A DNA stretch of 64,000 bases, from positions 62,001 through 126,000 of the forward strand of contig JAILAF010000069.1 of the NCBI GenBank assembly GCA_024681775.1, read 5' to 3'. This DNA is from Lachnospiraceae bacterium. Its GTDB lineage: Bacteria; Bacillota; Clostridia; Lachnospirales; Lachnospiraceae. The position numbers were made by a program, and so were the translations under genes. This document shows, in pieces, positions 1 to 64,000 of this stretch. The notes under the pieces were generated by a model. That model saw only the letters and a list, made by a program, of their open reading frames with translations. It made no database searches and had not been told where the DNA came from. Position 1 is the stretch's first letter. Each line of letters opens with the position of its first letter.

Positions 1-530
1 CGCTGCAAAGGGCTCAAAAGCTTCATCGGAACGGTGTTTTTCACGCGCTTTAAGAGGTCCTTCCGCACCGGGATCCCGGTGTAACGGGATATGGCCTTTG
101 CGTACTCATAGGCCTGGTTGTAACCCCGCGTCCGGAAGCGCTTTTTGTGGAGCGGCACGGGGATCAGGGCTTCCGCACCCGTACCCTTGATATACTCCCC
201 CAGATACAGGGCGGTCTGCCGGCCGAAAAAGTCCGCATACTCCCTGCGACCGCCGTACTTGAAGCGGTAGATGGGGAGCACCGCCCCCCGGTAATCGTAC
301 ACCGCTCTGCCCCGGACAAAGACAGGTTCTTCCTTCCGGCATGCTTCGCAAAGGGGCTCCTCCTTCAGGAGCTTTTTGCCGCAGCGCATGCACCAGGGGG
401 GTGCAAGGGGCGGCAGCTTCGGAATACACTCCGTGCAGATCTGCTCCCCGAAGGGAGTGACGATCCTGTCACAAACCGGACAACGGCGTGGAAATAACAG
501 CTGTAATGCAAAATCAAAAGCCTTCCTCAT
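1..530 (-). CDS. comF: ComF family protein (partial, runs off the window)
   Basis: This ORF is absent from the ORF track because its stop lies outside the window; I translated it by hand from the ATG at 530. The N-terminus has the double zinc-binding pattern typical of ComFC proteins (CPVC, CTEC, then CMRC and CEAC). The start of the phosphoribosyltransferase-like domain follows, with FKYGGRREYA and IPVPLHKKRFRTRGYNQA. ComF proteins support DNA uptake or post-uptake processing in competent bacteria and occur widely in bacteria not known to be competent. The start overlaps the recD2 stop as ATGA, which implies translational coupling between a helicase and a DNA-processing protein. About 176 codons are visible, so the 3' part of the PRT domain is missing. 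Confidence 0.9.
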   Translation of the reverse strand, partial: MRKAFDFALQLLFPRRCPVCDRIVTPFGEQICTECIPKLPPLAPPWCMRCGKKLLKEEPLCEACRKEEPVFVRGRAVYDYRGAVLPIYRFKYGGRREYADFFGRQTALYLGEYIKGTGAEALIPVPLHKKRFRTRGYNQAYEYAKAISRYTGIPVRKDLLKRVKNTVPMKLLSPLQ

Positions 531-2764
531 CTGCGGCTTTCCTCCAGCTCCAGGATCCGCTCCTTCAGGGAAGAATAACGCCTGCGCTCTCCCTCCCGGC
601 TGATCATGCCCCGGACGGTTTCGCTGCTGCCCAGGATCACCACGCAGCTCCTGGCCCTGGTGATGCCGGTGTAGAGGAGGTTCCGGTAGCGCAGCATCCT
701 GGGCGGATCCAGCAAGGGCAATATCACCGCGGGATACTCGCTTCCCTGGGCCTTGTGGATGGTGATGGCATAGGCCAGCTCCAGATCCTCCAGAGATCCC
801 AGAGGGTAGGTCACCAGCCTGCGGTCGTCAAACTCCACCTTCATGAAGTTCCCGGACTCGCTGATCTGTTTTATGACACCGATGTCGCCGTTGAAGACGC
901 CCTCTCCCTTGTCGATGACATCTCCGTATTTTCCCAGGATTTCCCACTCCAGATGATAATCGTTTTTGGTCTGCATCACCTTGTCCCCCTCCCGGAAGCG
1001 GTTCTCGCCCGACAGGCATTCCGCTTTTGCGGGGGACTCGGGGTTCAGGACGCTCTGAAGGTAGCGGTTCATCTCCAGGCAGCCCAGCTCTCCCTTGCGC
1101 ATGGGGGTCAGGACCTGGATCTCGCTGCGCTCCGTGTGGCAGTATTCCGGCAGCTTGTCCCGCAGCATCCAGACGGCGATCTGTTTGATGACAGAAGAGT
1201 CATTTCTCTCCAGGAAGAGGAAATCTTTGGAGTTGGTATCCAGCCGGATGTCCTCTCCGCGGTTGATCTTGTGGGCGTTGACAATGATATCGCTTCCCGC
1301 CGCCTGGCGGAAGATCTCCCGGAGTACCACGCTGGGGTAGACGCCGCTTTCGATGAGGTCCCGCAGCACTTCTCCGGGGCCCACGCTGGGGAGCTGGTCC
1401 ATGTCCCCCACCAGGATCAGGTGGGTGCCGGGAAGGATCGCTTTCAGGAGCGCATGGAACAAGAGGATGTCCACCATGGAGGTCTCGTCGATGATGACCA
1501 CGTCCGCCTCCAGCGGATTGTCCTCATTTTTCTGGAAAACGGCTCTGCCGCCGCCCTCTCCCGGGGCGCCCCCCACCTCCAGGAGCCTGTGAATGGTGCG
1601 GGCTTCGTAGCCCGTGGCTTCCGTCATGCGCTTGGCAGCCCGCCCCGTGGGCGCTGCCAGCAGCAGATCCATCCCCTGTGCCATAAAGAACCGGATCATG
1701 AGATTGATGGTGGTGGTCTTGCCGGTGCCGGGGCCGCCGGACAGCAGGAACACACCGTTTACCGCGGCCTTTTTCACCGCTTCGATCTGCAGCGGATCCG
1801 GGGTGATCCCTTCTTCCGCTGCGATGCGCTGCACTTCCCGTTCCACGGAAAGCCCGGCGGTGTCATTCTCCCGGATGCCACCCGCGATGCGGATGAGTCC
1901 GGCCGCACAGTTCAACTCCGTGTGATACATCAGGGAGCTGTAGATCCGGTCCTCCCTGCGATAGACCTTCATCTCCGCTTCCAGATCCCGCAGGCCGTCC
2001 CGCAGGAGCTCGGGCACCGTACTCAGCTGCTCGGCAGCCCTCCCCAGAAGCTCTTCCTCCGGGAGGTAGCAGTGTCCCTCCCCCATGGACTGCTGCAGGG
2101 TGTAGAGGATCCCGCAGCGCAGGCGGAATGCGGAGTCCGGACTGACTCCCATCTCCATGGCGATGCGGTCCGCAGTCTGGAAGCCCACACCCTCGATGTC
2201 CTCCGCCAGGCGGTAGGGATTTTCCTGCAGCACTTCATAAAGGCCCGTACCGTACCGGTCAAAGATCTTCACGGACAGATTCTGGGAGATGTGGAACCGC
2301 CCCAGGTACATCATGGCGTCCCGCAGATCCCGCTTGCCCTCCAGCTGTACCGCGATGTCCATAGCCTTGCGCATGCTGATGCCCTTGATCTCCGCCAGGC
2401 GCTCCGGCTCCTCCTCGATGATGCGGAAGGTATCGTCTCCGAAAGTCTTAACGATCCTGCGGGCCAGTGCCTCCCCCACGCCCTTCACGGCGCCGGATCC
2501 CAGGTACCGCTCCATGGAGATGGCATCCGCCGGGGGCACCACGCGGTAGGAACTGACCCGGAACTGCAGACCGTAGGAAGGATTCATCTCGTAGGCGCCT
2601 TCGGCCTCCACGGTCTCCCCCTGCTCCAGATCCCGGCAGTTGCCCACGCAGACCACCTCTTTCCCCCCGGTGATCAGGAGAAAGATCTTAAAGGTGCCGT
2701 CTGCACTCGTATAGATAAAATGGTCCACCAGACCCTTGATCTCGCGATCCTCAGGTATCTTCAC
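527..2764 (-). CDS. recD2: RecD2-type SF1 DNA helicase
   Basis: A 745-residue ATP-dependent 5'-3' DNA helicase of the RecD2/TraA type, acting in repair without RecBC. After the N-terminal OB-like part and helix-hairpin-helix region come Walker A GGPGTGKTT near residue 340, Walker B IIDETSMVD, motif III GDMDQLPSVGPGE and motifs V/VI with TIHKAQGSE and YTGITRA. The track starts the ORF 73 codons upstream, in a hairpin-rich region with no coding character. I chose GTG at 2764 because GAAGGAGG lies 5 nt before it and the protein then has normal family length. The stop overlaps the comF start by four bases. Confidence 0.95.
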   Translation of the reverse strand: MKIPEDREIKGLVDHFIYTSADGTFKIFLLITGGKEVVCVGNCRDLEQGETVEAEGAYEMNPSYGLQFRVSSYRVVPPADAISMERYLGSGAVKGVGEALARRIVKTFGDDTFRIIEEEPERLAEIKGISMRKAMDIAVQLEGKRDLRDAMMYLGRFHISQNLSVKIFDRYGTGLYEVLQENPYRLAEDIEGVGFQTADRIAMEMGVSPDSAFRLRCGILYTLQQSMGEGHCYLPEEELLGRAAEQLSTVPELLRDGLRDLEAEMKVYRREDRIYSSLMYHTELNCAAGLIRIAGGIRENDTAGLSVEREVQRIAAEEGITPDPLQIEAVKKAAVNGVFLLSGGPGTGKTTTINLMIRFFMAQGMDLLLAAPTGRAAKRMTEATGYEARTIHRLLEVGGAPGEGGGRAVFQKNEDNPLEADVVIIDETSMVDILLFHALLKAILPGTHLILVGDMDQLPSVGPGEVLRDLIESGVYPSVVLREIFRQAAGSDIIVNAHKINRGEDIRLDTNSKDFLFLERNDSSVIKQIAVWMLRDKLPEYCHTERSEIQVLTPMRKGELGCLEMNRYLQSVLNPESPAKAECLSGENRFREGDKVMQTKNDYHLEWEILGKYGDVIDKGEGVFNGDIGVIKQISESGNFMKVEFDDRRLVTYPLGSLEDLELAYAITIHKAQGSEYPAVILPLLDPPRMLRYRNLLYTGITRARSCVVILGSSETVRGMISREGERRRYSSLKERILELEESRR

Positions 2765-2776
2765 AAAAACCTCCTT

Positions 2777-2965
2777 CGCGCGTGCACTTACGCGCGGTGC
2801 ATTCCGCCATTTTCTGGGAAACGGGCGATGTGCCCGACTTGAATTAAGAGAATGAATCGTATCGCAGAGCGATACGTTTGCGCGAGCGCGGTGTCGCAAA
2901 GCGACAATCCACCCATCCGCGCGAGGCGCATCTTGCGGTGCTTCTTTTTTGCAAAAAAAGAAGCG
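2777..2965. repeat. Serial short hairpins between the flagellar operon and recD2
   Basis: This non-coding stretch holds several perfect inverted repeats in a row, each with a different stem. They are GCGCGT/ACGCGC at 2777-2794, CGGGC/GCCCG at 2822-2836, CGTATCG/CGATACG at 2858-2876, TGTCGC-AAA-GCGACA at 2892-2906, and an 11-bp A/T-rich stem at 2940-2964. The last one sits among T and A runs and may also act as a terminator for the flagellar genes. Stems are visible directly; their function is unknown. Confidence 0.7.
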
Positions 2966-3067
2966 TCCTACTGAGTGTAGCACGCTTTTTCTCCCTTTTC
3001 AACTGATCTGTGGATCCCGTCATCTGCGGCAGAAGCGTTTCCCGCGTCGGGATCCGGGAGTCCCGGC

Positions 3068-3502
3068 CTAGGCTTCTTCCGTTTCCGTGACCGCCGTACC
3101 GGAAGCGGCTTCGTTTTCCTCCAGCTCCCGGAGGCTCACCTGCTTCTCGGACAGGCCCATATTGACCTTCAGCTGCTCATAGAGCATCTGCGCGATGCCC
3201 AGGGACTGGGTGTCAGCGGACTGATTGGCGATCTCCTGCAAGGTCTGGCCCTTGAAAAAATCCACCAGCTGGGAAGTGCTTGCATCCTCGTCCGGATTGG
3301 CCTTGATAACGGTGCTCTCCATGCGCTTGAAGACCTGCTCTAAAAGGTATGCCTCGAACTGCTTGCAGACCCCCATGAGTTCCTCTTCGGTGGCATTTTT
3401 ATCGGTCTGCTGCAGCTTACCGGACAGCTCTGCGCCGGCTGCGTCCTTGGCCATGGTGGTGTAGTAATCCGCGTATGCGCTTGTGATTCCGGAAATATCC
3501 AT
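3068..3502 (-). CDS. Rod-binding protein (FlgJ N-terminal-like)
   Basis: A 144-residue cytoplasm/periplasm-associated flagellar assembly protein resembling the rod-binding domain of FlgJ. The middle contains the family pattern CKQFEAYLLEQVFKRMEST, followed by a short linker and the QLVDFFKGQTLQEIA helix. There is no muramidase domain, as is usual for Firmicutes versions. AGGAGGGC lies just before the ATG. It follows flgG by 43 nt on the same strand, and the gap holds a perfect hairpin. It probably caps or chaperones rod assembly for the FlgF/FlgG proteins encoded upstream. Confidence 0.8.
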   Translation of the reverse strand: MDISGITSAYADYYTTMAKDAAGAELSGKLQQTDKNATEEELMGVCKQFEAYLLEQVFKRMESTVIKANPDEDASTSQLVDFFKGQTLQEIANQSADTQSLGIAQMLYEQLKVNMGLSEKQVSLRELEENEAASGTAVTETEEA

Positions 3503-3512
3503 AAGCCCTCCT

Positions 3513-3532
3513 ATGTGACATGTGCGTCACAT
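3513..3532. repeat. Intercistronic hairpin, flgG/flgJ-like junction
   Basis: A perfect 7-bp inverted repeat, ATGTGAC and GTCACAT, with a 6-nt loop lies in the 43-nt gap between two co-directional flagellar genes. A second, 5-bp hairpin (TGCGA/TCGCA at 4411-4426) lies in the flgF/flgG gap. There is no T tract, so these are unlikely to be terminators. Confidence 0.6.
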
Positions 3533-3545
3533 CAATACCGGGTCA

Positions 3546-4364
3546 TTATCTTCTCAGGTTGTTGGCCTCGTCCAGCATGGTGTCGGAGGTGGTGATGACT
3601 TTGGAATTCAGCTCGTAAGCACGCTGGGTGGTGATCATGTTCACCATCTCATCGGCGATCTGGACATTGGAGCCCTCCAGGTATCCCTGGATCACCTTAC
3701 TCTTCTCCACGTTATTGCTGGTGGCTTCGTTGATGGGCACGCCGCTGGCAGCGGTCTGGGAGTACAGGCTCTCTCCCTCGCGGTAGAGGCCGTTGGGGTT
3801 GTTGAACTGCCACAGGCCCACGGTGATGCCCAAAGAGGTGGGATTGTTCTTGTCATCGGGATAGCACACGGTGCCGTCCTTATCGATGGTCACGTTGCTC
3901 ATGGTATATTGAGGACCCAGGATGATGGCATTGCCTCTGGAATCCAGCACGGGATTGCCATCGGAGGTCGCCAGCATGTTGCCGCCGTTGGCAGCGGTGG
4001 TCCACTGGAAATTACCGTTTCTGGTGTAGTAGGTATTCCCGTCCGCACCCCGCACCGCGAAAAAGCCCTTTCCGTTGATGGCAAAAGAGGTGTCCAGCTC
4101 GGAAGCCAGGAGTGCGCCCTGGGTGAACACGGTGTTGATGGAGGCATTCCGGACACCCAAACCCACCTGTGCGCTGCCGGGCTTGGTGTCGCCGTTGGCG
4201 GAAGTGGTCTTGGTCTGAATGTTCTGATACAGAAGGCTCTTAAACTCCATGGACTGCGCCTTGTAGCCCGTGGTGTTGACGTTTGCCAGATTGTTTGCGA
4301 TGTTATCAAGGCTGGTCTGCTGTGCCAGCATTCCGGTCGCTCCGGTCCATAAGCTTCTAACCAT
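3546..4364 (-). CDS. flgG: Flagellar distal rod protein FlgG family
   Basis: A 272-residue flagellar rod/hook-basal-body protein (FlhP in Bacillus nomenclature). The N-terminal flg_bb_rod signature is clear: LDNIANNLANVNTTGYKA. The C-terminal FlgG-type helix is also present, with SNVQIADEMVNMITTQRAYE. The track begins 10 codons earlier; I chose the ATG at 4364 because AAAGGAGCAGG precedes it and FlgG proteins usually begin MVRSLW or a close variant. It lies 68 nt downstream of flgF in the same operon. The subunit is exported by the flagellar type III system and polymerises at the distal rod. Confidence 0.92.
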   Translation of the reverse strand: MVRSLWTGATGMLAQQTSLDNIANNLANVNTTGYKAQSMEFKSLLYQNIQTKTTSANGDTKPGSAQVGLGVRNASINTVFTQGALLASELDTSFAINGKGFFAVRGADGNTYYTRNGNFQWTTAANGGNMLATSDGNPVLDSRGNAIILGPQYTMSNVTIDKDGTVCYPDDKNNPTSLGITVGLWQFNNPNGLYREGESLYSQTAASGVPINEATSNNVEKSKVIQGYLEGSNVQIADEMVNMITTQRAYELNSKVITTSDTMLDEANNLRR

Positions 4365-4432
4365 ATCCTGCTCCTTTCCCGGGATTTCCATCATCCCGGT
4401 GCGCTGTTCATGCGACGGTCATCGCACGAACC

Positions 4433-5209
4433 TTATACCTGACCGATCTGATTGACAGCCACATCCAGGGTACTGTCAATGGTCTGAATGATCTTCTGGT
4501 TGGACTCGTACTGTCTGGAGATGGAGATCAGGCTCACCATCTCGGAGACGCTCTGCACATTGCTCATCTCCAGGTAACCGCTGTAGACTCTGGCGCCCGA
4601 GGGGGTCTGTCTCGCACCGTCGATGGGCACGAAGTAGGTCTCTCCGTAGCGCTCCAGGTAGTCGTAATCCTCAAAGTCCGTCACCTGGATCGTCGCCACC
4701 TGGCGGTCATTCTGCCAGATATTGCCCTGCTGGTCGATGGTGGTGTCCTGCAGGGTATCCAGCTGGATCCTGCGGTTGTTCACATCCAGCACGAAGTCGC
4801 CGTTATTGGTCACCAGGTACCCTTCTTTGGTCAGGGTGAACTGTCCCTGCCTGGTGTACATGGTGGTGGTCTCACCGGCCTTGTTGGTGAATTCTACGGC
4901 GAAAAATCCGGTGTCACCCAGGGCCAGATCGTAGGTATTTTCGGTGATGCGGAAGGAACCCTGGGACCAGTCCACATAGTTCTCTCCGATCTTAACGCCG
5001 CGGGAATTGTATCCCTCCCGCTGGACCAGGTCATACCCCACGGTGGAGTCCTTGATCTTCAGGGTCAGAACCTCATCAAAGGCCTGGCTGGTGGTGCCCT
5101 CCTTCTTGTAACCGACGGTGGTCACGTTTGCCATATTGTTACTCAGTACGTCCATCCTGTGCTGCTCGTTGAGCATACCGGTATAGGCGGTGTAAAGGCC
5201 TTTGACCAT
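4433..5209 (-). CDS. flgF: Flagellar hook-basal body protein FlgF/FlhO family
   Basis: A 258-residue proximal-rod type protein, homologous in design to its downstream neighbour. The N-terminus has MDVLSNNMANVTTVGYKKEG and the C-terminus SNVQSVSEMVSLISISRQYE, the paired helices that form the axial core. The middle is the FlgE/F/G-like beta domain (GFFAVEF, GQFTLTKEGYLV). AAAGGAG lies before the ATG. It starts 20 nt after the mbl stop, reproducing the mbl-flhO-flhP order of Bacillus. The assignment to FlgF rather than FlgG rests on operon position and divergence, so the symbol is less certain than the family. Confidence 0.88.
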   Translation of the reverse strand: MVKGLYTAYTGMLNEQHRMDVLSNNMANVTTVGYKKEGTTSQAFDEVLTLKIKDSTVGYDLVQREGYNSRGVKIGENYVDWSQGSFRITENTYDLALGDTGFFAVEFTNKAGETTTMYTRQGQFTLTKEGYLVTNNGDFVLDVNNRRIQLDTLQDTTIDQQGNIWQNDRQVATIQVTDFEDYDYLERYGETYFVPIDGARQTPSGARVYSGYLEMSNVQSVSEMVSLISISRQYESNQKIIQTIDSTLDVAVNQIGQV

Positions 5210-5229
5210 AAGGTACTCCTTTCAGGCGA

Positions 5230-6228
5230 TCAGTCGCTCTCTCCGCGGTACTGGGAGATGTACTCCACGTACTGGCCGGTTCCGATGGCCACTGCGGTCA
5301 TGGGATCCTCGGCAGTCATGGTGGTGATGCCGGTCTTGTTGCAGATCAGCTCCTCCAGTCCTCTCAGCAGGCTGCCGCCTCCCGTCAGGACGATACCGCG
5401 CTCCGCAATATCGGCGCACAGCTCCGGAGGGGTCTCCTCCAGAACGGAGTGGATGGCTTCCACGATCTGGGTCGCAGGCTCGATGAGCGCCTCCTCCATC
5501 TCCTCGCTGGTGACCTCGATGGTCTTGGGCAGAGCCTCGATCAGGTCTCTTCCGCGAACCTCCATGGTGGTCACCTCGGGCTGTTTGAAACAGCAGCCGA
5601 TGCGGATCTTTACATCCTCCGCCATACGCTCACCGATGGTCAGGTTGTGCTTCTGGCGGATGTATTTTGCAATTTCGTTATTGAACACATCTCCGGCCAC
5701 CGGGAGGGACTTGCTCGCCACGGTACCGCCGAGAGAAATGACAGCGATGTCGGTAGTGCCGCCGCCGATGTCCACAATCATGTTGCCGCAGGGTCTGGTG
5801 ATATCAATGCCTGCACCGATGGCAGCCGCGATGGGCTCCTCGATGATGATGACCTCTCTGGCGCCTACCTGGTAACCTGCATCCACAACGGCCTTCTTCT
5901 CCACCTCGGTGATACCGCTGGGTACGCAGACGGCGATGCGGGGCTTCCGGAAGGTCCTGCGTCCGATGGCCTTCTGGACGAAGTATTTCATCATCTTCTC
6001 GGTGACTTCGTAATTTGAGATCACGCCCTTGCGGATCGGGCGGTCGGTTTCAATGTTGCCGGGGGTCCTGCCCAGCATCAGGCGGGCATCCTCGCCGATG
6101 GCCAGCACCTTGTTGGTGGTGCGGTCGATGGCTACAACGGAGGGCTCCTTCAGGACCACTCCCCTGCCCTTGACATAGACCAGCACACTGGCTGTTCCGA
6201 GATCGATTCCGATATCTGTTGCTCCCAT
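5230..6228 (-). CDS. mbl: MreB/Mbl family actin-like cell-shape protein
   Basis: A 332-residue bacterial actin that polymerises under the membrane and directs the lateral wall synthesis machinery. Actin-fold nucleotide motifs are intact: phosphate-1 IGIDLGTASVLVY, connect-1 PSGITEVEKKAV, phosphate-2 MIVDIGGGTTDIAVISLGG, and adenosine motif IVLTGGGSLLRG. I call it Mbl-type because of the following flagellar rod genes and the absence of mreC/mreD. AAGGGGATAG precedes the ATG. A probable terminator of the preceding glycosyltransferase gene and a TATAAT element separate it from the upstream operon, so mbl probably starts its own transcript. Confidence 0.93.
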   Translation of the reverse strand: MGATDIGIDLGTASVLVYVKGRGVVLKEPSVVAIDRTTNKVLAIGEDARLMLGRTPGNIETDRPIRKGVISNYEVTEKMMKYFVQKAIGRRTFRKPRIAVCVPSGITEVEKKAVVDAGYQVGAREVIIIEEPIAAAIGAGIDITRPCGNMIVDIGGGTTDIAVISLGGTVASKSLPVAGDVFNNEIAKYIRQKHNLTIGERMAEDVKIRIGCCFKQPEVTTMEVRGRDLIEALPKTIEVTSEEMEEALIEPATQIVEAIHSVLEETPPELCADIAERGIVLTGGGSLLRGLEELICNKTGITTMTAEDPMTAVAIGTGQYVEYISQYRGESD

Positions 6229-6281
6229 ATCTATCCCCTTTCAAAATCTTAAGGTCGACGTTTTTCTAAAAATAACAATTA

Positions 6282-6287
6282 ATTATA
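6282..6287 (-). promoter_or_regulatory. Candidate -10 element for mbl-flagellar operon
   Basis: Read on the minus strand this is TATAAT, 53 nt upstream of the mbl start, in an AT-rich patch. I see no good -35 hexamer at the right distance, so this is a weak promoter call. Confidence 0.4.
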
Positions 6288-6433
6288 CTAAACTTTTCCC
6301 GTTTTTCCTAGTGCCGACCAAAAATTTTAGACATTCCGGAGATCTGCCCGTTCCGGGGATGGAGCGGTAGGAGTGGGACTTCCTGCAGGCGGATCTTCCC
6401 GGAAGGGTGCATCTGCCTGCCGCTTTTTGAGAC

Positions 6434-6467
6434 ACAAAAAGGGACGTAGCCCCTTAAGCCGCGTCCC
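6434..6467 (-). terminator. Intrinsic terminator after glycosyltransferase operon
   Basis: On the minus strand a GGGACG/CGTCCC stem with a 15-nt loop is followed directly by TTTTTG. It lies about 90 nt after the stop of the 6560-7381 gene. The rest of 6288-6559 contains no convincing gene; the 71-codon minus ORF there has no ribosome binding site and covers the terminator. Confidence 0.75.
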
Positions 6468-6559
6468 TGCGATTTTTCTGTCGGAGTCCGTTCCGAGTCT
6501 GTTCCGAATCCTCTCCGAGTCATCGGTCGGAATATATATCGGACGGTCGTTACTAAAAC

Positions 6560-7381
6560 TTAACTCCTGTTCTTGCGGAGTCCGTAGATTTTTTGCACCA
6601 GCCGGTTATACCCCGCGGAAAAGCGGGGACTCTCCGCCAGATAATGGCGCAGCGGCTGAAGGGAAACCACCAGGTAGACCCGGAACAGGAAGCGCTGCCA
6701 CAGGGGCAGATACATCCTTGTGATCTCCCGGTGCTCCTTTTTGGAGCGCATCACATTGGCGGGATTCTCGCTAAAGCCCCCTCCCTCGTAGGAGGAAATG
6801 GTGATGGGCATGTAGAGACAGGTCCTGCCGCCCTGAAAATACCACCACAGGAAATGCTCATAATCCGCCCGGACCCGGTAGGAAATGTCGTATTTCCGCT
6901 CCCGGAAGCACTCCAAGGAATAGATGCAGCTCTGGTGACAGGGCAGGTTCCGGAAGCAGACAAAAGGCGTGATCTCCGGGGCGGAGAACTCCACGGAGCC
7001 GGACTTTCTGGACAGGCGGTTCCCATAGAGGATCCCCTTCGGATCTCCCTTCTCCCGGATAAACCGGTCCACCTTGTTCAGCACCAGCTCGTCCGCGAAA
7101 TAGTCGCCGCAGTTCATGAAGATCAGATACTGGCCGGTGGCCTCCGCCACGGCCCGGTTCATGGCATCGTAGATGCCGCCGTCCTCACCGGCAAAGTAGC
7201 GGATCCGCTCCTCCCCGGAGCATTCCTTTTGCAGCTTTTCCACGGAGCCGTCGGAAGAATTGCCGTCCTTGACGATGATCTCATAATCCCGAAAGGTCTG
7301 ATCCAGAACGGAAAATACGGTATTGACCAGCTTGTCGCCCGAATTCAGGCATACCACGATCACAGAAAATCTGGGATTCAT
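6560..7381 (-). CDS. Family 2 glycosyltransferase
   Basis: A 273-residue GT-A fold glycosyltransferase. The N-terminus has the family pattern FSVIVVCLNSGDKL, then KDGNSSDGS and GGIYDAMNRAV, and the metal/nucleotide region FMNCGDYF. The arrangement resembles WcaE-type enzymes that add sugars to exopolysaccharide or glycan repeat units. A C-terminal amphipathic segment (FRVYLVVSLQPL) may contact the membrane. GGAGG lies 5 nt before the ATG. It follows a second glycosyltransferase by 51 nt, so both probably act on the same surface glycan. Donor and acceptor cannot be read from sequence. Confidence 0.85.
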   Translation of the reverse strand: MNPRFSVIVVCLNSGDKLVNTVFSVLDQTFRDYEIIVKDGNSSDGSVEKLQKECSGEERIRYFAGEDGGIYDAMNRAVAEATGQYLIFMNCGDYFADELVLNKVDRFIREKGDPKGILYGNRLSRKSGSVEFSAPEITPFVCFRNLPCHQSCIYSLECFRERKYDISYRVRADYEHFLWWYFQGGRTCLYMPITISSYEGGGFSENPANVMRSKKEHREITRMYLPLWQRFLFRVYLVVSLQPLRHYLAESPRFSAGYNRLVQKIYGLRKNRS

Positions 7382-7392
7382 ACAACCTCCAT

Positions 7393-7412
7393 GCCGTGTG
7401 TTTTACACACGG
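7393..7412. repeat. Intercistronic hairpin between the two glycosyltransferase genes
   Basis: An 8-bp perfect stem GCCGTGTG/CACACGGC with a short loop lies just upstream of the ribosome binding site of the downstream glycosyltransferase. It has no T tract. It could stabilise a processed 5' end or tune initiation. Confidence 0.6.
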
Positions 7413-7432
7413 CGGCGAGCCGAATTTCATCT

Positions 7433-8230
7433 TCACTCTTTTTCCCTTCGGATTCCCTTCTTCATCAGGCCCAGGGCCTTGCCGTAGGGGATATCGGTGC
7501 ACATGACGGAGCGGTTCTTCAGGAGGAACCGCCGCGCCATCAGGGGCGCCAGGGCGCCGTAGAGATAGTGGTACAGGACGCCTCTGTCGTAGAAAAATTT
7601 CTCATTGTAGCCGCTAAACCAGGTGGAAGGCCGGGGGATCTCCTCGCCGATACATACCGGCACCGCGCATACCCTCAGGCCCCGCCGGATGCAATCACTG
7701 ATAAAGAGGCTGTCCTCTCCGTTGGAGTATCTGGCGCCGCCACCAAACCACTGGTGGAAGGACAGGTTCACCTCCTGCATCCGCTCCCGCCGCAGAGCAA
7801 AGCTGTAGGCAGGATACCGTCCGCAGTTGTGGAGTCCCACTCTGTGGAAGCTTTCCGTCCAGTAGGTGCGCCGCTGCTCCGCAACCTTCACGTTGAAAAG
7901 CAGCATATCCGCCTCCGGATGCTCCGCGAAGGCCTGCAGCACCGCTTTTGCCGCGCCGTCTCCGTAAACGATGTCCTCGTCCGAAAAAAGGAGGATGTCC
8001 CCCCCTCCCCGCTGGAGCGCCGTGTTCCGGGACAGGCCCACCCCCCGCTCCGCGGTGTCGATCCTGCGGATGCGGTGACCGGCGCAGGTTCTCTCACCGT
8101 AGTCGTAGTGATCCGTCTGGTTCACGATGAGGGCGTCCGCATCCAGGTGCATCCGTTCCGGGAGATCATCCGGTGCATTCACTGCAGAAACCAGATATTC
8201 CATGTTTTCTGTTTTTCCGGAATTGCTCAT
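7433..8230 (-). CDS. Glycosyltransferase, family 2-like
   Basis: A 265-residue GT-A type protein. Visible elements are SRNTAL near the nucleotide-binding region, the acidic motif FSDEDIVY typical of the DxD position, and a later GGGARYSNGEDSLFI segment like the acceptor-site ED motif of GT2 enzymes. The track begins 23 codons earlier inside uvrA; I chose ATG at 8230, preceded by GAAGAAGTGAG and only 2 nt after the uvrA stop. The close linkage to uvrA is probably an accident of operon growth. It likely works with the next glycosyltransferase. Confidence 0.8.
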   Translation of the reverse strand: MSNSGKTENMEYLVSAVNAPDDLPERMHLDADALIVNQTDHYDYGERTCAGHRIRRIDTAERGVGLSRNTALQRGGGDILLFSDEDIVYGDGAAKAVLQAFAEHPEADMLLFNVKVAEQRRTYWTESFHRVGLHNCGRYPAYSFALRRERMQEVNLSFHQWFGGGARYSNGEDSLFISDCIRRGLRVCAVPVCIGEEIPRPSTWFSGYNEKFFYDRGVLYHYLYGALAPLMARRFLLKNRSVMCTDIPYGKALGLMKKGIRREKE

Positions 8231-8232
8231 AC

Positions 8233-11223
8233 TCACTTCTTCCTGGTGGCCACTGCCTTTTTCTTTGCAGTTTTTGCTTTTGCTTCCGTTTCGGCGCACT
8301 CAGCGTCCTCTGCTGCTTTTCCTCCGGCTTTCTTCTTCGGTGCGGACACCTTCCGTCCCTGCTTTTCCAGCATCTTTTTGATGTAGATGCCGGTGAAGGA
8401 ATCGGGATCCGCAGCCACCTCCTCGGGGGTGCCGCCTGCGATCTGCAGTCCGCCCCGGTCACCGCCTTCGGGACCCATGTCGATGATATAGTCCGCGCAC
8501 TTGATCACGTCCAGATTGTGCTCGATGACCACCACCGTATTGCCGCCGTCCGCCAGGCGCTGCAGGATCTCCACCAGCTTGTGGACATCCGCAAAATGCA
8601 GTCCCGTGGTGGGCTCGTCCAGAATGTAGATGGTCTTGCCGGTGCTGCGCTTGCTCAGCTCCGTCGCCAGCTTAATGCGCTGCGCCTCTCCGCCGGAAAG
8701 CTCCGTGGAGGGCTGCCCCAGCTTGATATAGCCCAGTCCCACGTCATAGAGGGTCTGGATCTTGTTCCGGATGGAAGGAAGGTTCTCAAAGTAGGTCATA
8801 GCCTCCTCCACCGTCATATCCAGGACGTCAAAGATGCTCTTGCCCTTGTAATGCACCTCCAGGGTCTCACGGTTGTAGCGCTTGCCGCCACAGACCTCAC
8901 AGGGCACATACACATCCGGCAGGAAATGCATCTCGATCTTCACGATGCCGTCGCCGGCGCAGGCTTCGCACCTGCCGCCCTTGACATTGAAGCTGAAACG
9001 CCCCTTGGAAAAGCCTCTGGCCTTGGCATCGGGAGTACCCGCAAAAACATCCCGGATCATGTCAAAGACGCCGGTGTAGGTGGCGGGATTGGAACGGGGC
9101 GTCCGGCCGATGGGGCTCTGGTCGATGCAGATCACCTTGTCCAGGGCTTCCGTGCCGGTGATGGCCTTAAAACGGCCGGGAATGGTACGGGCTCTGTTCA
9201 GCTTTCTGGAGAGTTCCTTCTGCAGGATCTCGTTTACCAGGCTGCTCTTACCGGAACCTGACACACCTGTCACACAGGTGAAGACCCCCAGAGGGAACTT
9301 CACATCGATGTTCCGGAGATTGTTCTCCTCCGCTCCCTTCACCGTGAGCCAGCCCTTGGGCTTTCTCCTGGTCTCTGGAATGGGGATCACTTTCCGTCCG
9401 CTGAGGTAGTCTCCCGTCAGGGACTCCCTGCAATCCATGATCTCCTGCGCGGTGCCCGTGGCGATGACTCTGCCGCCGTGGCTGCCGGCGCCGGGACCGA
9501 TGTCCACAATGTAATCCGCCGCCAGCATGGTATCCTCATCATGCTCTACCACGATGAGGGTATTGCCCAGATCCCGGAGATGCTTTAAGGTCCCCAGGAG
9601 CTTGTCATTGTCTCTCTGATGCAGACCGATGCTGGGCTCATCCAGGATATAGCACACACCCACCAGGCCGGAACCGATCTGGGTGGCCAGACGGATGCGC
9701 TGTGCCTCTCCGCCGGAGAGGGAAGCGGTAGCCCGGTTCAGGGACAGATAATCCAGTCCCACATCCACCAGGAACTGCACTCTGGCACGGATCTCCTTCA
9801 GGATCTGCTCTCCGATCTTCAGCTGCTGGGCGGAGAGCTTCGTCCCCAGATCCGCCAGATAAGCGCTGAGATCCAAAACCGACATATCCGTCACTTCATA
9901 GATATTTTTATCTCCCACGGTGACCGCCAGGGATTCCTTCTTCAGACGCATGCCGCCGCATTCGGTACAGGGGCTGATGCGCATGAAGGATTCATACTCC
10001 GCCTTTCCGGTCTCGGAGAAGGTCTCACGGTATCTGCGCTCCACATTCCGCAGGAGGCCTTCAAAGGCCACGGGATAGACGCCGGTGCCCCGCTGACCGG
10101 AGTAGTGGACCTTCACCTCCACACCGTCCGTGCCGTAGAGGAGGATGTTCCGGATCTTCTCCGGGTATTTCTCAAAGGGGGTGTCCAGGTCAAAATGGTA
10201 TTCCTTGCAAAGCGCCTGCAACACCGCATTGGTAAAGCTGCCGGGGGTATTGCAGGACTGCCATCCCAGGACGACGATGGCCCCCTCGTTGATGCTCAGG
10301 CTCTCGTCCGGGATCATGAGGCGATAGTCGAATTCCATCTTGTACCCCAGGCCGGCGCAGACAGGGCAGGCACCGAAGGGATTGTTGAAGGAAAAGCTCC
10401 TGGGCTCAATCTCTGTCAGGCTGACCCCGCAGTCGGGACAGGAATAGCTGGTGCTGAAGGAAAGGGTCTCTCCGTCGATGACATCCACCATCAGCAGGCC
10501 CTGGGTCAGCTCCAGCACATTCTCGATGGACTCCGAGAGTCGCTTCTCGATGCCGGGGCGCACCACCAGACGGTCCACCACGATATCGATGTTGTGTTTG
10601 TTGTTCTTCTCCAGAACGATCTCCTCCGAGAGGTCGTAGAGGATGCCGTCCACCCGGACTCTGCCGTAACCGGCCTTCCGCGCCCGCTCGATGACCTTCT
10701 CGTGCTGGCCCTTCCGCCCGCGGACCACGGGAGCCAGGAGCTGCATCCTGGTACCCTCGGGGAGCGCCATGATGCGGTCCGTCATCTGGTCCACGGTCTG
10801 ACGCTCGATGGGACGGCCGCACTCCGGACAGTGGGGGATGCCCACTCTGGCGTAGAGCAGACGTAAATAGTCGTAGATCTCCGTCACGGTACCCACGGTG
10901 GAACGGGGATTGCGGTTGGTGGATTTCTGGTCGATGGAGATGGCGGGGGACAGGCCCTCGATGCTCTGCACATCCGGCTTCTCCATCTGTCCCAGGAACT
11001 GTCTCGCGTAGGAGGACAGGCTCTCCATGTAGCGGCGCTGTCCCTCCGCATAAATGGTATCAAAAGCAAGGCTGGACTTTCCGGATCCCGACACACCTGT
11101 CATAACCACAAGCTTGTCTCTGGGGATCTCCACATCCAGATCCTTCAGGTTGTTTTCTCTGGCGCCGCGGACCACGATCCTGCTTCCGGGGATCATCTTC
11201 GCGGTTTGTTTCTCTGTACTCAC
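8233..11223 (-). CDS. uvrA: Excinuclease ABC subunit A
   Basis: A 996-residue UvrA, the damage-scanning ATPase of nucleotide excision repair. Both ABC modules are intact: Walker [13 protein letters not shown] and [12 protein letters not shown], and the LSGGEAQRI signature twice. Zinc cysteines are present in CPECGRP, CPDCG/CPVCAG and [17 protein letters not shown] chose GTG at 11223 (AAGAGAG upstream) over the TTG at 11259. The last roughly 40 residues form an unusual lysine/alanine-rich tail ([24 protein letters not shown]) beyond the normal UvrA end. It is 84 nt downstream of the McrB-like gene and shares its operon with uvrB. Confidence 0.97.
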
Positions 11224-11307
11224 ATCAATCTCTCTTTCTATCCGGGAGGTCCGGACCAAAGGAACGGCCCTCCCGGCACGGCTCAGGCGCCTTTGTTACC
11301 GGGCAGG

Positions 11308-12712
11308 CTAAGCCAGCAGTTCAAAAAGGTCGTCCTCCTGGCCTGCATAGTCGTCCATGATGGACTCGAAGGCATCCAGGAAATAATGGTTGGATTCGGT
11401 GAACACGTCCTGTTTCAGGTAAAAGATCACCTTGTTGAGGAAGAGCTTTTTGTCCATCAGCTCCTCCTGGTGCACGAAGAAGGGTCCCAGCTTTTTATTT
11501 TCCGCGATACGCTTGTCCTTGGTGATGCCCTTGGCACGTGCGGCGCAGTTCTCCTCATCGATGGCGGTATTGACGATGGCGGCAAAGGTGGGCCAGTTCC
11601 GCTTCAGCTCTCCCTTGGCCTGGAGCTTCTTCACCAGCTCTCCAACTCTGCCGGTGGTGCCGGAAAGCACCTCCTCCAGCGGGCGGCTGCCGGCAAAAAT
11701 GCTGCGCTCCGCCTTCATGCTGTCGGGCAGCACGGAAAAATCGATGGGCACATAGTACAGCTCAAAACGGCGCTTGAAGGCACTGTCCATGACGAAGATA
11801 TTTTCATCCGCCGTGTTCATGGTGGCCAGGATGTTGAAGTTCGGAGGCAGCCAGATCTTGCCGTCGGTGAAGATGTTCTTCATCCAGGGATCCAGGCAGA
11901 AGTAGGCGCCGATGTCCCGGTTGATGATGGGATATTCGCTGCGGCCGCTCTCGCCCCGGTCCAGGAGCTGGAACACGTCTCCGAAGATGGAAGGCGCATT
12001 ACCGCGGTTGATCTCCTCCACGATGAGGTAGTACTTCTCCGAAGGATGCAGGAAAGCCGCCTTCAGGAGGGCGGTGAAGGGACCTGCCACGAAGGAATAG
12101 TCCAGCGGGCTGTCGGCGGATACCATGGGCTTGATGCATCCCACAAAATCGCCGTAGGTGTAGGCAGGGTGGAAGATGGCACGCTTGATGTGGGCGTCAC
12201 GGACCTTCTCATCGGGGTACTCCGCCTTCAGCAGCTCGTTGACGCTGTGGGACTTACCGGTACCGGGAGCGCCGTAGTACACCCGCTGGATGGGGCGCAT
12301 GTTCTCCTCGGTAAAGTAGAAATCCTGTCCTCTGGAATCGGGCGCTGCCGTGGATACCTCGCCGCCGGACCGCATGTAATAGGCCGCGTGCTCCTGGGGA
12401 TCCGCAAAGCGCTCTCCCCGCTCCAGCAGAAGCTTATACAGATGCATGCTGACCTCCAGCACGCCGTGCCCCTCCTCGTTCACCGAAGCGAAGTCCGGAT
12501 GCCGCATGAGCTGCTCGCAGGTCTCGTTAAAGCCCTTTGCATCGGAGCAATAGAAGAGGTTGGCCATGGCGTTGTTTTCCACCTTGGTGGCTCCTACCCG
12601 CAGCGCATAAGCGTAAGCACTGATCTCGTTGTCGGAGTAGGTGCGCATGCCGTCCTCCCGCGCCTGGCTCTTCAGCCAGTCACGGAACCGTTTTTCGTTT
12701 TCGCCGTCCAGT

Positions 12713-12720
<8 letters not shown>
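11308..12720 (-). CDS. McrB-like AAA+ GTPase, orphan (no McrC), inside uvrB-uvrA operon
   Basis: A 470-residue protein whose C-terminal two thirds is an McrB-type AAA+ motor. It has Walker A GAPGTGKS at residues 150-157, Walker [18 protein letters not shown] near 232-248, sensor-like ILATMNTAD near 298-305 and arginine-finger-like AFKRRF near 314. In McrBC the MNTxD signature contacts GTP. The N-terminal 140 residues, which in McrB read modified DNA, match no domain I know. No mcrC nuclease gene is adjacent. The gene overlaps the uvrB stop by 8 nt and precedes uvrA, so it is cotranscribed with excision repair. Its function is unknown; a repair-linked remodeller or a defence motor are both possible. 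Confidence 0.85.
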
Positions 12721-14728
<2,008 letters not shown>

Positions 14729-14762
14729 GAAACCCTGTGATCGGTCTTTTGCTACATAAAAC

Positions 14763-14796
14763 AAGAATGGTACACAACCTTTAGTGTACCATTCTT
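14763..14796 (-). terminator. Intrinsic terminator upstream of uvrB
   Basis: A perfect 13-bp stem AAGAATGGTACAC/GTGTACCATTCTT with an 8-nt loop, followed on the minus strand by GTTTTATG. It sits between the LexA-like box and uvrB, so it may end transcription from the upstream unknown gene or act as an attenuator in the uvrB leader. Confidence 0.65.
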
Positions 14797-14819
14797 TGGA
14801 GGGTCTGTCCATAGGATTT

Positions 14820-14833
14820 AGAACATTTGTTCG
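14820..14833 (-). promoter_or_regulatory. LexA (SOS, Cheo-type) box upstream of uvrB operon
   Basis: On the minus strand this reads CGAACAAATGTTCT, one base off the Gram-positive LexA consensus CGAAC-N4-GTTCG. It lies about 90 nt upstream of uvrB, an established SOS gene in Bacillus. This implies DNA-damage control of uvrB, the McrB-like gene and uvrA together. Confidence 0.7.
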
Positions 14834-14873
14834 TGCTAAAGCTGAGATATATTTTGTCTGTCTCCACAGCGTT

Positions 14874-15341
14874 TTATTCTTCTCTTTTTGCGTAAATCAG
14901 CGCCGCATTTCTTCCATATTCCGTCAGATCATAGTCCATCTGTTCACTTTCCATGAACTCCTCAAAATGCTCTGCAAGAAAAACGGCGGTTTCATCATCG
15001 GATTCTCCGTATAAGGCATCCCATAAATCCTCAGGCATCTGTATGTATGCTATGGGCTCTTCGTTGTCTCTGATCAGCGGATCTTCGCATCTGTCTTTCA
15101 GATATTCCATTAATGAACCGATATTTGAAGAGCACTGATTCATCAGAGGATCAAAGTTTTCGCTCCATACTTGGTCTCGATCCGGTATCTCATCGAAAAA
15201 TTGATACAGATCTATTCTCGTATCTTCATAAACAAATCCGCCATAAAGAAGGCTGGCATAGAGTTCATCAACATCATCCTGCATTTCTGCCAGAAATTTC
15301 ATATAAGAGTATCCAAATCTGAATTTTCCGTATTTATCCAT
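14874..15341 (-). CDS. Hypothetical acidic protein
   Basis: A 155-residue, strongly acidic protein with no signal peptide or membrane segment and no motif I recognise. It is rich in D, E and Y, for example [14 protein letters not shown] and [19 protein letters not shown] precedes the ATG. Base composition is clearly more AT-rich than uvrB next door, which marks the edge of an accessory block reaching to about 19 kb. Small acidic proteins of this kind are often immunity proteins or inhibitors, but nothing here shows that. It lies 41 nt downstream of the next small gene on the same strand. Confidence 0.7.
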
Positions 15342-15382
15342 CTTTCGCCTCCCTATTTTTGATCAGTTACGAGCCTATTCCT

Positions 15383-15610
15383 TCATTTTTGAGTGTCCGA
15401 ACGCAGTTTTCCGTTGCAAATCACTTCCCCCTCGTATCTGTTTGCCCGATCCATAAGGTCACGGAACTGCTCATAGCTTAGGCCCGATTTCTTCTCTGCC
15501 TCTATGAGGCTTGCCCCTTGATTCAGCATCCTGAGAGCTGCCTCTTCCGCTTCATTCTGTGCCACATCCGTGATCATCTTCTCATATTTCTCGGTCCAGG
15601 GATCTGTCAT
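15383..15610 (-). CDS. Small hypothetical protein, 75 residues
   Basis: The track starts at 15634, but GGAGGTG lies 8 nt before the ATG at 15610, giving 75 residues beginning MTDPWTEKYEKM. The body is helical and charged, with a possible short helix-turn-helix-like stretch (GASLIEAEKKSGLSYEQF). Its ATG overlaps the stop of the preceding 35-codon ORF as ATGA, so the pair looks translationally coupled. The size and coupling would fit an antitoxin-like pair or a small regulator. I do not recognise a family. Confidence 0.65.
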   Translation of the reverse strand: MTDPWTEKYEKMITDVAQNEAEEAALRMLNQGASLIEAEKKSGLSYEQFRDLMDRANRYEGEVICNGKLRSDTQK

Positions 15611-15714
15611 GGTCTTAACACCTCCGTTATACACCCTCCGCGCAGCACCGGCGCGCCTTTATCCAAATACTTCTCTATTTCTTTTCGATAGTTTTCAAAA
15701 ATCTTCTCTTCCAT
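15607..15714 (-). CDS. Tiny ORF, 35 residues, coupled to downstream gene
   Basis: This ORF is too short for the track. It begins ATG at 15714, with AGAGGAG 6 nt upstream, and encodes a helical N-terminus (MEEKIFENYRKEIEKYL) and a short tail ending EVLRP. Its TGA overlaps the ATG of the 75-residue gene. It starts 12 nt after the stop of the metallo-hydrolase gene. The good ribosome binding site, short spacing and ATGA overlap support real translation. It could be a coupling leader rather than a functional peptide. Confidence 0.55.
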   Translation of the reverse strand: MEEKIFENYRKEIEKYLDKGAPVLRGGCITEVLRP

Positions 15715-15726
15715 TTTTGACTCCTC

Positions 15727-17112
15727 TCAAACGATCCTCTCCTTCAATTCCTCTCTGATCGGCAGTTCCCGGAAGGCTTCCGCGCACTCGGTATGCATGG
15801 GATAAATCCGGTCCTGCGGATCCACGGCGTTAATGACGGCGGCGATCATCTCCGGAGTTGCATGGCCGGAGGTATGGAGATGCTCCACATGGATGCCTTT
15901 TGCCTCCTGGCGTTTGATAAAACTGATCCACTTGTCATTTTTTGCTCTGTTGGGATATTTCTTCCCGTCTTTTCCGGTGTATTCCTCCTGAAGGTATCCG
16001 TCCCACATGGACCAGATCAGCACGGGCATCTTTTTGATCCTGTCTTCACGGTAGGCCTCAACAAATCTGTCGATGTAGGCCTCCTGATAGTCCTCCGGCT
16101 TGATCACCGCCAGGAATCCGAACTGTTCCATCATCTCTCCCTGCGAAAGGGGAGAGTCCAGCCGTTGTCCCGGAGGCACAAAATCAAACGCAGGAAGCAG
16201 CGCCACTTTATCAAAGCGGTACACCTCGGCCCAGTCCCCCGCAGTCTCGGTGAAGAGCTTCAGCTGCTCCCGAAAATAATCGTTGTACACGTACATATAC
16301 CTGCCGTAGCGGAGGTTTGTAGACTGGGCAGCCTGATAGAAGCTGGCCAGGGAATCCAGATTGGTGGAGGAGCAGACCAGGAAAGCCCATTTGTGCTCCT
16401 TCAGGAATTTGGAAGCTTCCCGCTGCATCTGCGGCTCTGTCAGCACCTTCTCTCCGGGCCGGCTCATCATGGTTCCTTCGATCACCAGAGCATCCACCCT
16501 GCGCTTTCCGTAATCTCGCACATATTTATAGATGACTCGAAGCATCACTTTTCCGCGTCTCCCATGGCCTCTGAAATCTCCCGTGTGCAGGATCCGATAC
16601 CGGCCGTCCGGAGAGTCCGCGTCCTCCGCTTCGATGAGAAACATGTAGGCGTCGTAGGCGGAATGATCCACACTGTATGGCTCTATGGTAAAGCCCGGAA
16701 GGGTGATGTGTTCATATGTGCGCTCTCCCCACCGAAAGACGTGTACCCGGGAGTCATCCTTCAGGAGCGCTGCTTCTGCCCTGTGCAGCGCCGCATCCTG
16801 CACATGCTCGCTTTTTCCGAGAGCATCCTGGATGTTGATCATGACCTGCCTCGCGGTGACACCCATATACAGAGGGACATTCTCCGGAATCTCCATGAGC
16901 CTGCCGACGTGATCCCCGTGATAGTGGGTGAAAAACACTGCGTCCACCGGTTCCTCATCCCAGGGATATTGAAAATCCTTTTCTTTACCGCTTCCGGGAA
17001 GAAACGAACCATAATCTATCATGATCCGGTGTATGTCCCCTTTGTATTCTGTTGAAATGACAGTGACGCACCCGCCGATCTGATTCCTCTGAAAAACTCT
17101 GATATCTGTCAT
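15727..17112 (-). CDS. Metallo-beta-lactamase-fold hydrolase
   Basis: A 461-residue MBL-fold metallo-enzyme. The metal-binding motif is FTHYHGDHVGR near residue 62, with further ligands in VDHSAYDA and LHTGDFRGHGRRG. The length and the C-terminal HTSGHATPEM and PMHTECAEAF resemble beta-CASP/RNase J-like proteins, whose last motif supplies a metal-binding histidine. A nucleic-acid substrate is therefore plausible but not shown. GGTGGGT precedes the ATG. The last 31 codons recur, slightly diverged, at 19009-19104 next to the PolC-like gene. The genes upstream and downstream are unknown or nuclease-like. Confidence 0.8.
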   Translation of the reverse strand: MTDIRVFQRNQIGGCVTVISTEYKGDIHRIMIDYGSFLPGSGKEKDFQYPWDEEPVDAVFFTHYHGDHVGRLMEIPENVPLYMGVTARQVMINIQDALGKSEHVQDAALHRAEAALLKDDSRVHVFRWGERTYEHITLPGFTIEPYSVDHSAYDAYMFLIEAEDADSPDGRYRILHTGDFRGHGRRGKVMLRVIYKYVRDYGKRRVDALVIEGTMMSRPGEKVLTEPQMQREASKFLKEHKWAFLVCSSTNLDSLASFYQAAQSTNLRYGRYMYVYNDYFREQLKLFTETAGDWAEVYRFDKVALLPAFDFVPPGQRLDSPLSQGEMMEQFGFLAVIKPEDYQEAYIDRFVEAYREDRIKKMPVLIWSMWDGYLQEEYTGKDGKKYPNRAKNDKWISFIKRQEAKGIHVEHLHTSGHATPEMIAAVINAVDPQDRIYPMHTECAEAFRELPIREELKERIV

Positions 17113-17151
17113 ATACCCACCATATTAAGAATGATGACATAGTCCGTTTTA

Positions 17152-17715
17152 TCATTTTTTACTTCTGAAAAAAAAATCATCAATTCCGTCAAGCCAGTTT
17201 TGCAGGGGCACTTCGGGTCGCGGCAGTTTCACTCTCCATTTATCTCGGTCATCGATGCTTAGAGAATTCATCGTGCCGGTTTCAAACTCATAAGTAAACT
17301 CTCTGCCATCCGATCCTGTACCTGCAATGTTAACACGCAGTGACGCGTGCCTCCAGTAAAGCAGAACGGGAAGGACCGCATAGAACTCCCGTTCATAGTA
17401 CAGCCATCGGCAATCCACAGGATCGACAAGATCAAACATCATCTCAGGAATCCCTGTTTTCCTGAATTTCTTTAGCGCCTGATAAAAGTTTACATCAAAT
17501 ACTGACCCCCTCTTATCTGTCGCATCAAACAGGAAATCCTCATAACGCAGCCATTTTTCGTCTGTTTTACTGTTTACAATCCATAACTCGGATTGGAGTA
17601 CTCCATCTGAAAGTGCTACAGATCCGGTATCCTCATCTACGTCTGACTTATATTCGATATAAAGGTCCGGTGTTATATCGATATGGTAGTTGAACGCAAT
17701 ATGTTTCATCTTCAT
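17152..17715 (-). CDS. Hypothetical protein, 187 residues
   Basis: A soluble protein of unknown family, rich in aromatic and acidic residues. It has a beta-rich look (DITPDLYIEYKSDVDED, HASLRVNIAGTGSDGREF) and no signal peptide or membrane segment. AGAGAGGGTGAC precedes the ATG at 17715. The gene is AT-rich relative to its surroundings and lies 39 nt upstream of the metallo-hydrolase in the same orientation. The roughly 130-nt gap upstream of it holds no obvious promoter, only AT-rich sequence. Confidence 0.65.
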   Translation of the reverse strand: MKMKHIAFNYHIDITPDLYIEYKSDVDEDTGSVALSDGVLQSELWIVNSKTDEKWLRYEDFLFDATDKRGSVFDVNFYQALKKFRKTGIPEMMFDLVDPVDCRWLYYEREFYAVLPVLLYWRHASLRVNIAGTGSDGREFTYEFETGTMNSLSIDDRDKWRVKLPRPEVPLQNWLDGIDDFFFRSKK

Positions 17716-17846
17716 CGTTCGTCACCCTCTCTGAATCATCAGTTATTCTTACAACGCACAAATTGTGATTGTGTTGATGCAAATAGTGTTCTATAGCATA
17801 CTACAGTAAAAAATTCAATGCACGCTTTTTGGCACATGCTATTTTG

Positions 17847-18989
17847 CTATTTTCGGACAACGGAGTCACTGGGAAATTTCAGATCTTCGACAGAGGTAAA
17901 CAACTCCTCCCGCAAAATTACATTCTCCGGGCCTTCCGCAGCCAGGCATATCGCTTTTTCCGCATTTGCCAGGAAAGACTCATCCAGCCCACATTTTTTC
18001 AATTCTTTGCGGTACATATCTCTGCAGCCGATCAACGACTTCCGCGCCAGCCGGTAAGAATTTTCCGTGAGATTGTCACTCCAACGTACGCCCACTTTCG
18101 GACTGTTGGTAAAAAGGAACAGAATTCGGATGTTACGGGCATATTCCTGCAATTCTTCCGAAGGCAGTTCCTCGGATCCGTCAGCCGCTTTGATGGGCTC
18201 GCCGTTTCGAAGCGCAGCCAGATAGTTGTACTCCCGAATCAGCACTCTCACAAAATCCTGATTCCCGCAGGCTTCCAGCGCTGCGAGGTAATCCTTGAAA
18301 TGGGCTGCTACATTCTTTTTCTCGGCGGTCTCCTCTCCTTTGGAATTCTTCGGCCGAACGTTCCAACCCTTCAGGGAATCCTCCAATCCGCCTGTCACAG
18401 CCTTATCCTGGCATTTGTACTCGATGAGAAGAATGCTTTTCTTCTCCGGACAGATGGCGATGAGATCGATTTCTGCCTGTTTGCCCTCCCCACGGGTAGT
18501 GCCCTTCAGATCTCCCTTGGGAATCGCAGCTTCCATATCGCAGATTGAGTAATCCCCCGGCAAAAATGTCTGATGCCGCAGGGCGATCACCTGCTCGCTC
18601 TTCCGCTCCTTGTCTCGTTTCAGTCCCTCCCGAATACCGGCTTTGATTCCTTTTAACGTTTGAGGTTGAAAGTAAAAAACCTTCTTATCGGTTCTGGGCT
18701 TCCAAAGGTCATGCTCCTCAGTAATCTGTTCCATGACATATTCCTTGTACGAACTCGGGAATCTGTACCATTTTTTCTTTTTCACGGATCCAAGAGGTTT
18801 CCCCTCATAGTAAAACCGCAGGCAGTCCGTCCCCGGCATTGCAAGAATTTCTCCTCCTGCAAAGGAATCCCGGGATGCTTTTGAAATGTCCCTCTTCAGA
18901 TTATGATTTTCCTTCAGACAGAGGAAACTTTTAACATCGTCCAAAGTCTCCTGATCATCGTAGTTCTCCATGTTTCTCGTAAATTCCAT
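17847..18989 (-). CDS. PD-(D/E)XK nuclease-like protein
   Basis: A 380-residue protein with a restriction-endonuclease-like active site: AEIDLIAICPEKKSILLIEYKCQ near residues 171-193. An acidic residue on one strand is followed by ExK on the next, the core of PD-(D/E)XK nucleases. The N-terminal 150 residues are lysine-rich (GSVKKKKWYRFP) and could bind DNA. GAGGAGTAAAG precedes the ATG. It lies between the unknown 187-residue gene and the hydrolase remnant. A DNA-cleaving role is an inference from the motif. Defence, repair and mobile-element functions all remain possible. Confidence 0.65.
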   Translation of the reverse strand: MEFTRNMENYDDQETLDDVKSFLCLKENHNLKRDISKASRDSFAGGEILAMPGTDCLRFYYEGKPLGSVKKKKWYRFPSSYKEYVMEQITEEHDLWKPRTDKKVFYFQPQTLKGIKAGIREGLKRDKERKSEQVIALRHQTFLPGDYSICDMEAAIPKGDLKGTTRGEGKQAEIDLIAICPEKKSILLIEYKCQDKAVTGGLEDSLKGWNVRPKNSKGEETAEKKNVAAHFKDYLAALEACGNQDFVRVLIREYNYLAALRNGEPIKAADGSEELPSEELQEYARNIRILFLFTNSPKVGVRWSDNLTENSYRLARKSLIGCRDMYRKELKKCGLDESFLANAEKAICLAAEGPENVILREELFTSVEDLKFPSDSVVRK

Positions 18990-19008
18990 ATCTTTACTCC
19001 TCAGTATC

Positions 19009-19104
19009 TCAGACGATCCTCTCCTTCAACTCCTCTCGGATAGGAACCTCTCGGAAGGCTTCCGCGCACTCGATATGCATTGGCCAGATCCGGTCCCGGG
19101 GATC
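19009..19104 (-). pseudogene. 3' remnant of a second metallo-hydrolase gene
   Basis: The 31 codons and stop here match the end of the 15727-17112 gene at 27 of 31 residues, for example PMHIECAEAFREVPIREEL against PMHTECAEAFRELPIREEL. A short frame can be opened upstream from an ATG, but nothing of the catalytic part remains. The fragment starts about 30 nt after the PolC-like stop. It indicates that a related hydrolase gene once ended here, or that recombination between two copies produced the present arrangement. Confidence 0.75.
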
Positions 19105-19137
19105 CGTGATGCATCCTCTCATATGCATCTGCACATT

Positions 19138-21345
19138 CTAGCCGATGGCGGCGAGTCCCTCCTTGTAGGCATCGGCATAATGGATCTTGAAGTATGCCAG
19201 CCGTACTGCCATCATGGCATAGGCCACTGCATGTGCTTTCGGGAACAGGTAGCGGACCTTCCGGCAGACATTGAGGTACCAGTCCGGCATTCCCGCTTCC
19301 GTCATGAGAAGTGCCTGCTCTTCCTTCAGTCCCTTGCCCTTTCGTACCTGTTCCATGATCCTGTACGCATCCTCCCTACCGATGCCATATGACAACAGTG
19401 TCAGCATGACATCGTCTCTGGATGCGATGCATTCCTTCAAGGTGATGGTGCCCCTGCGGAAGAGGGGCTCCTGATTATCCATCCACACATCCGTTCCGTG
19501 GCACAGTCCGCTGATCTTCACCAGGTCCTCAAAGGTCCGGGCACCGGTCTGCGCAATGACGCGCCTTACATAATCTGCTCCGTATTCCGGGATATCCCGA
19601 ATCTCCGGAATGCTCTCGTCGCAGAGATAGGACAGAACCTCCTTCTCCTCCAGGGGGATGTCCTCGATTTTGACGCCGGTGTGATCCTGCAGGAAGTGCA
19701 GCAGTTCGTAACTGTCATGTCCCAGGATATCCAACTTCAGCAGGCTCCCCCACAGTTCGTGGTATTCAAAGGCCGTGGTCACGGCCTTTCCATATTCGGG
19801 ATGAATGAGGGGCGTAAAGCTTGCCAGTTCCTCTCCCTCGGGACAGACCATGATGCCGCCGGGATGGATCCCGTTCACCTTCTTCGTTCCCGCCAGGTCC
19901 TCCGTCAAAATCTCCATGAGCTCCCGATCGGGCAGATTCCTGTTCTTCCCATCATAGTATTTCTTGATCATGGCCTCCGCCTGCTGTCTCGTCCGAACCC
20001 CGATGGTCCCCGCATGGCAGGTCTCTCCCACACCGGGGAGCTCCTTCACGGTCTCCTGCACGGTCTCCCTGATGGAAGGAGCAAAATTGATGTCGATGTC
20101 CGGCTCCTTGTCCAGGTGGAATCCCAGGAAAGTTTCGACAGGAATGTCATATCCGCCGCAGGCAGCGGAAAGGGGATTGATCTCTGTGATGCCGCACAGG
20201 TATGCCACAAAGGAAGATCCAACGGACCCTCTGCAGCCCGCGGGATACCCTGCCTCCAGAGACTTCTGCACCAGCTTACGCCACATCAGGTAATACCCTG
20301 CGTAACCGTTTTTGCAGATGCCGGGCAGCTCCCGGTCCAGGCGCGCCCTCACCTCGGGATCCGGGGTTTCTCCGAAGAGCTCCTTCACTCTGTCCTCACA
20401 GATCCGGGTAATCTCCTCCTCCGCATTCGGCCATACCGGGCGGAATTTTCCCTCTCTGAGAGGAGCAATATATTCGATCTGCTGCTCGATCAGCTTCCGA
20501 TTTTCAAAGAGCCGTTCTGTGATCCCCTGTAACTCCTCCGGATCTCCCTTGGCAGGAGCGTAAAAATACGAATAGTAAGGCTCATCCTCATCCATCAGCT
20601 CGTGAAAGACTTTATCCTCCTCTGCCTTGCCCGCTTCGGAGATAAGGATTTCATAGGAAAGCCGGTCCTTCTCGTTAAAATACTGGGCATCGGATCCTGC
20701 CACCATGGGTACATCCCCCAGCTTCACCGAGCCGTAATACAGGTAAACGGGATCGTGCGTCTCGGAAGGAGTCACCTCCAGGAAATCATAATAGGCCGCT
20801 TTTTTCTTCAGCTCATCCAGGGCATCCTCCTCCATGGTCTCATTAAGGGAGGACACTTTCCCACGGATCAACTCCCGGATTTCTCCGCCAACACCTGCGG
20901 AAACTACCAGCAAGCCTTCCCGGTACCGGTCCAAAAGCGCCCTGGAGATTACCGGATATTTGGGATCTGCAGCTTTCAGACAGGCCTCCGTGATCATGCG
21001 ATAGAGATTCCGGAGACCCGTTTCATTTTTCACATAGAGCAGTACGGAATAGATTTTTCCGTCCTCTCCCCGCATGTCCCCCTCCATACCATAGATCAAC
21101 TTCAGGTAATCCTCGATATTTGCCTGTTCTCCGCCATCCTCACACTGCTTCCGATAGGCGTCCCAGAGCTTCTTCCATTCAGCATATGCTGCAGGAAACG
21201 CCTGAACCGTCATATGATCCGTGATAGCCAGTGCTCTGTAGCTGCAGACCCAGGCAAACCTCACCAGTTCCCGGGGATCCATGAGTCCACGCCCCTCCGA
21301 CATGGTGGTGTGACAATGCAGTTCGATGATTCCGTTCTCGTTCAT
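19138..21345 (-). CDS. Short PolC-like DNA polymerase III alpha with PHP domain
   Basis: A 735-residue protein that looks like PolC reduced to PHP and palm/fingers. PHP motifs are HCHTTMSEGRG (residue 10), AITDHMTVQAFP (40) and IYGMEGD (84). Polymerase motifs are CRGSVGSSFVAYLCG (371), catalytic EPDIDINF (D416, D418), HPGGIMVCP (494), LLKLDILGHD (D539) and SGLCHGTDVWMDN. Full PolC is about 1,430 residues; the 3'-5' exonuclease, OB part and the last C-terminal region are missing here. GAGGAGGAAAA precedes the ATG. The 3' end abuts a hydrolase remnant, so C-terminal truncation by recombination is possible. All three aspartates being kept argues for activity. Confidence 0.85.
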   Translation of the reverse strand: MNENGIIELHCHTTMSEGRGLMDPRELVRFAWVCSYRALAITDHMTVQAFPAAYAEWKKLWDAYRKQCEDGGEQANIEDYLKLIYGMEGDMRGEDGKIYSVLLYVKNETGLRNLYRMITEACLKAADPKYPVISRALLDRYREGLLVVSAGVGGEIRELIRGKVSSLNETMEEDALDELKKKAAYYDFLEVTPSETHDPVYLYYGSVKLGDVPMVAGSDAQYFNEKDRLSYEILISEAGKAEEDKVFHELMDEDEPYYSYFYAPAKGDPEELQGITERLFENRKLIEQQIEYIAPLREGKFRPVWPNAEEEITRICEDRVKELFGETPDPEVRARLDRELPGICKNGYAGYYLMWRKLVQKSLEAGYPAGCRGSVGSSFVAYLCGITEINPLSAACGGYDIPVETFLGFHLDKEPDIDINFAPSIRETVQETVKELPGVGETCHAGTIGVRTRQQAEAMIKKYYDGKNRNLPDRELMEILTEDLAGTKKVNGIHPGGIMVCPEGEELASFTPLIHPEYGKAVTTAFEYHELWGSLLKLDILGHDSYELLHFLQDHTGVKIEDIPLEEKEVLSYLCDESIPEIRDIPEYGADYVRRVIAQTGARTFEDLVKISGLCHGTDVWMDNQEPLFRRGTITLKECIASRDDVMLTLLSYGIGREDAYRIMEQVRKGKGLKEEQALLMTEAGMPDWYLNVCRKVRYLFPKAHAVAYAMMAVRLAYFKIHYADAYKEGLAAIG

Positions 21346-21433
21346 ATTTTCCTCCTCGCTGTCCCCGATCCGGTGAGCCGATACAGAGAGAGCATATCAT
21401 AAATCAAGTACAAAAAACTTCCACCAATATTTT

Positions 21434-21478
21434 CAAAAAAAGCACCTCGGCAGACCGCAATCCGCCAAAGTGCTTTTC
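21434..21478 (-). terminator. Intrinsic terminator after the copA-lipoprotein operon
   Basis: On the minus strand an AAAGCAC...GTGCTTT stem with minor mismatches is followed by a run of seven Ts. It lies directly after the lipoprotein gene and before the PolC-like gene. The remaining intergenic sequence to 21346 is AT-rich and should contain the promoter of the PolC-like gene, but I see no strong hexamer pair. Confidence 0.75.
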
Positions 21479-21492
21479 CCATACTGATATTT

Positions 21493-22146
21493 CTAATACT
21501 CCAGGCTGTCCAGGACGCCGTCGTGGAAATGATAATAGGACCGCAGACTGTCGCGGCTCATGGCATCGGCTTCTTCCGTGCTCTTCCAGATCACCCGCTC
21601 GTCTTTTACGAAATCCCGGCTGATCCAGTCGGCAACAAAGATCTGGGTATCCGCACCCCAGTCTGCGGGATTGATCCCGGCGATGCTGCTCCGGTCCAGC
21701 CCGTAGGCGCTGACCATGATCTGAATATTGTCCACCTTCGCAACAAGATCCTCAAAGGTCCGGATGTCCTTGCCCAGATGCTGGCCGGGACGGCCGTACC
21801 AGGCCACCACATAGATGCTCTCGCACCCGAGTCTGCTCCGGAAGTACTCGTCGATCCGGGCGGCATACTCTTTTTTCATGTAGTTGTCACCGTTCAGGGA
21901 AGGATCCGCTATGGAAATCTCCACATCAAAAATACGTCCCTCCGACTCCATGGTAACAGTGCCCCCGTCCCCGGCGGAATTCAGCTTCACGCCCTTCACG
22001 TCGGGTGTGATCTCGTATTTTTCCCGTATGTAGTCCCGCGCCAGATCCTGCACGATCCTCTCGGCACTGTAGCCGCAACCGGCAAACAGTCCCAGGCAGA
22101 CCGTCAGGGCGGCCAGCAGAAGGATCCTCATCCAAGTCTCTCTCAT
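21493..22146 (-). CDS. Lipoprotein of unknown function
   Basis: A 217-residue secreted protein with a signal peptide and lipobox (MRILLLAALTVCLGLFAGC), so probably anchored to the outer face of the membrane. The rest is a mixed alpha/beta domain without a motif I recognise. I chose ATG 22146 over the track start because GGGAGGACAGG precedes it and the signal peptide then sits at the N-terminus. It is the last gene of the run containing copA and the hybrid kinase, ahead of a terminator. A role with that system is not shown. Confidence 0.75.
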   Translation of the reverse strand: MRETWMRILLLAALTVCLGLFAGCGYSAERIVQDLARDYIREKYEITPDVKGVKLNSAGDGGTVTMESEGRIFDVEISIADPSLNGDNYMKKEYAARIDEYFRSRLGCESIYVVAWYGRPGQHLGKDIRTFEDLVAKVDNIQIMVSAYGLDRSSIAGINPADWGADTQIFVADWISRDFVKDERVIWKSTEEADAMSRDSLRSYYHFHDGVLDSLEY

Positions 22147-22220
22147 CCTGTCCTCCCTGATCCGTGATGCGCATCGCATGATCCCGATATCGGTGCCGGT
22201 GACGACGCAGCTTCCCTGCA

Positions 22221-22613
22221 TCAGAACCGGATCACTTCCGGTGCCTTGGTAAAAGAGAAGAAGGTCGCCGTAGCGTCCTCGAAATACAATACCTCGGTAT
22301 TGCCGTCGTCTGCGGAATACATGCCCTGCAGGGAAGGATAAGCGTCCAGCATGGACTGTCTCGCCTCTCTGCGGTCGTCCTCGATGAGTCGGCCGGATAC
22401 CCGGAGCCAGTCTCCGCCCTTGCAGGCGCAGATCTCTGCCTTGGGATTGGCGTGCAGCTGCTTCGACACGTCTTTGGACTTGCCGGTCTGGATGTAGAGT
22501 TTTCCTTCAAAAACATGGGCCGTTCCGAAGGGTCTGACTCTGGGCTGGTCACCGTCGACGGTAGCCAGATAGTAGACTTCCGCTTCTTTCAAAAACTGTA
22601 CGACTCTTTCCAT
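22221..22613 (-). CDS. Pyridoxamine 5'-phosphate oxidase-like FMN-binding protein
   Basis: A 130-residue split-barrel flavoprotein. The order fits the PNPOx-like family: a short N-terminal helix, YYLATVDGDQPRVRPF, then LYIQTGKSKDVSKQL, ICACKGGDWLRVSGR and a final strand with FFSFTKAPEVIRF. Such proteins bind FMN or F420 and often carry out minor reductase reactions; the substrate is unknown. AAGGAGG lies 8 nt before the ATG. It follows the cNMP-domain gene after a 49-nt gap that contains a GGCG/CGCC hairpin with a GCGAAGC core. Confidence 0.85.
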   Translation of the reverse strand: MERVVQFLKEAEVYYLATVDGDQPRVRPFGTAHVFEGKLYIQTGKSKDVSKQLHANPKAEICACKGGDWLRVSGRLIEDDRREARQSMLDAYPSLQGMYSADDGNTEVLYFEDATATFFSFTKAPEVIRF

Positions 22614-22650
22614 TTTGAATCCTCCTTCTTCGATCCCCGTCGACCCTTAA

Positions 22651-22661
22651 GGCGCTTCGCC
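22651..22661. repeat. Intercistronic mini-hairpin with GCGAAGC core
   Basis: GGCGCTTCGCC is a 4-bp stem closed by a three-base loop. On the coding (minus) strand the core is GCGAAGC, known to form an exceptionally stable mini-hairpin. It lies 2 nt downstream of the cNMP-domain gene stop. Confidence 0.5.
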
Positions 22662-22662
22662 C

Positions 22663-24939
22663 TCAGTGAAGGGGCGGAATTCCCTGAGCGTAGAGAATCT
22701 CATTTTTCAATGTACCGGGCACGTCTCTGCCCATGTTGACGATCTTCTTGGACAGCGTATCCAGCCTGTGGAGGCGCTGTGCCTCTTTGAACCTGTAATG
22801 CTCAATGGGCTCCTGATAGAGCGGATTGACCATGAGCTTGTCGCAGATCTCCTTGCGGAACGGACAGTAGGTAAAGAGGATCGACTTGGAGACCTTGTTT
22901 AATCTGGGAGAACCTGCCGCCTCGAAGAGGATCCAGATCAGGTAGTCCCTGACGAACATTTCCTTGAAGGAATTCTTGGCGCGCTGGAGACTGTTTTTCA
23001 CCTTCTCCTTCGCCTCGTTGCTCAGGTCCCTGTTCTTGCGATAGAACTGTACATAGTCGAAGTATTCGCTGGTAAGGCTCTTGTCGGTGATGTCGTTCCA
23101 TCTTGCGCCCTGCACACGCTTGCACATCTCCCAGCGGAATTCGCCGGCGAGACGGATCATGGTATTCTGCAGGTCGTCCATGTGGAAAATGGAGACACAC
23201 ATACGGGCCGGACTGTTGCGGACCTTGCCCTCGATCTCCTGCCACATGACGCCGCGGACACCCACGTTGGGCATCAGGATGATATCCGGCAGATACTCCA
23301 GATGGATGGGCTCCTTGGACATGACATCGATGTTTTCCTTGTCCAGGCTCTCGCGATAGAAGGCGGAGAAATCGATGGTGCGGATCTTCTCGATGGCAGC
23401 CCCCAGGGATTTGGCGGTGACATAGGTGGACTCCAGGTCCTTCAGCACATTCTGCTTTGCAAAAATAGGGCAGAAGGTGGTGATCCTTCCGAAGGTCATA
23501 CGGTTCACCATGGGGAAGAGATTCTTCATCTCGTAACCCACACGGCCCATGGGGTTGGACGCCAGCTGCTGCAGCTCCTGGGGTGTGATATTGCCCGCCA
23601 CCTGCTGCTTGTGGAGATAGTCGTTGTAATCCGACTCAAACTCGTCGCGGCTGGGATTTTTCCTGCCCTCATAGATGGCAAGCAGCCAGTCGTAGAGGGT
23701 ATAGACACCGGCGCTGCCGTCCGCCTTTATGCTCCGGGCCAGCTTCGCCAGGATCTGACAGTTCTCGGGGCCCGCCAGCTCCTCGTCGCAATAGCCGAAA
23801 TACAGGAACATCTTCACCGGTAGCGGAGGATTGGGATCCTTCACCGCCTTGATGAACAGCACCGTATAGAGGCCGTAGAATTCCTGGGTAATGGCCTTGC
23901 GGAGCTTCACGGTGTCGTCGTCCATGGCATCGATGTCCTTGAGCTTACGCAAGGTGGAGATATGTCTGCGGAAGGAGTCCGCATCCTCCCAGTCCGCACC
24001 GGCGTAGATCAGGATCTCGTTTAAGGAGTTCACCAGCTCCATGGGAGCATCCGAGGCCTGTTCCTCCTCCTGATCCGGATCCGTCTTTTTCACATTGCTG
24101 GTGAGCTCTGCGATGCGGTCCTTGTGCATGGGAAGTGACAGATCCGTCACTTCGGAATACTGCTCGCAGATCCGCAGCAGTTCCTCGTAGAGGTCCTTCG
24201 CTTCCCGGGAGCTCTGATCGATATGATAATACAGGCCGGAGATGCCGCCGAAGAGATCCTCCCCGTCCTCGGAAAAATACACGCTCGCCATCTGCTGTCT
24301 GTACTGCTCATGTCCCTCCAGGATCTGGAAGGCCTTGCGGCAGTCCAGGCTGCCCTTGCGGATCATGCCCAGAGACACGTTGGGCTCCGCCACCAGATGG
24401 GGTGCCAGCCCGCCGGAATACACCTTGATCAGGCTGCTGTAATAGTCCGCCAGCCACAGGTCGGGGGCTTCCTCCACCAGGTAGGAGGTGCACTCCTCAT
24501 ATCCCCTGACGCTGTTTACCTTCTGCCGCATCTGGGTGGACAGGGAGGTATAGGTTCCCATGTCCTTGACCAGGTTCCGGTACAGCTCGCTGCAGCGGAC
24601 CTCGGAATTGGAGCACTGCTCCAGCAGGAAGGAATTCTGACGGAACAGGCTCATGAGGCACACTCTCGCCAGCTCCGGCTGTTCTTTCAAAAGATCCTTC
24701 AACTGATCCAGGCTGCGGAGCGGATATTCCATGTAGGTGACCTTTTCCAGCGCCGCATAGCCCAGGAAATGAACCTCGTTGCATACCTCGCAGATCCCCA
24801 GCACATCGCCCTTCTTCAGGACGAATTTTCCCCCGGGATAGGTGACCTCCACGGTACCTGCCAGCACCAGCCGGATGTGGGTCAAGGGATAGCCCACTTT
24901 TGCGATCACTGTTCCTTTTTCAACTTCGGTTGCTGCCAT
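22663..24939 (-). CDS. Large protein with N-terminal cyclic-nucleotide-binding-like domain
   Basis: A 758-residue soluble protein. Residues 1-90 read as a cNMP/cupin-like beta barrel (IRLVLAGTVEVTYPGGKFVLKKGDVLGIC). The remaining 650 residues are largely helical and match nothing I know. They include an acidic linker (KKTDPDQEEEQASD) around residue 295 and a conserved-looking C-terminal part (CPIFAKQNVLKDLESTYVTA, LEYLPDIILMPNVGVRG). There is no HTH domain of the Crp type. It starts 48 nt after the hybrid histidine kinase, so it may be a signalling partner or output of that kinase. Confidence 0.65.
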   Translation of the reverse strand: MAATEVEKGTVIAKVGYPLTHIRLVLAGTVEVTYPGGKFVLKKGDVLGICEVCNEVHFLGYAALEKVTYMEYPLRSLDQLKDLLKEQPELARVCLMSLFRQNSFLLEQCSNSEVRCSELYRNLVKDMGTYTSLSTQMRQKVNSVRGYEECTSYLVEEAPDLWLADYYSSLIKVYSGGLAPHLVAEPNVSLGMIRKGSLDCRKAFQILEGHEQYRQQMASVYFSEDGEDLFGGISGLYYHIDQSSREAKDLYEELLRICEQYSEVTDLSLPMHKDRIAELTSNVKKTDPDQEEEQASDAPMELVNSLNEILIYAGADWEDADSFRRHISTLRKLKDIDAMDDDTVKLRKAITQEFYGLYTVLFIKAVKDPNPPLPVKMFLYFGYCDEELAGPENCQILAKLARSIKADGSAGVYTLYDWLLAIYEGRKNPSRDEFESDYNDYLHKQQVAGNITPQELQQLASNPMGRVGYEMKNLFPMVNRMTFGRITTFCPIFAKQNVLKDLESTYVTAKSLGAAIEKIRTIDFSAFYRESLDKENIDVMSKEPIHLEYLPDIILMPNVGVRGVMWQEIEGKVRNSPARMCVSIFHMDDLQNTMIRLAGEFRWEMCKRVQGARWNDITDKSLTSEYFDYVQFYRKNRDLSNEAKEKVKNSLQRAKNSFKEMFVRDYLIWILFEAAGSPRLNKVSKSILFTYCPFRKEICDKLMVNPLYQEPIEHYRFKEAQRLHRLDTLSKKIVNMGRDVPGTLKNEILYAQGIPPLH

Positions 24940-24987
24940 ATTTCCCCCGTACTCCCCGAAGACTTCCGACTTCGTTTCCTGTTTTCG

Positions 24988-26613
24988 TTACAGACTGACA
25001 TCCTGCAGCTTTCTTACCAGCTCCGACTCCTTCACGGGCTTCGTGATGTAGGCGTCGATCCCCACGGAGTGAAACTTCTCCCGGTCCACGGAATAGGCGT
25101 CCGCACCCACTGCGATGATGGGCACTCCCGCCAGATCCGGGTCTCCCAGATTGCGGATCCTGCGGGCGGCGCCGAAGCCGTCCAGACCCGTCATCTTCAC
25201 ATCCATCAATACCGCATTGTAGTAAAAAGGATTGCTCCGTTTCACCATCTCTGCGCCCACGATACCGTTGGCGGCCGCTTCCACATTCGCACCGTATTTG
25301 TGCAGGATGCGGCTCATCTCCTCCAGGCACTGCATCTGGTCGTCCACGATCAGGAAGCGTCTGCCTTCGAACATGCCGTGGAGCGCATTTTCCTGCTGCC
25401 GCAGGCTCTTCTCGTTCTCTGTCTTCCGGCGGATGGGATCCTGGTCGGAGAGGTGGAAGTCCACCACCACATGGAACACGCTTCCCACGCCTTTTTCACT
25501 GGTAAAGAAGATCTTGCCCCCCATCATCTCCACCAGCTCCTTGGCCAGGGCCAGTCCCAGACCGCTGCCGGGGATGCCGTTCTCCGAGGAGCCGTACTCT
25601 CTGGAGAAGGGCTGGAAGATCTTTCTGGCAAATTCCTTGTCGATGCCGATGCCATGGTCCTCCACCATGAATTCCAGGGTCACATAGCTGCTTAAAGGGG
25701 TGCGCTGCTCCTGGACCGTCAGGGTGATCTCCGTCTTCTCGTCGGAGTAGATGGAGGCATTGGTCAGGATCACCATCATGATCTGCAGCATCCGAGCCCG
25801 GTCGCACAGGAGGATCCTGTCGGGGGTCTCCATCTTCACGCGGAACTTCTGCTTCCGTTCCTTGCACATGGGGGTAAATTCCGCCCGGAGCTCGCCTACG
25901 ATGGACTTTAAGCTCTCCTCGTTCTCCACGATGTGTTCCCGGCCGCTGCGGATCCTGGTGATGTCCAGCAGATTGTCCATCATCCGCACCAGCTCGTTGC
26001 TGGCGGACATGATGCCCTGGAGATAGCTCTCCAGCTCACTGCCGGGCTGGGCCTGAGTCAGCGCCAGCTGGGTGTACCCCATAACGGTGTTCATGGGGGT
26101 CCGGAAATCGTGAGACATGTTTTTCAGGAAGACGGCCTTGGCCTGGTTGGCCGCATTGGCCTCCCGGAGCGCCATCTCCAAAAGGCCGCGCTCCCGCTCG
26201 GCCTCCTGACGCAGACGATAGGTGGATGCTCTGTCGTCCTCCACCTTGCGGAAAGCGAAAAAGACCTTTACGAGGACACCACCGGCGAACTCGCAGGGGA
26301 ACCACTCCGTCTGTCTCCACTTGCCGTACTTGTTGGTGTAGGAGGTGCTCAGCACCTTCCCGGGGGCCAGATTATCCCGCAGGAAATCAGGGCTGCCGTA
26401 GGTCATCTGCTGGTCCTGGTATTCCGTATCCACGCGCTCGGGGATGTAGCTGTTCAGGAATTCGGAGTATTTCATCGCCTCCTTCATGCCGAAGGAGCCC
26501 TGCTCGTCGCCCTTGTAGATACAGGTGATCAGATCCTTCTCCAGATCGATCTCGTAGATCAGCAGATAACGGGACAGTCCCGCCATGATCAAACCGTCAC
26601 TGTAATGTTCCAT
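24988..26613 (-). CDS. Soluble hybrid sensor histidine kinase with receiver domain
   Basis: A 541-residue two-component protein with no transmembrane segment. It has a PAS-like N-terminus, a HisKA domain with phosphoacceptor NMSHDFRTPMN, a HATPase domain (TNASIYS, VEDHGIGID, GSGLGLALAKE) and a C-terminal receiver (FLIVDDQ, phosphoacceptor AVLMDVKMTGLDGF, conserved lysine in YITKPVKE). I chose ATG 26613, preceded by GGGAGG, rather than the TTG at 26652. It is 35 nt after copA. With no separate response regulator nearby, phosphate may end on the receiver or pass to the cNMP-domain protein. Confidence 0.88.
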   Translation of the reverse strand: MEHYSDGLIMAGLSRYLLIYEIDLEKDLITCIYKGDEQGSFGMKEAMKYSEFLNSYIPERVDTEYQDQQMTYGSPDFLRDNLAPGKVLSTSYTNKYGKWRQTEWFPCEFAGGVLVKVFFAFRKVEDDRASTYRLRQEAERERGLLEMALREANAANQAKAVFLKNMSHDFRTPMNTVMGYTQLALTQAQPGSELESYLQGIMSASNELVRMMDNLLDITRIRSGREHIVENEESLKSIVGELRAEFTPMCKERKQKFRVKMETPDRILLCDRARMLQIMMVILTNASIYSDEKTEITLTVQEQRTPLSSYVTLEFMVEDHGIGIDKEFARKIFQPFSREYGSSENGIPGSGLGLALAKELVEMMGGKIFFTSEKGVGSVFHVVVDFHLSDQDPIRRKTENEKSLRQQENALHGMFEGRRFLIVDDQMQCLEEMSRILHKYGANVEAAANGIVGAEMVKRSNPFYYNAVLMDVKMTGLDGFGAARRIRNLGDPDLAGVPIIAVGADAYSVDREKFHSVGIDAYITKPVKESELVRKLQDVSL

Positions 26614-26648
26614 GCCGCCTCCCAAAGGAATATGCTCTTCGGGCGAAA

Positions 26649-26858
26649 TCAATGGATTCCGGTTACCTCGTAATCCTTTTCTTCCACCGCTTTTTTCAGG
26701 ATATCATCCGCCACATCACTCCCCAGAGTGACCACAGCGGTGCCTTTCTCATGGCTCACCTGCGCGCTCTCCACGCCTTCCAGGCTCTCCAGAGCCTTCT
26801 TCACGGATGCCTCGCAATGTGCGCACATCATGCCTTTGATTTCAATCGTTTTCTCCAT
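26649..26858 (-). CDS. Possible internally initiated CopZ-like copper chaperone within copA
   Basis: In the copA frame, ATG at 26858 begins a complete 69-residue HMA domain (MEKTIEIKGMMCAHCEAS). AAGGAGGG lies 10 nt upstream, at 26869-26876, inside the linker coding sequence. A free chaperone of exactly CopZ size could therefore be made from the same mRNA. This is an inference from the ribosome binding site; the spacing is somewhat long. Confidence 0.4.
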   Translation of the reverse strand: MEKTIEIKGMMCAHCEASVKKALESLEGVESAQVSHEKGTAVVTLGSDVADDILKKAVEEKDYEVTGIH

Positions 26859-29228
26859 TGTACTACTTCCCTCCTTATTTTCCAAAGTTTTCTCTAAAGG
26901 TTTCTCGTTTCGTTTTTCTTCCGGAGTTTCCCTGTAAGGGTTCCGGTCCCGGGAAGGATCATAGACCTTCACCAGATTTAAGCGCAGAGCGTTGCTCACC
27001 ACACAGAAGCTGGAAAGGCTCATGGCAGCCGCACCCAGCATGGGATTCATGGTGACGCCAAAGTGGGAATAGAGCCCCGCCGCGGCAGGGATCAAAAGGG
27101 TGTTGTAGATGAGGGCCCAGAACAGATTCTCCATGATGTTCCGGTAGGTGGCCCTGCTCAGGCGCACCGCTGCGGGTACGTCCGCCATCCGGCTCTTCAT
27201 AAGCACCACATCCGCCGCGTCAATGGCAACATCGGTGCCCGCTCCCACGGCGATGCCCAGATCCGCCTGGGTCAGTGCGGGTGCATCGTTGATGCCGTCT
27301 CCCACCATGGCCACCTTCCCGGAGGCCTTCAGCTCCCGGATCACCGCTTCCTTGCCGTCCGGCAGGACGCCTGCGATGACGCGGTCGACGCCCGCCCGGG
27401 CGCCGATGGCTGCGGCGGTGCGCTCGTTGTCCCCCGTGAGCATCACGACGGTGATGCCCTGCCGCTGCAGCTGCCGAATGGCCTCCGCACTGTCGGGGCG
27501 CAGGGTGTCCGCCACTGCGATCAAACCGATGGGCGTGTCATTTTCCAGGAAAAAGAGGGGCGTTTTTCCTTCCCCGGAAAGGCGCCTGCTCTCCTGCAGC
27601 AGGTGCATGGGAAGGGGTGCGAAGCTTTCGGCGAAAGCAGCATTTCCGCCCACGAGGAGATTGCCCTTCAGCCGCGCCTGCAGGCCGTTGCCGGGCTTTG
27701 CCAGGAAGTCCTCCACGGGCTCCGGGATAAGTCCCTCACTTTCGGCATACCGCAGCACCGCTCCCGCCAGGGGATGCTCACTGGGACGCTCCAGGGCTGC
27801 CGCCTTCCGGAGGAGTTCCTCCTCCGTGACACCCTCCGCGGGGACCAGATCCGTCACCCGGGGGATTCCTTCCGTCACGGTGCCGGTCTTGTCCAGCGCC
27901 ACGATCCGGATGTTTCCGGTCTCCTGCAGGCTCTCTGCGGTCTTAAAGAGAATGCCGCTGCGGGCGCCCACGCCGTTTCCCACCATGATCGACACAGGTG
28001 TCGCAAGTCCCAGGGCACAGGGACAACTCACCACCAGAACGGTGATGCCTCTGGCCAGAGCGTATCCCGTCTCCGCTCCCAGCAGGAGCCAGATCACGAA
28101 GGTCACGATGGCGATCAGGATCACCGCCGGCACGAAAATGCCGGAGATCCGGTCTGCCAGTCTGGCCACGGGAGCCTTGGTGGCAGCGGCGTCGCTGACC
28201 ATGGAGATGATCTTCGCCAGAGTGGTATCCTCTCCCACCCGGGTAGCCTCACATTTCAGGAAGCCGGACTGATTTAAGGTAGCGGAGGTCACTTCCGCGC
28301 CGGGCTCTTTGTCCACGGGAATGCTCTCTCCCGTCAGGGCCGCTTCGTTCACGGCACTGGTTCCTTCCCGAACAATGCCGTCCACGGGGATGGTCTCTCC
28401 GGGGCGCACCAGGAAGAGATCCCCCACCCGCAGGTCGGACACGGAGACGGACACCTCCTGCCCGTTCCGAAGCACCGTGGCGGTCTTCGGGGTCAGACGC
28501 ATCAGGCTCTTTAAGGCGTCGGTGGTCTTTCCTTTGGAGTAGGCTTCCAGCATCTTCCCCAGGGTGATGAGGGTCAGGATCATGGCGGAAGCTTCGAAAT
28601 ACAGTTCATGCACATAGCCGTGGGCGGTATGCATTTTGCCCTGCAGCAATGCATCGGACATCAGAAAGAGGATCACCACGGAGTAGACGTATCCCGTGCC
28701 GGAGCCCAGTGCGATGAGGGAATCCATATTGGGGGCTCTGTGCAGGAGCGCCCGGAAGCCGCTGACGAAGAATCGGCGATTGATCACCAGAATGATGGTG
28801 GAGAGCAGGAGCTGGAGCAGACCGATGCTCACGGGGTTGTCCGCCAGAAAGGCAGGCAGGGGAAAGCCAAACATCCCCGCTCCCATGGAGACATACAAAA
28901 GCAGCAGCAAAAATCCCAAAGAAGTCAGAAGACGCTTCCGCAGCGCAGGGGTCTCCCGGTCCTTCAGGGCATCCTCCTGGGCGGAGAGCTTCTGCAGGTA
29001 ATCGGCGGATGGGCCTGACGCATTCCCCGTATCTTTCAGGGAGGCGCCGTAGCCCGCTTTTTCCACGGCGGAGATGACGGCGGAAGGATCCACGGATCCC
29101 TCCACGCCCATGGCACCGGTAAGGAGGCTGACAGCGCAGGATTCCACGCCGGGCAGTGCCGAGACCGCCTTCTCCACCCGTGCCTGGCAGGCCGCACAGC
29201 TCATGCCGGTAACGGTGTATTGTTCCAT
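26649..29228 (-). CDS. copA: Copper-translocating P-type ATPase with C-terminal HMA domain
   Basis: An 859-residue P1B-type ATPase that exports Cu(I). It has an N-terminal HMA domain (GMSCAACQARV), TM-site CPC (VVSCPCALGLATP), phosphorylation loop DKTGTVTEG, MLTGDNERT, GDGINDAPAL, and an unusual second HMA at the very C-terminus (GMMCAHCEASV). The C-terminal HMA follows a charged linker and looks like a CopZ chaperone fused in frame. An internal AAGGAGGG precedes its methionine, so separate translation is possible. I placed the start at ATG 29228. The upstream palindrome TTGACA-TAT-TGTCAA may be an operator. Confidence 0.95.
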   Translation of the reverse strand: MEQYTVTGMSCAACQARVEKAVSALPGVESCAVSLLTGAMGVEGSVDPSAVISAVEKAGYGASLKDTGNASGPSADYLQKLSAQEDALKDRETPALRKRLLTSLGFLLLLLYVSMGAGMFGFPLPAFLADNPVSIGLLQLLLSTIILVINRRFFVSGFRALLHRAPNMDSLIALGSGTGYVYSVVILFLMSDALLQGKMHTAHGYVHELYFEASAMILTLITLGKMLEAYSKGKTTDALKSLMRLTPKTATVLRNGQEVSVSVSDLRVGDLFLVRPGETIPVDGIVREGTSAVNEAALTGESIPVDKEPGAEVTSATLNQSGFLKCEATRVGEDTTLAKIISMVSDAAATKAPVARLADRISGIFVPAVILIAIVTFVIWLLLGAETGYALARGITVLVVSCPCALGLATPVSIMVGNGVGARSGILFKTAESLQETGNIRIVALDKTGTVTEGIPRVTDLVPAEGVTEEELLRKAAALERPSEHPLAGAVLRYAESEGLIPEPVEDFLAKPGNGLQARLKGNLLVGGNAAFAESFAPLPMHLLQESRRLSGEGKTPLFFLENDTPIGLIAVADTLRPDSAEAIRQLQRQGITVVMLTGDNERTAAAIGARAGVDRVIAGVLPDGKEAVIRELKASGKVAMVGDGINDAPALTQADLGIAVGAGTDVAIDAADVVLMKSRMADVPAAVRLSRATYRNIMENLFWALIYNTLLIPAAAGLYSHFGVTMNPMLGAAAMSLSSFCVVSNALRLNLVKVYDPSRDRNPYRETPEEKRNEKPLEKTLENKEGSSTMEKTIEIKGMMCAHCEASVKKALESLEGVESAQVSHEKGTAVVTLGSDVADDILKKAVEEKDYEVTGIH

Positions 29229-29247
29229 AAACGGGTCCTCATGTTGT

Positions 29248-29262
29248 TGACAATATGTCAAT
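29248..29262. promoter_or_regulatory. Palindrome in front of copA, candidate operator
   Basis: A perfect 6-bp inverted repeat TTGACA/TGTCAA with a 3-nt centre lies about 20 nt upstream of the copA start. It could be a metal-responsive repressor site or overlap a promoter element. It does not match the CopY box closely, and no regulator gene is adjacent. Confidence 0.35.
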
Positions 29263-29277
29263 TTTGTAAGGATACTA

Positions 29278-29485
29278 CGGATTGCTTCGTTGCTACGCAA
29301 CTCCCGCAATCCTACAACCACTCACAATCCGCTGATTTTCTGCATTCACAGAAAATCGCCTCTTGCTCGTGTTTGTTCGGGCCATGAAGTCATTCATGCT
29401 GACAATAGACCGCTTCGCGCTCTATTGTCAGCATTTGAAAGGAATAAGCCCTTTGGGCTTATTCGGGCTCACTCATGCAAGCATG
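29278..29485. repeat. Serial hairpin region between FRG-domain gene and copA
   Basis: The 285-nt gap between two co-directional genes has no coding potential but holds several hairpins in a row. These are GGATTG/CAATCC with a nested GTTGC/GCAAC, GATTTTCTG/CAGAAAATC at 29333-29356, CATGAA/TTCATG, a 13-bp TGCTGACAATAGA stem at 29398-29434, GAATAAGCCC/GGGCTTATTC at 29442-29464, and CATGC/GCATG. The segment 29417-29477 recurs at 34292-34349. Confidence 0.75.
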
Positions 29486-29513
29486 GTTCGCAGAATGACT
29501 TATGCCCCTTGTA

Positions 29514-30317
29514 TCATTTCACGTAATAGTGCCGCGCGATCCAGCTGGAGAGACCGCCGAGACCGGGATACATGATGCGCTCGCTGATGTTCAGCTGGTC
29601 CAGCATATCCCGCACCCGCCAGCGCAGGTTCCGGTCGATAACATATTTCACGGTTCCGTTTGTCCGGGCGTCCAGGAATCCCTCGATGTCCGTCATCTCC
29701 ATGGGCACCACGGAGAAGAAGGAGTACTGGTTCACGATGCGTGTGTTGACGGAAGGGGGCTCGATGACCACCATGGCATCCTTTCCCATGTCGGCATCGT
29801 ATTTTTCCAGGCTGTTGCCCGTGATCTCCTTCAGCATGTCCACGGAGTAGATGGTGGACATCTTCTGGTTCAGGAGGATGCTGTAGTCCTCCGGCAGGAT
29901 GGCGTGCATCTCGTCCATGTTGATCTGCCACACCACACAGTCGTGGGCGTCCATCTCCGCCATATCCGTCTCCGTGACGGCAAAATGCAGTCCGGTGAGG
30001 GCCGAATGGGTCCAGTCCAGGAGCCTGGTGGGAAGACCGTAATGCTGTCCCAGAATCATCTGGCGCCAGACGGACTCCGCGATGGTGGGATCCCCGATGA
30101 CGGCGTATTTTGCAAAAGTCTCCAGGATGGCAGGCTCAAGCCGCTTTGCCAGGTGCTTGCAGTTCCGGCCCAGGCTGGTCTCCATGCGGTAGTTCACATC
30201 CGGCATGCCGCGATAGAGATAGTTGTTGCGGTTCCGGTTCAGATCCTCCCGATACTCCTGGTCCGTCAGGAGGGGCATCAGTTCTTCGATCTTTGTGATC
30301 CTGACTTCTTTGATCAT
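29514..30317 (-). CDS. FRG domain-containing protein
   Basis: A 267-residue protein of the FRG family, named after its FRG motif; here the equivalent is NNYLYRGMPDVNYRMETSLGRN near residue 35. The family's second conserved stretch follows (QHYGLPTRLLDWTHSALTGLHFA). FRG proteins are of unknown biochemistry, and some sit in phage-defence or toxin contexts. I placed the start at ATG 30317 with GAGGTGAG upstream. It follows a small zinc ribbon gene by 64 nt and precedes the long hairpin region before copA. Confidence 0.85.
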   Translation of the reverse strand: MIKEVRITKIEELMPLLTDQEYREDLNRNRNNYLYRGMPDVNYRMETSLGRNCKHLAKRLEPAILETFAKYAVIGDPTIAESVWRQMILGQHYGLPTRLLDWTHSALTGLHFAVTETDMAEMDAHDCVVWQINMDEMHAILPEDYSILLNQKMSTIYSVDMLKEITGNSLEKYDADMGKDAMVVIEPPSVNTRIVNQYSFFSVVPMEMTDIEGFLDARTNGTVKYVIDRNLRWRVRDMLDQLNISERIMYPGLGGLSSWIARHYYVK

Positions 30318-30381
30318 AACTCTCACCTCGAATGGAAAAAATCCCGCCCCGCCGGGAGCCTCCTGCATGCGCGCATCCGCA

Positions 30382-30639
30382 TCAGCGCAGGATCGTCACC
30401 TTCGTGGGTCTGCGACAATAGGGACAGTTCAGATAATTCTGGGGACCGGACTGGTACAGATCCAGCCTGTCCGCTACGGCGGGAAAGCTCTGTCTGCACA
30501 CCGTGCACTCCACCTTCACCCGGCTCCTGCCCAGCATGCCGCTTCCCATGCCGGAAGCCTTGGGTTTACGGCTGTTTTTCCGGAGCTGAAACAAAAGCAG
30601 CACCATCACCAGGATAAAAATGAGTCCTACGCCCAGCAT
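30382..30639 (-). CDS. Small membrane-anchored zinc ribbon protein
   Basis: An 85-residue protein with one N-terminal transmembrane helix (GLIFILVMVLLLF), a basic linker (RKNSRKPKASG) and a cytosolic zinc ribbon formed by CTVC and CPYC. AAGGAGGGACG precedes the ATG. It starts 9 nt after fruK, so it is cotranscribed. No enzymatic motif is visible; a structural or regulatory role at the membrane is likely. Confidence 0.75.
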   Translation of the reverse strand: MLGVGLIFILVMVLLLFQLRKNSRKPKASGMGSGMLGRSRVKVECTVCRQSFPAVADRLDLYQSGPQNYLNCPYCRRPTKVTILR

Positions 30640-30648
30640 CGTCCCTCC

Positions 30649-31557
30649 TTACCCGAGCCCGGCCCGGATCCGCCGGATCTCCTCTCCCGTGCCCAGCACC
30701 GGAGAAAAGGCGGTGGCAGCTCCCGCGGCGATGCCCGTCAAAAGCGCTTCCTTCGGATCTCCGGAGGACCGGATCTCCGCCAAAAATCCCGCCAGCATGG
30801 AGTCTCCCGCACCCACCGTATTTACCGGCACGCCCGGCGCAGCGGGGGCAGAAAACTCCCTTCCGTCCTCCGAAAGGAGGGCAGCTCCGTCGGGGCCCAG
30901 AGAGATCAGCACATGCCGTGCCCCCATCTCCTGCAGTCTCCTGCCGTAGGAGAAGAGCTCCTCCCGGGGGATCTCCTCTGCTCCGAAGAGCTCGCAGAGC
31001 TCCGCCAGATTGGGCTTGATGAGGAGCGGTCCGTAGGGCAGGGTCTCCAACAGCAGTGCTCCCGTGGCATCCACCGCAAAGTCGATCCCCCTTCCCGCGA
31101 TCCTCTTCAGGATCCCCGCATAGGTATCCGCAGGCAGGGAAGCGGGGATGCTGCCGGAAAGGATCAAGAGATCTCCCTCCCGGAGCTCCTCCAGGATCTG
31201 CAGCAGCGCTTCCCGGGACGCTTCATCAATGGCAGGGCCCGCCGCATTGATCTCGGTTTCGGAATCCCCTTTTAATTTCACATTGATGCGGGTCATGCCC
31301 TCCGGCAGGCTGATAAAGCGCGTTCTGACACCCATGTCATGAACACCCCGCTCCAGCTCCCGGCCGGTAAATCCCGCGACAAATCCCAGGGCGGTGCTTT
31401 CCACCCCCAACTGCCCCAGCACGTAGGAGACATTGATCCCCTTCCCGCCGTAACAGATCTGCTCTCCGGAGCTTCGGTTGGTCTGTCCCGGCTGCAGCGG
31501 ACCTTTTTGGTGCATCACATAGTCCAGTGCCGGGTTAAAAGTCACTGTGTAAACCAT
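30649..31557 (-). CDS. fruK: 1-phosphofructokinase (PfkB family)
   Basis: A 302-residue sugar kinase that most likely converts fructose 1-phosphate to fructose 1,6-bisphosphate. Family signatures are TFNPALDYVM at the N-terminus, GGKGINVSYVL, LSGSIPASLPADTY, LIKPNLAELCELFG and the catalytic VNTVGAGDSMLAGF with the general-base aspartate. LacC (tagatose-6-phosphate kinase) has the same layout and cannot be excluded. No fructose PTS or FruR is adjacent; instead it lies 35 nt after the acyl-CoA ligase, an unusual setting. Confidence 0.88.
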   Translation of the reverse strand: MVYTVTFNPALDYVMHQKGPLQPGQTNRSSGEQICYGGKGINVSYVLGQLGVESTALGFVAGFTGRELERGVHDMGVRTRFISLPEGMTRINVKLKGDSETEINAAGPAIDEASREALLQILEELREGDLLILSGSIPASLPADTYAGILKRIAGRGIDFAVDATGALLLETLPYGPLLIKPNLAELCELFGAEEIPREELFSYGRRLQEMGARHVLISLGPDGAALLSEDGREFSAPAAPGVPVNTVGAGDSMLAGFLAEIRSSGDPKEALLTGIAAGAATAFSPVLGTGEEIRRIRAGLG

Positions 31558-31592
31558 GAAATCCTCTTGCCTGCGCTTTCGTCTGCGGCGCG

Positions 31593-33386
31593 TCAGGCCT
31601 TTTTGCCGGCTCCTTCATCCTTCTTCGGAGCGGCGGCGTCTTCTGCGCCCTTCGCATCCGCAGCAGCCTTCTCTGCCGCCAGCTTTTTCAGCTCTTCCTC
31701 TTCCAGGACGCGGTAGGCCACCTTGCCCACTAGGGTCTTGGGGAGTTCCTCCCGGAACTCGATATCATAAGGCATCGCATATTTTGCGATGTTCTTCCTG
31801 CAATACTCCATCAGCTCACGGCGGGTCGCCGCATCTGGCATTACGCCGGGCACCAGCTTGACGAAGGCCTTCACCTTCTGCATCTTGTAGGCATCGGGCG
31901 CACCGATGATGCAGCTCATCTGTACCTTCTCATGGGCATCCAGGATATTCTCCAGCTGTCCGGGATACACATTGTAACCGGAGGTGATGATCATACGCTT
32001 GGAACGGCCCCTGAAGTAGACAAAGCCCTGATCATCCATGGCACCCAGGTCACCGGTGCACACCCAGGTCATACCGTCCGCGTGCTTCTGCAGGGTCTGC
32101 GCCGTCTCCTCGGGATGGTTCATATACTCCTTCATGACGGTGGGACCTGCCAGCAGGATCTCGCCCTCTTCACCGTAGGGAAGCTCCTCCTCGGTGCCGG
32201 GCTTAACGATCTTGATGTAGGTATCGGGGAAGGGCACGCCGATGCTGCCTTCCTTAAACATATGGGGAGGCGTGAGGCAGCATGCCGTCACGGTCTCCGT
32301 CGCACCGTACCCCTCGCGCACCTGAATGGTGGCCTTGTGGTCGTAGAGGAAACGGTCGAATTTCTTTTTCAGCTCGATGCTTAAGCTGTCGCCGCCGGAA
32401 AAGACGCCCTTCAGGCAGCTCAGGTCGGCACCCTCCATGCTGGGCAGACGCAGCAGCGCTTCATACAGGGTAGGGACACCGGCGATGAAGTTGCAGCGGC
32501 ATTTTACGATGAGTCTCGCGTAACTCTTGGCGGTGAAGCGGGGCACCAGGATGCAGCGCCCTCCCTGGGAGAGCATGGTATGGATGCAGACGCCCAGTCC
32601 GAAGCCGTGGAACAGGGGCATGGCCGCCAGCATTTTGTCCCCGGGACGGAACATGGGGTTGGCTGCCACCACCTGCTGCCCCAGGGCGTTAAAATTGTAA
32701 TTGGTCAGGACGATGCCCTTGGTGGTGCCGGTGGTACCGCCGGAGTACAGGATCACCGCAGGATCTTCGCTCTTTTTCCGCACGCGGAAATTGTAGAAGC
32801 AGTGGTTCGAAAGCCGCATGAAATCCTTCCAGCGGATGACAGGGGCATCCTTGGGGATCTTGCTGACCTTCCGGCCTTCCGTCAGCATGTAGCCTGCCTT
32901 CACGGGGCGGCTCAAAGCGTCCTTCACGGAGGCGATGATGATGTTCACCACACCGGTATTTTCCCGGACTGCCTCAAACTTGTGATAGAACTGGTCCAGG
33001 GTGATGGCGGTGACGGACTTGCTCTCGTTTAAGTAGAACTCAATCTCCTTCTCCGCGGAGAGGGGATGGATCATGTTGGCGATGGCGCCCACCATGTTCA
33101 CCGCATAGAACATGTAAATGGCCTGGGGACAGTTGGGCATTGCGATGGTGACCCGGTCATCCTCCCGGACACCGATGGTCTTCAGCGCCTTAGCGCAGCG
33201 CTCGATCTCGTGCATCATCTGGCTGTAGGTCGTCGACTTTCCCATAAAGTCAAAAGCAATGTAATCGGGATATTTCGATGCGATCTCCTCGATCCTGTCC
33301 ACCATGGATCCTTCAAAATAATCCAGGTGCAGGGGGACGTCTCCCACATAGTTTGCCCAGGGGGTCTTTACTTTCTGCTGATCCAT
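31593..33386 (-). CDS. AMP-dependent acyl-CoA synthetase/ligase
   Basis: A 597-residue ANL-superfamily ligase that activates a carboxylic acid, probably a fatty acid, to its acyl-CoA. Motifs are the P-loop YSGGTTGTTKGIVLTN, GYGATETVTACC, TGDLGAMDDQGFVYFRGR, and the catalytic lysine in KTLVGKVAYR. The C-terminal 25 residues are a low-complexity Ala/Lys tail (AEKAAADAKGAEDAAAPKKD). I placed the start at ATG 33386, 1 nt after the stop of the preceding acyltransferase-like gene. The tight linkage with acyltransferase and phosphatase genes suggests a lipid-building role. Confidence 0.88.
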   Translation of the reverse strand: MDQQKVKTPWANYVGDVPLHLDYFEGSMVDRIEEIASKYPDYIAFDFMGKSTTYSQMMHEIERCAKALKTIGVREDDRVTIAMPNCPQAIYMFYAVNMVGAIANMIHPLSAEKEIEFYLNESKSVTAITLDQFYHKFEAVRENTGVVNIIIASVKDALSRPVKAGYMLTEGRKVSKIPKDAPVIRWKDFMRLSNHCFYNFRVRKKSEDPAVILYSGGTTGTTKGIVLTNYNFNALGQQVVAANPMFRPGDKMLAAMPLFHGFGLGVCIHTMLSQGGRCILVPRFTAKSYARLIVKCRCNFIAGVPTLYEALLRLPSMEGADLSCLKGVFSGGDSLSIELKKKFDRFLYDHKATIQVREGYGATETVTACCLTPPHMFKEGSIGVPFPDTYIKIVKPGTEEELPYGEEGEILLAGPTVMKEYMNHPEETAQTLQKHADGMTWVCTGDLGAMDDQGFVYFRGRSKRMIITSGYNVYPGQLENILDAHEKVQMSCIIGAPDAYKMQKVKAFVKLVPGVMPDAATRRELMEYCRKNIAKYAMPYDIEFREELPKTLVGKVAYRVLEEEELKKLAAEKAAADAKGAEDAAAPKKDEGAGKKA

Positions 33387-33387
33387 T

Positions 33388-34254
33388 CTAGTATTCCACC
33401 TCTTCTTCCAATGTTTTTTCAAGGAGCTCAGGCTCTTCCAGTAATTTCTTCAGGAGCCGTATGGTCTTGGAGCAATAGTAGCCGTCGGAGATGCGCTCAT
33501 CCACCGTCAGGCCCAGATCCACGCTCATGCGCATGGTCACGTTTCCCTCCTCGTCGTAGAAGGGACGCTTTTTCATTTCACCGATGACACAGAAGACGGA
33601 AGTCGTCCCCCAGTTGGTCAGGTGATGGTAGCCCGCATGGAGCTTGATAGAGCCCAGGTTGCTCACCACAACGGAGGCGTAAAAAGGGTCCGTTGCGATG
33701 ATAGCCTTCGGCATGAGGCCGTGTCTGTCCAGACATCTGGCAATGACGCCCACCAGCTTTAAGAGCGGGCGGGGGATCTTCTGAATGATGTCCATGGCCG
33801 CGGTGGACTGATCCTTGTCGGTCTCGGACTTGCACAGGGACACCTGGCGGTACAGTTCCTCGTGGATGGTGTCGATGGTGTCGGTGGGCTTGCTGTGGAT
33901 GAAGGCCAGGGCCTCACCGCCGTTGTCGGAAAAGATCTTCTTTACGGTAAATGCGGCGGATACTTCGTTCCGCTGGTAGATGGATTTGTTCTGGATAAAT
34001 CGGTTCAGCTGCGGGCGCAGGGTAATGGTCTTGAGCATGGCCGTTACCATCACCTGGAACAGATTGTATTTGTAGGCGGGTCCGTCCGCATTTTTGCGCT
34101 CCAGGTACGCCATCACATTGGTCAGGTCGATGCACTCCGAAATGAACGCTTCGTTGTCGCAGCGGTTGGGGTACATGAGCGGCATGATGGTGTGCATGGA
34201 GTCGATCTTTTTCAGATAGACCCCGTCTCTCCGGTCTCCGAGCTTCTTAGCCAT
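33388..34254 (-). CDS. CAT/E2-like acyltransferase, catalytic histidine replaced
   Basis: A 288-residue protein with the fold of chloramphenicol acetyltransferase and the catalytic domain of 2-oxoacid dehydrogenase E2. It covers the whole catalytic domain but has no lipoyl domain or peripheral subunit-binding domain. The C-terminal HxxxDG motif reads ERISDG, so the catalytic histidine is a glutamate (codon GAG checked). It may therefore be a binding protein or use other chemistry. It lies directly upstream of the acyl-CoA ligase with a 1-nt gap, which suggests a partnership on the acyl group. Confidence 0.75.
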   Translation of the reverse strand: MAKKLGDRRDGVYLKKIDSMHTIMPLMYPNRCDNEAFISECIDLTNVMAYLERKNADGPAYKYNLFQVMVTAMLKTITLRPQLNRFIQNKSIYQRNEVSAAFTVKKIFSDNGGEALAFIHSKPTDTIDTIHEELYRQVSLCKSETDKDQSTAAMDIIQKIPRPLLKLVGVIARCLDRHGLMPKAIIATDPFYASVVVSNLGSIKLHAGYHHLTNWGTTSVFCVIGEMKKRPFYDEEGNVTMRMSVDLGLTVDERISDGYYCSKTIRLLKKLLEEPELLEKTLEEEVEY

Positions 34255-34276
34255 AATTCTTGTTTACTCTCCTTCC

Positions 34277-34349
34277 ACAGCAGAGCGCAAAGCGCTCTGT
34301 TGCCAGCATTTGTATGGAATAATCCCCCGGGCTTATTCGGCCTCATATG
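34277..34349. repeat. Hairpin and second copy of the about 60-nt intergenic repeat
   Basis: CAGAGCGC-AAA-GCGCTCTG forms an 8-bp perfect stem at 34280-34298. From 34292 to 34349 the sequence matches 29417-29477 closely, sharing CAGCATTTG, GGAATAA and GGGCTTATTCGG. This copy runs into the last codons of the PAP2 gene, whose TAA stop is part of a GAATAA/TTATTC stem. Confidence 0.65.
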
Positions 34350-35034
34350 ACGGTTCCGTCGTTTTTGAAAAACGGGGAACCCAGTATTTTCTGCCGAAAA
34401 CGATGATCTCCGCCACCAGGCACACAGCGGCGGCACCCAGGATATCCAGGGCGGAATGCTGCTTAACGAAGCACACCGCCAGGCAGATCATCACCACCAC
34501 GAAGAGCAGTCCCGCTCTGGTGACGGGCTTCAGCTGCCGGTCCTTCAGTCCCACGGACAGCACCGCCAGGGAAAATGCCACATGCATGGAGGGGAAGACG
34601 CCGGTGTTGGTATCAAAGGCGTAGATCATCCCCATGATGGCGGTGAGAATGTTCTGTCTGGGGAACACCTCCGGCCGCAGGAGCTGCACGCTGGGATAGA
34701 TGAGATAGATCACCACACCGATGACCTGGGTGATGATGATATAGGTCTGCATCTCGCGGAACCGCTCCACATCGTAGAGCAGACCGTAGAGCAGGGCCCC
34801 CGCGATGAGCAGATACCATCCTCCGTAGAAGATGAGGAAAAACTCATTGAAGGGGATCAGGTCGTCCAGTGCGCAGTGGATCACGTGGAAGCGCTCTGCG
34901 GGGATCAGATTCTCCGTGATGAAGAAAAAAAGAAAATACACCGGCCATCCGATGATGAGCAGCAAATGGGAAAAACGCGGATCCTTCAGCGTCCGAAGGG
35001 ACAGACCCGTATAATCAACTCTCTGTTTTTTCAT
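34333..35034 (-). CDS. PAP2-superfamily membrane phosphatase
   Basis: A 233-residue integral membrane protein with about six hydrophobic segments, starting with LLLIIGWPVYFLFFF. Two PAP2 active-site motifs are visible: FPSMHVAFSL and CFVKQHSALDI. The C-terminal arrangement resembles PAP2_3/inositolphosphotransferase-like enzymes that act on lipid phosphates. Its start overlaps the end of the PlsC-like gene by 20 nt, so the two are coupled. A reaction on phosphatidate or a prenyl phosphate is plausible; the substrate is not shown. Confidence 0.85.
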   Translation of the reverse strand: MKKQRVDYTGLSLRTLKDPRFSHLLLIIGWPVYFLFFFITENLIPAERFHVIHCALDDLIPFNEFFLIFYGGWYLLIAGALLYGLLYDVERFREMQTYIIITQVIGVVIYLIYPSVQLLRPEVFPRQNILTAIMGMIYAFDTNTGVFPSMHVAFSLAVLSVGLKDRQLKPVTRAGLLFVVVMICLAVCFVKQHSALDILGAAAVCLVAEIIVFGRKYWVPRFSKTTEPSYEAE

Positions 35035-35791
35035 TCCGAACCTTCTCCACGGGCAGGCTTTCTTTGTAATATTTTTTGGACATATTGGGGTAGGGGATCA
35101 CGATGTGCTTCGGCTGCTCCGCGGCCATGGCCGTGATGCGCTCCATGAGCTCTACAGCCACCGCCCTGCGCTCCTCCTTCCCCGGCACCGCCATGTCGTA
35201 ATACACCGGCTCCCCGTAGGTGACGGTTTTTAAGCTCGGCGCCAGATACATAGGGACAAAGGCCAGATCTTTCCCCGTCTTCTTCCGGTAGGTGCGGGCC
35301 ATATCGATGAATTTGTCCTGGAACTCATAGACGATATTGTTGTAGGGTGTGTAATGCTCCGGAAAGATCACGATGCGGTATCCCTTCTCCAGCCATTCCT
35401 GGGACTCCCGGAAGGTCTCTATGACACGCATGTCATGATACACCGGGATGCAGTGTGCGTTGCCGAAAACGCAGACCGCCAGGGGCGGGATCAGGTGACT
35501 CAGGAGCTTGAAAAAAGGCCTGGCAGCGGGCTTCGATCCGGACCAGAAATCCCGGTAGGAGTAAGCCGCCACCTCCTTAAGGTTCATCATTTCTCCGGCA
35601 CACCAGATGTAGTGGGGGCCGGGGGTATAGAGCTCCGCTTCCATGGGGCCGTACATGTGGCAGTGATTTCCCACGATGACACAGGCTCCCTCCGGGAGGT
35701 GCTCCGTACCGCGGATCTCATATTTCGGGGAAAAGACCTTCACCCCGAAACGGATCAGGCGGTAAAGCAGGCTGATCTTCTTGTCTTCCAT
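35015..35791 (-). CDS. PlsC-like lysophospholipid acyltransferase, divergent
   Basis: A 258-residue acyltransferase-fold protein. The HX4D position reads VGNHCHMYGPM, so the histidine is kept but the aspartate is replaced by glycine. The FPEG motif reads IFPEHYTPYN. These changes suggest altered chemistry or a different acceptor. The start is placed at ATG 35791, because the 16 upstream codons overlap the promoter region. It is the first gene of the lipid-type run PlsC-PAP2-CAT-ligase. Family membership is fairly sure; the reaction is not. Confidence 0.75.
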   Translation of the reverse strand: MEDKKISLLYRLIRFGVKVFSPKYEIRGTEHLPEGACVIVGNHCHMYGPMEAELYTPGPHYIWCAGEMMNLKEVAAYSYRDFWSGSKPAARPFFKLLSHLIPPLAVCVFGNAHCIPVYHDMRVIETFRESQEWLEKGYRIVIFPEHYTPYNNIVYEFQDKFIDMARTYRKKTGKDLAFVPMYLAPSLKTVTYGEPVYYDMAVPGKEERRAVAVELMERITAMAAEQPKHIVIPYPNMSKKYYKESLPVEKVRNEKTES

Positions 35792-35844
35792 AGTTGCTCT
35801 TGCTTTCTGCAGGTACTTGATATGCCCATAGCACATCACTCTAT

Positions 35845-35873
35845 ATCATACGCTTTTTCATAAGAAAAGTCAC
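35845..35873 (-). promoter_or_regulatory. Promoter of the PlsC-PAP2-ligase operon
   Basis: On the minus strand GTGACT and TATGAT are separated by 17 nt in an AT-rich patch, about 55 nt upstream of the PlsC-like start and after the terminator of the TIR gene. The -10 matches 5 of 6 and the -35 matches 4 of 6 consensus bases. Confidence 0.6.
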
Positions 35874-35929
35874 TTTAAGAAATTCATAAGATTTTCTCAA
35901 CAGTCCCCCGGAAGGCCGACGAAAAACCG

Positions 35930-35969
35930 CAAAAAAGCAGGAATGCGCACGATACGCACCCCTGCTTTA
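35930..35969 (-). terminator. Intrinsic terminator after the TIR gene
   Basis: On the minus strand AAAGCAGGGGTGCG pairs with TGCGCATTCCTGCTTT apart from small mismatches, and is followed by TTTTTTG. It ends the flavin reductase-TIR transcript. Confidence 0.8.
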
Positions 35970-35987
35970 CCGGGCGGCAGGTTCGAT

Positions 35988-38243
35988 CTACTCTCCCGTC
36001 GCCATACCGTCAAAATATTCCCACCACAGATCAAAGATCCTGCGCCCCAGCGGGTTGTTGGCATCCAGCACCGGAGCCGCGGAGTAAACGGGCCCCCCGG
36101 TGAGGGTGTGTCCTTCCGCCGGCGCAAAGAGCCGCCCGCAGGGACACAGATAGCTTTCCCGGATCCGAACCTCCTGCGCTCCGGCAAAGCCTGCGCGGAG
36201 CTGCTCCGAATGCCTCCCGGCAAAACGGGCCCGGTACATGTTTTTCCCGCAGGAGGGACATCTGCAGCCGGAAGCCGGAAGGCTCCCCTCCACAGGTCCG
36301 AAAACCCCCGCCGGCGCGGGTCCATCAAAGGTAAACAGACCGGGCAACTGTTCCGGGGGAACCATCACCTCAAACCACAGGGTCCTGCCGCGCAGGATCT
36401 GCCCCAGACGCTCCGGGCTTCCTTCATAACGCAGGTCTGCGGGAAAGTCCGGCGTGCTCTGCTGCCACTCCGCAACCACCTCTTCAAAAATGCCGAAATG
36501 CCGCAGATACCCTTCGGCAGTCCTTCGCATGGCATCGTCCTGCAGCGGGTCCTGCGCCAAAAACAGATAATCCTCTTTCAGACGCACATAATCCGACCCT
36601 ACCATGTACGCCACATCCAGGAGACTGTCCCTGCCCAGGACGCCTTCCAACGCCAGGGCCTCCTCCATCGCCCGCTCCAGATACCTGCGTGCCTGCAGGA
36701 TATTCTCCTCCGGACCGATCTGCCCCAGGCGGATCATGGAAAGGAGGGTCCTGCCGTAGTAGGCACAGACCTCAAAGAGCATCATGCGGGAACGGACATC
36801 ATGCAGGAGTTCCGCATTTGCCCGCAGCACGGGCTCAGCCTTGGAAAAGGCGGTCTCGGCGGACTCCGTATCCCCGCTCATGAGAAACACCTGGCCGAAG
36901 CGCAGATTTAAAGTGCCGGGACTGATCAGGGAGGATTGCTGTCCGCTCCGCAGAGAATACTGCAGCACGGGGACCTCCTCCGCAAGGAGCTCCGAAGCCT
37001 TTCTCCAGTCCTCCTTTTGCATATAATACCTGAAGAGATCCTCTCCCAGCTTGAAAACAGTCGGTGCAATGGAAAAGACCTTCTTCTCCGCGTCCGGGTC
37101 CGTCACCGCCTTCCGGCACAGCCTCTCAAAGGCCTGCTGCATCCAGGGGATGGCTGCCGTCTCCTTGCCGCTCTCCTGCAGCTCCCGGGCCATGCGGACG
37201 ATCCCCCAGATATACTCCAGACGGGCGGACTGCTCGAAGCAGTGTTTTGCCAGGGCCCGGTCGCGCTCGGTCAAGACCCCGGAGGCATAGGCTCTTCCCA
37301 GCCGGAACCACGCCTGCCCGGAGAGCTCGGGAAGCCTGCCCCCTGCTCTGCCAAAGGCTTCGTCAAGCCGCCCGCGGATCTTCCCGGGATCTCCGGAAAA
37401 GCACATCTCCCCGATGCCGGGGAAGGCTTCGACGAGGACAGCGGGATCCGCTTCCTCCATCATCACGGGCAGGATGATCTTCCCGGCACGGACCGCATCG
37501 GGGTATTCCTGTCTTATGACATAGTTGCCGTTTTCCAGGAGCCTGGGGGTGACCACCAACACAAAGACATCGCAGGCTTCCAGCTGCGCACGGATCTGCT
37601 CGTTGTAATCCTCTCCCGCCACCAGCGCATCGTCGTACCAGACCCCCACATCCCGGAGTTCTTTCCAGCTGCGCAGCAGGGAGAGAAATTCTTTCAGTCT
37701 CACCAGGTCCTTTTTCCGGTAGCTGAGGAAGATCCTGCCCCTGACCACGGGCTTCGGCGCTTCCTCCCAGACGGTCACATCCGCGTAGAGATTCACATAC
37801 CGCTCGATGAAGCTCTCCAGCTTCCGGGAAAAATCGGGAGCAGCGGCGCTCATCAGATGCAGGGACCCGAAGCGCTTCGTAAAGGCCGATCCCAGCCCCT
37901 CCTGCAGCGCAATGGGGAGCAGCACGCAGCCTGCGGCCTGAGCGGCGGGCAGCACCACGTTCCCTGCGACGCCGGGGTCTGCCAGAAAACGGGCGGTGAC
38001 CGCGATGACCACCGCCTTCATTTCACTCAAAACCGCCTGCAGCTCCGCAGGATCCGCTTCTGCCTCCCACCCCTTGGAGATCCGGATCTCCGCATGGAAG
38101 GACTCCCGGATCCGGGATGCGATCTCCCGCATGATCTCCAGATCCTCCGGATGTCCGCAGAGGTAGACGACCTCGTTTTTCCCCGGGTTCATCCCCGCCT
38201 CTTCCAGTGGATTCGGTATGACAAAATACGCTTTTTCTTCCAT
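35988..38243 (-). CDS. Double TIR-like, TPR and zinc ribbon protein
   Basis: A 751-residue multidomain protein. Residues 169-300 are a TIR domain: RIFLSYRKKDLVRLKEF, VGVWYDDALVAGEDYNEQI, and E246 in NYVIRQEYPDA at the position of the catalytic glutamate of TIR NADases. Residues 24-150 look like a second, degenerate TIR (VVYLCGHPEDLEIM) without that glutamate. Residues 320-620 are helical TPR/Sel1-like repeats. The C-terminus holds a zinc ribbon (CPSCGKNM, CPCGRLF). AAAGGAGCGG precedes the ATG. It is 30 nt after a flavin reductase. NAD cleavage and a sensing or defence role are inferences. Confidence 0.75.
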   Translation of the reverse strand: MEEKAYFVIPNPLEEAGMNPGKNEVVYLCGHPEDLEIMREIASRIRESFHAEIRISKGWEAEADPAELQAVLSEMKAVVIAVTARFLADPGVAGNVVLPAAQAAGCVLLPIALQEGLGSAFTKRFGSLHLMSAAAPDFSRKLESFIERYVNLYADVTVWEEAPKPVVRGRIFLSYRKKDLVRLKEFLSLLRSWKELRDVGVWYDDALVAGEDYNEQIRAQLEACDVFVLVVTPRLLENGNYVIRQEYPDAVRAGKIILPVMMEEADPAVLVEAFPGIGEMCFSGDPGKIRGRLDEAFGRAGGRLPELSGQAWFRLGRAYASGVLTERDRALAKHCFEQSARLEYIWGIVRMARELQESGKETAAIPWMQQAFERLCRKAVTDPDAEKKVFSIAPTVFKLGEDLFRYYMQKEDWRKASELLAEEVPVLQYSLRSGQQSSLISPGTLNLRFGQVFLMSGDTESAETAFSKAEPVLRANAELLHDVRSRMMLFEVCAYYGRTLLSMIRLGQIGPEENILQARRYLERAMEEALALEGVLGRDSLLDVAYMVGSDYVRLKEDYLFLAQDPLQDDAMRRTAEGYLRHFGIFEEVVAEWQQSTPDFPADLRYEGSPERLGQILRGRTLWFEVMVPPEQLPGLFTFDGPAPAGVFGPVEGSLPASGCRCPSCGKNMYRARFAGRHSEQLRAGFAGAQEVRIRESYLCPCGRLFAPAEGHTLTGGPVYSAAPVLDANNPLGRRIFDLWWEYFDGMATGE

Positions 38244-38273
38244 AGCCGCTCCTTTATGCCGTCGCTCTTTTTG

Positions 38274-38864
38274 TCATTTTTTCTTCTTTTGCACGGAGTA
38301 ACCGAATTTTCCGATGTAATCCCCCAGGGCATAGTACTCCCCGTGGGAGTAAGCGATAAGGTCCGTGGCCGCCAGGTCAAAACGCCCGCTTTCATCCATG
38401 TACGCCCCGCTGACGGTCACGCCTTTGATCTTCCCCAGGAAGAGGTCGTGGGACCCCAGAGGCAGGATCTGTGTCACCTCGCAATACAGGTTCACGGGAC
38501 TCTCGGCGATGGCCGGCGTCTCCATGAATTCCGAAACATACTCCGTCAGATGCATCTCCCGGAACTTGTCCACATCCCGTCCGGACTTGACGCCGCACCA
38601 GTCGCAGGCTTTGGCCAGATCCCGGTTCACCAGGTTCACTGCGAATTCCCCCGTGTCCCGGATGATGTCATGGGAAAATCGGGAGGGGCGCAGAGATATG
38701 GAAAGCATGGGCGGGTCGGAGTTGATGGTGCCGGCCCAGGCCACGGTGACGATATCGGGCCTTTCGCCGGGCCGCATGCAGCTCACCATCACCGCAGGAA
38801 CGGGATAGAGCATGTTGCCGGGCTTCCAGATCTCTTTGCACATTGCAGATGGATTTTCAGACAT
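38274..38864 (-). CDS. Flavin reductase-like FMN-binding protein
   Basis: A 196-residue member of the flavin reductase family. The core reads PVPAVMVSCMRPGERPDIVTVAWAG, then DPPMLSISLRPSRFSHDII and GEFAVNLVNRDLAKACDWCG, which binds FMN. Such proteins reduce flavin with NAD(P)H or accept electrons. I chose ATG 38864 because GGAAGGAG lies 8 nt before it; the track start is 18 codons upstream. It is cotranscribed with the TIR gene. Since TIR enzymes use NAD, the pairing may matter, though this is speculative. Confidence 0.85.
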   Translation of the reverse strand: MSENPSAMCKEIWKPGNMLYPVPAVMVSCMRPGERPDIVTVAWAGTINSDPPMLSISLRPSRFSHDIIRDTGEFAVNLVNRDLAKACDWCGVKSGRDVDKFREMHLTEYVSEFMETPAIAESPVNLYCEVTQILPLGSHDLFLGKIKGVTVSGAYMDESGRFDLAATDLIAYSHGEYYALGDYIGKFGYSVQKKKK

Positions 38865-38943
38865 AAAAAACACTCCTTCCGACCGGTCCCGGGCCCTTTT
38901 CCGGACGGATCCGGCCATATCGGAAAATTTGTAGAAAAAACAA

Positions 38944-38973
38944 ATGACAGCAAAAAAGCAGCCGTGCTATAAT
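38944..38973 (+). promoter_or_regulatory. Promoter of the AGCS symporter gene
   Basis: ATGACA and TATAAT with 18 nt between. The roughly 105-nt leader that follows contains GTGT/ACAC and AGCCG/CGGCT stems but no riboswitch that I recognise. Confidence 0.65.
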
Positions 38974-39084
38974 GCTTTCAATTGGTAAAGCATTAAAGGG
39001 CCAAAGTGTGCACCGTACACGGAGGAAAAGCCAGCCCCAAGGAGCCGCACACACGGCTTCTCTATGAGGAGGAAGGGAGAATTT

Positions 39085-40626
39085 ATGAGCGATTTTATGA
39101 CGAACCTGACGCAGGTCAACGATGCGATCAACTCTTTCGTATGGGTAAAGATCGGATTGTTTCTGCTCCTGGGCACCGGCCTGGTGACGACCTGCATCAC
39201 GAAATGCTTTCAGATCACCCATCTGAGGCATTGGTGGAAGGAGACCATCGGATCGGTCTTCTCCAAGGATACCCATCAGAAGCTGGGTAAGAAATCCGGA
39301 TCCGTTTCGCAGTTCCAGGCGCTCTGTACTGCGCTTGCAGCCACCATCGGTACCGGCAACATCGCGGGTGTCTCCGCAGCCATCTGTCTGGGCGGCCCCG
39401 GCGCCGTGTTCTGGATGTGGATCGCAGCCTTTCTGGGCATGATGACCAACTACTCCGAGAACATCCTGGGCATCTACTACCGCAGGAAGAATTCCGAGGG
39501 TGAGTGGAGCGGCGGTGCCATGTACTATCTGAAGGACGGCCTGGGCTCCTACAAGGGATGCAAAAAGCTGGGCTCCTTCCTGGCAGCCCTGTTCTCGGTC
39601 TTTGCGGTGCTGGCTTCCTTCGGCATCGGCAACATGGGACAGATCAACAAGATCACGCTGAACATCAAGTCCGCCTTTTTCTCCAACATCAACGCCACTG
39701 AGATCGCAGGCGTCAGCTTCGTGAACTGGGCCATCGGCTTCTGTCTGATGCTGGTGGGCGGTTTCGTCATCATCGGAGGTCTGCAGAGGATCGCAGCCTT
39801 CGCAGAGAAGGTGGTACCCTTCATGGCAGTGCTCTATGTCTTCGGCGCGCTCATCGTATTTTTCATGCACATCGGCACGGTGGGAGCCATGTTCAAGGCC
39901 ATCTTCCGTTTTGCCTTCGGTATCCGTGCGGTTGCCGGCGGCGCAGCGGGCGTAGCCATTTCCCAGGTCATCACCCAGGGATGCAAGCGCGGCGTCTTCT
40001 CCAACGAGGCCGGCCTGGGTTCTTCCGTTATGGTCCATTCCAACTCCAACGTCAAGGAGCCCGTAAAGCAGGGTCTGTGGGGCATCTTTGAGGTCTTTGC
40101 GGACACCATGATCGTCTGCACCATGACTGCTGTGGTGGTCCTGAGCTCCGGCGCCATCGATCTGGAGACGGGACTGGTGCGAGAGGGAACCGACGATGCC
40201 ACGCTGGTGGCGACCGCCTTCGGTAATGTCTTCGGACAGCCCGGTCAGTGGTTCATCGCCATCGCAGTGCTGCTCTTTGCCTTCACCACGGTGCTGGGCT
40301 GGTCCCACTACGGCTCCAAGGCCATCGAGTATCTCTTCGGTGTCAAGGGTGCCAAGGTCTACCGCATCATCTTCGTGCTGATGATGATCTCCGGTGCGGT
40401 CATGACTTCCTCCCTGGCATGGGACATCTCCGATACCTTTAACGGTCTCATGATGATCCCCAACCTCATCGGTGTGCTCTCCCTGACGCCCCTGGTGATC
40501 AGGCTCACCAACAACTACGTGGAGCGCAGGATCAAGGGCAAGGATGTGGAGCCACTCCTCTCCTACGATCAGAAGATCCAGGCGGAGTATGCCCCCATCG
40601 TAAAGGCAGAGCAGGAGGCAAACTAA
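39085..40626 (+). CDS. Sodium:alanine/glycine symporter, AGCS family
   Basis: A 513-residue integral membrane transporter with about ten hydrophobic helices. The family signature is clear: AATIGTGNIAGVSAAICLGGPGAVFWMW, followed by GMMTNYSENILGIYYR and later KRGVFSNEAGLGSS. AGCS proteins import alanine or glycine with Na+. I chose ATG 39085, preceded by GGGAG, over the ATG at 39064. Its stop is only 6 bp from the stop of the convergent diguanylate cyclase, leaving no room for a separate terminator. Confidence 0.93.
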   Translation: MSDFMTNLTQVNDAINSFVWVKIGLFLLLGTGLVTTCITKCFQITHLRHWWKETIGSVFSKDTHQKLGKKSGSVSQFQALCTALAATIGTGNIAGVSAAICLGGPGAVFWMWIAAFLGMMTNYSENILGIYYRRKNSEGEWSGGAMYYLKDGLGSYKGCKKLGSFLAALFSVFAVLASFGIGNMGQINKITLNIKSAFFSNINATEIAGVSFVNWAIGFCLMLVGGFVIIGGLQRIAAFAEKVVPFMAVLYVFGALIVFFMHIGTVGAMFKAIFRFAFGIRAVAGGAAGVAISQVITQGCKRGVFSNEAGLGSSVMVHSNSNVKEPVKQGLWGIFEVFADTMIVCTMTAVVVLSSGAIDLETGLVREGTDDATLVATAFGNVFGQPGQWFIAIAVLLFAFTTVLGWSHYGSKAIEYLFGVKGAKVYRIIFVLMMISGAVMTSSLAWDISDTFNGLMMIPNLIGVLSLTPLVIRLTNNYVERRIKGKDVEPLLSYDQKIQAEYAPIVKAEQEAN

Positions 40627-40632
40627 CCGTTC

Positions 40633-42231
40633 TCAGCGGGAGCCTTTTCTGTAGCGCTTGTTCTCGTACATTCTTTCATCGGCTTCACGGTACATCTGGC
40701 GATAGTTGATGCTGTCCTTCGCCTTGTAGAAGCCAATGGAGAATTCCAGTTCCACCATGACCCCGTTTTCCAGCTCCGAGAGATGGCCGTTCTGACGCAG
40801 GCGCAGGTTCTCCAGCACCCCGTCCAGGAGGTTTTCGCTCTCGTAGCCGTACAAAAACAGAACAAACTCGTCTCCGCCCGTTCTGGAGCAGAGCGATTTC
40901 CGGACGCCTGCACTGTTCAGGGTCTCAGCGATCCTGTTCAGGTAGGCGTCTCCGCAATTATGGCCGTAGGTATCGTTGATCTTCTTCAGACCGTCCGCGT
41001 CCGCCATGATCAGGGCGCAATATCCCACAAACTCGCCCTTCGCCAGCACCTCATCCAGGCGGCGCTCCAGGCCTCTGCGGTTCAGGAGTCCCGTCAGCAG
41101 ATCCATGTCACGTTCCTTCTCGATCTGCTTCCGGGATGCGGTCAGGGAGCTGACCATCTCGTTGATGTGGGTGCTGAGCTCTTCAAACTCCTGGTAATCG
41201 TTCACCTTCACCTCGGTGGTCAGGTCACCGTCGGTGATCTTGCGCAGGCTCTCGTTGATCAGGAAAATATTGTGGATCACGGCGCGCTCCATATAGTTGC
41301 TCACTGCCACCAGGACCATGGCGGCCACCGCCAGAAGGCCCAGGGCGAACCACAGACAGGAACTCATGACAGGGGCAAACATCACGGAGCGGTTGACCAC
41401 GTAAGCGATCATGGTGTTCTGCACTTCCGAGCAGATCACGTAGCTGGGGACGCCGTCCACCTCCGCGAAAAATCCCGCGTTCAGGCGGATATCCTCGTAG
41501 GCGGGGAAGCCTGCCCGCTCCATCGTCCGGTTGTTCATGGAGGTGTTGGTACATCCCAGGATGGTCTGAGATTCCGGATCGATGGCAAAAAAGTCCACGC
41601 CGTAATTGGTCTTCAGCAGGGAAAAGATGTAGGAAAGCTCGTTCTTCGCTCGAGCCCGCAGCACCGCCTCGGGGTACATGCCGATCTGCAGGATGAACTC
41701 CCCGTCGGGGCTCCAGACGGCGGAGTACTGCACCAGCTTGCCCTCCGCGGTATTTTTCTCAATGCCCTGAACCAGCTTCAGGGTCTTGTCCGTGACCATG
41801 GGCTTAAAGAAGGAGATCTGCTCACCGTCGTCCACGCTGTAGCCGTAGTACTGGGGCTGGGTGCCGAAGATGATGACACCCTCCTTGTTGAAGATGTGGA
41901 TCTCGTTGATCTCCACCATCTCCGCGATCCGGAAGAGTTCTTCGATGTCCTCCTTCTCCAGGATCTCGGGCATGGACTGAAGGATGTATGCTACGGTCTC
42001 CGCATTTGCCAGACAGCTCCGGGAATAATCCCGGCTGATCTCCTCCAGGTCCTCCTCGTTCTGCGACAGGATATTTCCCACCTGCTCAAAGGCAGCCTGG
42101 GCGTCCTCCGCCCTCCGGACCGTCACGTTCCGAAACTGCAGCGCCAGCATACAGATCATAGTGATGACCATCATGGCGATGACGATGGTGATCAGATATT
42201 TGAATACTCTTTTACGAAGATGAGGTATCAT
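40633..42231 (-). CDS. Membrane-bound diguanylate cyclase (HAMP-GGDEF)
   Basis: A 532-residue sensor enzyme that makes c-di-GMP. It has an N-terminal membrane helix (YLITIVIAMMVITMICML), an extracytoplasmic Cache-like sensor domain of about 250 residues, a second membrane helix near residue 290, a HAMP-like segment, and a GGDEF domain with an intact RTGGDEFVLF active site. The inhibitory RxxD site upstream reads RKSL, so product inhibition is probably absent. AAGGAGA precedes the ATG. c-di-GMP is a natural partner for the flagellar genes elsewhere in the window. Confidence 0.92.
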   Translation of the reverse strand: MIPHLRKRVFKYLITIVIAMMVITMICMLALQFRNVTVRRAEDAQAAFEQVGNILSQNEEDLEEISRDYSRSCLANAETVAYILQSMPEILEKEDIEELFRIAEMVEINEIHIFNKEGVIIFGTQPQYYGYSVDDGEQISFFKPMVTDKTLKLVQGIEKNTAEGKLVQYSAVWSPDGEFILQIGMYPEAVLRARAKNELSYIFSLLKTNYGVDFFAIDPESQTILGCTNTSMNNRTMERAGFPAYEDIRLNAGFFAEVDGVPSYVICSEVQNTMIAYVVNRSVMFAPVMSSCLWFALGLLAVAAMVLVAVSNYMERAVIHNIFLINESLRKITDGDLTTEVKVNDYQEFEELSTHINEMVSSLTASRKQIEKERDMDLLTGLLNRRGLERRLDEVLAKGEFVGYCALIMADADGLKKINDTYGHNCGDAYLNRIAETLNSAGVRKSLCSRTGGDEFVLFLYGYESENLLDGVLENLRLRQNGHLSELENGVMVELEFSIGFYKAKDSINYRQMYREADERMYENKRYRKGSR

Positions 42232-42289
42232 AGTCCGTTCTCCTTACAGATGTCAGGGTAATATTTATATTTTACCATATTTTATGCAT

Positions 42290-42322
42290 AAAAAAAACGG
42301 ATACCCGAAGGTATCCGCTTTT
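42290..42322 (-). terminator. Intrinsic terminator after the ABC exporter operon
   Basis: A perfect CGGATACC/GGTATCCG stem with a 4-nt loop is followed on the minus strand by eight Ts. It separates the ABC exporter from the diguanylate cyclase gene. Confidence 0.85.
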
Positions 42323-42363
42323 TCGTTACTACCCGTAAACACTGCCTTTCCGGAGGAAGCAGG

Positions 42364-44100
42364 CTATGCCAGTTTCCAGCTGACGGCCTGCTTTCTTCCC
42401 AGGATGAAGTTCCGGTAGATCCCATCCTGCCGGAGGAGTTCCTCATGCCGACCTCGCTGCACGATCTTCCCGCGGTCCACCACAAGGATCTGGTCCGCAT
42501 TCCGGACGGTCTTGAGCCTGTGAGCGATCATGATGATGGTCTTGCGTCTGGTGAGATTCCCGATGGCTTCGGTCAGCTCCTTTTCGTTCTCGGGATCCAC
42601 ATTGGCCGTTGCCTCGTCCAGGATGATGATGGGAGCATCCTTCATGATGGCGCGGGCAATGGCGATCCGCTGTTTTTCTCCGCCGGACAGGGTGGCTCCG
42701 CCTTCACCGACGACCGTGTCATATCCGTCCGGCAGGGCGGAGATGAAGTCGTGGCAGGCAGCCTTTTTCGCCGCCTCGATCACCTCTTCCATGGTGGCGT
42801 CCGGCTTGCCGAAGCGGATGTTATTGGCGATGGTATCTTCAAAGAGATACACCTTCTGGAACACGAAGCTGAAATTCTCCATCAGGGAGTCGAAACTGTA
42901 ATCCCGCACATCCCTTCCGCCCAGGGTGACCCTGCCCTCCTGCACATCCCAGAAACGGGCGATGAGGGAGGTGATGGTGGTCTTGCCTCCGCCGGAGGGA
43001 CCCACAATGGCGGTGGTGGTATTTTCCCGGATGTCCAGCGTCACATCGTCGATGATCTTCCGGTTCTCATAAGCAAAGCTCACATGCTCCAGATGAATGT
43101 CCCTGTTCGCGGGGCGTATCTCCTCCCCATTGGTATCCATCTGTTCCACTTCCAGGATCCCGTTTGCCAGATCCACGCCTTTTCCGATGATCTTCAGCAG
43201 TGCCGTAAAGGTGCCGGCCAGATCCAGGGAGTCAAAGACCATATAGGAGCACAGCAGCATGGTGATGGTATAGACCAGGTCCATGGAGCCGTCAAAATAA
43301 AACCGCAGGGAAGCGCAGGCGATGGCCACACCCATCAGCTTGGTGATCAGGTTCTGCAGCCCCACCGCAGGAATGGCAGCCAGCTCCGCGCGGATGTCCG
43401 CATTTTTCTTCCGGTCGATGGCCTGCTGCAGACGGGAACGGTTCCGTCCGATGATGTTGTAGTTGCGGATCTCCGCGATCCCCTGGATATACTCCAGGAT
43501 CACGCCCACCATGTCCCGGTCGGCAGCGAGCTTTTCGTCCGCCACCTCTGCCACGCTTCTGTTGGTGCGGCGATTGACCAGAAGGAACAGCCCCAGGCCC
43601 GCCAGGGAGATGATGCCGATGCGCACGTCAAAGAAAAACATGAAGACGATCACAACAGCCGTTGTGATGCTCCCCTGCAGGACCATCATGATAGCCCTGG
43701 TGGCGATGTCTCCCGTCTGCTCCATGGTATTGGTGGTGACGGAAGTGATATGTCCCAGACTCGTGTCATTGAAATACCCCATGGGCAGGTAACGGAGATG
43801 CTCTCCGATCTCGATACGCTTTCCGGCACAGGTGTCATATCCCGCCTCGGTCTGCAGCATGGAGGAGAAGCGGCTCACTACCATTTTCCCTACAGTGCTG
43901 AGGAGCATGAGGCCGATGACGATCAGGAAGGTGCCCGCAGTGATTTCTCCGGACAGCACCGCACCGATGGCGAAAAACGCTGCCGGGATCTTCATGGCGG
44001 TAAAGAGGGCTTCCAGTACCCCCAGTGCGACGGACTTGTAGAATTTTTTCCGGTTCTTCTCATTGCAAAAGTCAAAGAACTTCTTCACCATCTTAAGCAT
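42364..44100 (-). CDS. ABC exporter half-transporter (second subunit)
   Basis: A 578-residue permease-ATPase fusion: six transmembrane helices followed by an ABC ATPase with Walker A GPSGGGKTT, LSGGEKQR signature, and Walker B IIILDEATANVD. AAGGAGG lies 6 nt before the ATG at 44100, and the start overlaps the stop of the first subunit by 8 nt, so it pairs with it as a heterodimer. Such exporters, often with TetR control, expel drugs, peptides or siderophore-like compounds. The substrate is unknown. Confidence 0.92.
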   Translation of the reverse strand: MLKMVKKFFDFCNEKNRKKFYKSVALGVLEALFTAMKIPAAFFAIGAVLSGEITAGTFLIVIGLMLLSTVGKMVVSRFSSMLQTEAGYDTCAGKRIEIGEHLRYLPMGYFNDTSLGHITSVTTNTMEQTGDIATRAIMMVLQGSITTAVVIVFMFFFDVRIGIISLAGLGLFLLVNRRTNRSVAEVADEKLAADRDMVGVILEYIQGIAEIRNYNIIGRNRSRLQQAIDRKKNADIRAELAAIPAVGLQNLITKLMGVAIACASLRFYFDGSMDLVYTITMLLCSYMVFDSLDLAGTFTALLKIIGKGVDLANGILEVEQMDTNGEEIRPANRDIHLEHVSFAYENRKIIDDVTLDIRENTTTAIVGPSGGGKTTITSLIARFWDVQEGRVTLGGRDVRDYSFDSLMENFSFVFQKVYLFEDTIANNIRFGKPDATMEEVIEAAKKAACHDFISALPDGYDTVVGEGGATLSGGEKQRIAIARAIMKDAPIIILDEATANVDPENEKELTEAIGNLTRRKTIIMIAHRLKTVRNADQILVVDRGKIVQRGRHEELLRQDGIYRNFILGRKQAVSWKLA

Positions 44101-45877
44101 TGACAGCCTCCTTTCCCAGCGGCGCATAGCCATCCGCGTCCTCATCCTCGTCTCTGGAGAGGGTGTGGGCTTCCCACATCCTGCGGTAGAGATCGCAATC
44201 GGAAAGGAGCTCGTCCTGGGTGCCGCAGGCCTCCACCCGGCCGTCCCGGATCACATAGATCCGATCCGCATCCACGATGGTGGAAAGTCTGTGGGCAATG
44301 ACGATCAGGGTCCTGCCGCGGACCAGTCTGGCCACGCTGGACTGCACCAGCGCTTCATTCTCGGGATCGGTGTAGGCCGTCGCCTCGTCCAGGATGACTA
44401 CCGGCGCATTTTTCAGCATGGCTCTTGCGATACAGATCCGCTGCCGCTCGCCGCCGGACAGATGTCCTCCGGCGCCGCCGACAATGGTGTCATATCCCTT
44501 CTCCAGTCCCAGGATGAATTCGTGGCAGCCGGTGGCCTTGGCCGCTTCCACCACTTCCCGGTCCGTGGCGCCCGCTCTGCCCAGGCGGATATTCTCCTTC
44601 ACGGACAGATCAAAGAGGTAATTGTCCTGGGCCACATAGGCAATGCGGCTCATGTAGTAGTCCAGCGGGAGATTGCGGATGTCCACACCGCCGTAGGTGA
44701 TGGTGCCGGAATCCGGATCCCACAGAGAGTCGATGAGTCTGGCGATGGTGCTTTTTCCGGAGCCGGAGGGCCCCACGATGGCGATCATCTCTCCCTGCCG
44801 GATCTCCATGTCGATACCGTGGAGCACTTCCTTGTCCTTGTAGGTAAAGTGCACATCCTTCAGCAGGATGTCCGTTCCTTCGGGCTCCCGGGTCAGGGTG
44901 TCCGGGCGGACCATATCGGGACGCTCCAGGATCTCCGTCACCTCTCCGAAGATGGTGCCCATCTTCAGCAGGTCATCCATGTAGGAAAATGCCACCACTA
45001 ACGGCGTGATCAGGCCGGCGGAAAGGATGATGCAGGTGATAAAGTCCGAGGGAGCCAGGGAGCCGTTTTTCACCAGCAGCAGTCCCACGGGGAGCACTCC
45101 CAGGAAGGTGGCGGGCAGGAAGGTCAGGGTCCCGGACTGGGGCCAGATACATCTGCGCATCCAGTCGATGAAGACATCCGCCCCTTCTCTGGCAGCGATG
45201 ACAAATTTCTCATAGGAGCTGCCGGTCTTGCCGAAAGCCTTGATCACCTCGATGCCGCCGATGTACTCCACTGCTGTGTCATTCAGCTTCTTGGTCTTCT
45301 CCACGGAGAGCTCATACCCGCCGCGGCTCTTGTAAAACATGATCATCATGAACACCAGACCGATGCCGGCGCCCACAAAGTTCGCAAGCCCCACCCGCCA
45401 GTCGATGCTCAGGATGTAGATGAACATGACGACGGGAAGCAGGAGATTGGAGGTAAACTCCGGGACGATATGGGCCAGGGTCGTCTCCATGGAATCCACC
45501 CGCTCCACGATGATGTTTTTGTAGCTGCCGCTGTTGTCGTCCAGCACGGAGCCCAGGGGAATGCGGGAGAGTTTCTCACAGAGCTGCTTCCGGATCGTTC
45601 CCAGCACGGTGAAGGTGCCCACATGGGACAGGGATGTGGACAGCGAATGCAGGGTCATCCGGATCACCCAGAAGATCCCCATCCAGATTACCGGGCGGAT
45701 GTAGTCCCCCCACTCCCGGTTCCCGGAAAGGAGCCGGGATACGATCGTCGCGGTAAGCAGGTAGGGAACGAAGGAGGCAGCGACCCCCAGCATGGCCAGG
45801 ATCACGCTTCCTCCGAAATAGGCCGCCTTCCTTCCGGCGAACTCCAGCACCCATGACAGCAAACTTCTTTTTTTCAT
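44093..45877 (-). CDS. ABC exporter half-transporter (first subunit)
   Basis: A 594-residue permease-ATPase fusion with six membrane helices and an ABC domain carrying Walker A GPSGSGKST, signature LSGGERQR, Walker B VVILDEATAY, and H-loop IVIAHRLST. AGGAGGG precedes the ATG. Its C-terminal extension (DEDEDADGYAPLGKEA) is acidic. With the following overlapping gene it forms a heterodimeric exporter, and the TetR gene lies directly upstream on the same strand. Confidence 0.92.
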   Translation of the reverse strand: MKKRSLLSWVLEFAGRKAAYFGGSVILAMLGVAASFVPYLLTATIVSRLLSGNREWGDYIRPVIWMGIFWVIRMTLHSLSTSLSHVGTFTVLGTIRKQLCEKLSRIPLGSVLDDNSGSYKNIIVERVDSMETTLAHIVPEFTSNLLLPVVMFIYILSIDWRVGLANFVGAGIGLVFMMIMFYKSRGGYELSVEKTKKLNDTAVEYIGGIEVIKAFGKTGSSYEKFVIAAREGADVFIDWMRRCIWPQSGTLTFLPATFLGVLPVGLLLVKNGSLAPSDFITCIILSAGLITPLVVAFSYMDDLLKMGTIFGEVTEILERPDMVRPDTLTREPEGTDILLKDVHFTYKDKEVLHGIDMEIRQGEMIAIVGPSGSGKSTIARLIDSLWDPDSGTITYGGVDIRNLPLDYYMSRIAYVAQDNYLFDLSVKENIRLGRAGATDREVVEAAKATGCHEFILGLEKGYDTIVGGAGGHLSGGERQRICIARAMLKNAPVVILDEATAYTDPENEALVQSSVARLVRGRTLIVIAHRLSTIVDADRIYVIRDGRVEACGTQDELLSDCDLYRRMWEAHTLSRDEDEDADGYAPLGKEAVNA

Positions 45878-45969
45878 TTTTTCTTTTCCCTCCTCATGAT
45901 CGATTTTGCTGTTCTGAAGGTAGATATAACTTGCTTATGTTAGCAAAAACTAACCGTCGGCCGTTTTTT

Positions 45970-45998
45970 AGGGGAAACGCCGCAAAGCGTTTCCCCGA
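45970..45998. repeat. Hairpin between TetR and ABC exporter genes
   Basis: GGGGAAACGC pairs perfectly with GCGTTTCCCC around a CGCAAA loop (GCAAAGC core). On neither strand does a T tract follow, so it is more likely a processing or stability element than a terminator. The rest of 45878-46006 contains no gene; it is AT-rich leader sequence of the exporter. Confidence 0.6.
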
Positions 45999-46006
45999 CA
46001 TTCCTG

Positions 46007-46621
46007 TCACAATCCGAACAGTGCCTTCCACGCAGGCAGATAAAACTGCTCCAGCGTTTCGGCATAGTGCATGGCTTCTTTTTTGTCAAAATCGTGGATC
46101 ACCGCCTGAAAAACGGCCTCCAGACTGGCAGTCACCAGGAGATGGAACTCCCTCTCGTCCACTTCCCGCACCGGATGCCCGCCTTTTTTCAGCTCCTGCA
46201 TATAGCGCAGGGTGACCTCTTCCTCCAGCACTGCCAGTTCATGGGTAAACTCCGCATACCGGGTTCCCCGGGAGTTACAGATGATCAGCCGGAAGGCGTC
46301 CTGATGATCGTAGATGTACTCCATGAGCTGAACCATCTCCCGCTGGTCCGTCCACTGATCCCCGGGATCCCGCTGCTCGATCCCGGCAAAGTAGCTGCTC
46401 TCGATCTGCCGATACCGCTCCATGAGGCCCTCGATGGCGGGATCCACCAGGGAAGCGAACATCTCCTCCTTGCTGGAAAAATGCTTGTACAGGCCGCTGA
46501 CCTGGATCCCGGCTCCGGCGGCGATCCTCCGCAGGGAGGCATCCGCAAAACCGTACTCCAGGAATTCCTTCCGGGCAGCATCAATAATTCTGTTGTGGCT
46601 TTCCGTCTTGTCTCTCGGCAT
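46007..46621 (-). CDS. TetR/AcrR family transcriptional regulator
   Basis: A 204-residue repressor. The N-terminal HTH is typical: NRIIDAARKEFLEYGFADASLRRIAAGAGIQVSGLYKHFSSKEEM. The C-terminal ligand-binding half is helical and has no assigned ligand. It lies upstream of the ABC exporter on the same strand and has a strong palindrome before its start, so it probably represses itself and the exporter until a substrate binds. Confidence 0.93.
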   Translation of the reverse strand: MPRDKTESHNRIIDAARKEFLEYGFADASLRRIAAGAGIQVSGLYKHFSSKEEMFASLVDPAIEGLMERYRQIESSYFAGIEQRDPGDQWTDQREMVQLMEYIYDHQDAFRLIICNSRGTRYAEFTHELAVLEEEVTLRYMQELKKGGHPVREVDEREFHLLVTASLEAVFQAVIHDFDKKEAMHYAETLEQFYLPAWKALFGL

Positions 46622-46637
46622 GGATCCCTCACAGCGA

Positions 46638-46685
46638 AAAGAGAACAGTGTTCTCTAACAGGGATCAGAGTACACTGTTCTCTTT
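46638..46685. promoter_or_regulatory. TetR operator: nested inverted repeats
   Basis: AGAGAACA-G-TGTTCTCT at 46640-46656 is a perfect palindrome. A larger 13-bp inverted repeat, AAAGAGAACAGTG at 46638 and CACTGTTCTCTTT at 46673, shares its left half. Position just upstream of the TetR gene makes these the likely repressor sites. Confidence 0.75.
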
Positions 46686-46797
46686 CGGATGTCAAGGTTT
46701 TGGAGCGCAATGAGTGATTCTCTCAATAAGCGTCTTTATTTATACAGTTTTTCATGCAAAAAAATGCAATTTTGTGTGAAAAATACGCTTCTCCGAA

Positions 46798-46826
46798 TTG
46801 ACAACCCCACGCTCAGTACATAAAAT
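46798..46826 (+). promoter_or_regulatory. Sigma-A promoter of the TrpXYZ-like ABC importer
   Basis: TTGACA and TAAAAT with exactly 17 nt between, followed by a roughly 175-nt leader. This is one of the best housekeeping promoters in the window. Confidence 0.8.
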
Positions 46827-46851
46827 AAGAAAGAAATTTAGAACCGATATA

Positions 46852-47006
46852 CTCGGTGAGGAGGATTGTTTGAAAAAACGCATTGATATGCCGTTTTTTC
46901 AAACGCAGTTTGGTCCGAGCCCAAACTGCAGGATGTGCCATGAGAAATTGCATTCGCAAGTTTCTCATGCACCACCTCGCTAAAAACGCTCGGTGAGGAG
47001 GATATT
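46852..47006 (+). other. Leader with duplicated translation start flanking three hairpins
   Basis: CTCGGTGAGGAGGAT occurs at 46852 and again 137 nt later at 46989. Both copies are followed at the same spacing by a start codon and GAAAAA-type codons (TTG at 46870, ATG at 47007). Between them are three perfect stems: GTTTGAAAAAACG/CGTTTTTTCAAAC, GCAGTTTGG/CCAAACTGC and CATGAGAAA/TTTCTCATG. From the TTG a 37-codon ORF runs to TAA at 46983, just before the second copy. Whether it is translated is unknown. Confidence 0.75.
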
Positions 47007-48017
47007 ATGAAAAAGTTCAAGAAAATCGCAGCATCACTGCTGGCTGTCGTTATGGCATTTACCGTAACGGCCTGCGGCTCCGGTGCAAAGACCGAAGCGG
47101 ATAGCGCCGCTTCCGGCAAGACCTACAAGATCGCAGTGATCAAGCAGCTGGATCATGCATCTCTGGATGAGATCGCCAATGCCATCACCGCAGAGCTGGA
47201 TTCCGTTGCCACCATGAACGGTGTCACCATCCAGTATGAGGTATATTCCGGACAGAACGATCAGTCCACTTTAAAGCAGATCGCGGATCAGGCCGTGGCT
47301 GACGGCGTGGATGCCATCATCCCCATCGCTACCCTGGCTGCACAGGTGGCTACCGTATCCGCCAAGGATACCAAGACGCCCGTGATCTTCGCAGCCATCT
47401 CCGACCCCGTCACCGCGGAGCTCACCGGCATCGACTATGTCACCGGCACCAGCGATGCGCTGAACACCCCCTACATCCTGGACATGATGTTCGCGCAGAA
47501 TCCAGACATTCAGACCGTGGGACTGCTCTACTCCCTGTCCGAGTCCAATTCCGCAACCCCCATCGCTGAGGCGAAGGCTTACCTGGATGCCAAGGGCATC
47601 GCTTACAGCGAGCAGACCGCCAACACCAACGATGAGGTGGTGCTGGCAGCTTCCTCTCTGGTAGCTGAGGGCGTGGATGCCATCTTCACCCCCACCGACA
47701 ACGTGATCATGGCTGCTGAGCTGGCCATCTACCAGACCCTGGCAGAGGCAGGCATTCCTCACTATGCGGGCGCCGATTCCTTCGTCCGCAACGGTGCGTT
47801 TGCTACCTGCGGCGTGAACTACACCGCTCTGGGCACCACCACTGCTGACCTGGCGTTCCAGGCCATCACCGGCGGCATGGCTTCCATGGAGGACTACTAC
47901 CTGATGGACGGCGGGATCATCACCGTCAACACCGAGACCGCCGCTGCCATGAATGCGGACTACTCCGTCTTCTCCACCATGGGCGAGCTGGTAGAGGTTA
48001 CCACCACCGAGGAGTAA
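47007..48017 (+). CDS. ABC transporter substrate-binding lipoprotein (TrpX-like)
   Basis: A 336-residue lipoprotein with signal peptide and lipobox (LLAVVMAFTVTACGS), then the two-lobed fold of the ABC_sub_bind family (KIAVIKQLDHASLDEIANAI, GVDAIIPIATLAAQ, TPVIFAAISDPV). Family members bind tryptophan or other aromatic amino acids, nucleosides or peptides; the gene order with a single permease and ATPase fits TrpXYZ. GAGGAGGAT precedes the ATG, the second of two duplicated starts. It is captured at the membrane outer face and feeds the following permease. Confidence 0.9.
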   Translation: MKKFKKIAASLLAVVMAFTVTACGSGAKTEADSAASGKTYKIAVIKQLDHASLDEIANAITAELDSVATMNGVTIQYEVYSGQNDQSTLKQIADQAVADGVDAIIPIATLAAQVATVSAKDTKTPVIFAAISDPVTAELTGIDYVTGTSDALNTPYILDMMFAQNPDIQTVGLLYSLSESNSATPIAEAKAYLDAKGIAYSEQTANTNDEVVLAASSLVAEGVDAIFTPTDNVIMAAELAIYQTLAEAGIPHYAGADSFVRNGAFATCGVNYTALGTTTADLAFQAITGGMASMEDYYLMDGGIITVNTETAAAMNADYSVFSTMGELVEVTTTEE

Positions 48018-48084
48018 TGTTTTTGTGACCTGCGGGTGGGCGCCACGCGCCCACCCTATTCTTTTCTATGGAGGAAGGATCCCC

Positions 48085-49002
48085 TTGCTGTACATTGTTA
48101 AGACTGCTCTTGAACTGGGATTTTTATATGCACTGGTGCCCATGGCGCTCTTCTTAAGCTTTCGCGTCCTGGACATTGCCGACTTGACCACCGACGGATG
48201 CTTCGTGCTGGGCGGTGCGGTCTCCGTGTCCTTTGCCCTCGCGGGGCACCCCATCCTGGGGATCCCTGCCGCCATGATCGCAGGTGCCTGTGCAGGATTT
48301 GTCACCGCCTTTTTGCATACCCATCTGAAGATCCCGGCGATCCTGGCCGGTATCATCACCAATACGGGGCTCTACACCGTGAACCTGATGGTCATGAAAT
48401 GGAGCTCCAACCTGAGCATCCTGAAGACGCCCACCATGTTCTCCATGCTGAAGGACACGGGCTTCGGCGGTGCCTGGTATCAGGTGATCCTGGCGGCGGC
48501 CATCACCGTGGTCATGGCGCTGCTTTTGATGTGGTTTTTGAGTACCCGCCTGGGGCTTTCCATCCGGGCCACCGGTGACAATATCGACATGGTCCGGGCT
48601 TCCTCCGTCAACCCCCGCTTCACCATCACTGTGGGGCTGTGCATCGCCAACGCCCTCACAGGGCTCTCCGGCGCCATGGTGGGACAGTATCAGAACACCA
48701 TCGACATCAACGGCGGTACCGGTATCGTGGTCATCGCCCTGGCCTGCCTCATCATCGGCGAGACCGTGCTGGGACGCCGCTCGCTGCGCAAGGGCGTCTG
48801 GGCAGCCATCACCGGCTCCGTGATCTACCGTATCATCTATGCCGTCGTGCTGTATACGAAGGTGGTGCCCGTCCAGGGTCTGAAGCTCATCACCGCCATT
48901 GTGGTGGCACTGGCCATCGCCTTCCCCACCATCAAGGAATGGGCAGCCTTCCGGAAGGCAAAGAAAAACGGCAACCGGAAAGGAGGGACTGCAAATGCTT
49001 GA
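48085..49002 (+). CDS. ABC transporter permease (TrpY-like)
   Basis: A 305-residue membrane protein of the branched-chain-type permease family, with eight or more hydrophobic segments (LGFLYALVPMALFLSF, GIPAAMIAGACAGFV) and conserved loops DLTTDGCFVLGG and SIRATGDN. I chose TTG 48085, preceded by GGAGGAAGG, because the track start adds 20 unlikely codons in the leader. Its stop overlaps the ATPase start by 8 nt. It forms the channel for the TrpX-like binding protein. Confidence 0.88.
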   Translation: MLYIVKTALELGFLYALVPMALFLSFRVLDIADLTTDGCFVLGGAVSVSFALAGHPILGIPAAMIAGACAGFVTAFLHTHLKIPAILAGIITNTGLYTVNLMVMKWSSNLSILKTPTMFSMLKDTGFGGAWYQVILAAAITVVMALLLMWFLSTRLGLSIRATGDNIDMVRASSVNPRFTITVGLCIANALTGLSGAMVGQYQNTIDINGGTGIVVIALACLIIGETVLGRRSLRKGVWAAITGSVIYRIIYAVVLYTKVVPVQGLKLITAIVVALAIAFPTIKEWAAFRKAKKNGNRKGGTANA

Positions 49003-49795
49003 TCTGATCCATATCTCCAAGACCTTTAATCCGGGTACCGTCAACGAGAAAAAGGCCGTCTCCGACCTCTCCGTTCATCTGGACGACGGTGATTTCGTCA
49101 CCATCATCGGTTCCAACGGTGCGGGAAAGTCCACGCTTTTCAATGCCGTGGCAGGCACCTTCTATGTGGATTCCGGCTCCGTCATCCTGGGGGGACAGGA
49201 TATCACCTACCTGGAGGAGCACAAGCGCAGCCGGGTCATCGGCCGCATGTTCCAGGATCCCCTGAAGGGCACGGCACCCTCCATGTCCATTGAGGAGAAC
49301 CTGGCGCTGGCATACCTGCGCTCCTCGGAGGGGACCTCTCCTTTCAGCAGGATCGGCAGACGGGACAAGGAGCTGTTCCGGGAGAAGCTGGCGCTGCTGG
49401 GGATGGGACTGGAGGATCGAATGAAAAATCCCGTAGGTCTCCTTTCCGGCGGCCAGCGGCAGGCACTGACCCTTCTCATGGCCACCATGGTCACCCCCAA
49501 GGTCCTGCTGCTGGATGAGCACACCGCAGCCCTGGATCCCGCCACGGCAGACAAGGTCATGGAGCTCACGAGGCGCATCGTTTCAGAGTCCCACATCACC
49601 TGCATGATGATCACCCACAACATGAGTCAGGCCCTGGAGACCGGAAACCGTACCTTCCTCATGTCCGACGGTCGTATCGTTTATGATGTGAAGGGGGAGG
49701 AGCGGTCCAGGCTCACCACCCAGGATCTGCTGCGGAAGTTCCGGGAGGGAACGGGCAGAGATCTGGACAATGACAGGATCCTGCTGTCGGAGTGA
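48995..49795 (+). CDS. ABC transporter ATP-binding protein (TrpZ-like)
   Basis: A 266-residue ABC ATPase. Walker A is IGSNGAGKSTLF, signature LSGGQRQALTLL, Walker B KVLLLDEHTAALDP (DEH rather than DEA/DEP), and the switch histidine is in MMITHNMSQAL. AAGGAGGG lies before the ATG at 48995, overlapping the permease gene. It powers the importer. The ATPase is followed by a bidirectional terminator hairpin. Confidence 0.92.
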   Translation: MLDLIHISKTFNPGTVNEKKAVSDLSVHLDDGDFVTIIGSNGAGKSTLFNAVAGTFYVDSGSVILGGQDITYLEEHKRSRVIGRMFQDPLKGTAPSMSIEENLALAYLRSSEGTSPFSRIGRRDKELFREKLALLGMGLEDRMKNPVGLLSGGQRQALTLLMATMVTPKVLLLDEHTAALDPATADKVMELTRRIVSESHITCMMITHNMSQALETGNRTFLMSDGRIVYDVKGEERSRLTTQDLLRKFREGTGRDLDNDRILLSE

Positions 49796-49830
49796 TCCGG
49801 ACGACCAATTCCTTTCCCATATGGCAAAAG

Positions 49831-49862
49831 AAAAAGGCGTGGCCACTCGGCCACGCCTTTCG
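49831..49862. terminator. Bidirectional terminator
   Basis: AAAGGCGTGGC pairs with GCCACGCCTTT, with Ts on the plus strand and an A-rich 5' side giving Ts on the minus strand. It lies between the convergent ABC ATPase and YbjN-domain genes. Confidence 0.8.
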
Positions 49863-49886
49863 TATCTCGTTATGTCCCGCTTCGGA

Positions 49887-50297
49887 TCAGCCCCACAGAG
49901 CCTTCATGAAGTTCGGGAAAGCATCCTGCACGATCTGGACCATGCGGATCATGAGCTCATAGCACTCCTCGCCGCAGGTATCCAGCTGGATGACAACATC
50001 CTCTCTCGCATTGAGCTGTCCGTCCTCGGTGTCCAGAACGAACTTCACGTACTTGTAGGTGTCGTTCACCTCGTTCAGAACCTTATACATGGACTCGTAC
50101 TTCGCCTCGGGAACCTTGATGAAGTCCAGTCCCTCGAGATGTACGTGCGTATCGGTATCATCAAAGTCGAAATAAATCTGGATGCTACCGCCGTTGAAGT
50201 CCCAGCCCACTCTCAGGAGATCCTCCTTGAGCTGATTGACCTTCAGGTCCTGCGCCTCCATGTAGGATTTCACCATCTTTGCAGCCATTCCTGCCAT
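49887..50297 (-). CDS. YbjN domain-containing protein
   Basis: A 136-residue soluble protein that resembles the YbjN/type III secretion chaperone-like fold: a helix, then antiparallel strands (GGSIQIYFDFDDTDTHVHLEG, YKYVKFVLDTEDGQLNARED) and a final helix (ELMIRMVQIVQDAFP). YbjN proteins are of uncertain function. I placed the start at ATG 50297 with GGAGGG upstream. The XRE gene lies upstream on the same strand. Confidence 0.65.
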   Translation of the reverse strand: MAGMAAKMVKSYMEAQDLKVNQLKEDLLRVGWDFNGGSIQIYFDFDDTDTHVHLEGLDFIKVPEAKYESMYKVLNEVNDTYKYVKFVLDTEDGQLNAREDVVIQLDTCGEECYELMIRMVQIVQDAFPNFMKALWG

Positions 50298-50362
50298 ATT
50301 TATACCCTCCGTCATATTTTGATTCCGGCAATCCGGTTTTATGTGCCTGATATCATCAGAGC

Positions 50363-50698
50363 CTATGCTGATATTTTATCATCTATCGGCGAACAAATAA
50401 AGGAAATTTTCCTGTCCTCCGAAAAAGGAAGAAGAGGGCTTTCGTCCTCTTCTTTTTCTCCTGTCAGGATCTCGTCCACGTCCGTGTGGAAAATCGCTTT
50501 CAGAACCAGCAGATTCTCTACGGAAGGGACGCTCTCCCCGCGCTGCCACTTGTAGACAGCCTGCACGGACTCGAGACGCAGGATCTCGGCCAGCGCAGCC
50601 ACCGACAGGTGATGTGCCTCGCGGAGGTGCTTGATCCGAGCGCCGATGGCGACGGGATCAAGAACAGGGTAAACCATTTCCGTAACGGGATAATCCAT
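50363..50698 (-). CDS. XRE-family HTH regulator
   Basis: A 111-residue DNA-binding protein. Residues 18-75 form an XRE/Cro HTH: IGARIKHLREAHHLSVAAL, AEILRLESVQAVYKWQRGESVPS, VENLLVLKAIFHTDVDEIL. The remaining 35 residues are an acidic tail (KEEDESPLLPFSED). AAGGAGG precedes the ATG. It precedes the YbjN gene on the same strand; no operator could be identified. Confidence 0.9.
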   Translation of the reverse strand: MDYPVTEMVYPVLDPVAIGARIKHLREAHHLSVAALAEILRLESVQAVYKWQRGESVPSVENLLVLKAIFHTDVDEILTGEKEEDESPLLPFSEDRKISFICSPIDDKISA

Positions 50699-50909
50699 AT
50701 GCGGCCTCCTTGTAAATGTGTTGCGGTTAACTGCTACAACGACTTACAGCATCCTCTCGCACTTACGATCGGTACCTCTACCTCCGGGGGATGCAAGGCT
50801 CTTTTTCCGCTCTGTAAGAAGCGGCGGGATTGTAGTATATCGCCTCGAAACAGGTTTGTAAAGAGCTTTTCGACAGGTATTTTTGAATGTCTGTATACGA
50901 TCCGGAACT

Positions 50910-52520
50910 TTAGCGCAACACCTGCATGAGTCCCTCCAGACCGGCGCTTTTGTAGATGTCCTTGTAATAGGCCACCTCGTCCCGGATGATGTCATCGATG
51001 ACCCGCATGCCCAGGAGCTCCACCGGCGCCTTATCGTCGGTCATCACACGGTCTCCTGCTTCGTAGGGCACGAGCGCTGCGGTGACGCGTTCCATGGCCG
51101 CCTTCAGGTCCGCATTGTCCTCCAGGGCGATGTTGCGCTCGCAGATCTGCATTACCTCCGGATCGTCGCAGGCGAAGAGCTCCCGGTTGGTGGAGCCTGC
51201 CACATCCGCCGTCATCACGGTGCCGAAGACGGAGGCGATGGTATCGGAGAGATAGGCGGTGATGTCATCCTCCGCTTTTCCCTGCATATTCATGTTTACC
51301 ACCATGATCCCGCCGGGCTTTAGGTGGTTTTTCACCAGGGTGAAAAACTCTACAGAGGACATCTGAAAGGGAATGGTGATATCCTGGTACGCATCCACCA
51401 TGATGACATCGTAGAGATCCTCGCTCGCATTCAGGAAGGCTCTGCCGTCGTAGGTGGTGACGGGGATGCTGTCGGACATATGAAAATAGGTCCCTGCCAG
51501 CGCCGTGATGTCACTGTCGATCTCCACGCCCTCGCATATGACCCCGTCAAAATACCGCTCGCACTGGGTGGCGAAGGTGCCGGTACCCATGCCCAGGACC
51601 AGGATCTGCGTCTCTGCTTTTTCATTGACGCCGGCCATCAGGGGCGCCGCCATGGCATAGTCATAGTACATCCCTGTCAGGGTGTCGGCCTTCCGGTAGA
51701 CGGACTGGACGCCGAAGAGGACATTGGTGGAGAGGTAGACCGCGTTCTCATCCTCCTTTACCTGGAGGTAATTGTAGACGGACTCTCCCTCGTAGAGCAG
51801 GTCGCTCTCCCAGAAGGCAAAGCTGTCGGAGGCCCCGGTGAGGCACGCCAGGATCAAAACGGTGGTACCAATGACGGGAGCAGCGGACTTTACTCTCCCG
51901 GAGAGGAAGTAGGCCACTGCCAGGATCAGCAGGATCCCTGCAAAGATCAGGAAGGTGACAGAGGTACCCACGGAAGGAATGGTGATGAAGGTGGGGACAA
52001 AGGTGCCGATGATGCTGCCGATGGTGTTGGAAGCGTTCAGGAGTCCCACGGTCTTTCCACTGTCCTCCAGATCCTCCACGGTGTACTTCACCAGGGAGGG
52101 CGTCACGGTCCCCAGCAAAAACAGCGGGAACACAAAGATCACCATGCAGGCCGCAAATGCCGCCCAGATCAGATACGCGGAGTTCACGGAAAAGATCATG
52201 AGCAGAGAAATGCCGATGATGATGTATTTTCCGACCACGGGGATCAATGCGATCCAGCAGGCCGCCACGATGATGCGCCGGTAGAGCTTATCCGGGTTCG
52301 GATTTCTGTCCGCGGAGCGTCCGCCGTAGATATTTCCCAGCGCCATGGCGATCATGATGGTGCCGATGATGATGGTCCACACGATCTGGGAGGAGCTGAA
52401 GTAGGGTGCCAGCAATCTGCTGGCGCCCAGCTCCACCGCCATGACGGACATGCCGGCAAAAAACTCGGTGAGGTACAGGTACCACTTCCTGCTCAGGATC
52501 TTTCTTTTTCCGTTTTCCAT
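50910..52520 (-). CDS. Membrane-fused spermidine synthase-like protein
   Basis: A 536-residue protein with about seven membrane helices (residues 15-235) fused to a Rossmann methyltransferase-like domain of the spermidine synthase type (LVLGMGTGTFATQCERYF, EIDSDITALAGTYF, YDVIMVDAYQDI). The catalytic aspartate position of SpeE corresponds to MVDAYQD. No SAM decarboxylase is nearby, so polyamine synthesis is unproven. It lies 25 nt downstream of sbcC. The 210-nt region upstream of the XRE gene, 50699-50909, holds no gene I can support. Confidence 0.8.
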   Translation of the reverse strand: MENGKRKILSRKWYLYLTEFFAGMSVMAVELGASRLLAPYFSSSQIVWTIIIGTIMIAMALGNIYGGRSADRNPNPDKLYRRIIVAACWIALIPVVGKYIIIGISLLMIFSVNSAYLIWAAFAACMVIFVFPLFLLGTVTPSLVKYTVEDLEDSGKTVGLLNASNTIGSIIGTFVPTFITIPSVGTSVTFLIFAGILLILAVAYFLSGRVKSAAPVIGTTVLILACLTGASDSFAFWESDLLYEGESVYNYLQVKEDENAVYLSTNVLFGVQSVYRKADTLTGMYYDYAMAAPLMAGVNEKAETQILVLGMGTGTFATQCERYFDGVICEGVEIDSDITALAGTYFHMSDSIPVTTYDGRAFLNASEDLYDVIMVDAYQDITIPFQMSSVEFFTLVKNHLKPGGIMVVNMNMQGKAEDDITAYLSDTIASVFGTVMTADVAGSTNRELFACDDPEVMQICERNIALEDNADLKAAMERVTAALVPYEAGDRVMTDDKAPVELLGMRVIDDIIRDEVAYYKDIYKSAGLEGLMQVLR

Positions 52521-52545
52521 TGTCTCTCTCTGTGGGGATGCCGCA

Positions 52546-55308
52546 TCAGGTCTGCAAGGTGATGAAGCTTCCGCCTGTTCTTTCTTTCTTAACGATGATC
52601 TGCGAATCGATCTTGTTCTTCAGGTCCGCCACATGAGAGATGATTCCCACAAGTCGATTGCCCTCGCTTAAGGAGGTCAGTGCGCGATAAGCCTGGTCCA
52701 GGGAGTCGGGATCCAGAGAGCCGAAGCCCTCATCCACAAACATGGTATCCACCTGAATGCCACCGGCGCCGGACTGGACTTCATCCGAAAGACCCAGGGC
52801 CAGGGACAGAGAGGCCATGAAGGACTCACCGCCGGAGAGGCTCTTCACACTGCGTTCCGTTCCATTGTAATGGTCGATGACATTCAGTTCAAGTCCGCTT
52901 TGGGATTGATTGTTGCCATCCTCTGCACGCTTCAGTTCGTACTGGCCGCCGGACATGGTCATAAGCCTTACATTGGCCTTCCCCAGGATCCGGTCAAAAT
53001 AGGTGGCCTGGATGTAGGCTTCCAGCGTGATCTTCTTCTTGCCCGTCAGGTCCGCATTGGCGGTTCTGGAAAGTGCATCCGCGATCCGGAGCTGCTTTTC
53101 GATGTCCTCGGCTTCGGACATGCCTCTGCGGATTTCCTTCAGTTCCGTATCGTTGGTGCTGATGCGGGTGGTGAGGATACGGAGTGTCTCCTGCGTCTGC
53201 GCCCGGAGCTGCGTCTTTTCATCCCGTTCCTTCGTTACCGCTGCAGGATCCTCCGTGCTACCGGAGGCAAGCTGCTCCCTGTATCCCTTGATGAGGCCCC
53301 TGCTGGACTCCACGGCCTTCTCCCGGCTACGGAATGCGGCGTCTGCGTCATCGAAAGCCTTCTGAAGCGCTGCTGCTTTGCGGTCACATTCCGCGATCAG
53401 GGCGTTTGCTTCTTCCAGGGTGGGAGGGGTCAGCGTCTTTTCCAGATCTGCCAGCTGCTTTTCTTCCGCCACGTTTGTGCTTTCCGCTGAGGCAATTTCC
53501 GTCCTCTGCTTTTCGATGGCCTCGTTCAGATTTGTGACAGCGCCGTCATATTCTTTGGATTTTTTCTCAAGTTCCGCCTTGCGGGAAATCCTGGCTTCCT
53601 GCGCCTTCAGTTCACTCTGCGCTTTCTCCCGGTCCTCCCGGACCCTCTTGATGGTCTGATCCACCTGAGGTTCATCGGTATCGGGATCCAGGACCATGTA
53701 GTTTTCATTGCCGAGGGAAATGATATGATGCTTCTTCTCCTCTAGGGCCGCTTTGATCGATGCTGCATTCTCGGATGCTGCGGTTGCAGCCTTTCCGGCT
53801 TCCTCCGCCTCCGCTTTTGCCACTTTCAGTTCCTCTTCCGAAGGCACCTCTGCAGGCTTGCATGCGGGAGCAGGATGCTCTATGGCGCCGCATACAGGGC
53901 AGGGCACGCCGGGCTGCAGGCGCTCTGCCAGAACCCCTGCCTGACCGTCCCGGAAAGCATTGTCCAGGGTTTCGTAGGTCTGGCGGAGTCCCCGGTAGAG
54001 TTCATCCTTTTTCAGGTAATCGGCCTGTGCCTTCTCCAGTTTTTCTTTCTGTGCGGCGTAGAGACCGAACTCCTTTTTCAGATTCTGCAGACTCTGCAGA
54101 TTTTTATCGATCCGCTCCAGTTCAGCCGCAGCCTTCTCCTTGCCGGCGCCGGCATCCTTCAGGGTATCCAGCTCCTCTGCGATGATTTTCAGGTCATCGT
54201 TGCAGCGCTTCAGATTCTGCTCGTTGGTCTGCAGATCCTGCTTTGCCTGTTCCAGTCGTTTCCGGCGGTCCTCCGTATTTTTCCGCAGGGTGTCCGCCTC
54301 CTGATAGCGGGGCAGGAGGGTGCGCAGAGCGGTAGCTTTTTCCGTATGACCTTCCTTCGCTTTCAGATCTTCCTTTGCTTTCTCCAGAAGGGGCTTCTGC
54401 GCTTCCAGGGCAGCCTCCAGCGCTTTCAGGTTCTCTTCTTCCTTTGCAAGGCTCTGCTTAGCCTTTTCCAGCTCCTGCAGGCCGCCGATGCGCCGGTTCA
54501 GATCCTCCAGAGCCTTCTCCAGATCCGTGTCCTGTTTTCTGACCTCCGTCTCCCGCTTCCGGTCTCCTTCCAGGATCTGCTCGATGAGTGAAGCCGTTTC
54601 CGGCAGTGTCATCTCCCGGGCTTTTGCCTTTGCCAGCTCCAGAGAAAGGACATCGGTCTCATCGCAGGTAACGCGGCTCACCGCATGGTGGATGCCGGTG
54701 GTCTTCCCATCGTATTCGGTACGAAGGCGCTTCGCCTCCGCCTTCAGTTTTTCCTGGAGGCTCAGGTAGTGGCCGGTCTCAAAGAGCTTCCGGAAGATCT
54801 CCTGGCGCTCCTTGGTGGTGGCCAGAAGGAGCTTGCGGAACTCTCCCTGGGCGATCATGGACACCTGGGTAAACTGCTCAAAGGAAAGACCCAGGAGCTC
54901 TTCCACCGCTGCGTTTACCTGGTTCTTTTTGGTGATGGCCTGTCCGTCCGGCAGAGTGAGGGAAGCATCCGCAGGAGTGGTGGTCATGCCCTCGCCGCGC
55001 TTGGAAGGGCGCATGTATTCAGGGTTTCTGCGGATGGTATACTCCCTGCCGCCATGCTCAAAGACCAGCTCCACCTCCGTGGGGGTGCCGGGCTCTGCGT
55101 ACTTGGAACGAAGCATGTTGCCGTCCCGCAGCTGTCCGCCGGTCTTGTCATAGAGTGCATAGCAGATGGCATCAAAAATGGTGGTCTTGCCGGCACCGGT
55201 ATCGCCGGTGATGAGATAAATGCCGCTTCCTCCCAGCCGGTCCATGTGGATCTCCACGGTCCCGGCGTAAGGGCCGAATGCTGACATTTTCAGATAGATC
55301 GGTCTCAT
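52546..55308 (-). CDS. sbcC: Exonuclease SbcC (Rad50-like)
   Basis: A 920-residue SMC-like ATPase that works with SbcD to open hairpins and process DNA ends. Walker A is GDTGAGKTTIFDAICYALY near residue 35, a long coiled coil follows on each side of the zinc hook GVPCPVCGAIEHP near residue 465, and the C-terminal signature LSGGESFMASLSLALG is followed by Walker B MFVDEGFGSLD. It begins 6 nt after the sbcD stop. The presence of a hairpin-cutting nuclease is notable given the many hairpins in this window. Confidence 0.95.
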   Translation of the reverse strand: MRPIYLKMSAFGPYAGTVEIHMDRLGGSGIYLITGDTGAGKTTIFDAICYALYDKTGGQLRDGNMLRSKYAEPGTPTEVELVFEHGGREYTIRRNPEYMRPSKRGEGMTTTPADASLTLPDGQAITKKNQVNAAVEELLGLSFEQFTQVSMIAQGEFRKLLLATTKERQEIFRKLFETGHYLSLQEKLKAEAKRLRTEYDGKTTGIHHAVSRVTCDETDVLSLELAKAKAREMTLPETASLIEQILEGDRKRETEVRKQDTDLEKALEDLNRRIGGLQELEKAKQSLAKEEENLKALEAALEAQKPLLEKAKEDLKAKEGHTEKATALRTLLPRYQEADTLRKNTEDRRKRLEQAKQDLQTNEQNLKRCNDDLKIIAEELDTLKDAGAGKEKAAAELERIDKNLQSLQNLKKEFGLYAAQKEKLEKAQADYLKKDELYRGLRQTYETLDNAFRDGQAGVLAERLQPGVPCPVCGAIEHPAPACKPAEVPSEEELKVAKAEAEEAGKAATAASENAASIKAALEEKKHHIISLGNENYMVLDPDTDEPQVDQTIKRVREDREKAQSELKAQEARISRKAELEKKSKEYDGAVTNLNEAIEKQRTEIASAESTNVAEEKQLADLEKTLTPPTLEEANALIAECDRKAAALQKAFDDADAAFRSREKAVESSRGLIKGYREQLASGSTEDPAAVTKERDEKTQLRAQTQETLRILTTRISTNDTELKEIRRGMSEAEDIEKQLRIADALSRTANADLTGKKKITLEAYIQATYFDRILGKANVRLMTMSGGQYELKRAEDGNNQSQSGLELNVIDHYNGTERSVKSLSGGESFMASLSLALGLSDEVQSGAGGIQVDTMFVDEGFGSLDPDSLDQAYRALTSLSEGNRLVGIISHVADLKNKIDSQIIVKKERTGGSFITLQT

Positions 55309-55314
55309 ATGTTC

Positions 55315-56442
55315 CTATGCCTCCCAGATGCTGACGATCATGTCATTTACCACTTCCCGCTGGTCTTCGCTCATCTCCTGATTGTTCTGCAGTTCATAGA
55401 ACTCGGAGAAAAGCTCCAGGGGCGTTTTATGCTCCACGTCCACCGCCCCGGTCACCTCTGCATTGGTGCGGGTGCGCAGGTTGTCGTAGGTCAGCTTCAT
55501 GATGTTGGGATAAACGGAACGGAGTCTGGCCATGGCATCGGGCACATCCTCCTCATCCGTCAGTACGGCGTGGATGTAATCCTCGGTATCGGTCCCCTCG
55601 TAAAAGGACCTGTCCGTAAGCTCCATGTAGCTCCCGCGGATTTCCCGCAGGTCGTGCTTCGGCACCAGCGGCACGGTGCGGACCGTCACATCCCCCTTTT
55701 CTCCCAGCTCCACCACGGTGACGGATTTGTGATGATCCTTCTCGGAGAAGGAGTATTTCAGCGGGCTGCCCGCATAACGGACGGTTTCCCTGCCCACCTT
55801 CTGGGGACCGTGGAGATGGCCCAGGGCCACATAGTCGAAAGCGTCAAAAACATCCACGGACACATTGTCCAGGCCGCCGATATTTTCCTCGGATTCACAG
55901 CGCTCTGCCCCTGCCACGAACTGATGCGCCACCAGGACGTTCCGCTCCGCAATGTCCACAGCAGCCCGCCCGATCACCAGCCTGCAGGCATCGGTGTAGT
56001 CCCGGATCTCCTCCCCCTCGAAGAAAGGCCGCACCATGGCGGGCTTGATGAAGGGAAGAAGGTAGATGTGGACGGGGCCGTGAGCATCCTCCACAGTAAA
56101 GGAAGAAAGGGAGCCCTCATAGCCCGGTGCCAGATGGATCCCGGTGACATCCACCAGCTTCCCGTGGTCCGCAAAGCGCACCGCGGAGTCATGATTGCCG
56201 CTGATGGCGTACACGGGGATGCTGCGCTTCGCCAGGCGCACCAGGAAGTCGTCCCACAGCCGCATGGCATCCTCGCTGGGAACGGATTTGTCATAGACAT
56301 CCCCCGCAATGAGGATGCCGTCGGGCCGCTCTTCATCGATGACGCCCAGGATCTTCAGCAGGATGTACTCCTGGTCCTCGATCATGGGGAATTCGTTAAC
56401 CCGCTTTCCAAGATGCAGGTCTGCCAGATGGATCAGTTTCAT
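55315..56442 (-). CDS. sbcD: Exonuclease SbcD (Mre11-like)
   Basis: A 375-residue metallophosphoesterase nuclease. Metal-binding motifs are LIHLADLHLGKR, GILIAGDVYDKS, AISGNHDSAVRF, and LVAHQF and GHLHGPQ. It forms the nuclease of the SbcCD complex. I placed the start at ATG 56442 with GGAAGGGAG 5 nt before it. It is the first gene of the sbcD-sbcC-spermidine-synthase-like run. Confidence 0.95.
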   Translation of the reverse strand: MKLIHLADLHLGKRVNEFPMIEDQEYILLKILGVIDEERPDGILIAGDVYDKSVPSEDAMRLWDDFLVRLAKRSIPVYAISGNHDSAVRFADHGKLVDVTGIHLAPGYEGSLSSFTVEDAHGPVHIYLLPFIKPAMVRPFFEGEEIRDYTDACRLVIGRAAVDIAERNVLVAHQFVAGAERCESEENIGGLDNVSVDVFDAFDYVALGHLHGPQKVGRETVRYAGSPLKYSFSEKDHHKSVTVVELGEKGDVTVRTVPLVPKHDLREIRGSYMELTDRSFYEGTDTEDYIHAVLTDEEDVPDAMARLRSVYPNIMKLTYDNLRTRTNAEVTGAVDVEHKTPLELFSEFYELQNNQEMSEDQREVVNDMIVSIWEA

Positions 56443-56509
56443 GGTGGCTCCCTTCCGTTGATTTCCGCCGTCGCATTCGTCCGGCAATTTACAATCGGTA
56501 CACTACATC

Positions 56510-56538
56510 AGTATAAAATGATTCCCGGAGATTGGAAA
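56510..56538 (-). promoter_or_regulatory. Candidate sbcDC promoter
   Basis: On the minus strand TTTCCA and TATACT are 17 nt apart, about 70 nt upstream of sbcD. The -35 matches only 4 of 6 consensus bases. Confidence 0.4.
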
Positions 56539-56642
56539 GCAACTGTCAGTTCAATCCCTGCCGGCCCGGTCATCCCACACTCTTACAAGATTTTACTTCT
56601 TCTTTTGCGGAATCTGTTTCCCTCAAAGCAGTGAAAAGCGTT

Positions 56643-56693
56643 TGTTCGGTTTCTGCTGCGCTGATTGAAAACCGAAACCCGAACAGATATAAT
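56643..56693 (+). promoter_or_regulatory. Promoter with overlapping inverted repeat, zinc ribbon operon
   Basis: TTGAAA at 56665 and TATAAT at 56688 are 17 nt apart. An inverted repeat TGTTCGGTTTC (56643) and GAAACCCGAACA (56674), with one bulged base, spans the -35 element and could bind a repressor. Confidence 0.65.
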
Positions 56694-56706
56694 GGGGAAA
56701 GTGTAC

Positions 56707-57489
56707 ATGAAAGAAACCTCAAAAGGAAACCCTTCAGTGAATAAGAGCAAAAAGAAAACCACTCATTGTAGCAGCTGTGGCGGCGTTTTTGACGCAGTGC
56801 TTCCCAATTGCCCCTTCTGTGGAACCATGAACGTGACCGGCGCGGAAAAGCAATATATGGATCGGCTCGGAGATATCCATGACAATCTCCGGGAACTGTC
56901 GGATTATTCTGCTGCGGAAACGGGACGTCAGGCCAGAAAGACCTGGAGATGGCTCATTTTGGCCGTCGTTCTTCTTCTGGCAGTCGGTGGCGGCATATTC
57001 CTGCATAACGAGATGCGGGAAAAGGCGTATCTCGCCAAAGAGAAGGCAGAATTCTTTTGGCAAAAGGAGGCATTTCCAGAACTGGAAGCCCTTTTTGAAG
57101 CCGGCCAATACGAGGAACTGCTGCGTCTGTACGAACAATACACGGAAGAAGGTCACAGTCTTTGGGATTTCCAATATTACCGGTTCTGCGAATACATGCA
57201 GAATCTGGAACAAGCGGAACATTCGATGACAGACTTCACCGACATGGGGCTTCTCAAATATCTGCTGGCCGACGAATTGGAGGTTATGGCGATGGACACG
57301 TCGAAGCTGCCGGAGGAGGCAGGCGCATATCTGGAGCAGAGGAGAGCACCCGTCACGGAAGATTTTTGGCAGCGTTTTCAAATGAACAATGAGGATTTCC
57401 AGCTCTTTATGAACGAATACAAAGAGTTGGGCTACATCAGTTATTCGGAATGCGAACAGTATCTGAAGGATCATCCGGTCAACCCGTGA
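56707..57489 (+). CDS. Zinc ribbon membrane protein 1
   Basis: A 260-residue protein with an N-terminal zinc ribbon (CSSCGGVF, CPFCGTMN), a linker, one membrane helix (LILAVVLLLAVGGGIFL) and a helical outer domain of about 150 residues. The ATG at 56707 would leave a very short leader after the TATAAT at 56688; a GTG at 56737 with AAAAGGAAAC upstream is an equally good start. It leads a three-gene set of similarly built proteins. The fold is typical of membrane sensors and remains unassigned. Confidence 0.7.
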   Translation: MKETSKGNPSVNKSKKKTTHCSSCGGVFDAVLPNCPFCGTMNVTGAEKQYMDRLGDIHDNLRELSDYSAAETGRQARKTWRWLILAVVLLLAVGGGIFLHNEMREKAYLAKEKAEFFWQKEAFPELEALFEAGQYEELLRLYEQYTEEGHSLWDFQYYRFCEYMQNLEQAEHSMTDFTDMGLLKYLLADELEVMAMDTSKLPEEAGAYLEQRRAPVTEDFWQRFQMNNEDFQLFMNEYKELGYISYSECEQYLKDHPVNP

Positions 57490-57510
57490 GTCCTGTTAGG
57501 AAGAGAGAAC

Positions 57511-58260
57511 ATGAAATGTGAAAACTGCGGCGGAGAGGTCAGTTTAGAGCAAAAATTCTGCCCTTTCTGCGGAAAAGAGAATACCCAGGCGACCGAGCAC
57601 CAAAGGGATATGGATGCATTTAAGCGGCGCTATGAACAGACCGAGGCATCGGTCAAACACAAAACCCGGAAATATGCCATGGTTACCATACGCGTTGTGG
57701 GAATCGTTGTGCTGCTGATCGCCTGCATCATTATGTTCGCTGTGGCGGAATCGGCCTATTCGATGCCCGGCGATGCCAGAAGGCGCGCCTCGCAGCGCAA
57801 TCCCGAACCCTATAAGGCAGCCCTTGAGAAATACCTCGAAGAGGGAGACTACCGGTCCTTTTGTTCCTATGGAGATTACCATAATCTTCGCTGGTTTTCG
57901 GATTCCCCCTTCAGGGAATACCGCGATATTTATATGGTCTGTCAGGACTACGATGCCGTCATGCGCATGGCCGAAAACCTCATCCTGCACGGGGATGAAG
58001 AAAAGTGGCGTACCTATTCCATGGAATCCGATATCACACACTTCGTAAACTACCTGGATTCCTTTGAAGAACGGATCGACCGAAATTACTCGGAAGAGGC
58101 GTCCCGCTTTGATATCTATGTATCGGATATGCAGGAAAATGTGAATCTCGTACTGGAAACCTGTTTTGGAATGAGTGCGGAGGAACGAGAAGAATTCATG
58201 AGTCTCTCTGCCGGAAAAAAGAGTGTTGTGATCGAGGATGCATTGATCGGTGAAGAGTGA
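57511..58260 (+). CDS. Zinc ribbon membrane protein 2
   Basis: A 249-residue protein beginning with a zinc ribbon (MKCENCGGEVSLEQKFCPFCG), then a membrane helix (VVGIVVLLIACIIMFAVA) and an outer helical domain rich in acidic residues. The segment KYLEEGDYRSFCSY resembles the start of the third protein's outer part. It follows the first gene by 21 nt and overlaps the ORF-track start of the third. It probably forms a set with its neighbours at the membrane; the role is unknown. Confidence 0.75.
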   Translation: MKCENCGGEVSLEQKFCPFCGKENTQATEHQRDMDAFKRRYEQTEASVKHKTRKYAMVTIRVVGIVVLLIACIIMFAVAESAYSMPGDARRRASQRNPEPYKAALEKYLEEGDYRSFCSYGDYHNLRWFSDSPFREYRDIYMVCQDYDAVMRMAENLILHGDEEKWRTYSMESDITHFVNYLDSFEERIDRNYSEEASRFDIYVSDMQENVNLVLETCFGMSAEEREEFMSLSAGKKSVVIEDALIGEE

Positions 58261-58276
58261 GCGAGGAGACAGACAG

Positions 58277-58735
58277 ATGAATGATCACGAAAAAACAAAT
58301 CAAAATCTCGCAGGCATGGCTGATGGCAAAAAGCCGATCTACATTCTGCTCCTGGATATTGTGCTGGTCATTGCGGCGATTGCCTTTGTGGGTATTTTTT
58401 TCCATATGGTGGGAGAAATCCGGAGGGCCTACAATCGTAGCCTCTACAGTTCAGGCTATACCTACTATCTAAAGGATGGGGACTACGGAGAGATCGCGGA
58501 CACCTACTACAGAACCCATGCCGATGTGGTCGCGGTAGACGAGGAATCCATGGAAATCCTGCGCATCGGAAAGTATGCAGACGAAGCCTTTTTCAAGCAT
58601 GTGTTTGAAGCAGGGAACGAGCCGGACAAGGCAAAGCCTTATGAGAGCCGGATGGCAACGACGAGAAGCCTTCTGGGGGAGTATTCCTTTACAGCGGATG
58701 AAATCGATCGCGTCCTGGAAAGGTACATCCGATAA
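58277..58735 (+). CDS. Small membrane protein 3 of the zinc ribbon set
   Basis: A 152-residue protein without a zinc ribbon but with one membrane helix (YILLLDIVLVIAAIAFVGIFF) and a helical outer domain (YYLKDGDYGEIADTYYRTH). I chose ATG 58277, preceded by GAGGAGAC, because the track start at 58250 lies inside the preceding gene. The shared GDY-containing segment suggests descent from the same ancestor as gene 2. It precedes a terminator. Confidence 0.7.
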   Translation: MNDHEKTNQNLAGMADGKKPIYILLLDIVLVIAAIAFVGIFFHMVGEIRRAYNRSLYSSGYTYYLKDGDYGEIADTYYRTHADVVAVDEESMEILRIGKYADEAFFKHVFEAGNEPDKAKPYESRMATTRSLLGEYSFTADEIDRVLERYIR

Positions 58736-58755
58736 AGCACTGAAACGCCGAAAAA

Positions 58756-58791
58756 GGGGGTTGCCACCATGGCGGTGGCAGCCCCCTTTAA
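58756..58791 (+). terminator. Terminator after zinc ribbon operon
   Basis: GGGGG-TTGCCACC pairs with GGTGGCAGCCCCC, a long GC-rich stem followed by TTTAAT. Confidence 0.75.
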
Positions 58792-58813
58792 TATCCATAC
58801 TACTCGTTTTGCG

Positions 58814-58868
58814 AAATTGTCAACCTTCTATAATTCAAGGTTGACAATTTGCAAAACAGGGGTATGAT
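58814..58868 (+). promoter_or_regulatory. BirA operator and promoter of bioY
   Basis: AAATTGTCAACCTT (58814-58827) and AAGGTTGACAATTT (58837-58850) form a perfect 14-bp inverted repeat like Firmicutes BirA sites. The right arm contains the -35 TTGACA, and TATGAT follows after 16 nt. Biotin-loaded BirA would block the promoter, so bioY should be induced when biotin is scarce. Confidence 0.85.
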
Positions 58869-58914
58869 AAGAAGCGTGCATGCATCAAACCACAGAAAAG
58901 GAATGAACTGAACA

Positions 58915-59532
58915 ATGTCAGAAATACAGACGAAAGAACAAAACCGCAGTCAGGGCTCAAAAGTCGCTGACACCTGCAGGATCGGGCTCTTCACGGCCCT
59001 GATCTGCGTGATATCTCAGCTCCCCGGAATCCCCCTCCCGGGGGGCGTTCCCATGACGCTGCAGACCTTGATCCTGCCGCTGGCAGGGATCATCCTGGGA
59101 CCGGTAAACGGTACCATCGCCTCCCTCATCTACCTGCTGCTGGGGATCGTGGGACTTCCGGTATTCTCCGGATTTAAGGGCGGCTTCGGCGTCCTGATGG
59201 GCGCCACCGGCGGCTTTATCATCTCCTTTCCCCTGCTGCCCCTCTTTGCAGGGCTGGGACTGAAGATCGGCGCAAAAAAGCAGGGCGAGAAAGGCGTCTT
59301 TTACTACGTCTCTCTGACCGTCGGCCTGGTGCTGGGAGCGGTCCTCAACTATGTGGTAGGAACCTTCTGGTTCGCAGGTGTCTACCTGGGCGGGATCACC
59401 GCCGAGAATCTGGGGAAGGGCTTTGCCGCCTGTGTGCTGCCCTTCATCCCCACCGCCATCATCAAGATCATCCTGGCGCTGCTGCTTGGCACTCTGCTGC
59501 GCAGGACCTTAAAAAAGGCCTCCCTGCTGTAA
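58915..59532 (+). CDS. bioY: Biotin transporter BioY
   Basis: A 205-residue substrate-binding (S) component of an ECF transporter. Six membrane helices and conserved segments are visible: PLPGGVPMTLQTLILPLAGIILGP, YLLLGIVGLPVFSGFKGGFG, LMGATGGFIISFPL and the C-terminal GTFWFAGVYL. It captures biotin; the energising ECF module is presumably elsewhere in the genome. The ATG at 58915 has AAGGAA upstream. The BirA-type operator directly upstream supports the identification. Confidence 0.95.
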   Translation: MSEIQTKEQNRSQGSKVADTCRIGLFTALICVISQLPGIPLPGGVPMTLQTLILPLAGIILGPVNGTIASLIYLLLGIVGLPVFSGFKGGFGVLMGATGGFIISFPLLPLFAGLGLKIGAKKQGEKGVFYYVSLTVGLVLGAVLNYVVGTFWFAGVYLGGITAENLGKGFAACVLPFIPTAIIKIILALLLGTLLRRTLKKASLL

Positions 59533-59547
59533 CCGGGAGGCCGGAAG

Positions 59548-59590
59548 AAAAAAGAAGCGCCTCCCGCCAGTGTGGTCGGGAGACGCTTTT
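59548..59590. terminator. Bidirectional terminator between bioY and prs
   Basis: GAAGCG-CTCCCG pairs with CGGGAG-CGCTTTT around a 10-nt loop, with A-rich sequence on the left and TTTTTC on the right, so it works for both convergent genes. Confidence 0.85.
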
Positions 59591-59597
59591 TCTTTCT

Positions 59598-60785
59598 TTA
59601 ATCCAGTTCGCCGTTTTTGTATCTGGCCACGATGTTCTGGATCCTCTCGCTGGGATTCAGCAGATCGGAAATGGAGGAATCGTGGTTCAGGGTGTCAATG
59701 ATGTATGCGATGTACTTGCTCAGGTCGCAGTTGATGTACCACTCTCTCTCCAGCAGCTCCGGAGTCTGGTAGATCAGGTTCGTGGTCAGGATCCGGTCGA
59801 TGATGTGATCCTCGTATGCCTTGTCGATCACATCCAGGCCACTGGTGAAGAGACCGAAGGTGGCGAAGACAAAGATCCTGTTTGCCTTCCGCTCCTTCAG
59901 CGCTGCCGCAACCTCCAGCATGCTCTCACCGGAGGAGATCATATCATCGATGATGATCACATCCTTGCCGGCCACGTCGGAACCCAGGAACTCGTGAGCG
60001 ATGATGGGATTGCGTCCGTTGACGATCCTGGTGTAATCTCTCCGCTTGTAGAACATACCCATGTCCAGTCCCAGGACATTGGCAGTGTAGATGGCACGGG
60101 ACATACCGCCCTCATCGGGGCTGACGATCATCATGTGCTCCGCATCCAGGGACAGGCCCTTCACGTTGCGCAGCAGACCCTTGATGAACTGGTATGCGGG
60201 CTGAACGGTCTCAAATCCGTTCAGAGGGATGGCGTTCTGTACACGGGGATCGTGGGCATCGAAGGTGATGATGTTGTCCACGCCCATCTTGACCAGCTCC
60301 TGCAGTGCGATGGCACAGTCCAGAGACTCTCTGGAATTGCGTTTGTGCTGGCGGCTCTCATAGAGGAAAGGCATGATGACGGTGATGCGTCTGCCCTTGC
60401 CGCCCACAGCGGCGATGATCCTCTTCAGATCCTGATAGTGATCGTCCGGAGACATGTGGTTCTCATGTCCGCAGAGGGAATAGGTCTGGGAGTAATTCAG
60501 GATATCCACCAGGATGTACAGATCATGTCCGCGGACGGATTCCAGGATCTGTCCCTTGGCTTCTCCGGACCCGAAGCGGGGCACCTTGGCCTGCAGCAGA
60601 TAGGAGTCTCTCTGATATCCGGCAAATGCCAGCGAGCCCTTGTGCTCGCTCTCTCTCTCGGCTCTCCATCTGACCAGGTACTGGTCTACCTTCTCCCCCA
60701 GGGGCTTACAGCCCTCCAGAGCGATGATGCCGAGCGCGCCTACGGGAATGCTTTCCAGGTTGCGCTTTTCTTCGTGTTTTGCCAT
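59598..60785 (-). CDS. prs: Ribose-phosphate pyrophosphokinase, long form
   Basis: A 395-residue PRPP synthetase making 5-phosphoribosyl 1-diphosphate for nucleotides, histidine and tryptophan. The catalytic loop is FYKRRDYTR, the ribose-phosphate loop IIIDDMISSGESM (canonical DDMIDTGG), and the ATP-binding region reads FDAHDPRVQNAIPL. Standard enzymes have about 315 residues; this one has about 60 extra N-terminal residues and a C-terminal extension, as in many Clostridia versions. GAGGAG precedes the ATG. Confidence 0.92.
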   Translation of the reverse strand: MAKHEEKRNLESIPVGALGIIALEGCKPLGEKVDQYLVRWRAERESEHKGSLAFAGYQRDSYLLQAKVPRFGSGEAKGQILESVRGHDLYILVDILNYSQTYSLCGHENHMSPDDHYQDLKRIIAAVGGKGRRITVIMPFLYESRQHKRNSRESLDCAIALQELVKMGVDNIITFDAHDPRVQNAIPLNGFETVQPAYQFIKGLLRNVKGLSLDAEHMMIVSPDEGGMSRAIYTANVLGLDMGMFYKRRDYTRIVNGRNPIIAHEFLGSDVAGKDVIIIDDMISSGESMLEVAAALKERKANRIFVFATFGLFTSGLDVIDKAYEDHIIDRILTTNLIYQTPELLEREWYINCDLSKYIAYIIDTLNHDSSISDLLNPSERIQNIVARYKNGELD

Positions 60786-60879
60786 GCGTATTCTCCTCTT
60801 TTCGTTACAATCCTTATCGGTCGGTTTCGGTAACTGATGACAGGAATTGCTCCCTTTTATTTCTTTTCTGACCCTGTCA

Positions 60880-61848
60880 TCAGATCAGTGTGCGCAGATC
60901 CGGTCCCGTCAGCCTGATGATGTCATACCGCCCCAGGATCCTGGAAGCGATGCGGTCCGTGTATCTCTTCTGGAGATCCCCGAAGCTCAGGTTGGTGGAA
61001 AGAATGGTGGGCCGTTTGCGCAGGTCCCGTTCGTTCATCAACGCAAAAAACTGTGTCTCCACAAAGCCGTTGGTATATTCCGACCCCAGATCGTCGATGA
61101 TCAGCAGATCACAGTTGTACAGAGAAGTCTCAAAATCCTGACTGCGGTCCTCCTGAAATTCGGGGCGGAACCGCTGATCAGCCAGCGTATCAAAGAGCTT
61201 CTGGGAACTTAAGTATACCACAGAATGGCCGCTGGGAAGAAGCTCCGCCGCGATGCAGCAGGACAGGAAGCTTTTGCCGGTTCCTACTGTACCATAGAAC
61301 ATGAGATTTCGATAGTTCGTTTCGAAAGAATTCACAAAATCTTTACACAGGGCCACGGCGCCCTTCAGATGCGTCAGGTCCTCACCCTTGTGGTACTCGT
61401 AGGTCAGATTGGAAAAGTTGCACTGTTCCAGAAGCCCCTGCAGATTGGACTGGTGATACAGGATCCGGGTCTCCTTCATCTTAAAGCAGCGGCATTTGCG
61501 CCTCGTGCCGTCCGGCTGGGGGATAAATCCCGTGTCGGAGCACATCCTGCAGGCATAGTCCGGCTCGAAATCCTCCTCGGAATACCCCTCCGAAGCAAGG
61601 AGAGCGCGGAACTGCCCCCGGGCTTCCTCCAGGTCCTCCGCCAGTGCCTCCGCTTCCGGCGTATGACCTGCCAGCTGCTGCTTGGCCCGCTGCACGGAAA
61701 GAGTGGCAATACGCTCTTCCAGAGGCTGCAGTCCCGGGAGCTGTGCATAGATCTGCTCCCTGCGCTCGGCCACACGGGCCTGTGCCGCACTCTGAAGCTC
61801 GCCGTATTCCTTCATGATCTCCTGGTATTGGCTGTTGGTCAGTGGCAT
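60880..61848 (-). CDS. dnaI: Primosomal protein DnaI (helicase loader)
   Basis: A 322-residue AAA+ protein that loads the replicative helicase. The N-terminal zinc-binding part has CRMCSDTG and CRCFKMK; the ATPase core has Walker A GTVGTGKSFL near residue 190, Walker B LLIIDDLGSE and sensor-like ILSTNLSFGDL. It is 131 nt downstream of dnaD and the two are probably cotranscribed with the hairpin region between. The alternative name DnaC-like is used in other annotations. Confidence 0.92.
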   Translation of the reverse strand: MPLTNSQYQEIMKEYGELQSAAQARVAERREQIYAQLPGLQPLEERIATLSVQRAKQQLAGHTPEAEALAEDLEEARGQFRALLASEGYSEEDFEPDYACRMCSDTGFIPQPDGTRRKCRCFKMKETRILYHQSNLQGLLEQCNFSNLTYEYHKGEDLTHLKGAVALCKDFVNSFETNYRNLMFYGTVGTGKSFLSCCIAAELLPSGHSVVYLSSQKLFDTLADQRFRPEFQEDRSQDFETSLYNCDLLIIDDLGSEYTNGFVETQFFALMNERDLRKRPTILSTNLSFGDLQKRYTDRIASRILGRYDIIRLTGPDLRTLI

Positions 61849-61884
61849 AACCTATAATCCCCTATGATCCCCTCTATTAATCTC

Positions 61885-61979
61885 TTATTGACTCGCTATG
61901 CTCCTCAATAAGCTTGTCTTATTGACTCGCTTTGCTCCTCAATAAGCATCGCAAAACCACTCCGGTGGAGTGGTTTTGC
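61885..61979. repeat. Three hairpins between dnaD and dnaI
   Basis: Two direct 34-nt repeats contain TTATTGA/TCAATAA stems (61885-61911 and 61919-61945) with GCTATGC or GCTTTGC cores. The third stem, GCAAAACCACTCC/GGAGTGGTTTTGC, is a perfect 13-bp pair with a 3-nt loop and ends at the dnaD stop codon. There is no T tract. Confidence 0.75.
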
Positions 61980-63110
61980 TCAGTTTTTGACGCGCTTTGC
62001 AGCCAGGTCATCATAATCGATGCCGGACTCCTGATAGATATGGAACTGACTGCGGCCCCCACGGCCGGTATCCTGCTTCGGGCTTCCCGCTGCCGCCCGG
62101 TGCTCCTTGTCCTGCCGCTCCACGTCCGCCAGGGTCTTTACCTGATCCTTGTGCCAGGCGGAAAGGATCCGGTCCGCATACTTGATGCGGTTGGAATCCG
62201 TGGCGATGACGGTGCGCTTGCAGGCTTCCAGGATGATATCCAGGGAAAAGGCATATTCGCCGGTCCAGCGGGTAATATACTCCAGCTCGGGCTGGGTGGG
62301 AACGCCGGAGCGTCCCAGGCCGTTCATGATGCTAGCGACAGTCTTGTCATAAGTGTTGACATGGGCCCTGGCCTGCTCCACGGTGGTGATCCCCTCCGTT
62401 GCCCAGCCGATGGCCACTTTCTCTATATAGCGGAAGGAGCGCTTGCCCCGCTCCGCGCAATATTGCAGCAGATAGTCCGTCAGATCCGTGGAAAATCCCA
62501 GCACGTCCCCGATAAAGTAGAGGGAATCGATATCTCCCGCCGTCAGGATCTTGGACAGGTAGGTCTCCGCCAGGAAAAGGATCTGACCGCCGGATTCGGA
62601 GTTCCGGAAGGCCTGGATCTGATCTCTGGAGTAGGAAGCCTTGGCAGGGATCCGGGGCGCCGCGGATGAAACGGCAGCGTCCTTCACAGGTGCCTCGGCC
62701 GCCCCGGCAGCGGTGCCGGCAGTCTTTCCGGAGGAAGCCTTTTTGGGCGCAATGCTCTCCGGGATCACCTCCGGCGCATGGGTCTCCTCTGCGGATGGCT
62801 GTGACTGGGGCAGGCTGCAGAGATTCTTCATATGGATCCCCGTCAGCTGCTGATCCTCACCGTATTCCAGCGTCAGCAGACCCGCTTTTTCCCAATACCG
62901 CAGCGAGCGCATGACGTCCGATTCCATGTAGTTGAAACGTTCGCAGATATCCGTGATGCCCGTCTTCAGATGGGCGTTGAGCATTCTGAGAAGATAGAGA
63001 TAGATCTTGAGCTGTGCCGCATTGGCATCCAGCATATACTCATCGATGAAGCGATTGGAAACAATGGTCGCTCCGATGTAACTGTCCTGATAAATGGTCA
63101 ATTCTGCCAT
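61980..63110 (-). CDS. DnaD-family replication initiation protein
   Basis: A 376-residue DnaD/DnaB-type primosome protein. An N-terminal winged-helix region (LKIYLYLLRMLNAHLKTGITDICERFNY) precedes an Ala/Pro/Lys-rich linker and the DnaD domain proper (GFSTDLTDYLLQYCAERGKRSFRYIEKVA, AIGWATEGITT), with a second DnaD-like region near the C-terminus. I chose ATG 63110 because the promoter lies just upstream and the 70 extra track codons cover the promoter and DnaA-box region. It links DnaA to helicase loading by DnaI. Confidence 0.9.
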   Translation of the reverse strand: MAELTIYQDSYIGATIVSNRFIDEYMLDANAAQLKIYLYLLRMLNAHLKTGITDICERFNYMESDVMRSLRYWEKAGLLTLEYGEDQQLTGIHMKNLCSLPQSQPSAEETHAPEVIPESIAPKKASSGKTAGTAAGAAEAPVKDAAVSSAAPRIPAKASYSRDQIQAFRNSESGGQILFLAETYLSKILTAGDIDSLYFIGDVLGFSTDLTDYLLQYCAERGKRSFRYIEKVAIGWATEGITTVEQARAHVNTYDKTVASIMNGLGRSGVPTQPELEYITRWTGEYAFSLDIILEACKRTVIATDSNRIKYADRILSAWHKDQVKTLADVERQDKEHRAAAGSPKQDTGRGGRSQFHIYQESGIDYDDLAAKRVKN

Positions 63111-63150
63111 ATCCGTGCCCCGCTTACCGGTACCCCCTGCAAAAAAATAC

Positions 63151-63179
63151 ATTCTAAGGTATAGCACAGATCCGGTCAA
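63151..63179 (-). promoter_or_regulatory. dnaD-dnaI promoter
   Basis: On the minus strand TTGACC and TAGAAT are exactly 17 nt apart, 40 nt upstream of dnaD. The DnaA-box cluster begins about 55 nt further upstream. Confidence 0.75.
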
Positions 63180-63233
63180 AAACAAATGGACAAAGTGCCC
63201 ATAATCAAAACGGGGTCCGGGGCGCTCTGCTTT

Positions 63234-63370
63234 TGTGGAAAATGTGGACAGTGTGGATAACGACGGAAAAATCCGAAAAAACGCACCCGGTTTTTCCACC
63301 CCGGAAACAAAATCATCCACAGCCTTCGGAAGAAATCCTTCTTCCGGGAGACTGTGGATGATGTGGATAA
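63234..63370. promoter_or_regulatory. DnaA-box cluster in 9-bp phased arrays
   Basis: Three 9-mers lie head to tail: TGTGGAAAA, TGTGGACAG, TGTGGATAA (63234-63260). Two more lie back to back: TGTGGATGA and TGTGGATAA (63353-63370). Single matches are TTTTCCACC at 63292 and TCATCCACA at 63313. Two of them are perfect DnaA boxes (TTATCCACA on the other strand). Confidence 0.8.
63313..63361 (-). terminator. murC terminator whose arms are DnaA-box variants
   Basis: CATCCACAG and CTGTGGATG close a stem with nested CGGAAGAA/TTCTTCCG. On the minus strand ATTTTGTTT follows. The arms coincide with two of the box-like 9-mers. Confidence 0.6.
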
Positions 63371-63373
63371 GAT

Positions 63374-64000
63374 TTATGAAAGGAGTGCTTCGCCGATTTT
63401 ATACACATCTCCGGCACCCATAGTTATCAACAGATCACCCTCTTGGCAATTTTTCCGAAAGTAATCTTCGATTTCTTCGAAGGAAGGAAAATACTCACAT
63501 TCCTTTCCCCGGGCACGGATGGCATCCCGCAGGTCGGCGGAGGAGATCCCCACCGTGTTTTTCTCTCTGGCGGCGTAGATATCCGCCAGCACCACCCGGT
63601 CTGCGGCGGAAAGTGCCTCTGCAAACTCCGGCAGCAGTGCCTTGGTGCGGGTATAGGTGTGGGGCTGGAACACCACGAAGAGACGCTTGTGATCCACTCT
63701 GGACGCAGCCGCCAGGGTGGCGCTGATCTCCGTGGGATGGTGGGCGTAATCGTCGATCACGGTAACGCCGGCGAAGGAGCCCTTGTGCTGGAAGCGGCGA
63801 TCGGTCCCGCCGAAAGCAGCAAGACCCGACAGGATCTGTTCCTCCGTCAGTCCCAGGGCGCGGCAGCATGCGATGGCGGCCAGGGCATTCAGGATATTGT
63901 GGCTTCCGGGAACGGAGAGCTTCACCTGCATCCGCTCGCTCCCGCACACGGCGGTAAAGGAAGCACAGCCCAGCTTATCATAGGTGATCTCCTCGGGATA
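63374..64000 (-). CDS. murC: UDP-N-acetylmuramate--L-alanine ligase (partial, 5' end outside)
   Basis: The last 208 codons of a Mur ligase; the frame stays open to the window edge, past the GTG used by the track. Seen are the central-domain end SVPGSHNILNALAAIACC and C-terminal domain motifs GGTDRRFQHKG, TVIDDYAHHPTEI, VFQPHTYTR and ITMGAGDVYKIG, which identify MurC. It adds L-alanine to UDP-MurNAc in peptidoglycan precursor synthesis. The gene ends at a terminator-like stem with DnaA-box arms. Confidence 0.95.
   Translation of the reverse strand, partial: YPEEITYDKLGCASFTAVCGSERMQVKLSVPGSHNILNALAAIACCRALGLTEEQILSGLAAFGGTDRRFQHKGSFAGVTVIDDYAHHPTEISATLAAASRVDHKRLFVVFQPHTYTRTKALLPEFAEALSAADRVVLADIYAAREKNTVGISSADLRDAIRARGKECEYFPSFEEIEDYFRKNCQEGDLLITMGAGDVYKIGEALLS

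Follow-up and report, generated by a model that had tools for sequence, protein, structure and literature searches.

A divergent member of a large double-TIR family in a Lachnospiraceae genome, predicted to be a gated NAD+ enzyme

The open reading frame at 35988..38243 on the minus strand of the window (the 64,000-nucleotide stretch of Lachnospiraceae DNA analysed here) encodes a 751-aa protein with two TIR domains, a run of helical repeats of Sel1/TPR type and a C-terminus rich in cysteine. With moderate confidence, drawn from sequence and predicted structure, we propose that this accessory gene works alone and specifies an NAD+ enzyme of the TIR type, serving most likely as a switch in immunity or conflict. 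The frame begins with an ATG preceded by its own, good Shine-Dalgarno sequence (AAAGGAG), and lies in a genome of 2.9 Mb that is 92% complete. Below, genomes carry G-numbers (G000 for that of the window; G403, G089 and G424 for those of relatives) and loci carry L-numbers.

A conserved and a degenerate TIR domain in one chain

The second TIR domain (TIR2, residues 166-300; 37344..37748, minus strand) is the predicted catalytic copy. It alone rises above the Pfam cut-offs in the 751-aa protein (TIR_2 at residues 171-268, E=2.4e-10, 41.4 bits with a cut-off of 28), and contains the motifs SYRKKD (174-179) and WYDD (202-205). The earlier note had singled out E246 (codon 37506-37508, minus strand) as a putative catalytic glutamate, and conservation fits this: all 90 distinct aligned relatives are invariant at E246, W202, D204, L207 and S174-Y175-R176. 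In the AlphaFold model E246 lies in a helix (241-252), as does the helix alphaC glutamate of catalytic TIR NADases, and because positions 243-245 are free to vary across the 90 relatives, its invariance is the pattern expected for a catalytic residue. Catalytic TIR NADases usually, not universally, carry a tryptophan four residues before this glutamate (WxxxE); here that tryptophan is missing, its place taken by V242, and N240-Y241 are conserved instead.

TIR2 also resembles known NAD+ enzymes. A sequence search of solved structures matched it to the NAD+ hydrolase tir-1 (E 0.003), with a profile match to tir-1/SARM1. Foldseek with the TIR pair returned the SARM1 TIR, SPARTA and a B. cereus TIR, at single-domain length and with TM scores of at most 0.68 by target length, in output that does not give whether TIR1 or TIR2 was aligned; with the full-length protein TPR proteins dominated the matches, so that search says little about the TIR domains. 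From the conserved glutamate, the tir-1 match and the Foldseek result, we infer that TIR2 is catalytic.

The first domain (TIR1, residues 22-150; 37794..38180, minus strand) was not detected by the Pfam search. HHalign nonetheless aligned it to TIR2 with 98.5% probability (E 2e-14; profiles from up to 90 relatives), placing V97 (codon 37953-37955, minus strand) on E246. AlphaFold gave the same beta-alpha order in both halves (25-150 and 169-299), and modelled a pair of TIR-like alpha/beta domains with an arm of helical repeats after them, with a mean pLDDT of 80 over the full length and 89 over residues 1-300. The protein thus belongs to the TIR superfamily by a TIR_2 match above cut-off and by TIR fold, TIR1 by profile-profile comparison only.

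Loss of the glutamate from TIR1, claimed previously, holds for the clade of the window (V in the window, V in G403, I in G089) and not for the whole family, in which the matching column of the 90 relatives holds 37 E and 25 D (62 with either), 12 V and 10 I, the residues other than E or D being mostly hydrophobic. These counts make a dead TIR1 a trait of the window's clade and some others, and an active-looking TIR2 general. At the level of sequence and fold, the proposal of an enzyme-pseudoenzyme pair with a sensing module is supported by this conservation, by HHalign and by the AlphaFold prediction that the earlier note had called for.

The repeats announced after the TIR domains are present, with corrected bounds: they are Sel1/TPR-like, span residues 309-595 (36459..37319, minus strand), and probably form a sensor or assembly arm. 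The assignment draws on the models and on Pfam, where Sel1 at residues 313-342 lies below cut-off. They are the fastest-diverging region, at 40% identity, with 56-59% for the TIR domains and 58% for the C-terminus. The C-terminal domain (residues 640-751; 35991..36326, minus strand) had been called a zinc ribbon. Its cysteine motifs are conserved, CxCPSC (660-665, with CPSC at 662-665) and CPC (700-702) being shared with the two nearest relatives but found at none of the other family loci searched; the zinc ribbon itself is putative, a label from the motif only because the tail is poorly modelled by AlphaFold.

A patchily distributed gene and a diverged allele

The TIR gene is accessory and patchily distributed. 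Counting the window's own genome each time, relatives occur in 11 of 397 genomes of the bacterial family (E<=1e-5), 4 of 31 of the genus (E<=1e-3) and 8 of 391 of the class (E<=1e-15), far from the universal presence that would mark a housekeeping gene. E. coli and PHROG searches gave no matches. Scanning a genome contig collection with a single-protein query likewise returned nothing, and an alignment query recovered 424 relatives, most of them from Clostridia of the gut and rumen, the others including Erysipelotrichaceae and a single spirochaete. We define the family by two TIR domains followed by Sel1/TPR repeats, with E246 and WYD kept; the window's protein has all of these. The suggestion of a new system was therefore overstated, and the gene represents one diverged lineage within a large double-TIR family. 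Together with those of G403 and G089 it forms a deep, long-branched clade (99% support in a quick tree), to which the Cys-rich tail is private. Two papers by Burroughs and Aravind reportedly bear on prokaryotic TIR, TPR-sensor and RyR systems.

Several genomes carry more than one copy. Three double-TIR genes stand in tandem at L145 8962-17439 (a Spirochaetaceae MAG) and two each at L101 and L105; paralogues also occur within G403 (L031, L033, L035) and G424 (L032, L034). On a contig from a viral collection (L200 3036-7460) a double-TIR gene follows what by eye appear to be a Tn916-type excisionase and integrase.

The window's gene sits among metabolic genes rather than in a defence island. On its 3' side are an acyltransferase, then a PAP2-like membrane protein and acyl-CoA-type genes (the latter two labels read from the sequences by eye); on its 5' side, beyond a flavin reductase-like gene, is a divergent sodium:alanine symporter. 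We rejected a recent foreign island: the GC content of the gene (0.62, against about 0.57) is not clearly atypical and leaves foreignness not clear-cut, and close relatives are absent from the plasmid and phage records searched.

Only G403 has the same locus, in a block syntenic with the window; in G089 the gene lies in a different neighbourhood. Between the window and G403 the TIR gene is 51% identical, against 85-97% for nine genes around it, and the contrast extends to third positions (46% against 65-83%), dN (0.43 against 0.02-0.09) and dS (1.46 against 0.32-0.76), values that come from NG86, are near saturation for the TIR gene and represent the small sample of one genome pair. Selection speed alone is not expected to raise dS, so an older allele brought in by recombination is likelier. 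This suggests allele replacement at the TIR locus, as in a conflict gene; the raised divergence also fits relaxed constraint, although E246 is kept. Patchy distribution, and an allele unusually diverged for its conserved locus, lend indirect support to a role in defence or stress rather than housekeeping. Elsewhere in the window, an FRG-domain protein (29514-30368, minus strand; Pfam 3.9e-20) matches the PADLOC candidate defence model PDC-S15 (5.8e-41); being 96% identical in G403 it is not fast-evolving, unlike the TIR gene.

RyR neighbours and comparison with known systems

No neighbour is conserved across the whole family: clustering the neighbours of 87 loci gave as its largest group an HD/RyR group of 7 loci. 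A profile for the RyR domain (PF02026) seeded from L017, L020 and L021 also found L035, L100, L105 and L123, so that RyR genes accompany 7 of 89 double-TIR loci, mostly at 0-58 bp and usually directly adjacent; some of their products are channel-like. Pfam was independently over cut-off at four of them (L017, L020, L100, L123), and about 0.04 would be expected by chance in the bases searched, a rough figure from 31 matches in 392 genomes of the order and an assumed mean genome of 2.8 Mb. Phage RyR-domain proteins (RyDEP) bind and cleave 2'/3'cADPR (PMC13232231, a 2026 preprint), which makes cADPR signalling plausible for RyR-linked family members; binding by bacterial RyR-channel proteins is only putative. 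Among other sampled RyR loci, six (L182, L185, L172, L174, L179, L183) encode RyR-domain proteins with N-terminal membrane segments, some adjoining other TIR genes, and two of these (L182, L185) have a VGYGD-type K+ channel filter.

These neighbours suggest TIR-to-channel signalling in the wider family, and not for the window's gene. They allow a reading, which we consider possible though tentative, in which TIR2 makes a cADPR isomer for a separate receptor, this being, in part of the family, a RyR-domain protein that is sometimes fused to a membrane or channel portion, so that a signal derived from NAD would open a channel, the arrangement being Thoeris-like with another effector. The close spacing, the excess over chance, the channel filters and the phage precedent favour it, but RyR is missing from most family loci, a double TIR lies within 1.5 kb of just 1 of 30 RyR loci sampled independently (RyR has other partners), no RyR match at E 0.01 was found in the window's 92% complete genome, and none stands beside the TIR gene in the two closest relatives. 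With no RyR match in its genome, the association is no evidence on the window's protein. A bolder extension, which we think rather unlikely, is that double-TIR/TPR proteins would be widespread makers of NAD-derived messengers in gut Clostridia, with RyR domains gating K+-type channels much as cADPR controls ryanodine receptors, and the window's clade having an unlinked effector or none.

In Thoeris, a ThsA effector gene lies next to the ThsB TIR gene. The window's protein shares with ThsB a TIR_2-type domain with a conserved glutamate, and 16 of 46 family members match the PADLOC ThsB model (best 2.9e-11), the window's own match being weak and partial (7.7e-6). However, its gene adjoins an acyltransferase and a flavin reductase rather than a ThsA (SIR2-SLOG or macro), and the chain itself adds a second TIR and a long TPR and Cys-rich tail. 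SARM1 and tir-1 likewise combine a repeat arm with a catalytic TIR (predicted here) in one chain, and match by sequence profile and fold, whereas the window's protein places TPR/Sel1 repeats after the TIR domains, lacks SAM domains and has two TIR domains in a row, one of them dead. Its tandem arrangement may also be likened to the diverged TIR pair of Dictyostelium TirE (PMC13142454), which is eukaryotic and carries RCC1 repeats.

A proposed gated enzyme and its alternatives

We favour a single-chain mechanism. The TPR/Sel1 arm and Cys-rich tail would keep the protein off until a trigger is bound, whereupon molecules would assemble through TIR-TIR contacts. TIR1, its glutamate lost in the window's clade, may act as a built-in scaffold or regulatory partner, and TIR2 would use E246 to cleave NAD+, giving depletion or an ADP-ribose signal. 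For the window's member we favour direct NAD+ depletion, because no cADPR-type effector gene adjoins it. An immune purpose is suggested by the distribution, by the divergence and by what TIR proteins generally do. Counting against an immune enzyme are V242 in place of the usual tryptophan, the metabolic surroundings, a GC content that is not clearly foreign and the weak ThsB match.

TIR domains may be purely structural, and many are adaptors. Both domains might then serve assembly only, with a structural glutamate, as the glutamate already lost from TIR1 and the missing WxxxE tryptophan would allow; we find this doubtful, as E246 is invariant in all 90 relatives while its neighbours vary in the manner expected around a catalytic residue.

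The flavin reductase-like gene (38274..38864, minus strand; Pfam Flavin_Reduct, E 2.8e-29; likely start 38864, not 38918) ends 30 bp upstream of the TIR gene on the same strand, and the earlier note took the two to be cotranscribed and linked through nicotinamide cofactors. The two genes could plausibly share a transcript in this genome, but their arrangement is not a conserved one. The flavin reductase is a core gene, near-universal and single-copy (181 of 200 genomes of the bacterial family, 29 of 31 of the genus), a contrast with the TIR counts that MAG incompleteness, which depresses the latter, cannot explain. It normally lies at other sites: in no genus-mate except G403 does the TIR gene adjoin it, and there an MntP-like membrane protein gene, absent from this position in the window, intervenes (L031 9955-10548, minus strand). 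In G089 the two are on different contigs, with at least 2.6 kb between them, and beyond the window and G403 the only family locus with such a gene within its stretch is L151, where it lies far off on the opposite strand. We judge the flavin reductase an ordinary housekeeping gene whose link to the TIR gene is incidental; a functional partnership is not supported, and a redox or NAD-metabolism operon, for which the spacing and shared strand speak, is largely refuted and very improbable.

We suggest that the protein represents a large TIR family, for which we found no curated model, with a built-in second TIR that is dead in some clades, including that of the window. Its RyR-linked members make it possible to test directly whether RyR-bearing channels open in response to bacterial TIR signals, and its architecture would allow TIR assembly and catalysis to be separated by point mutants within one chain.
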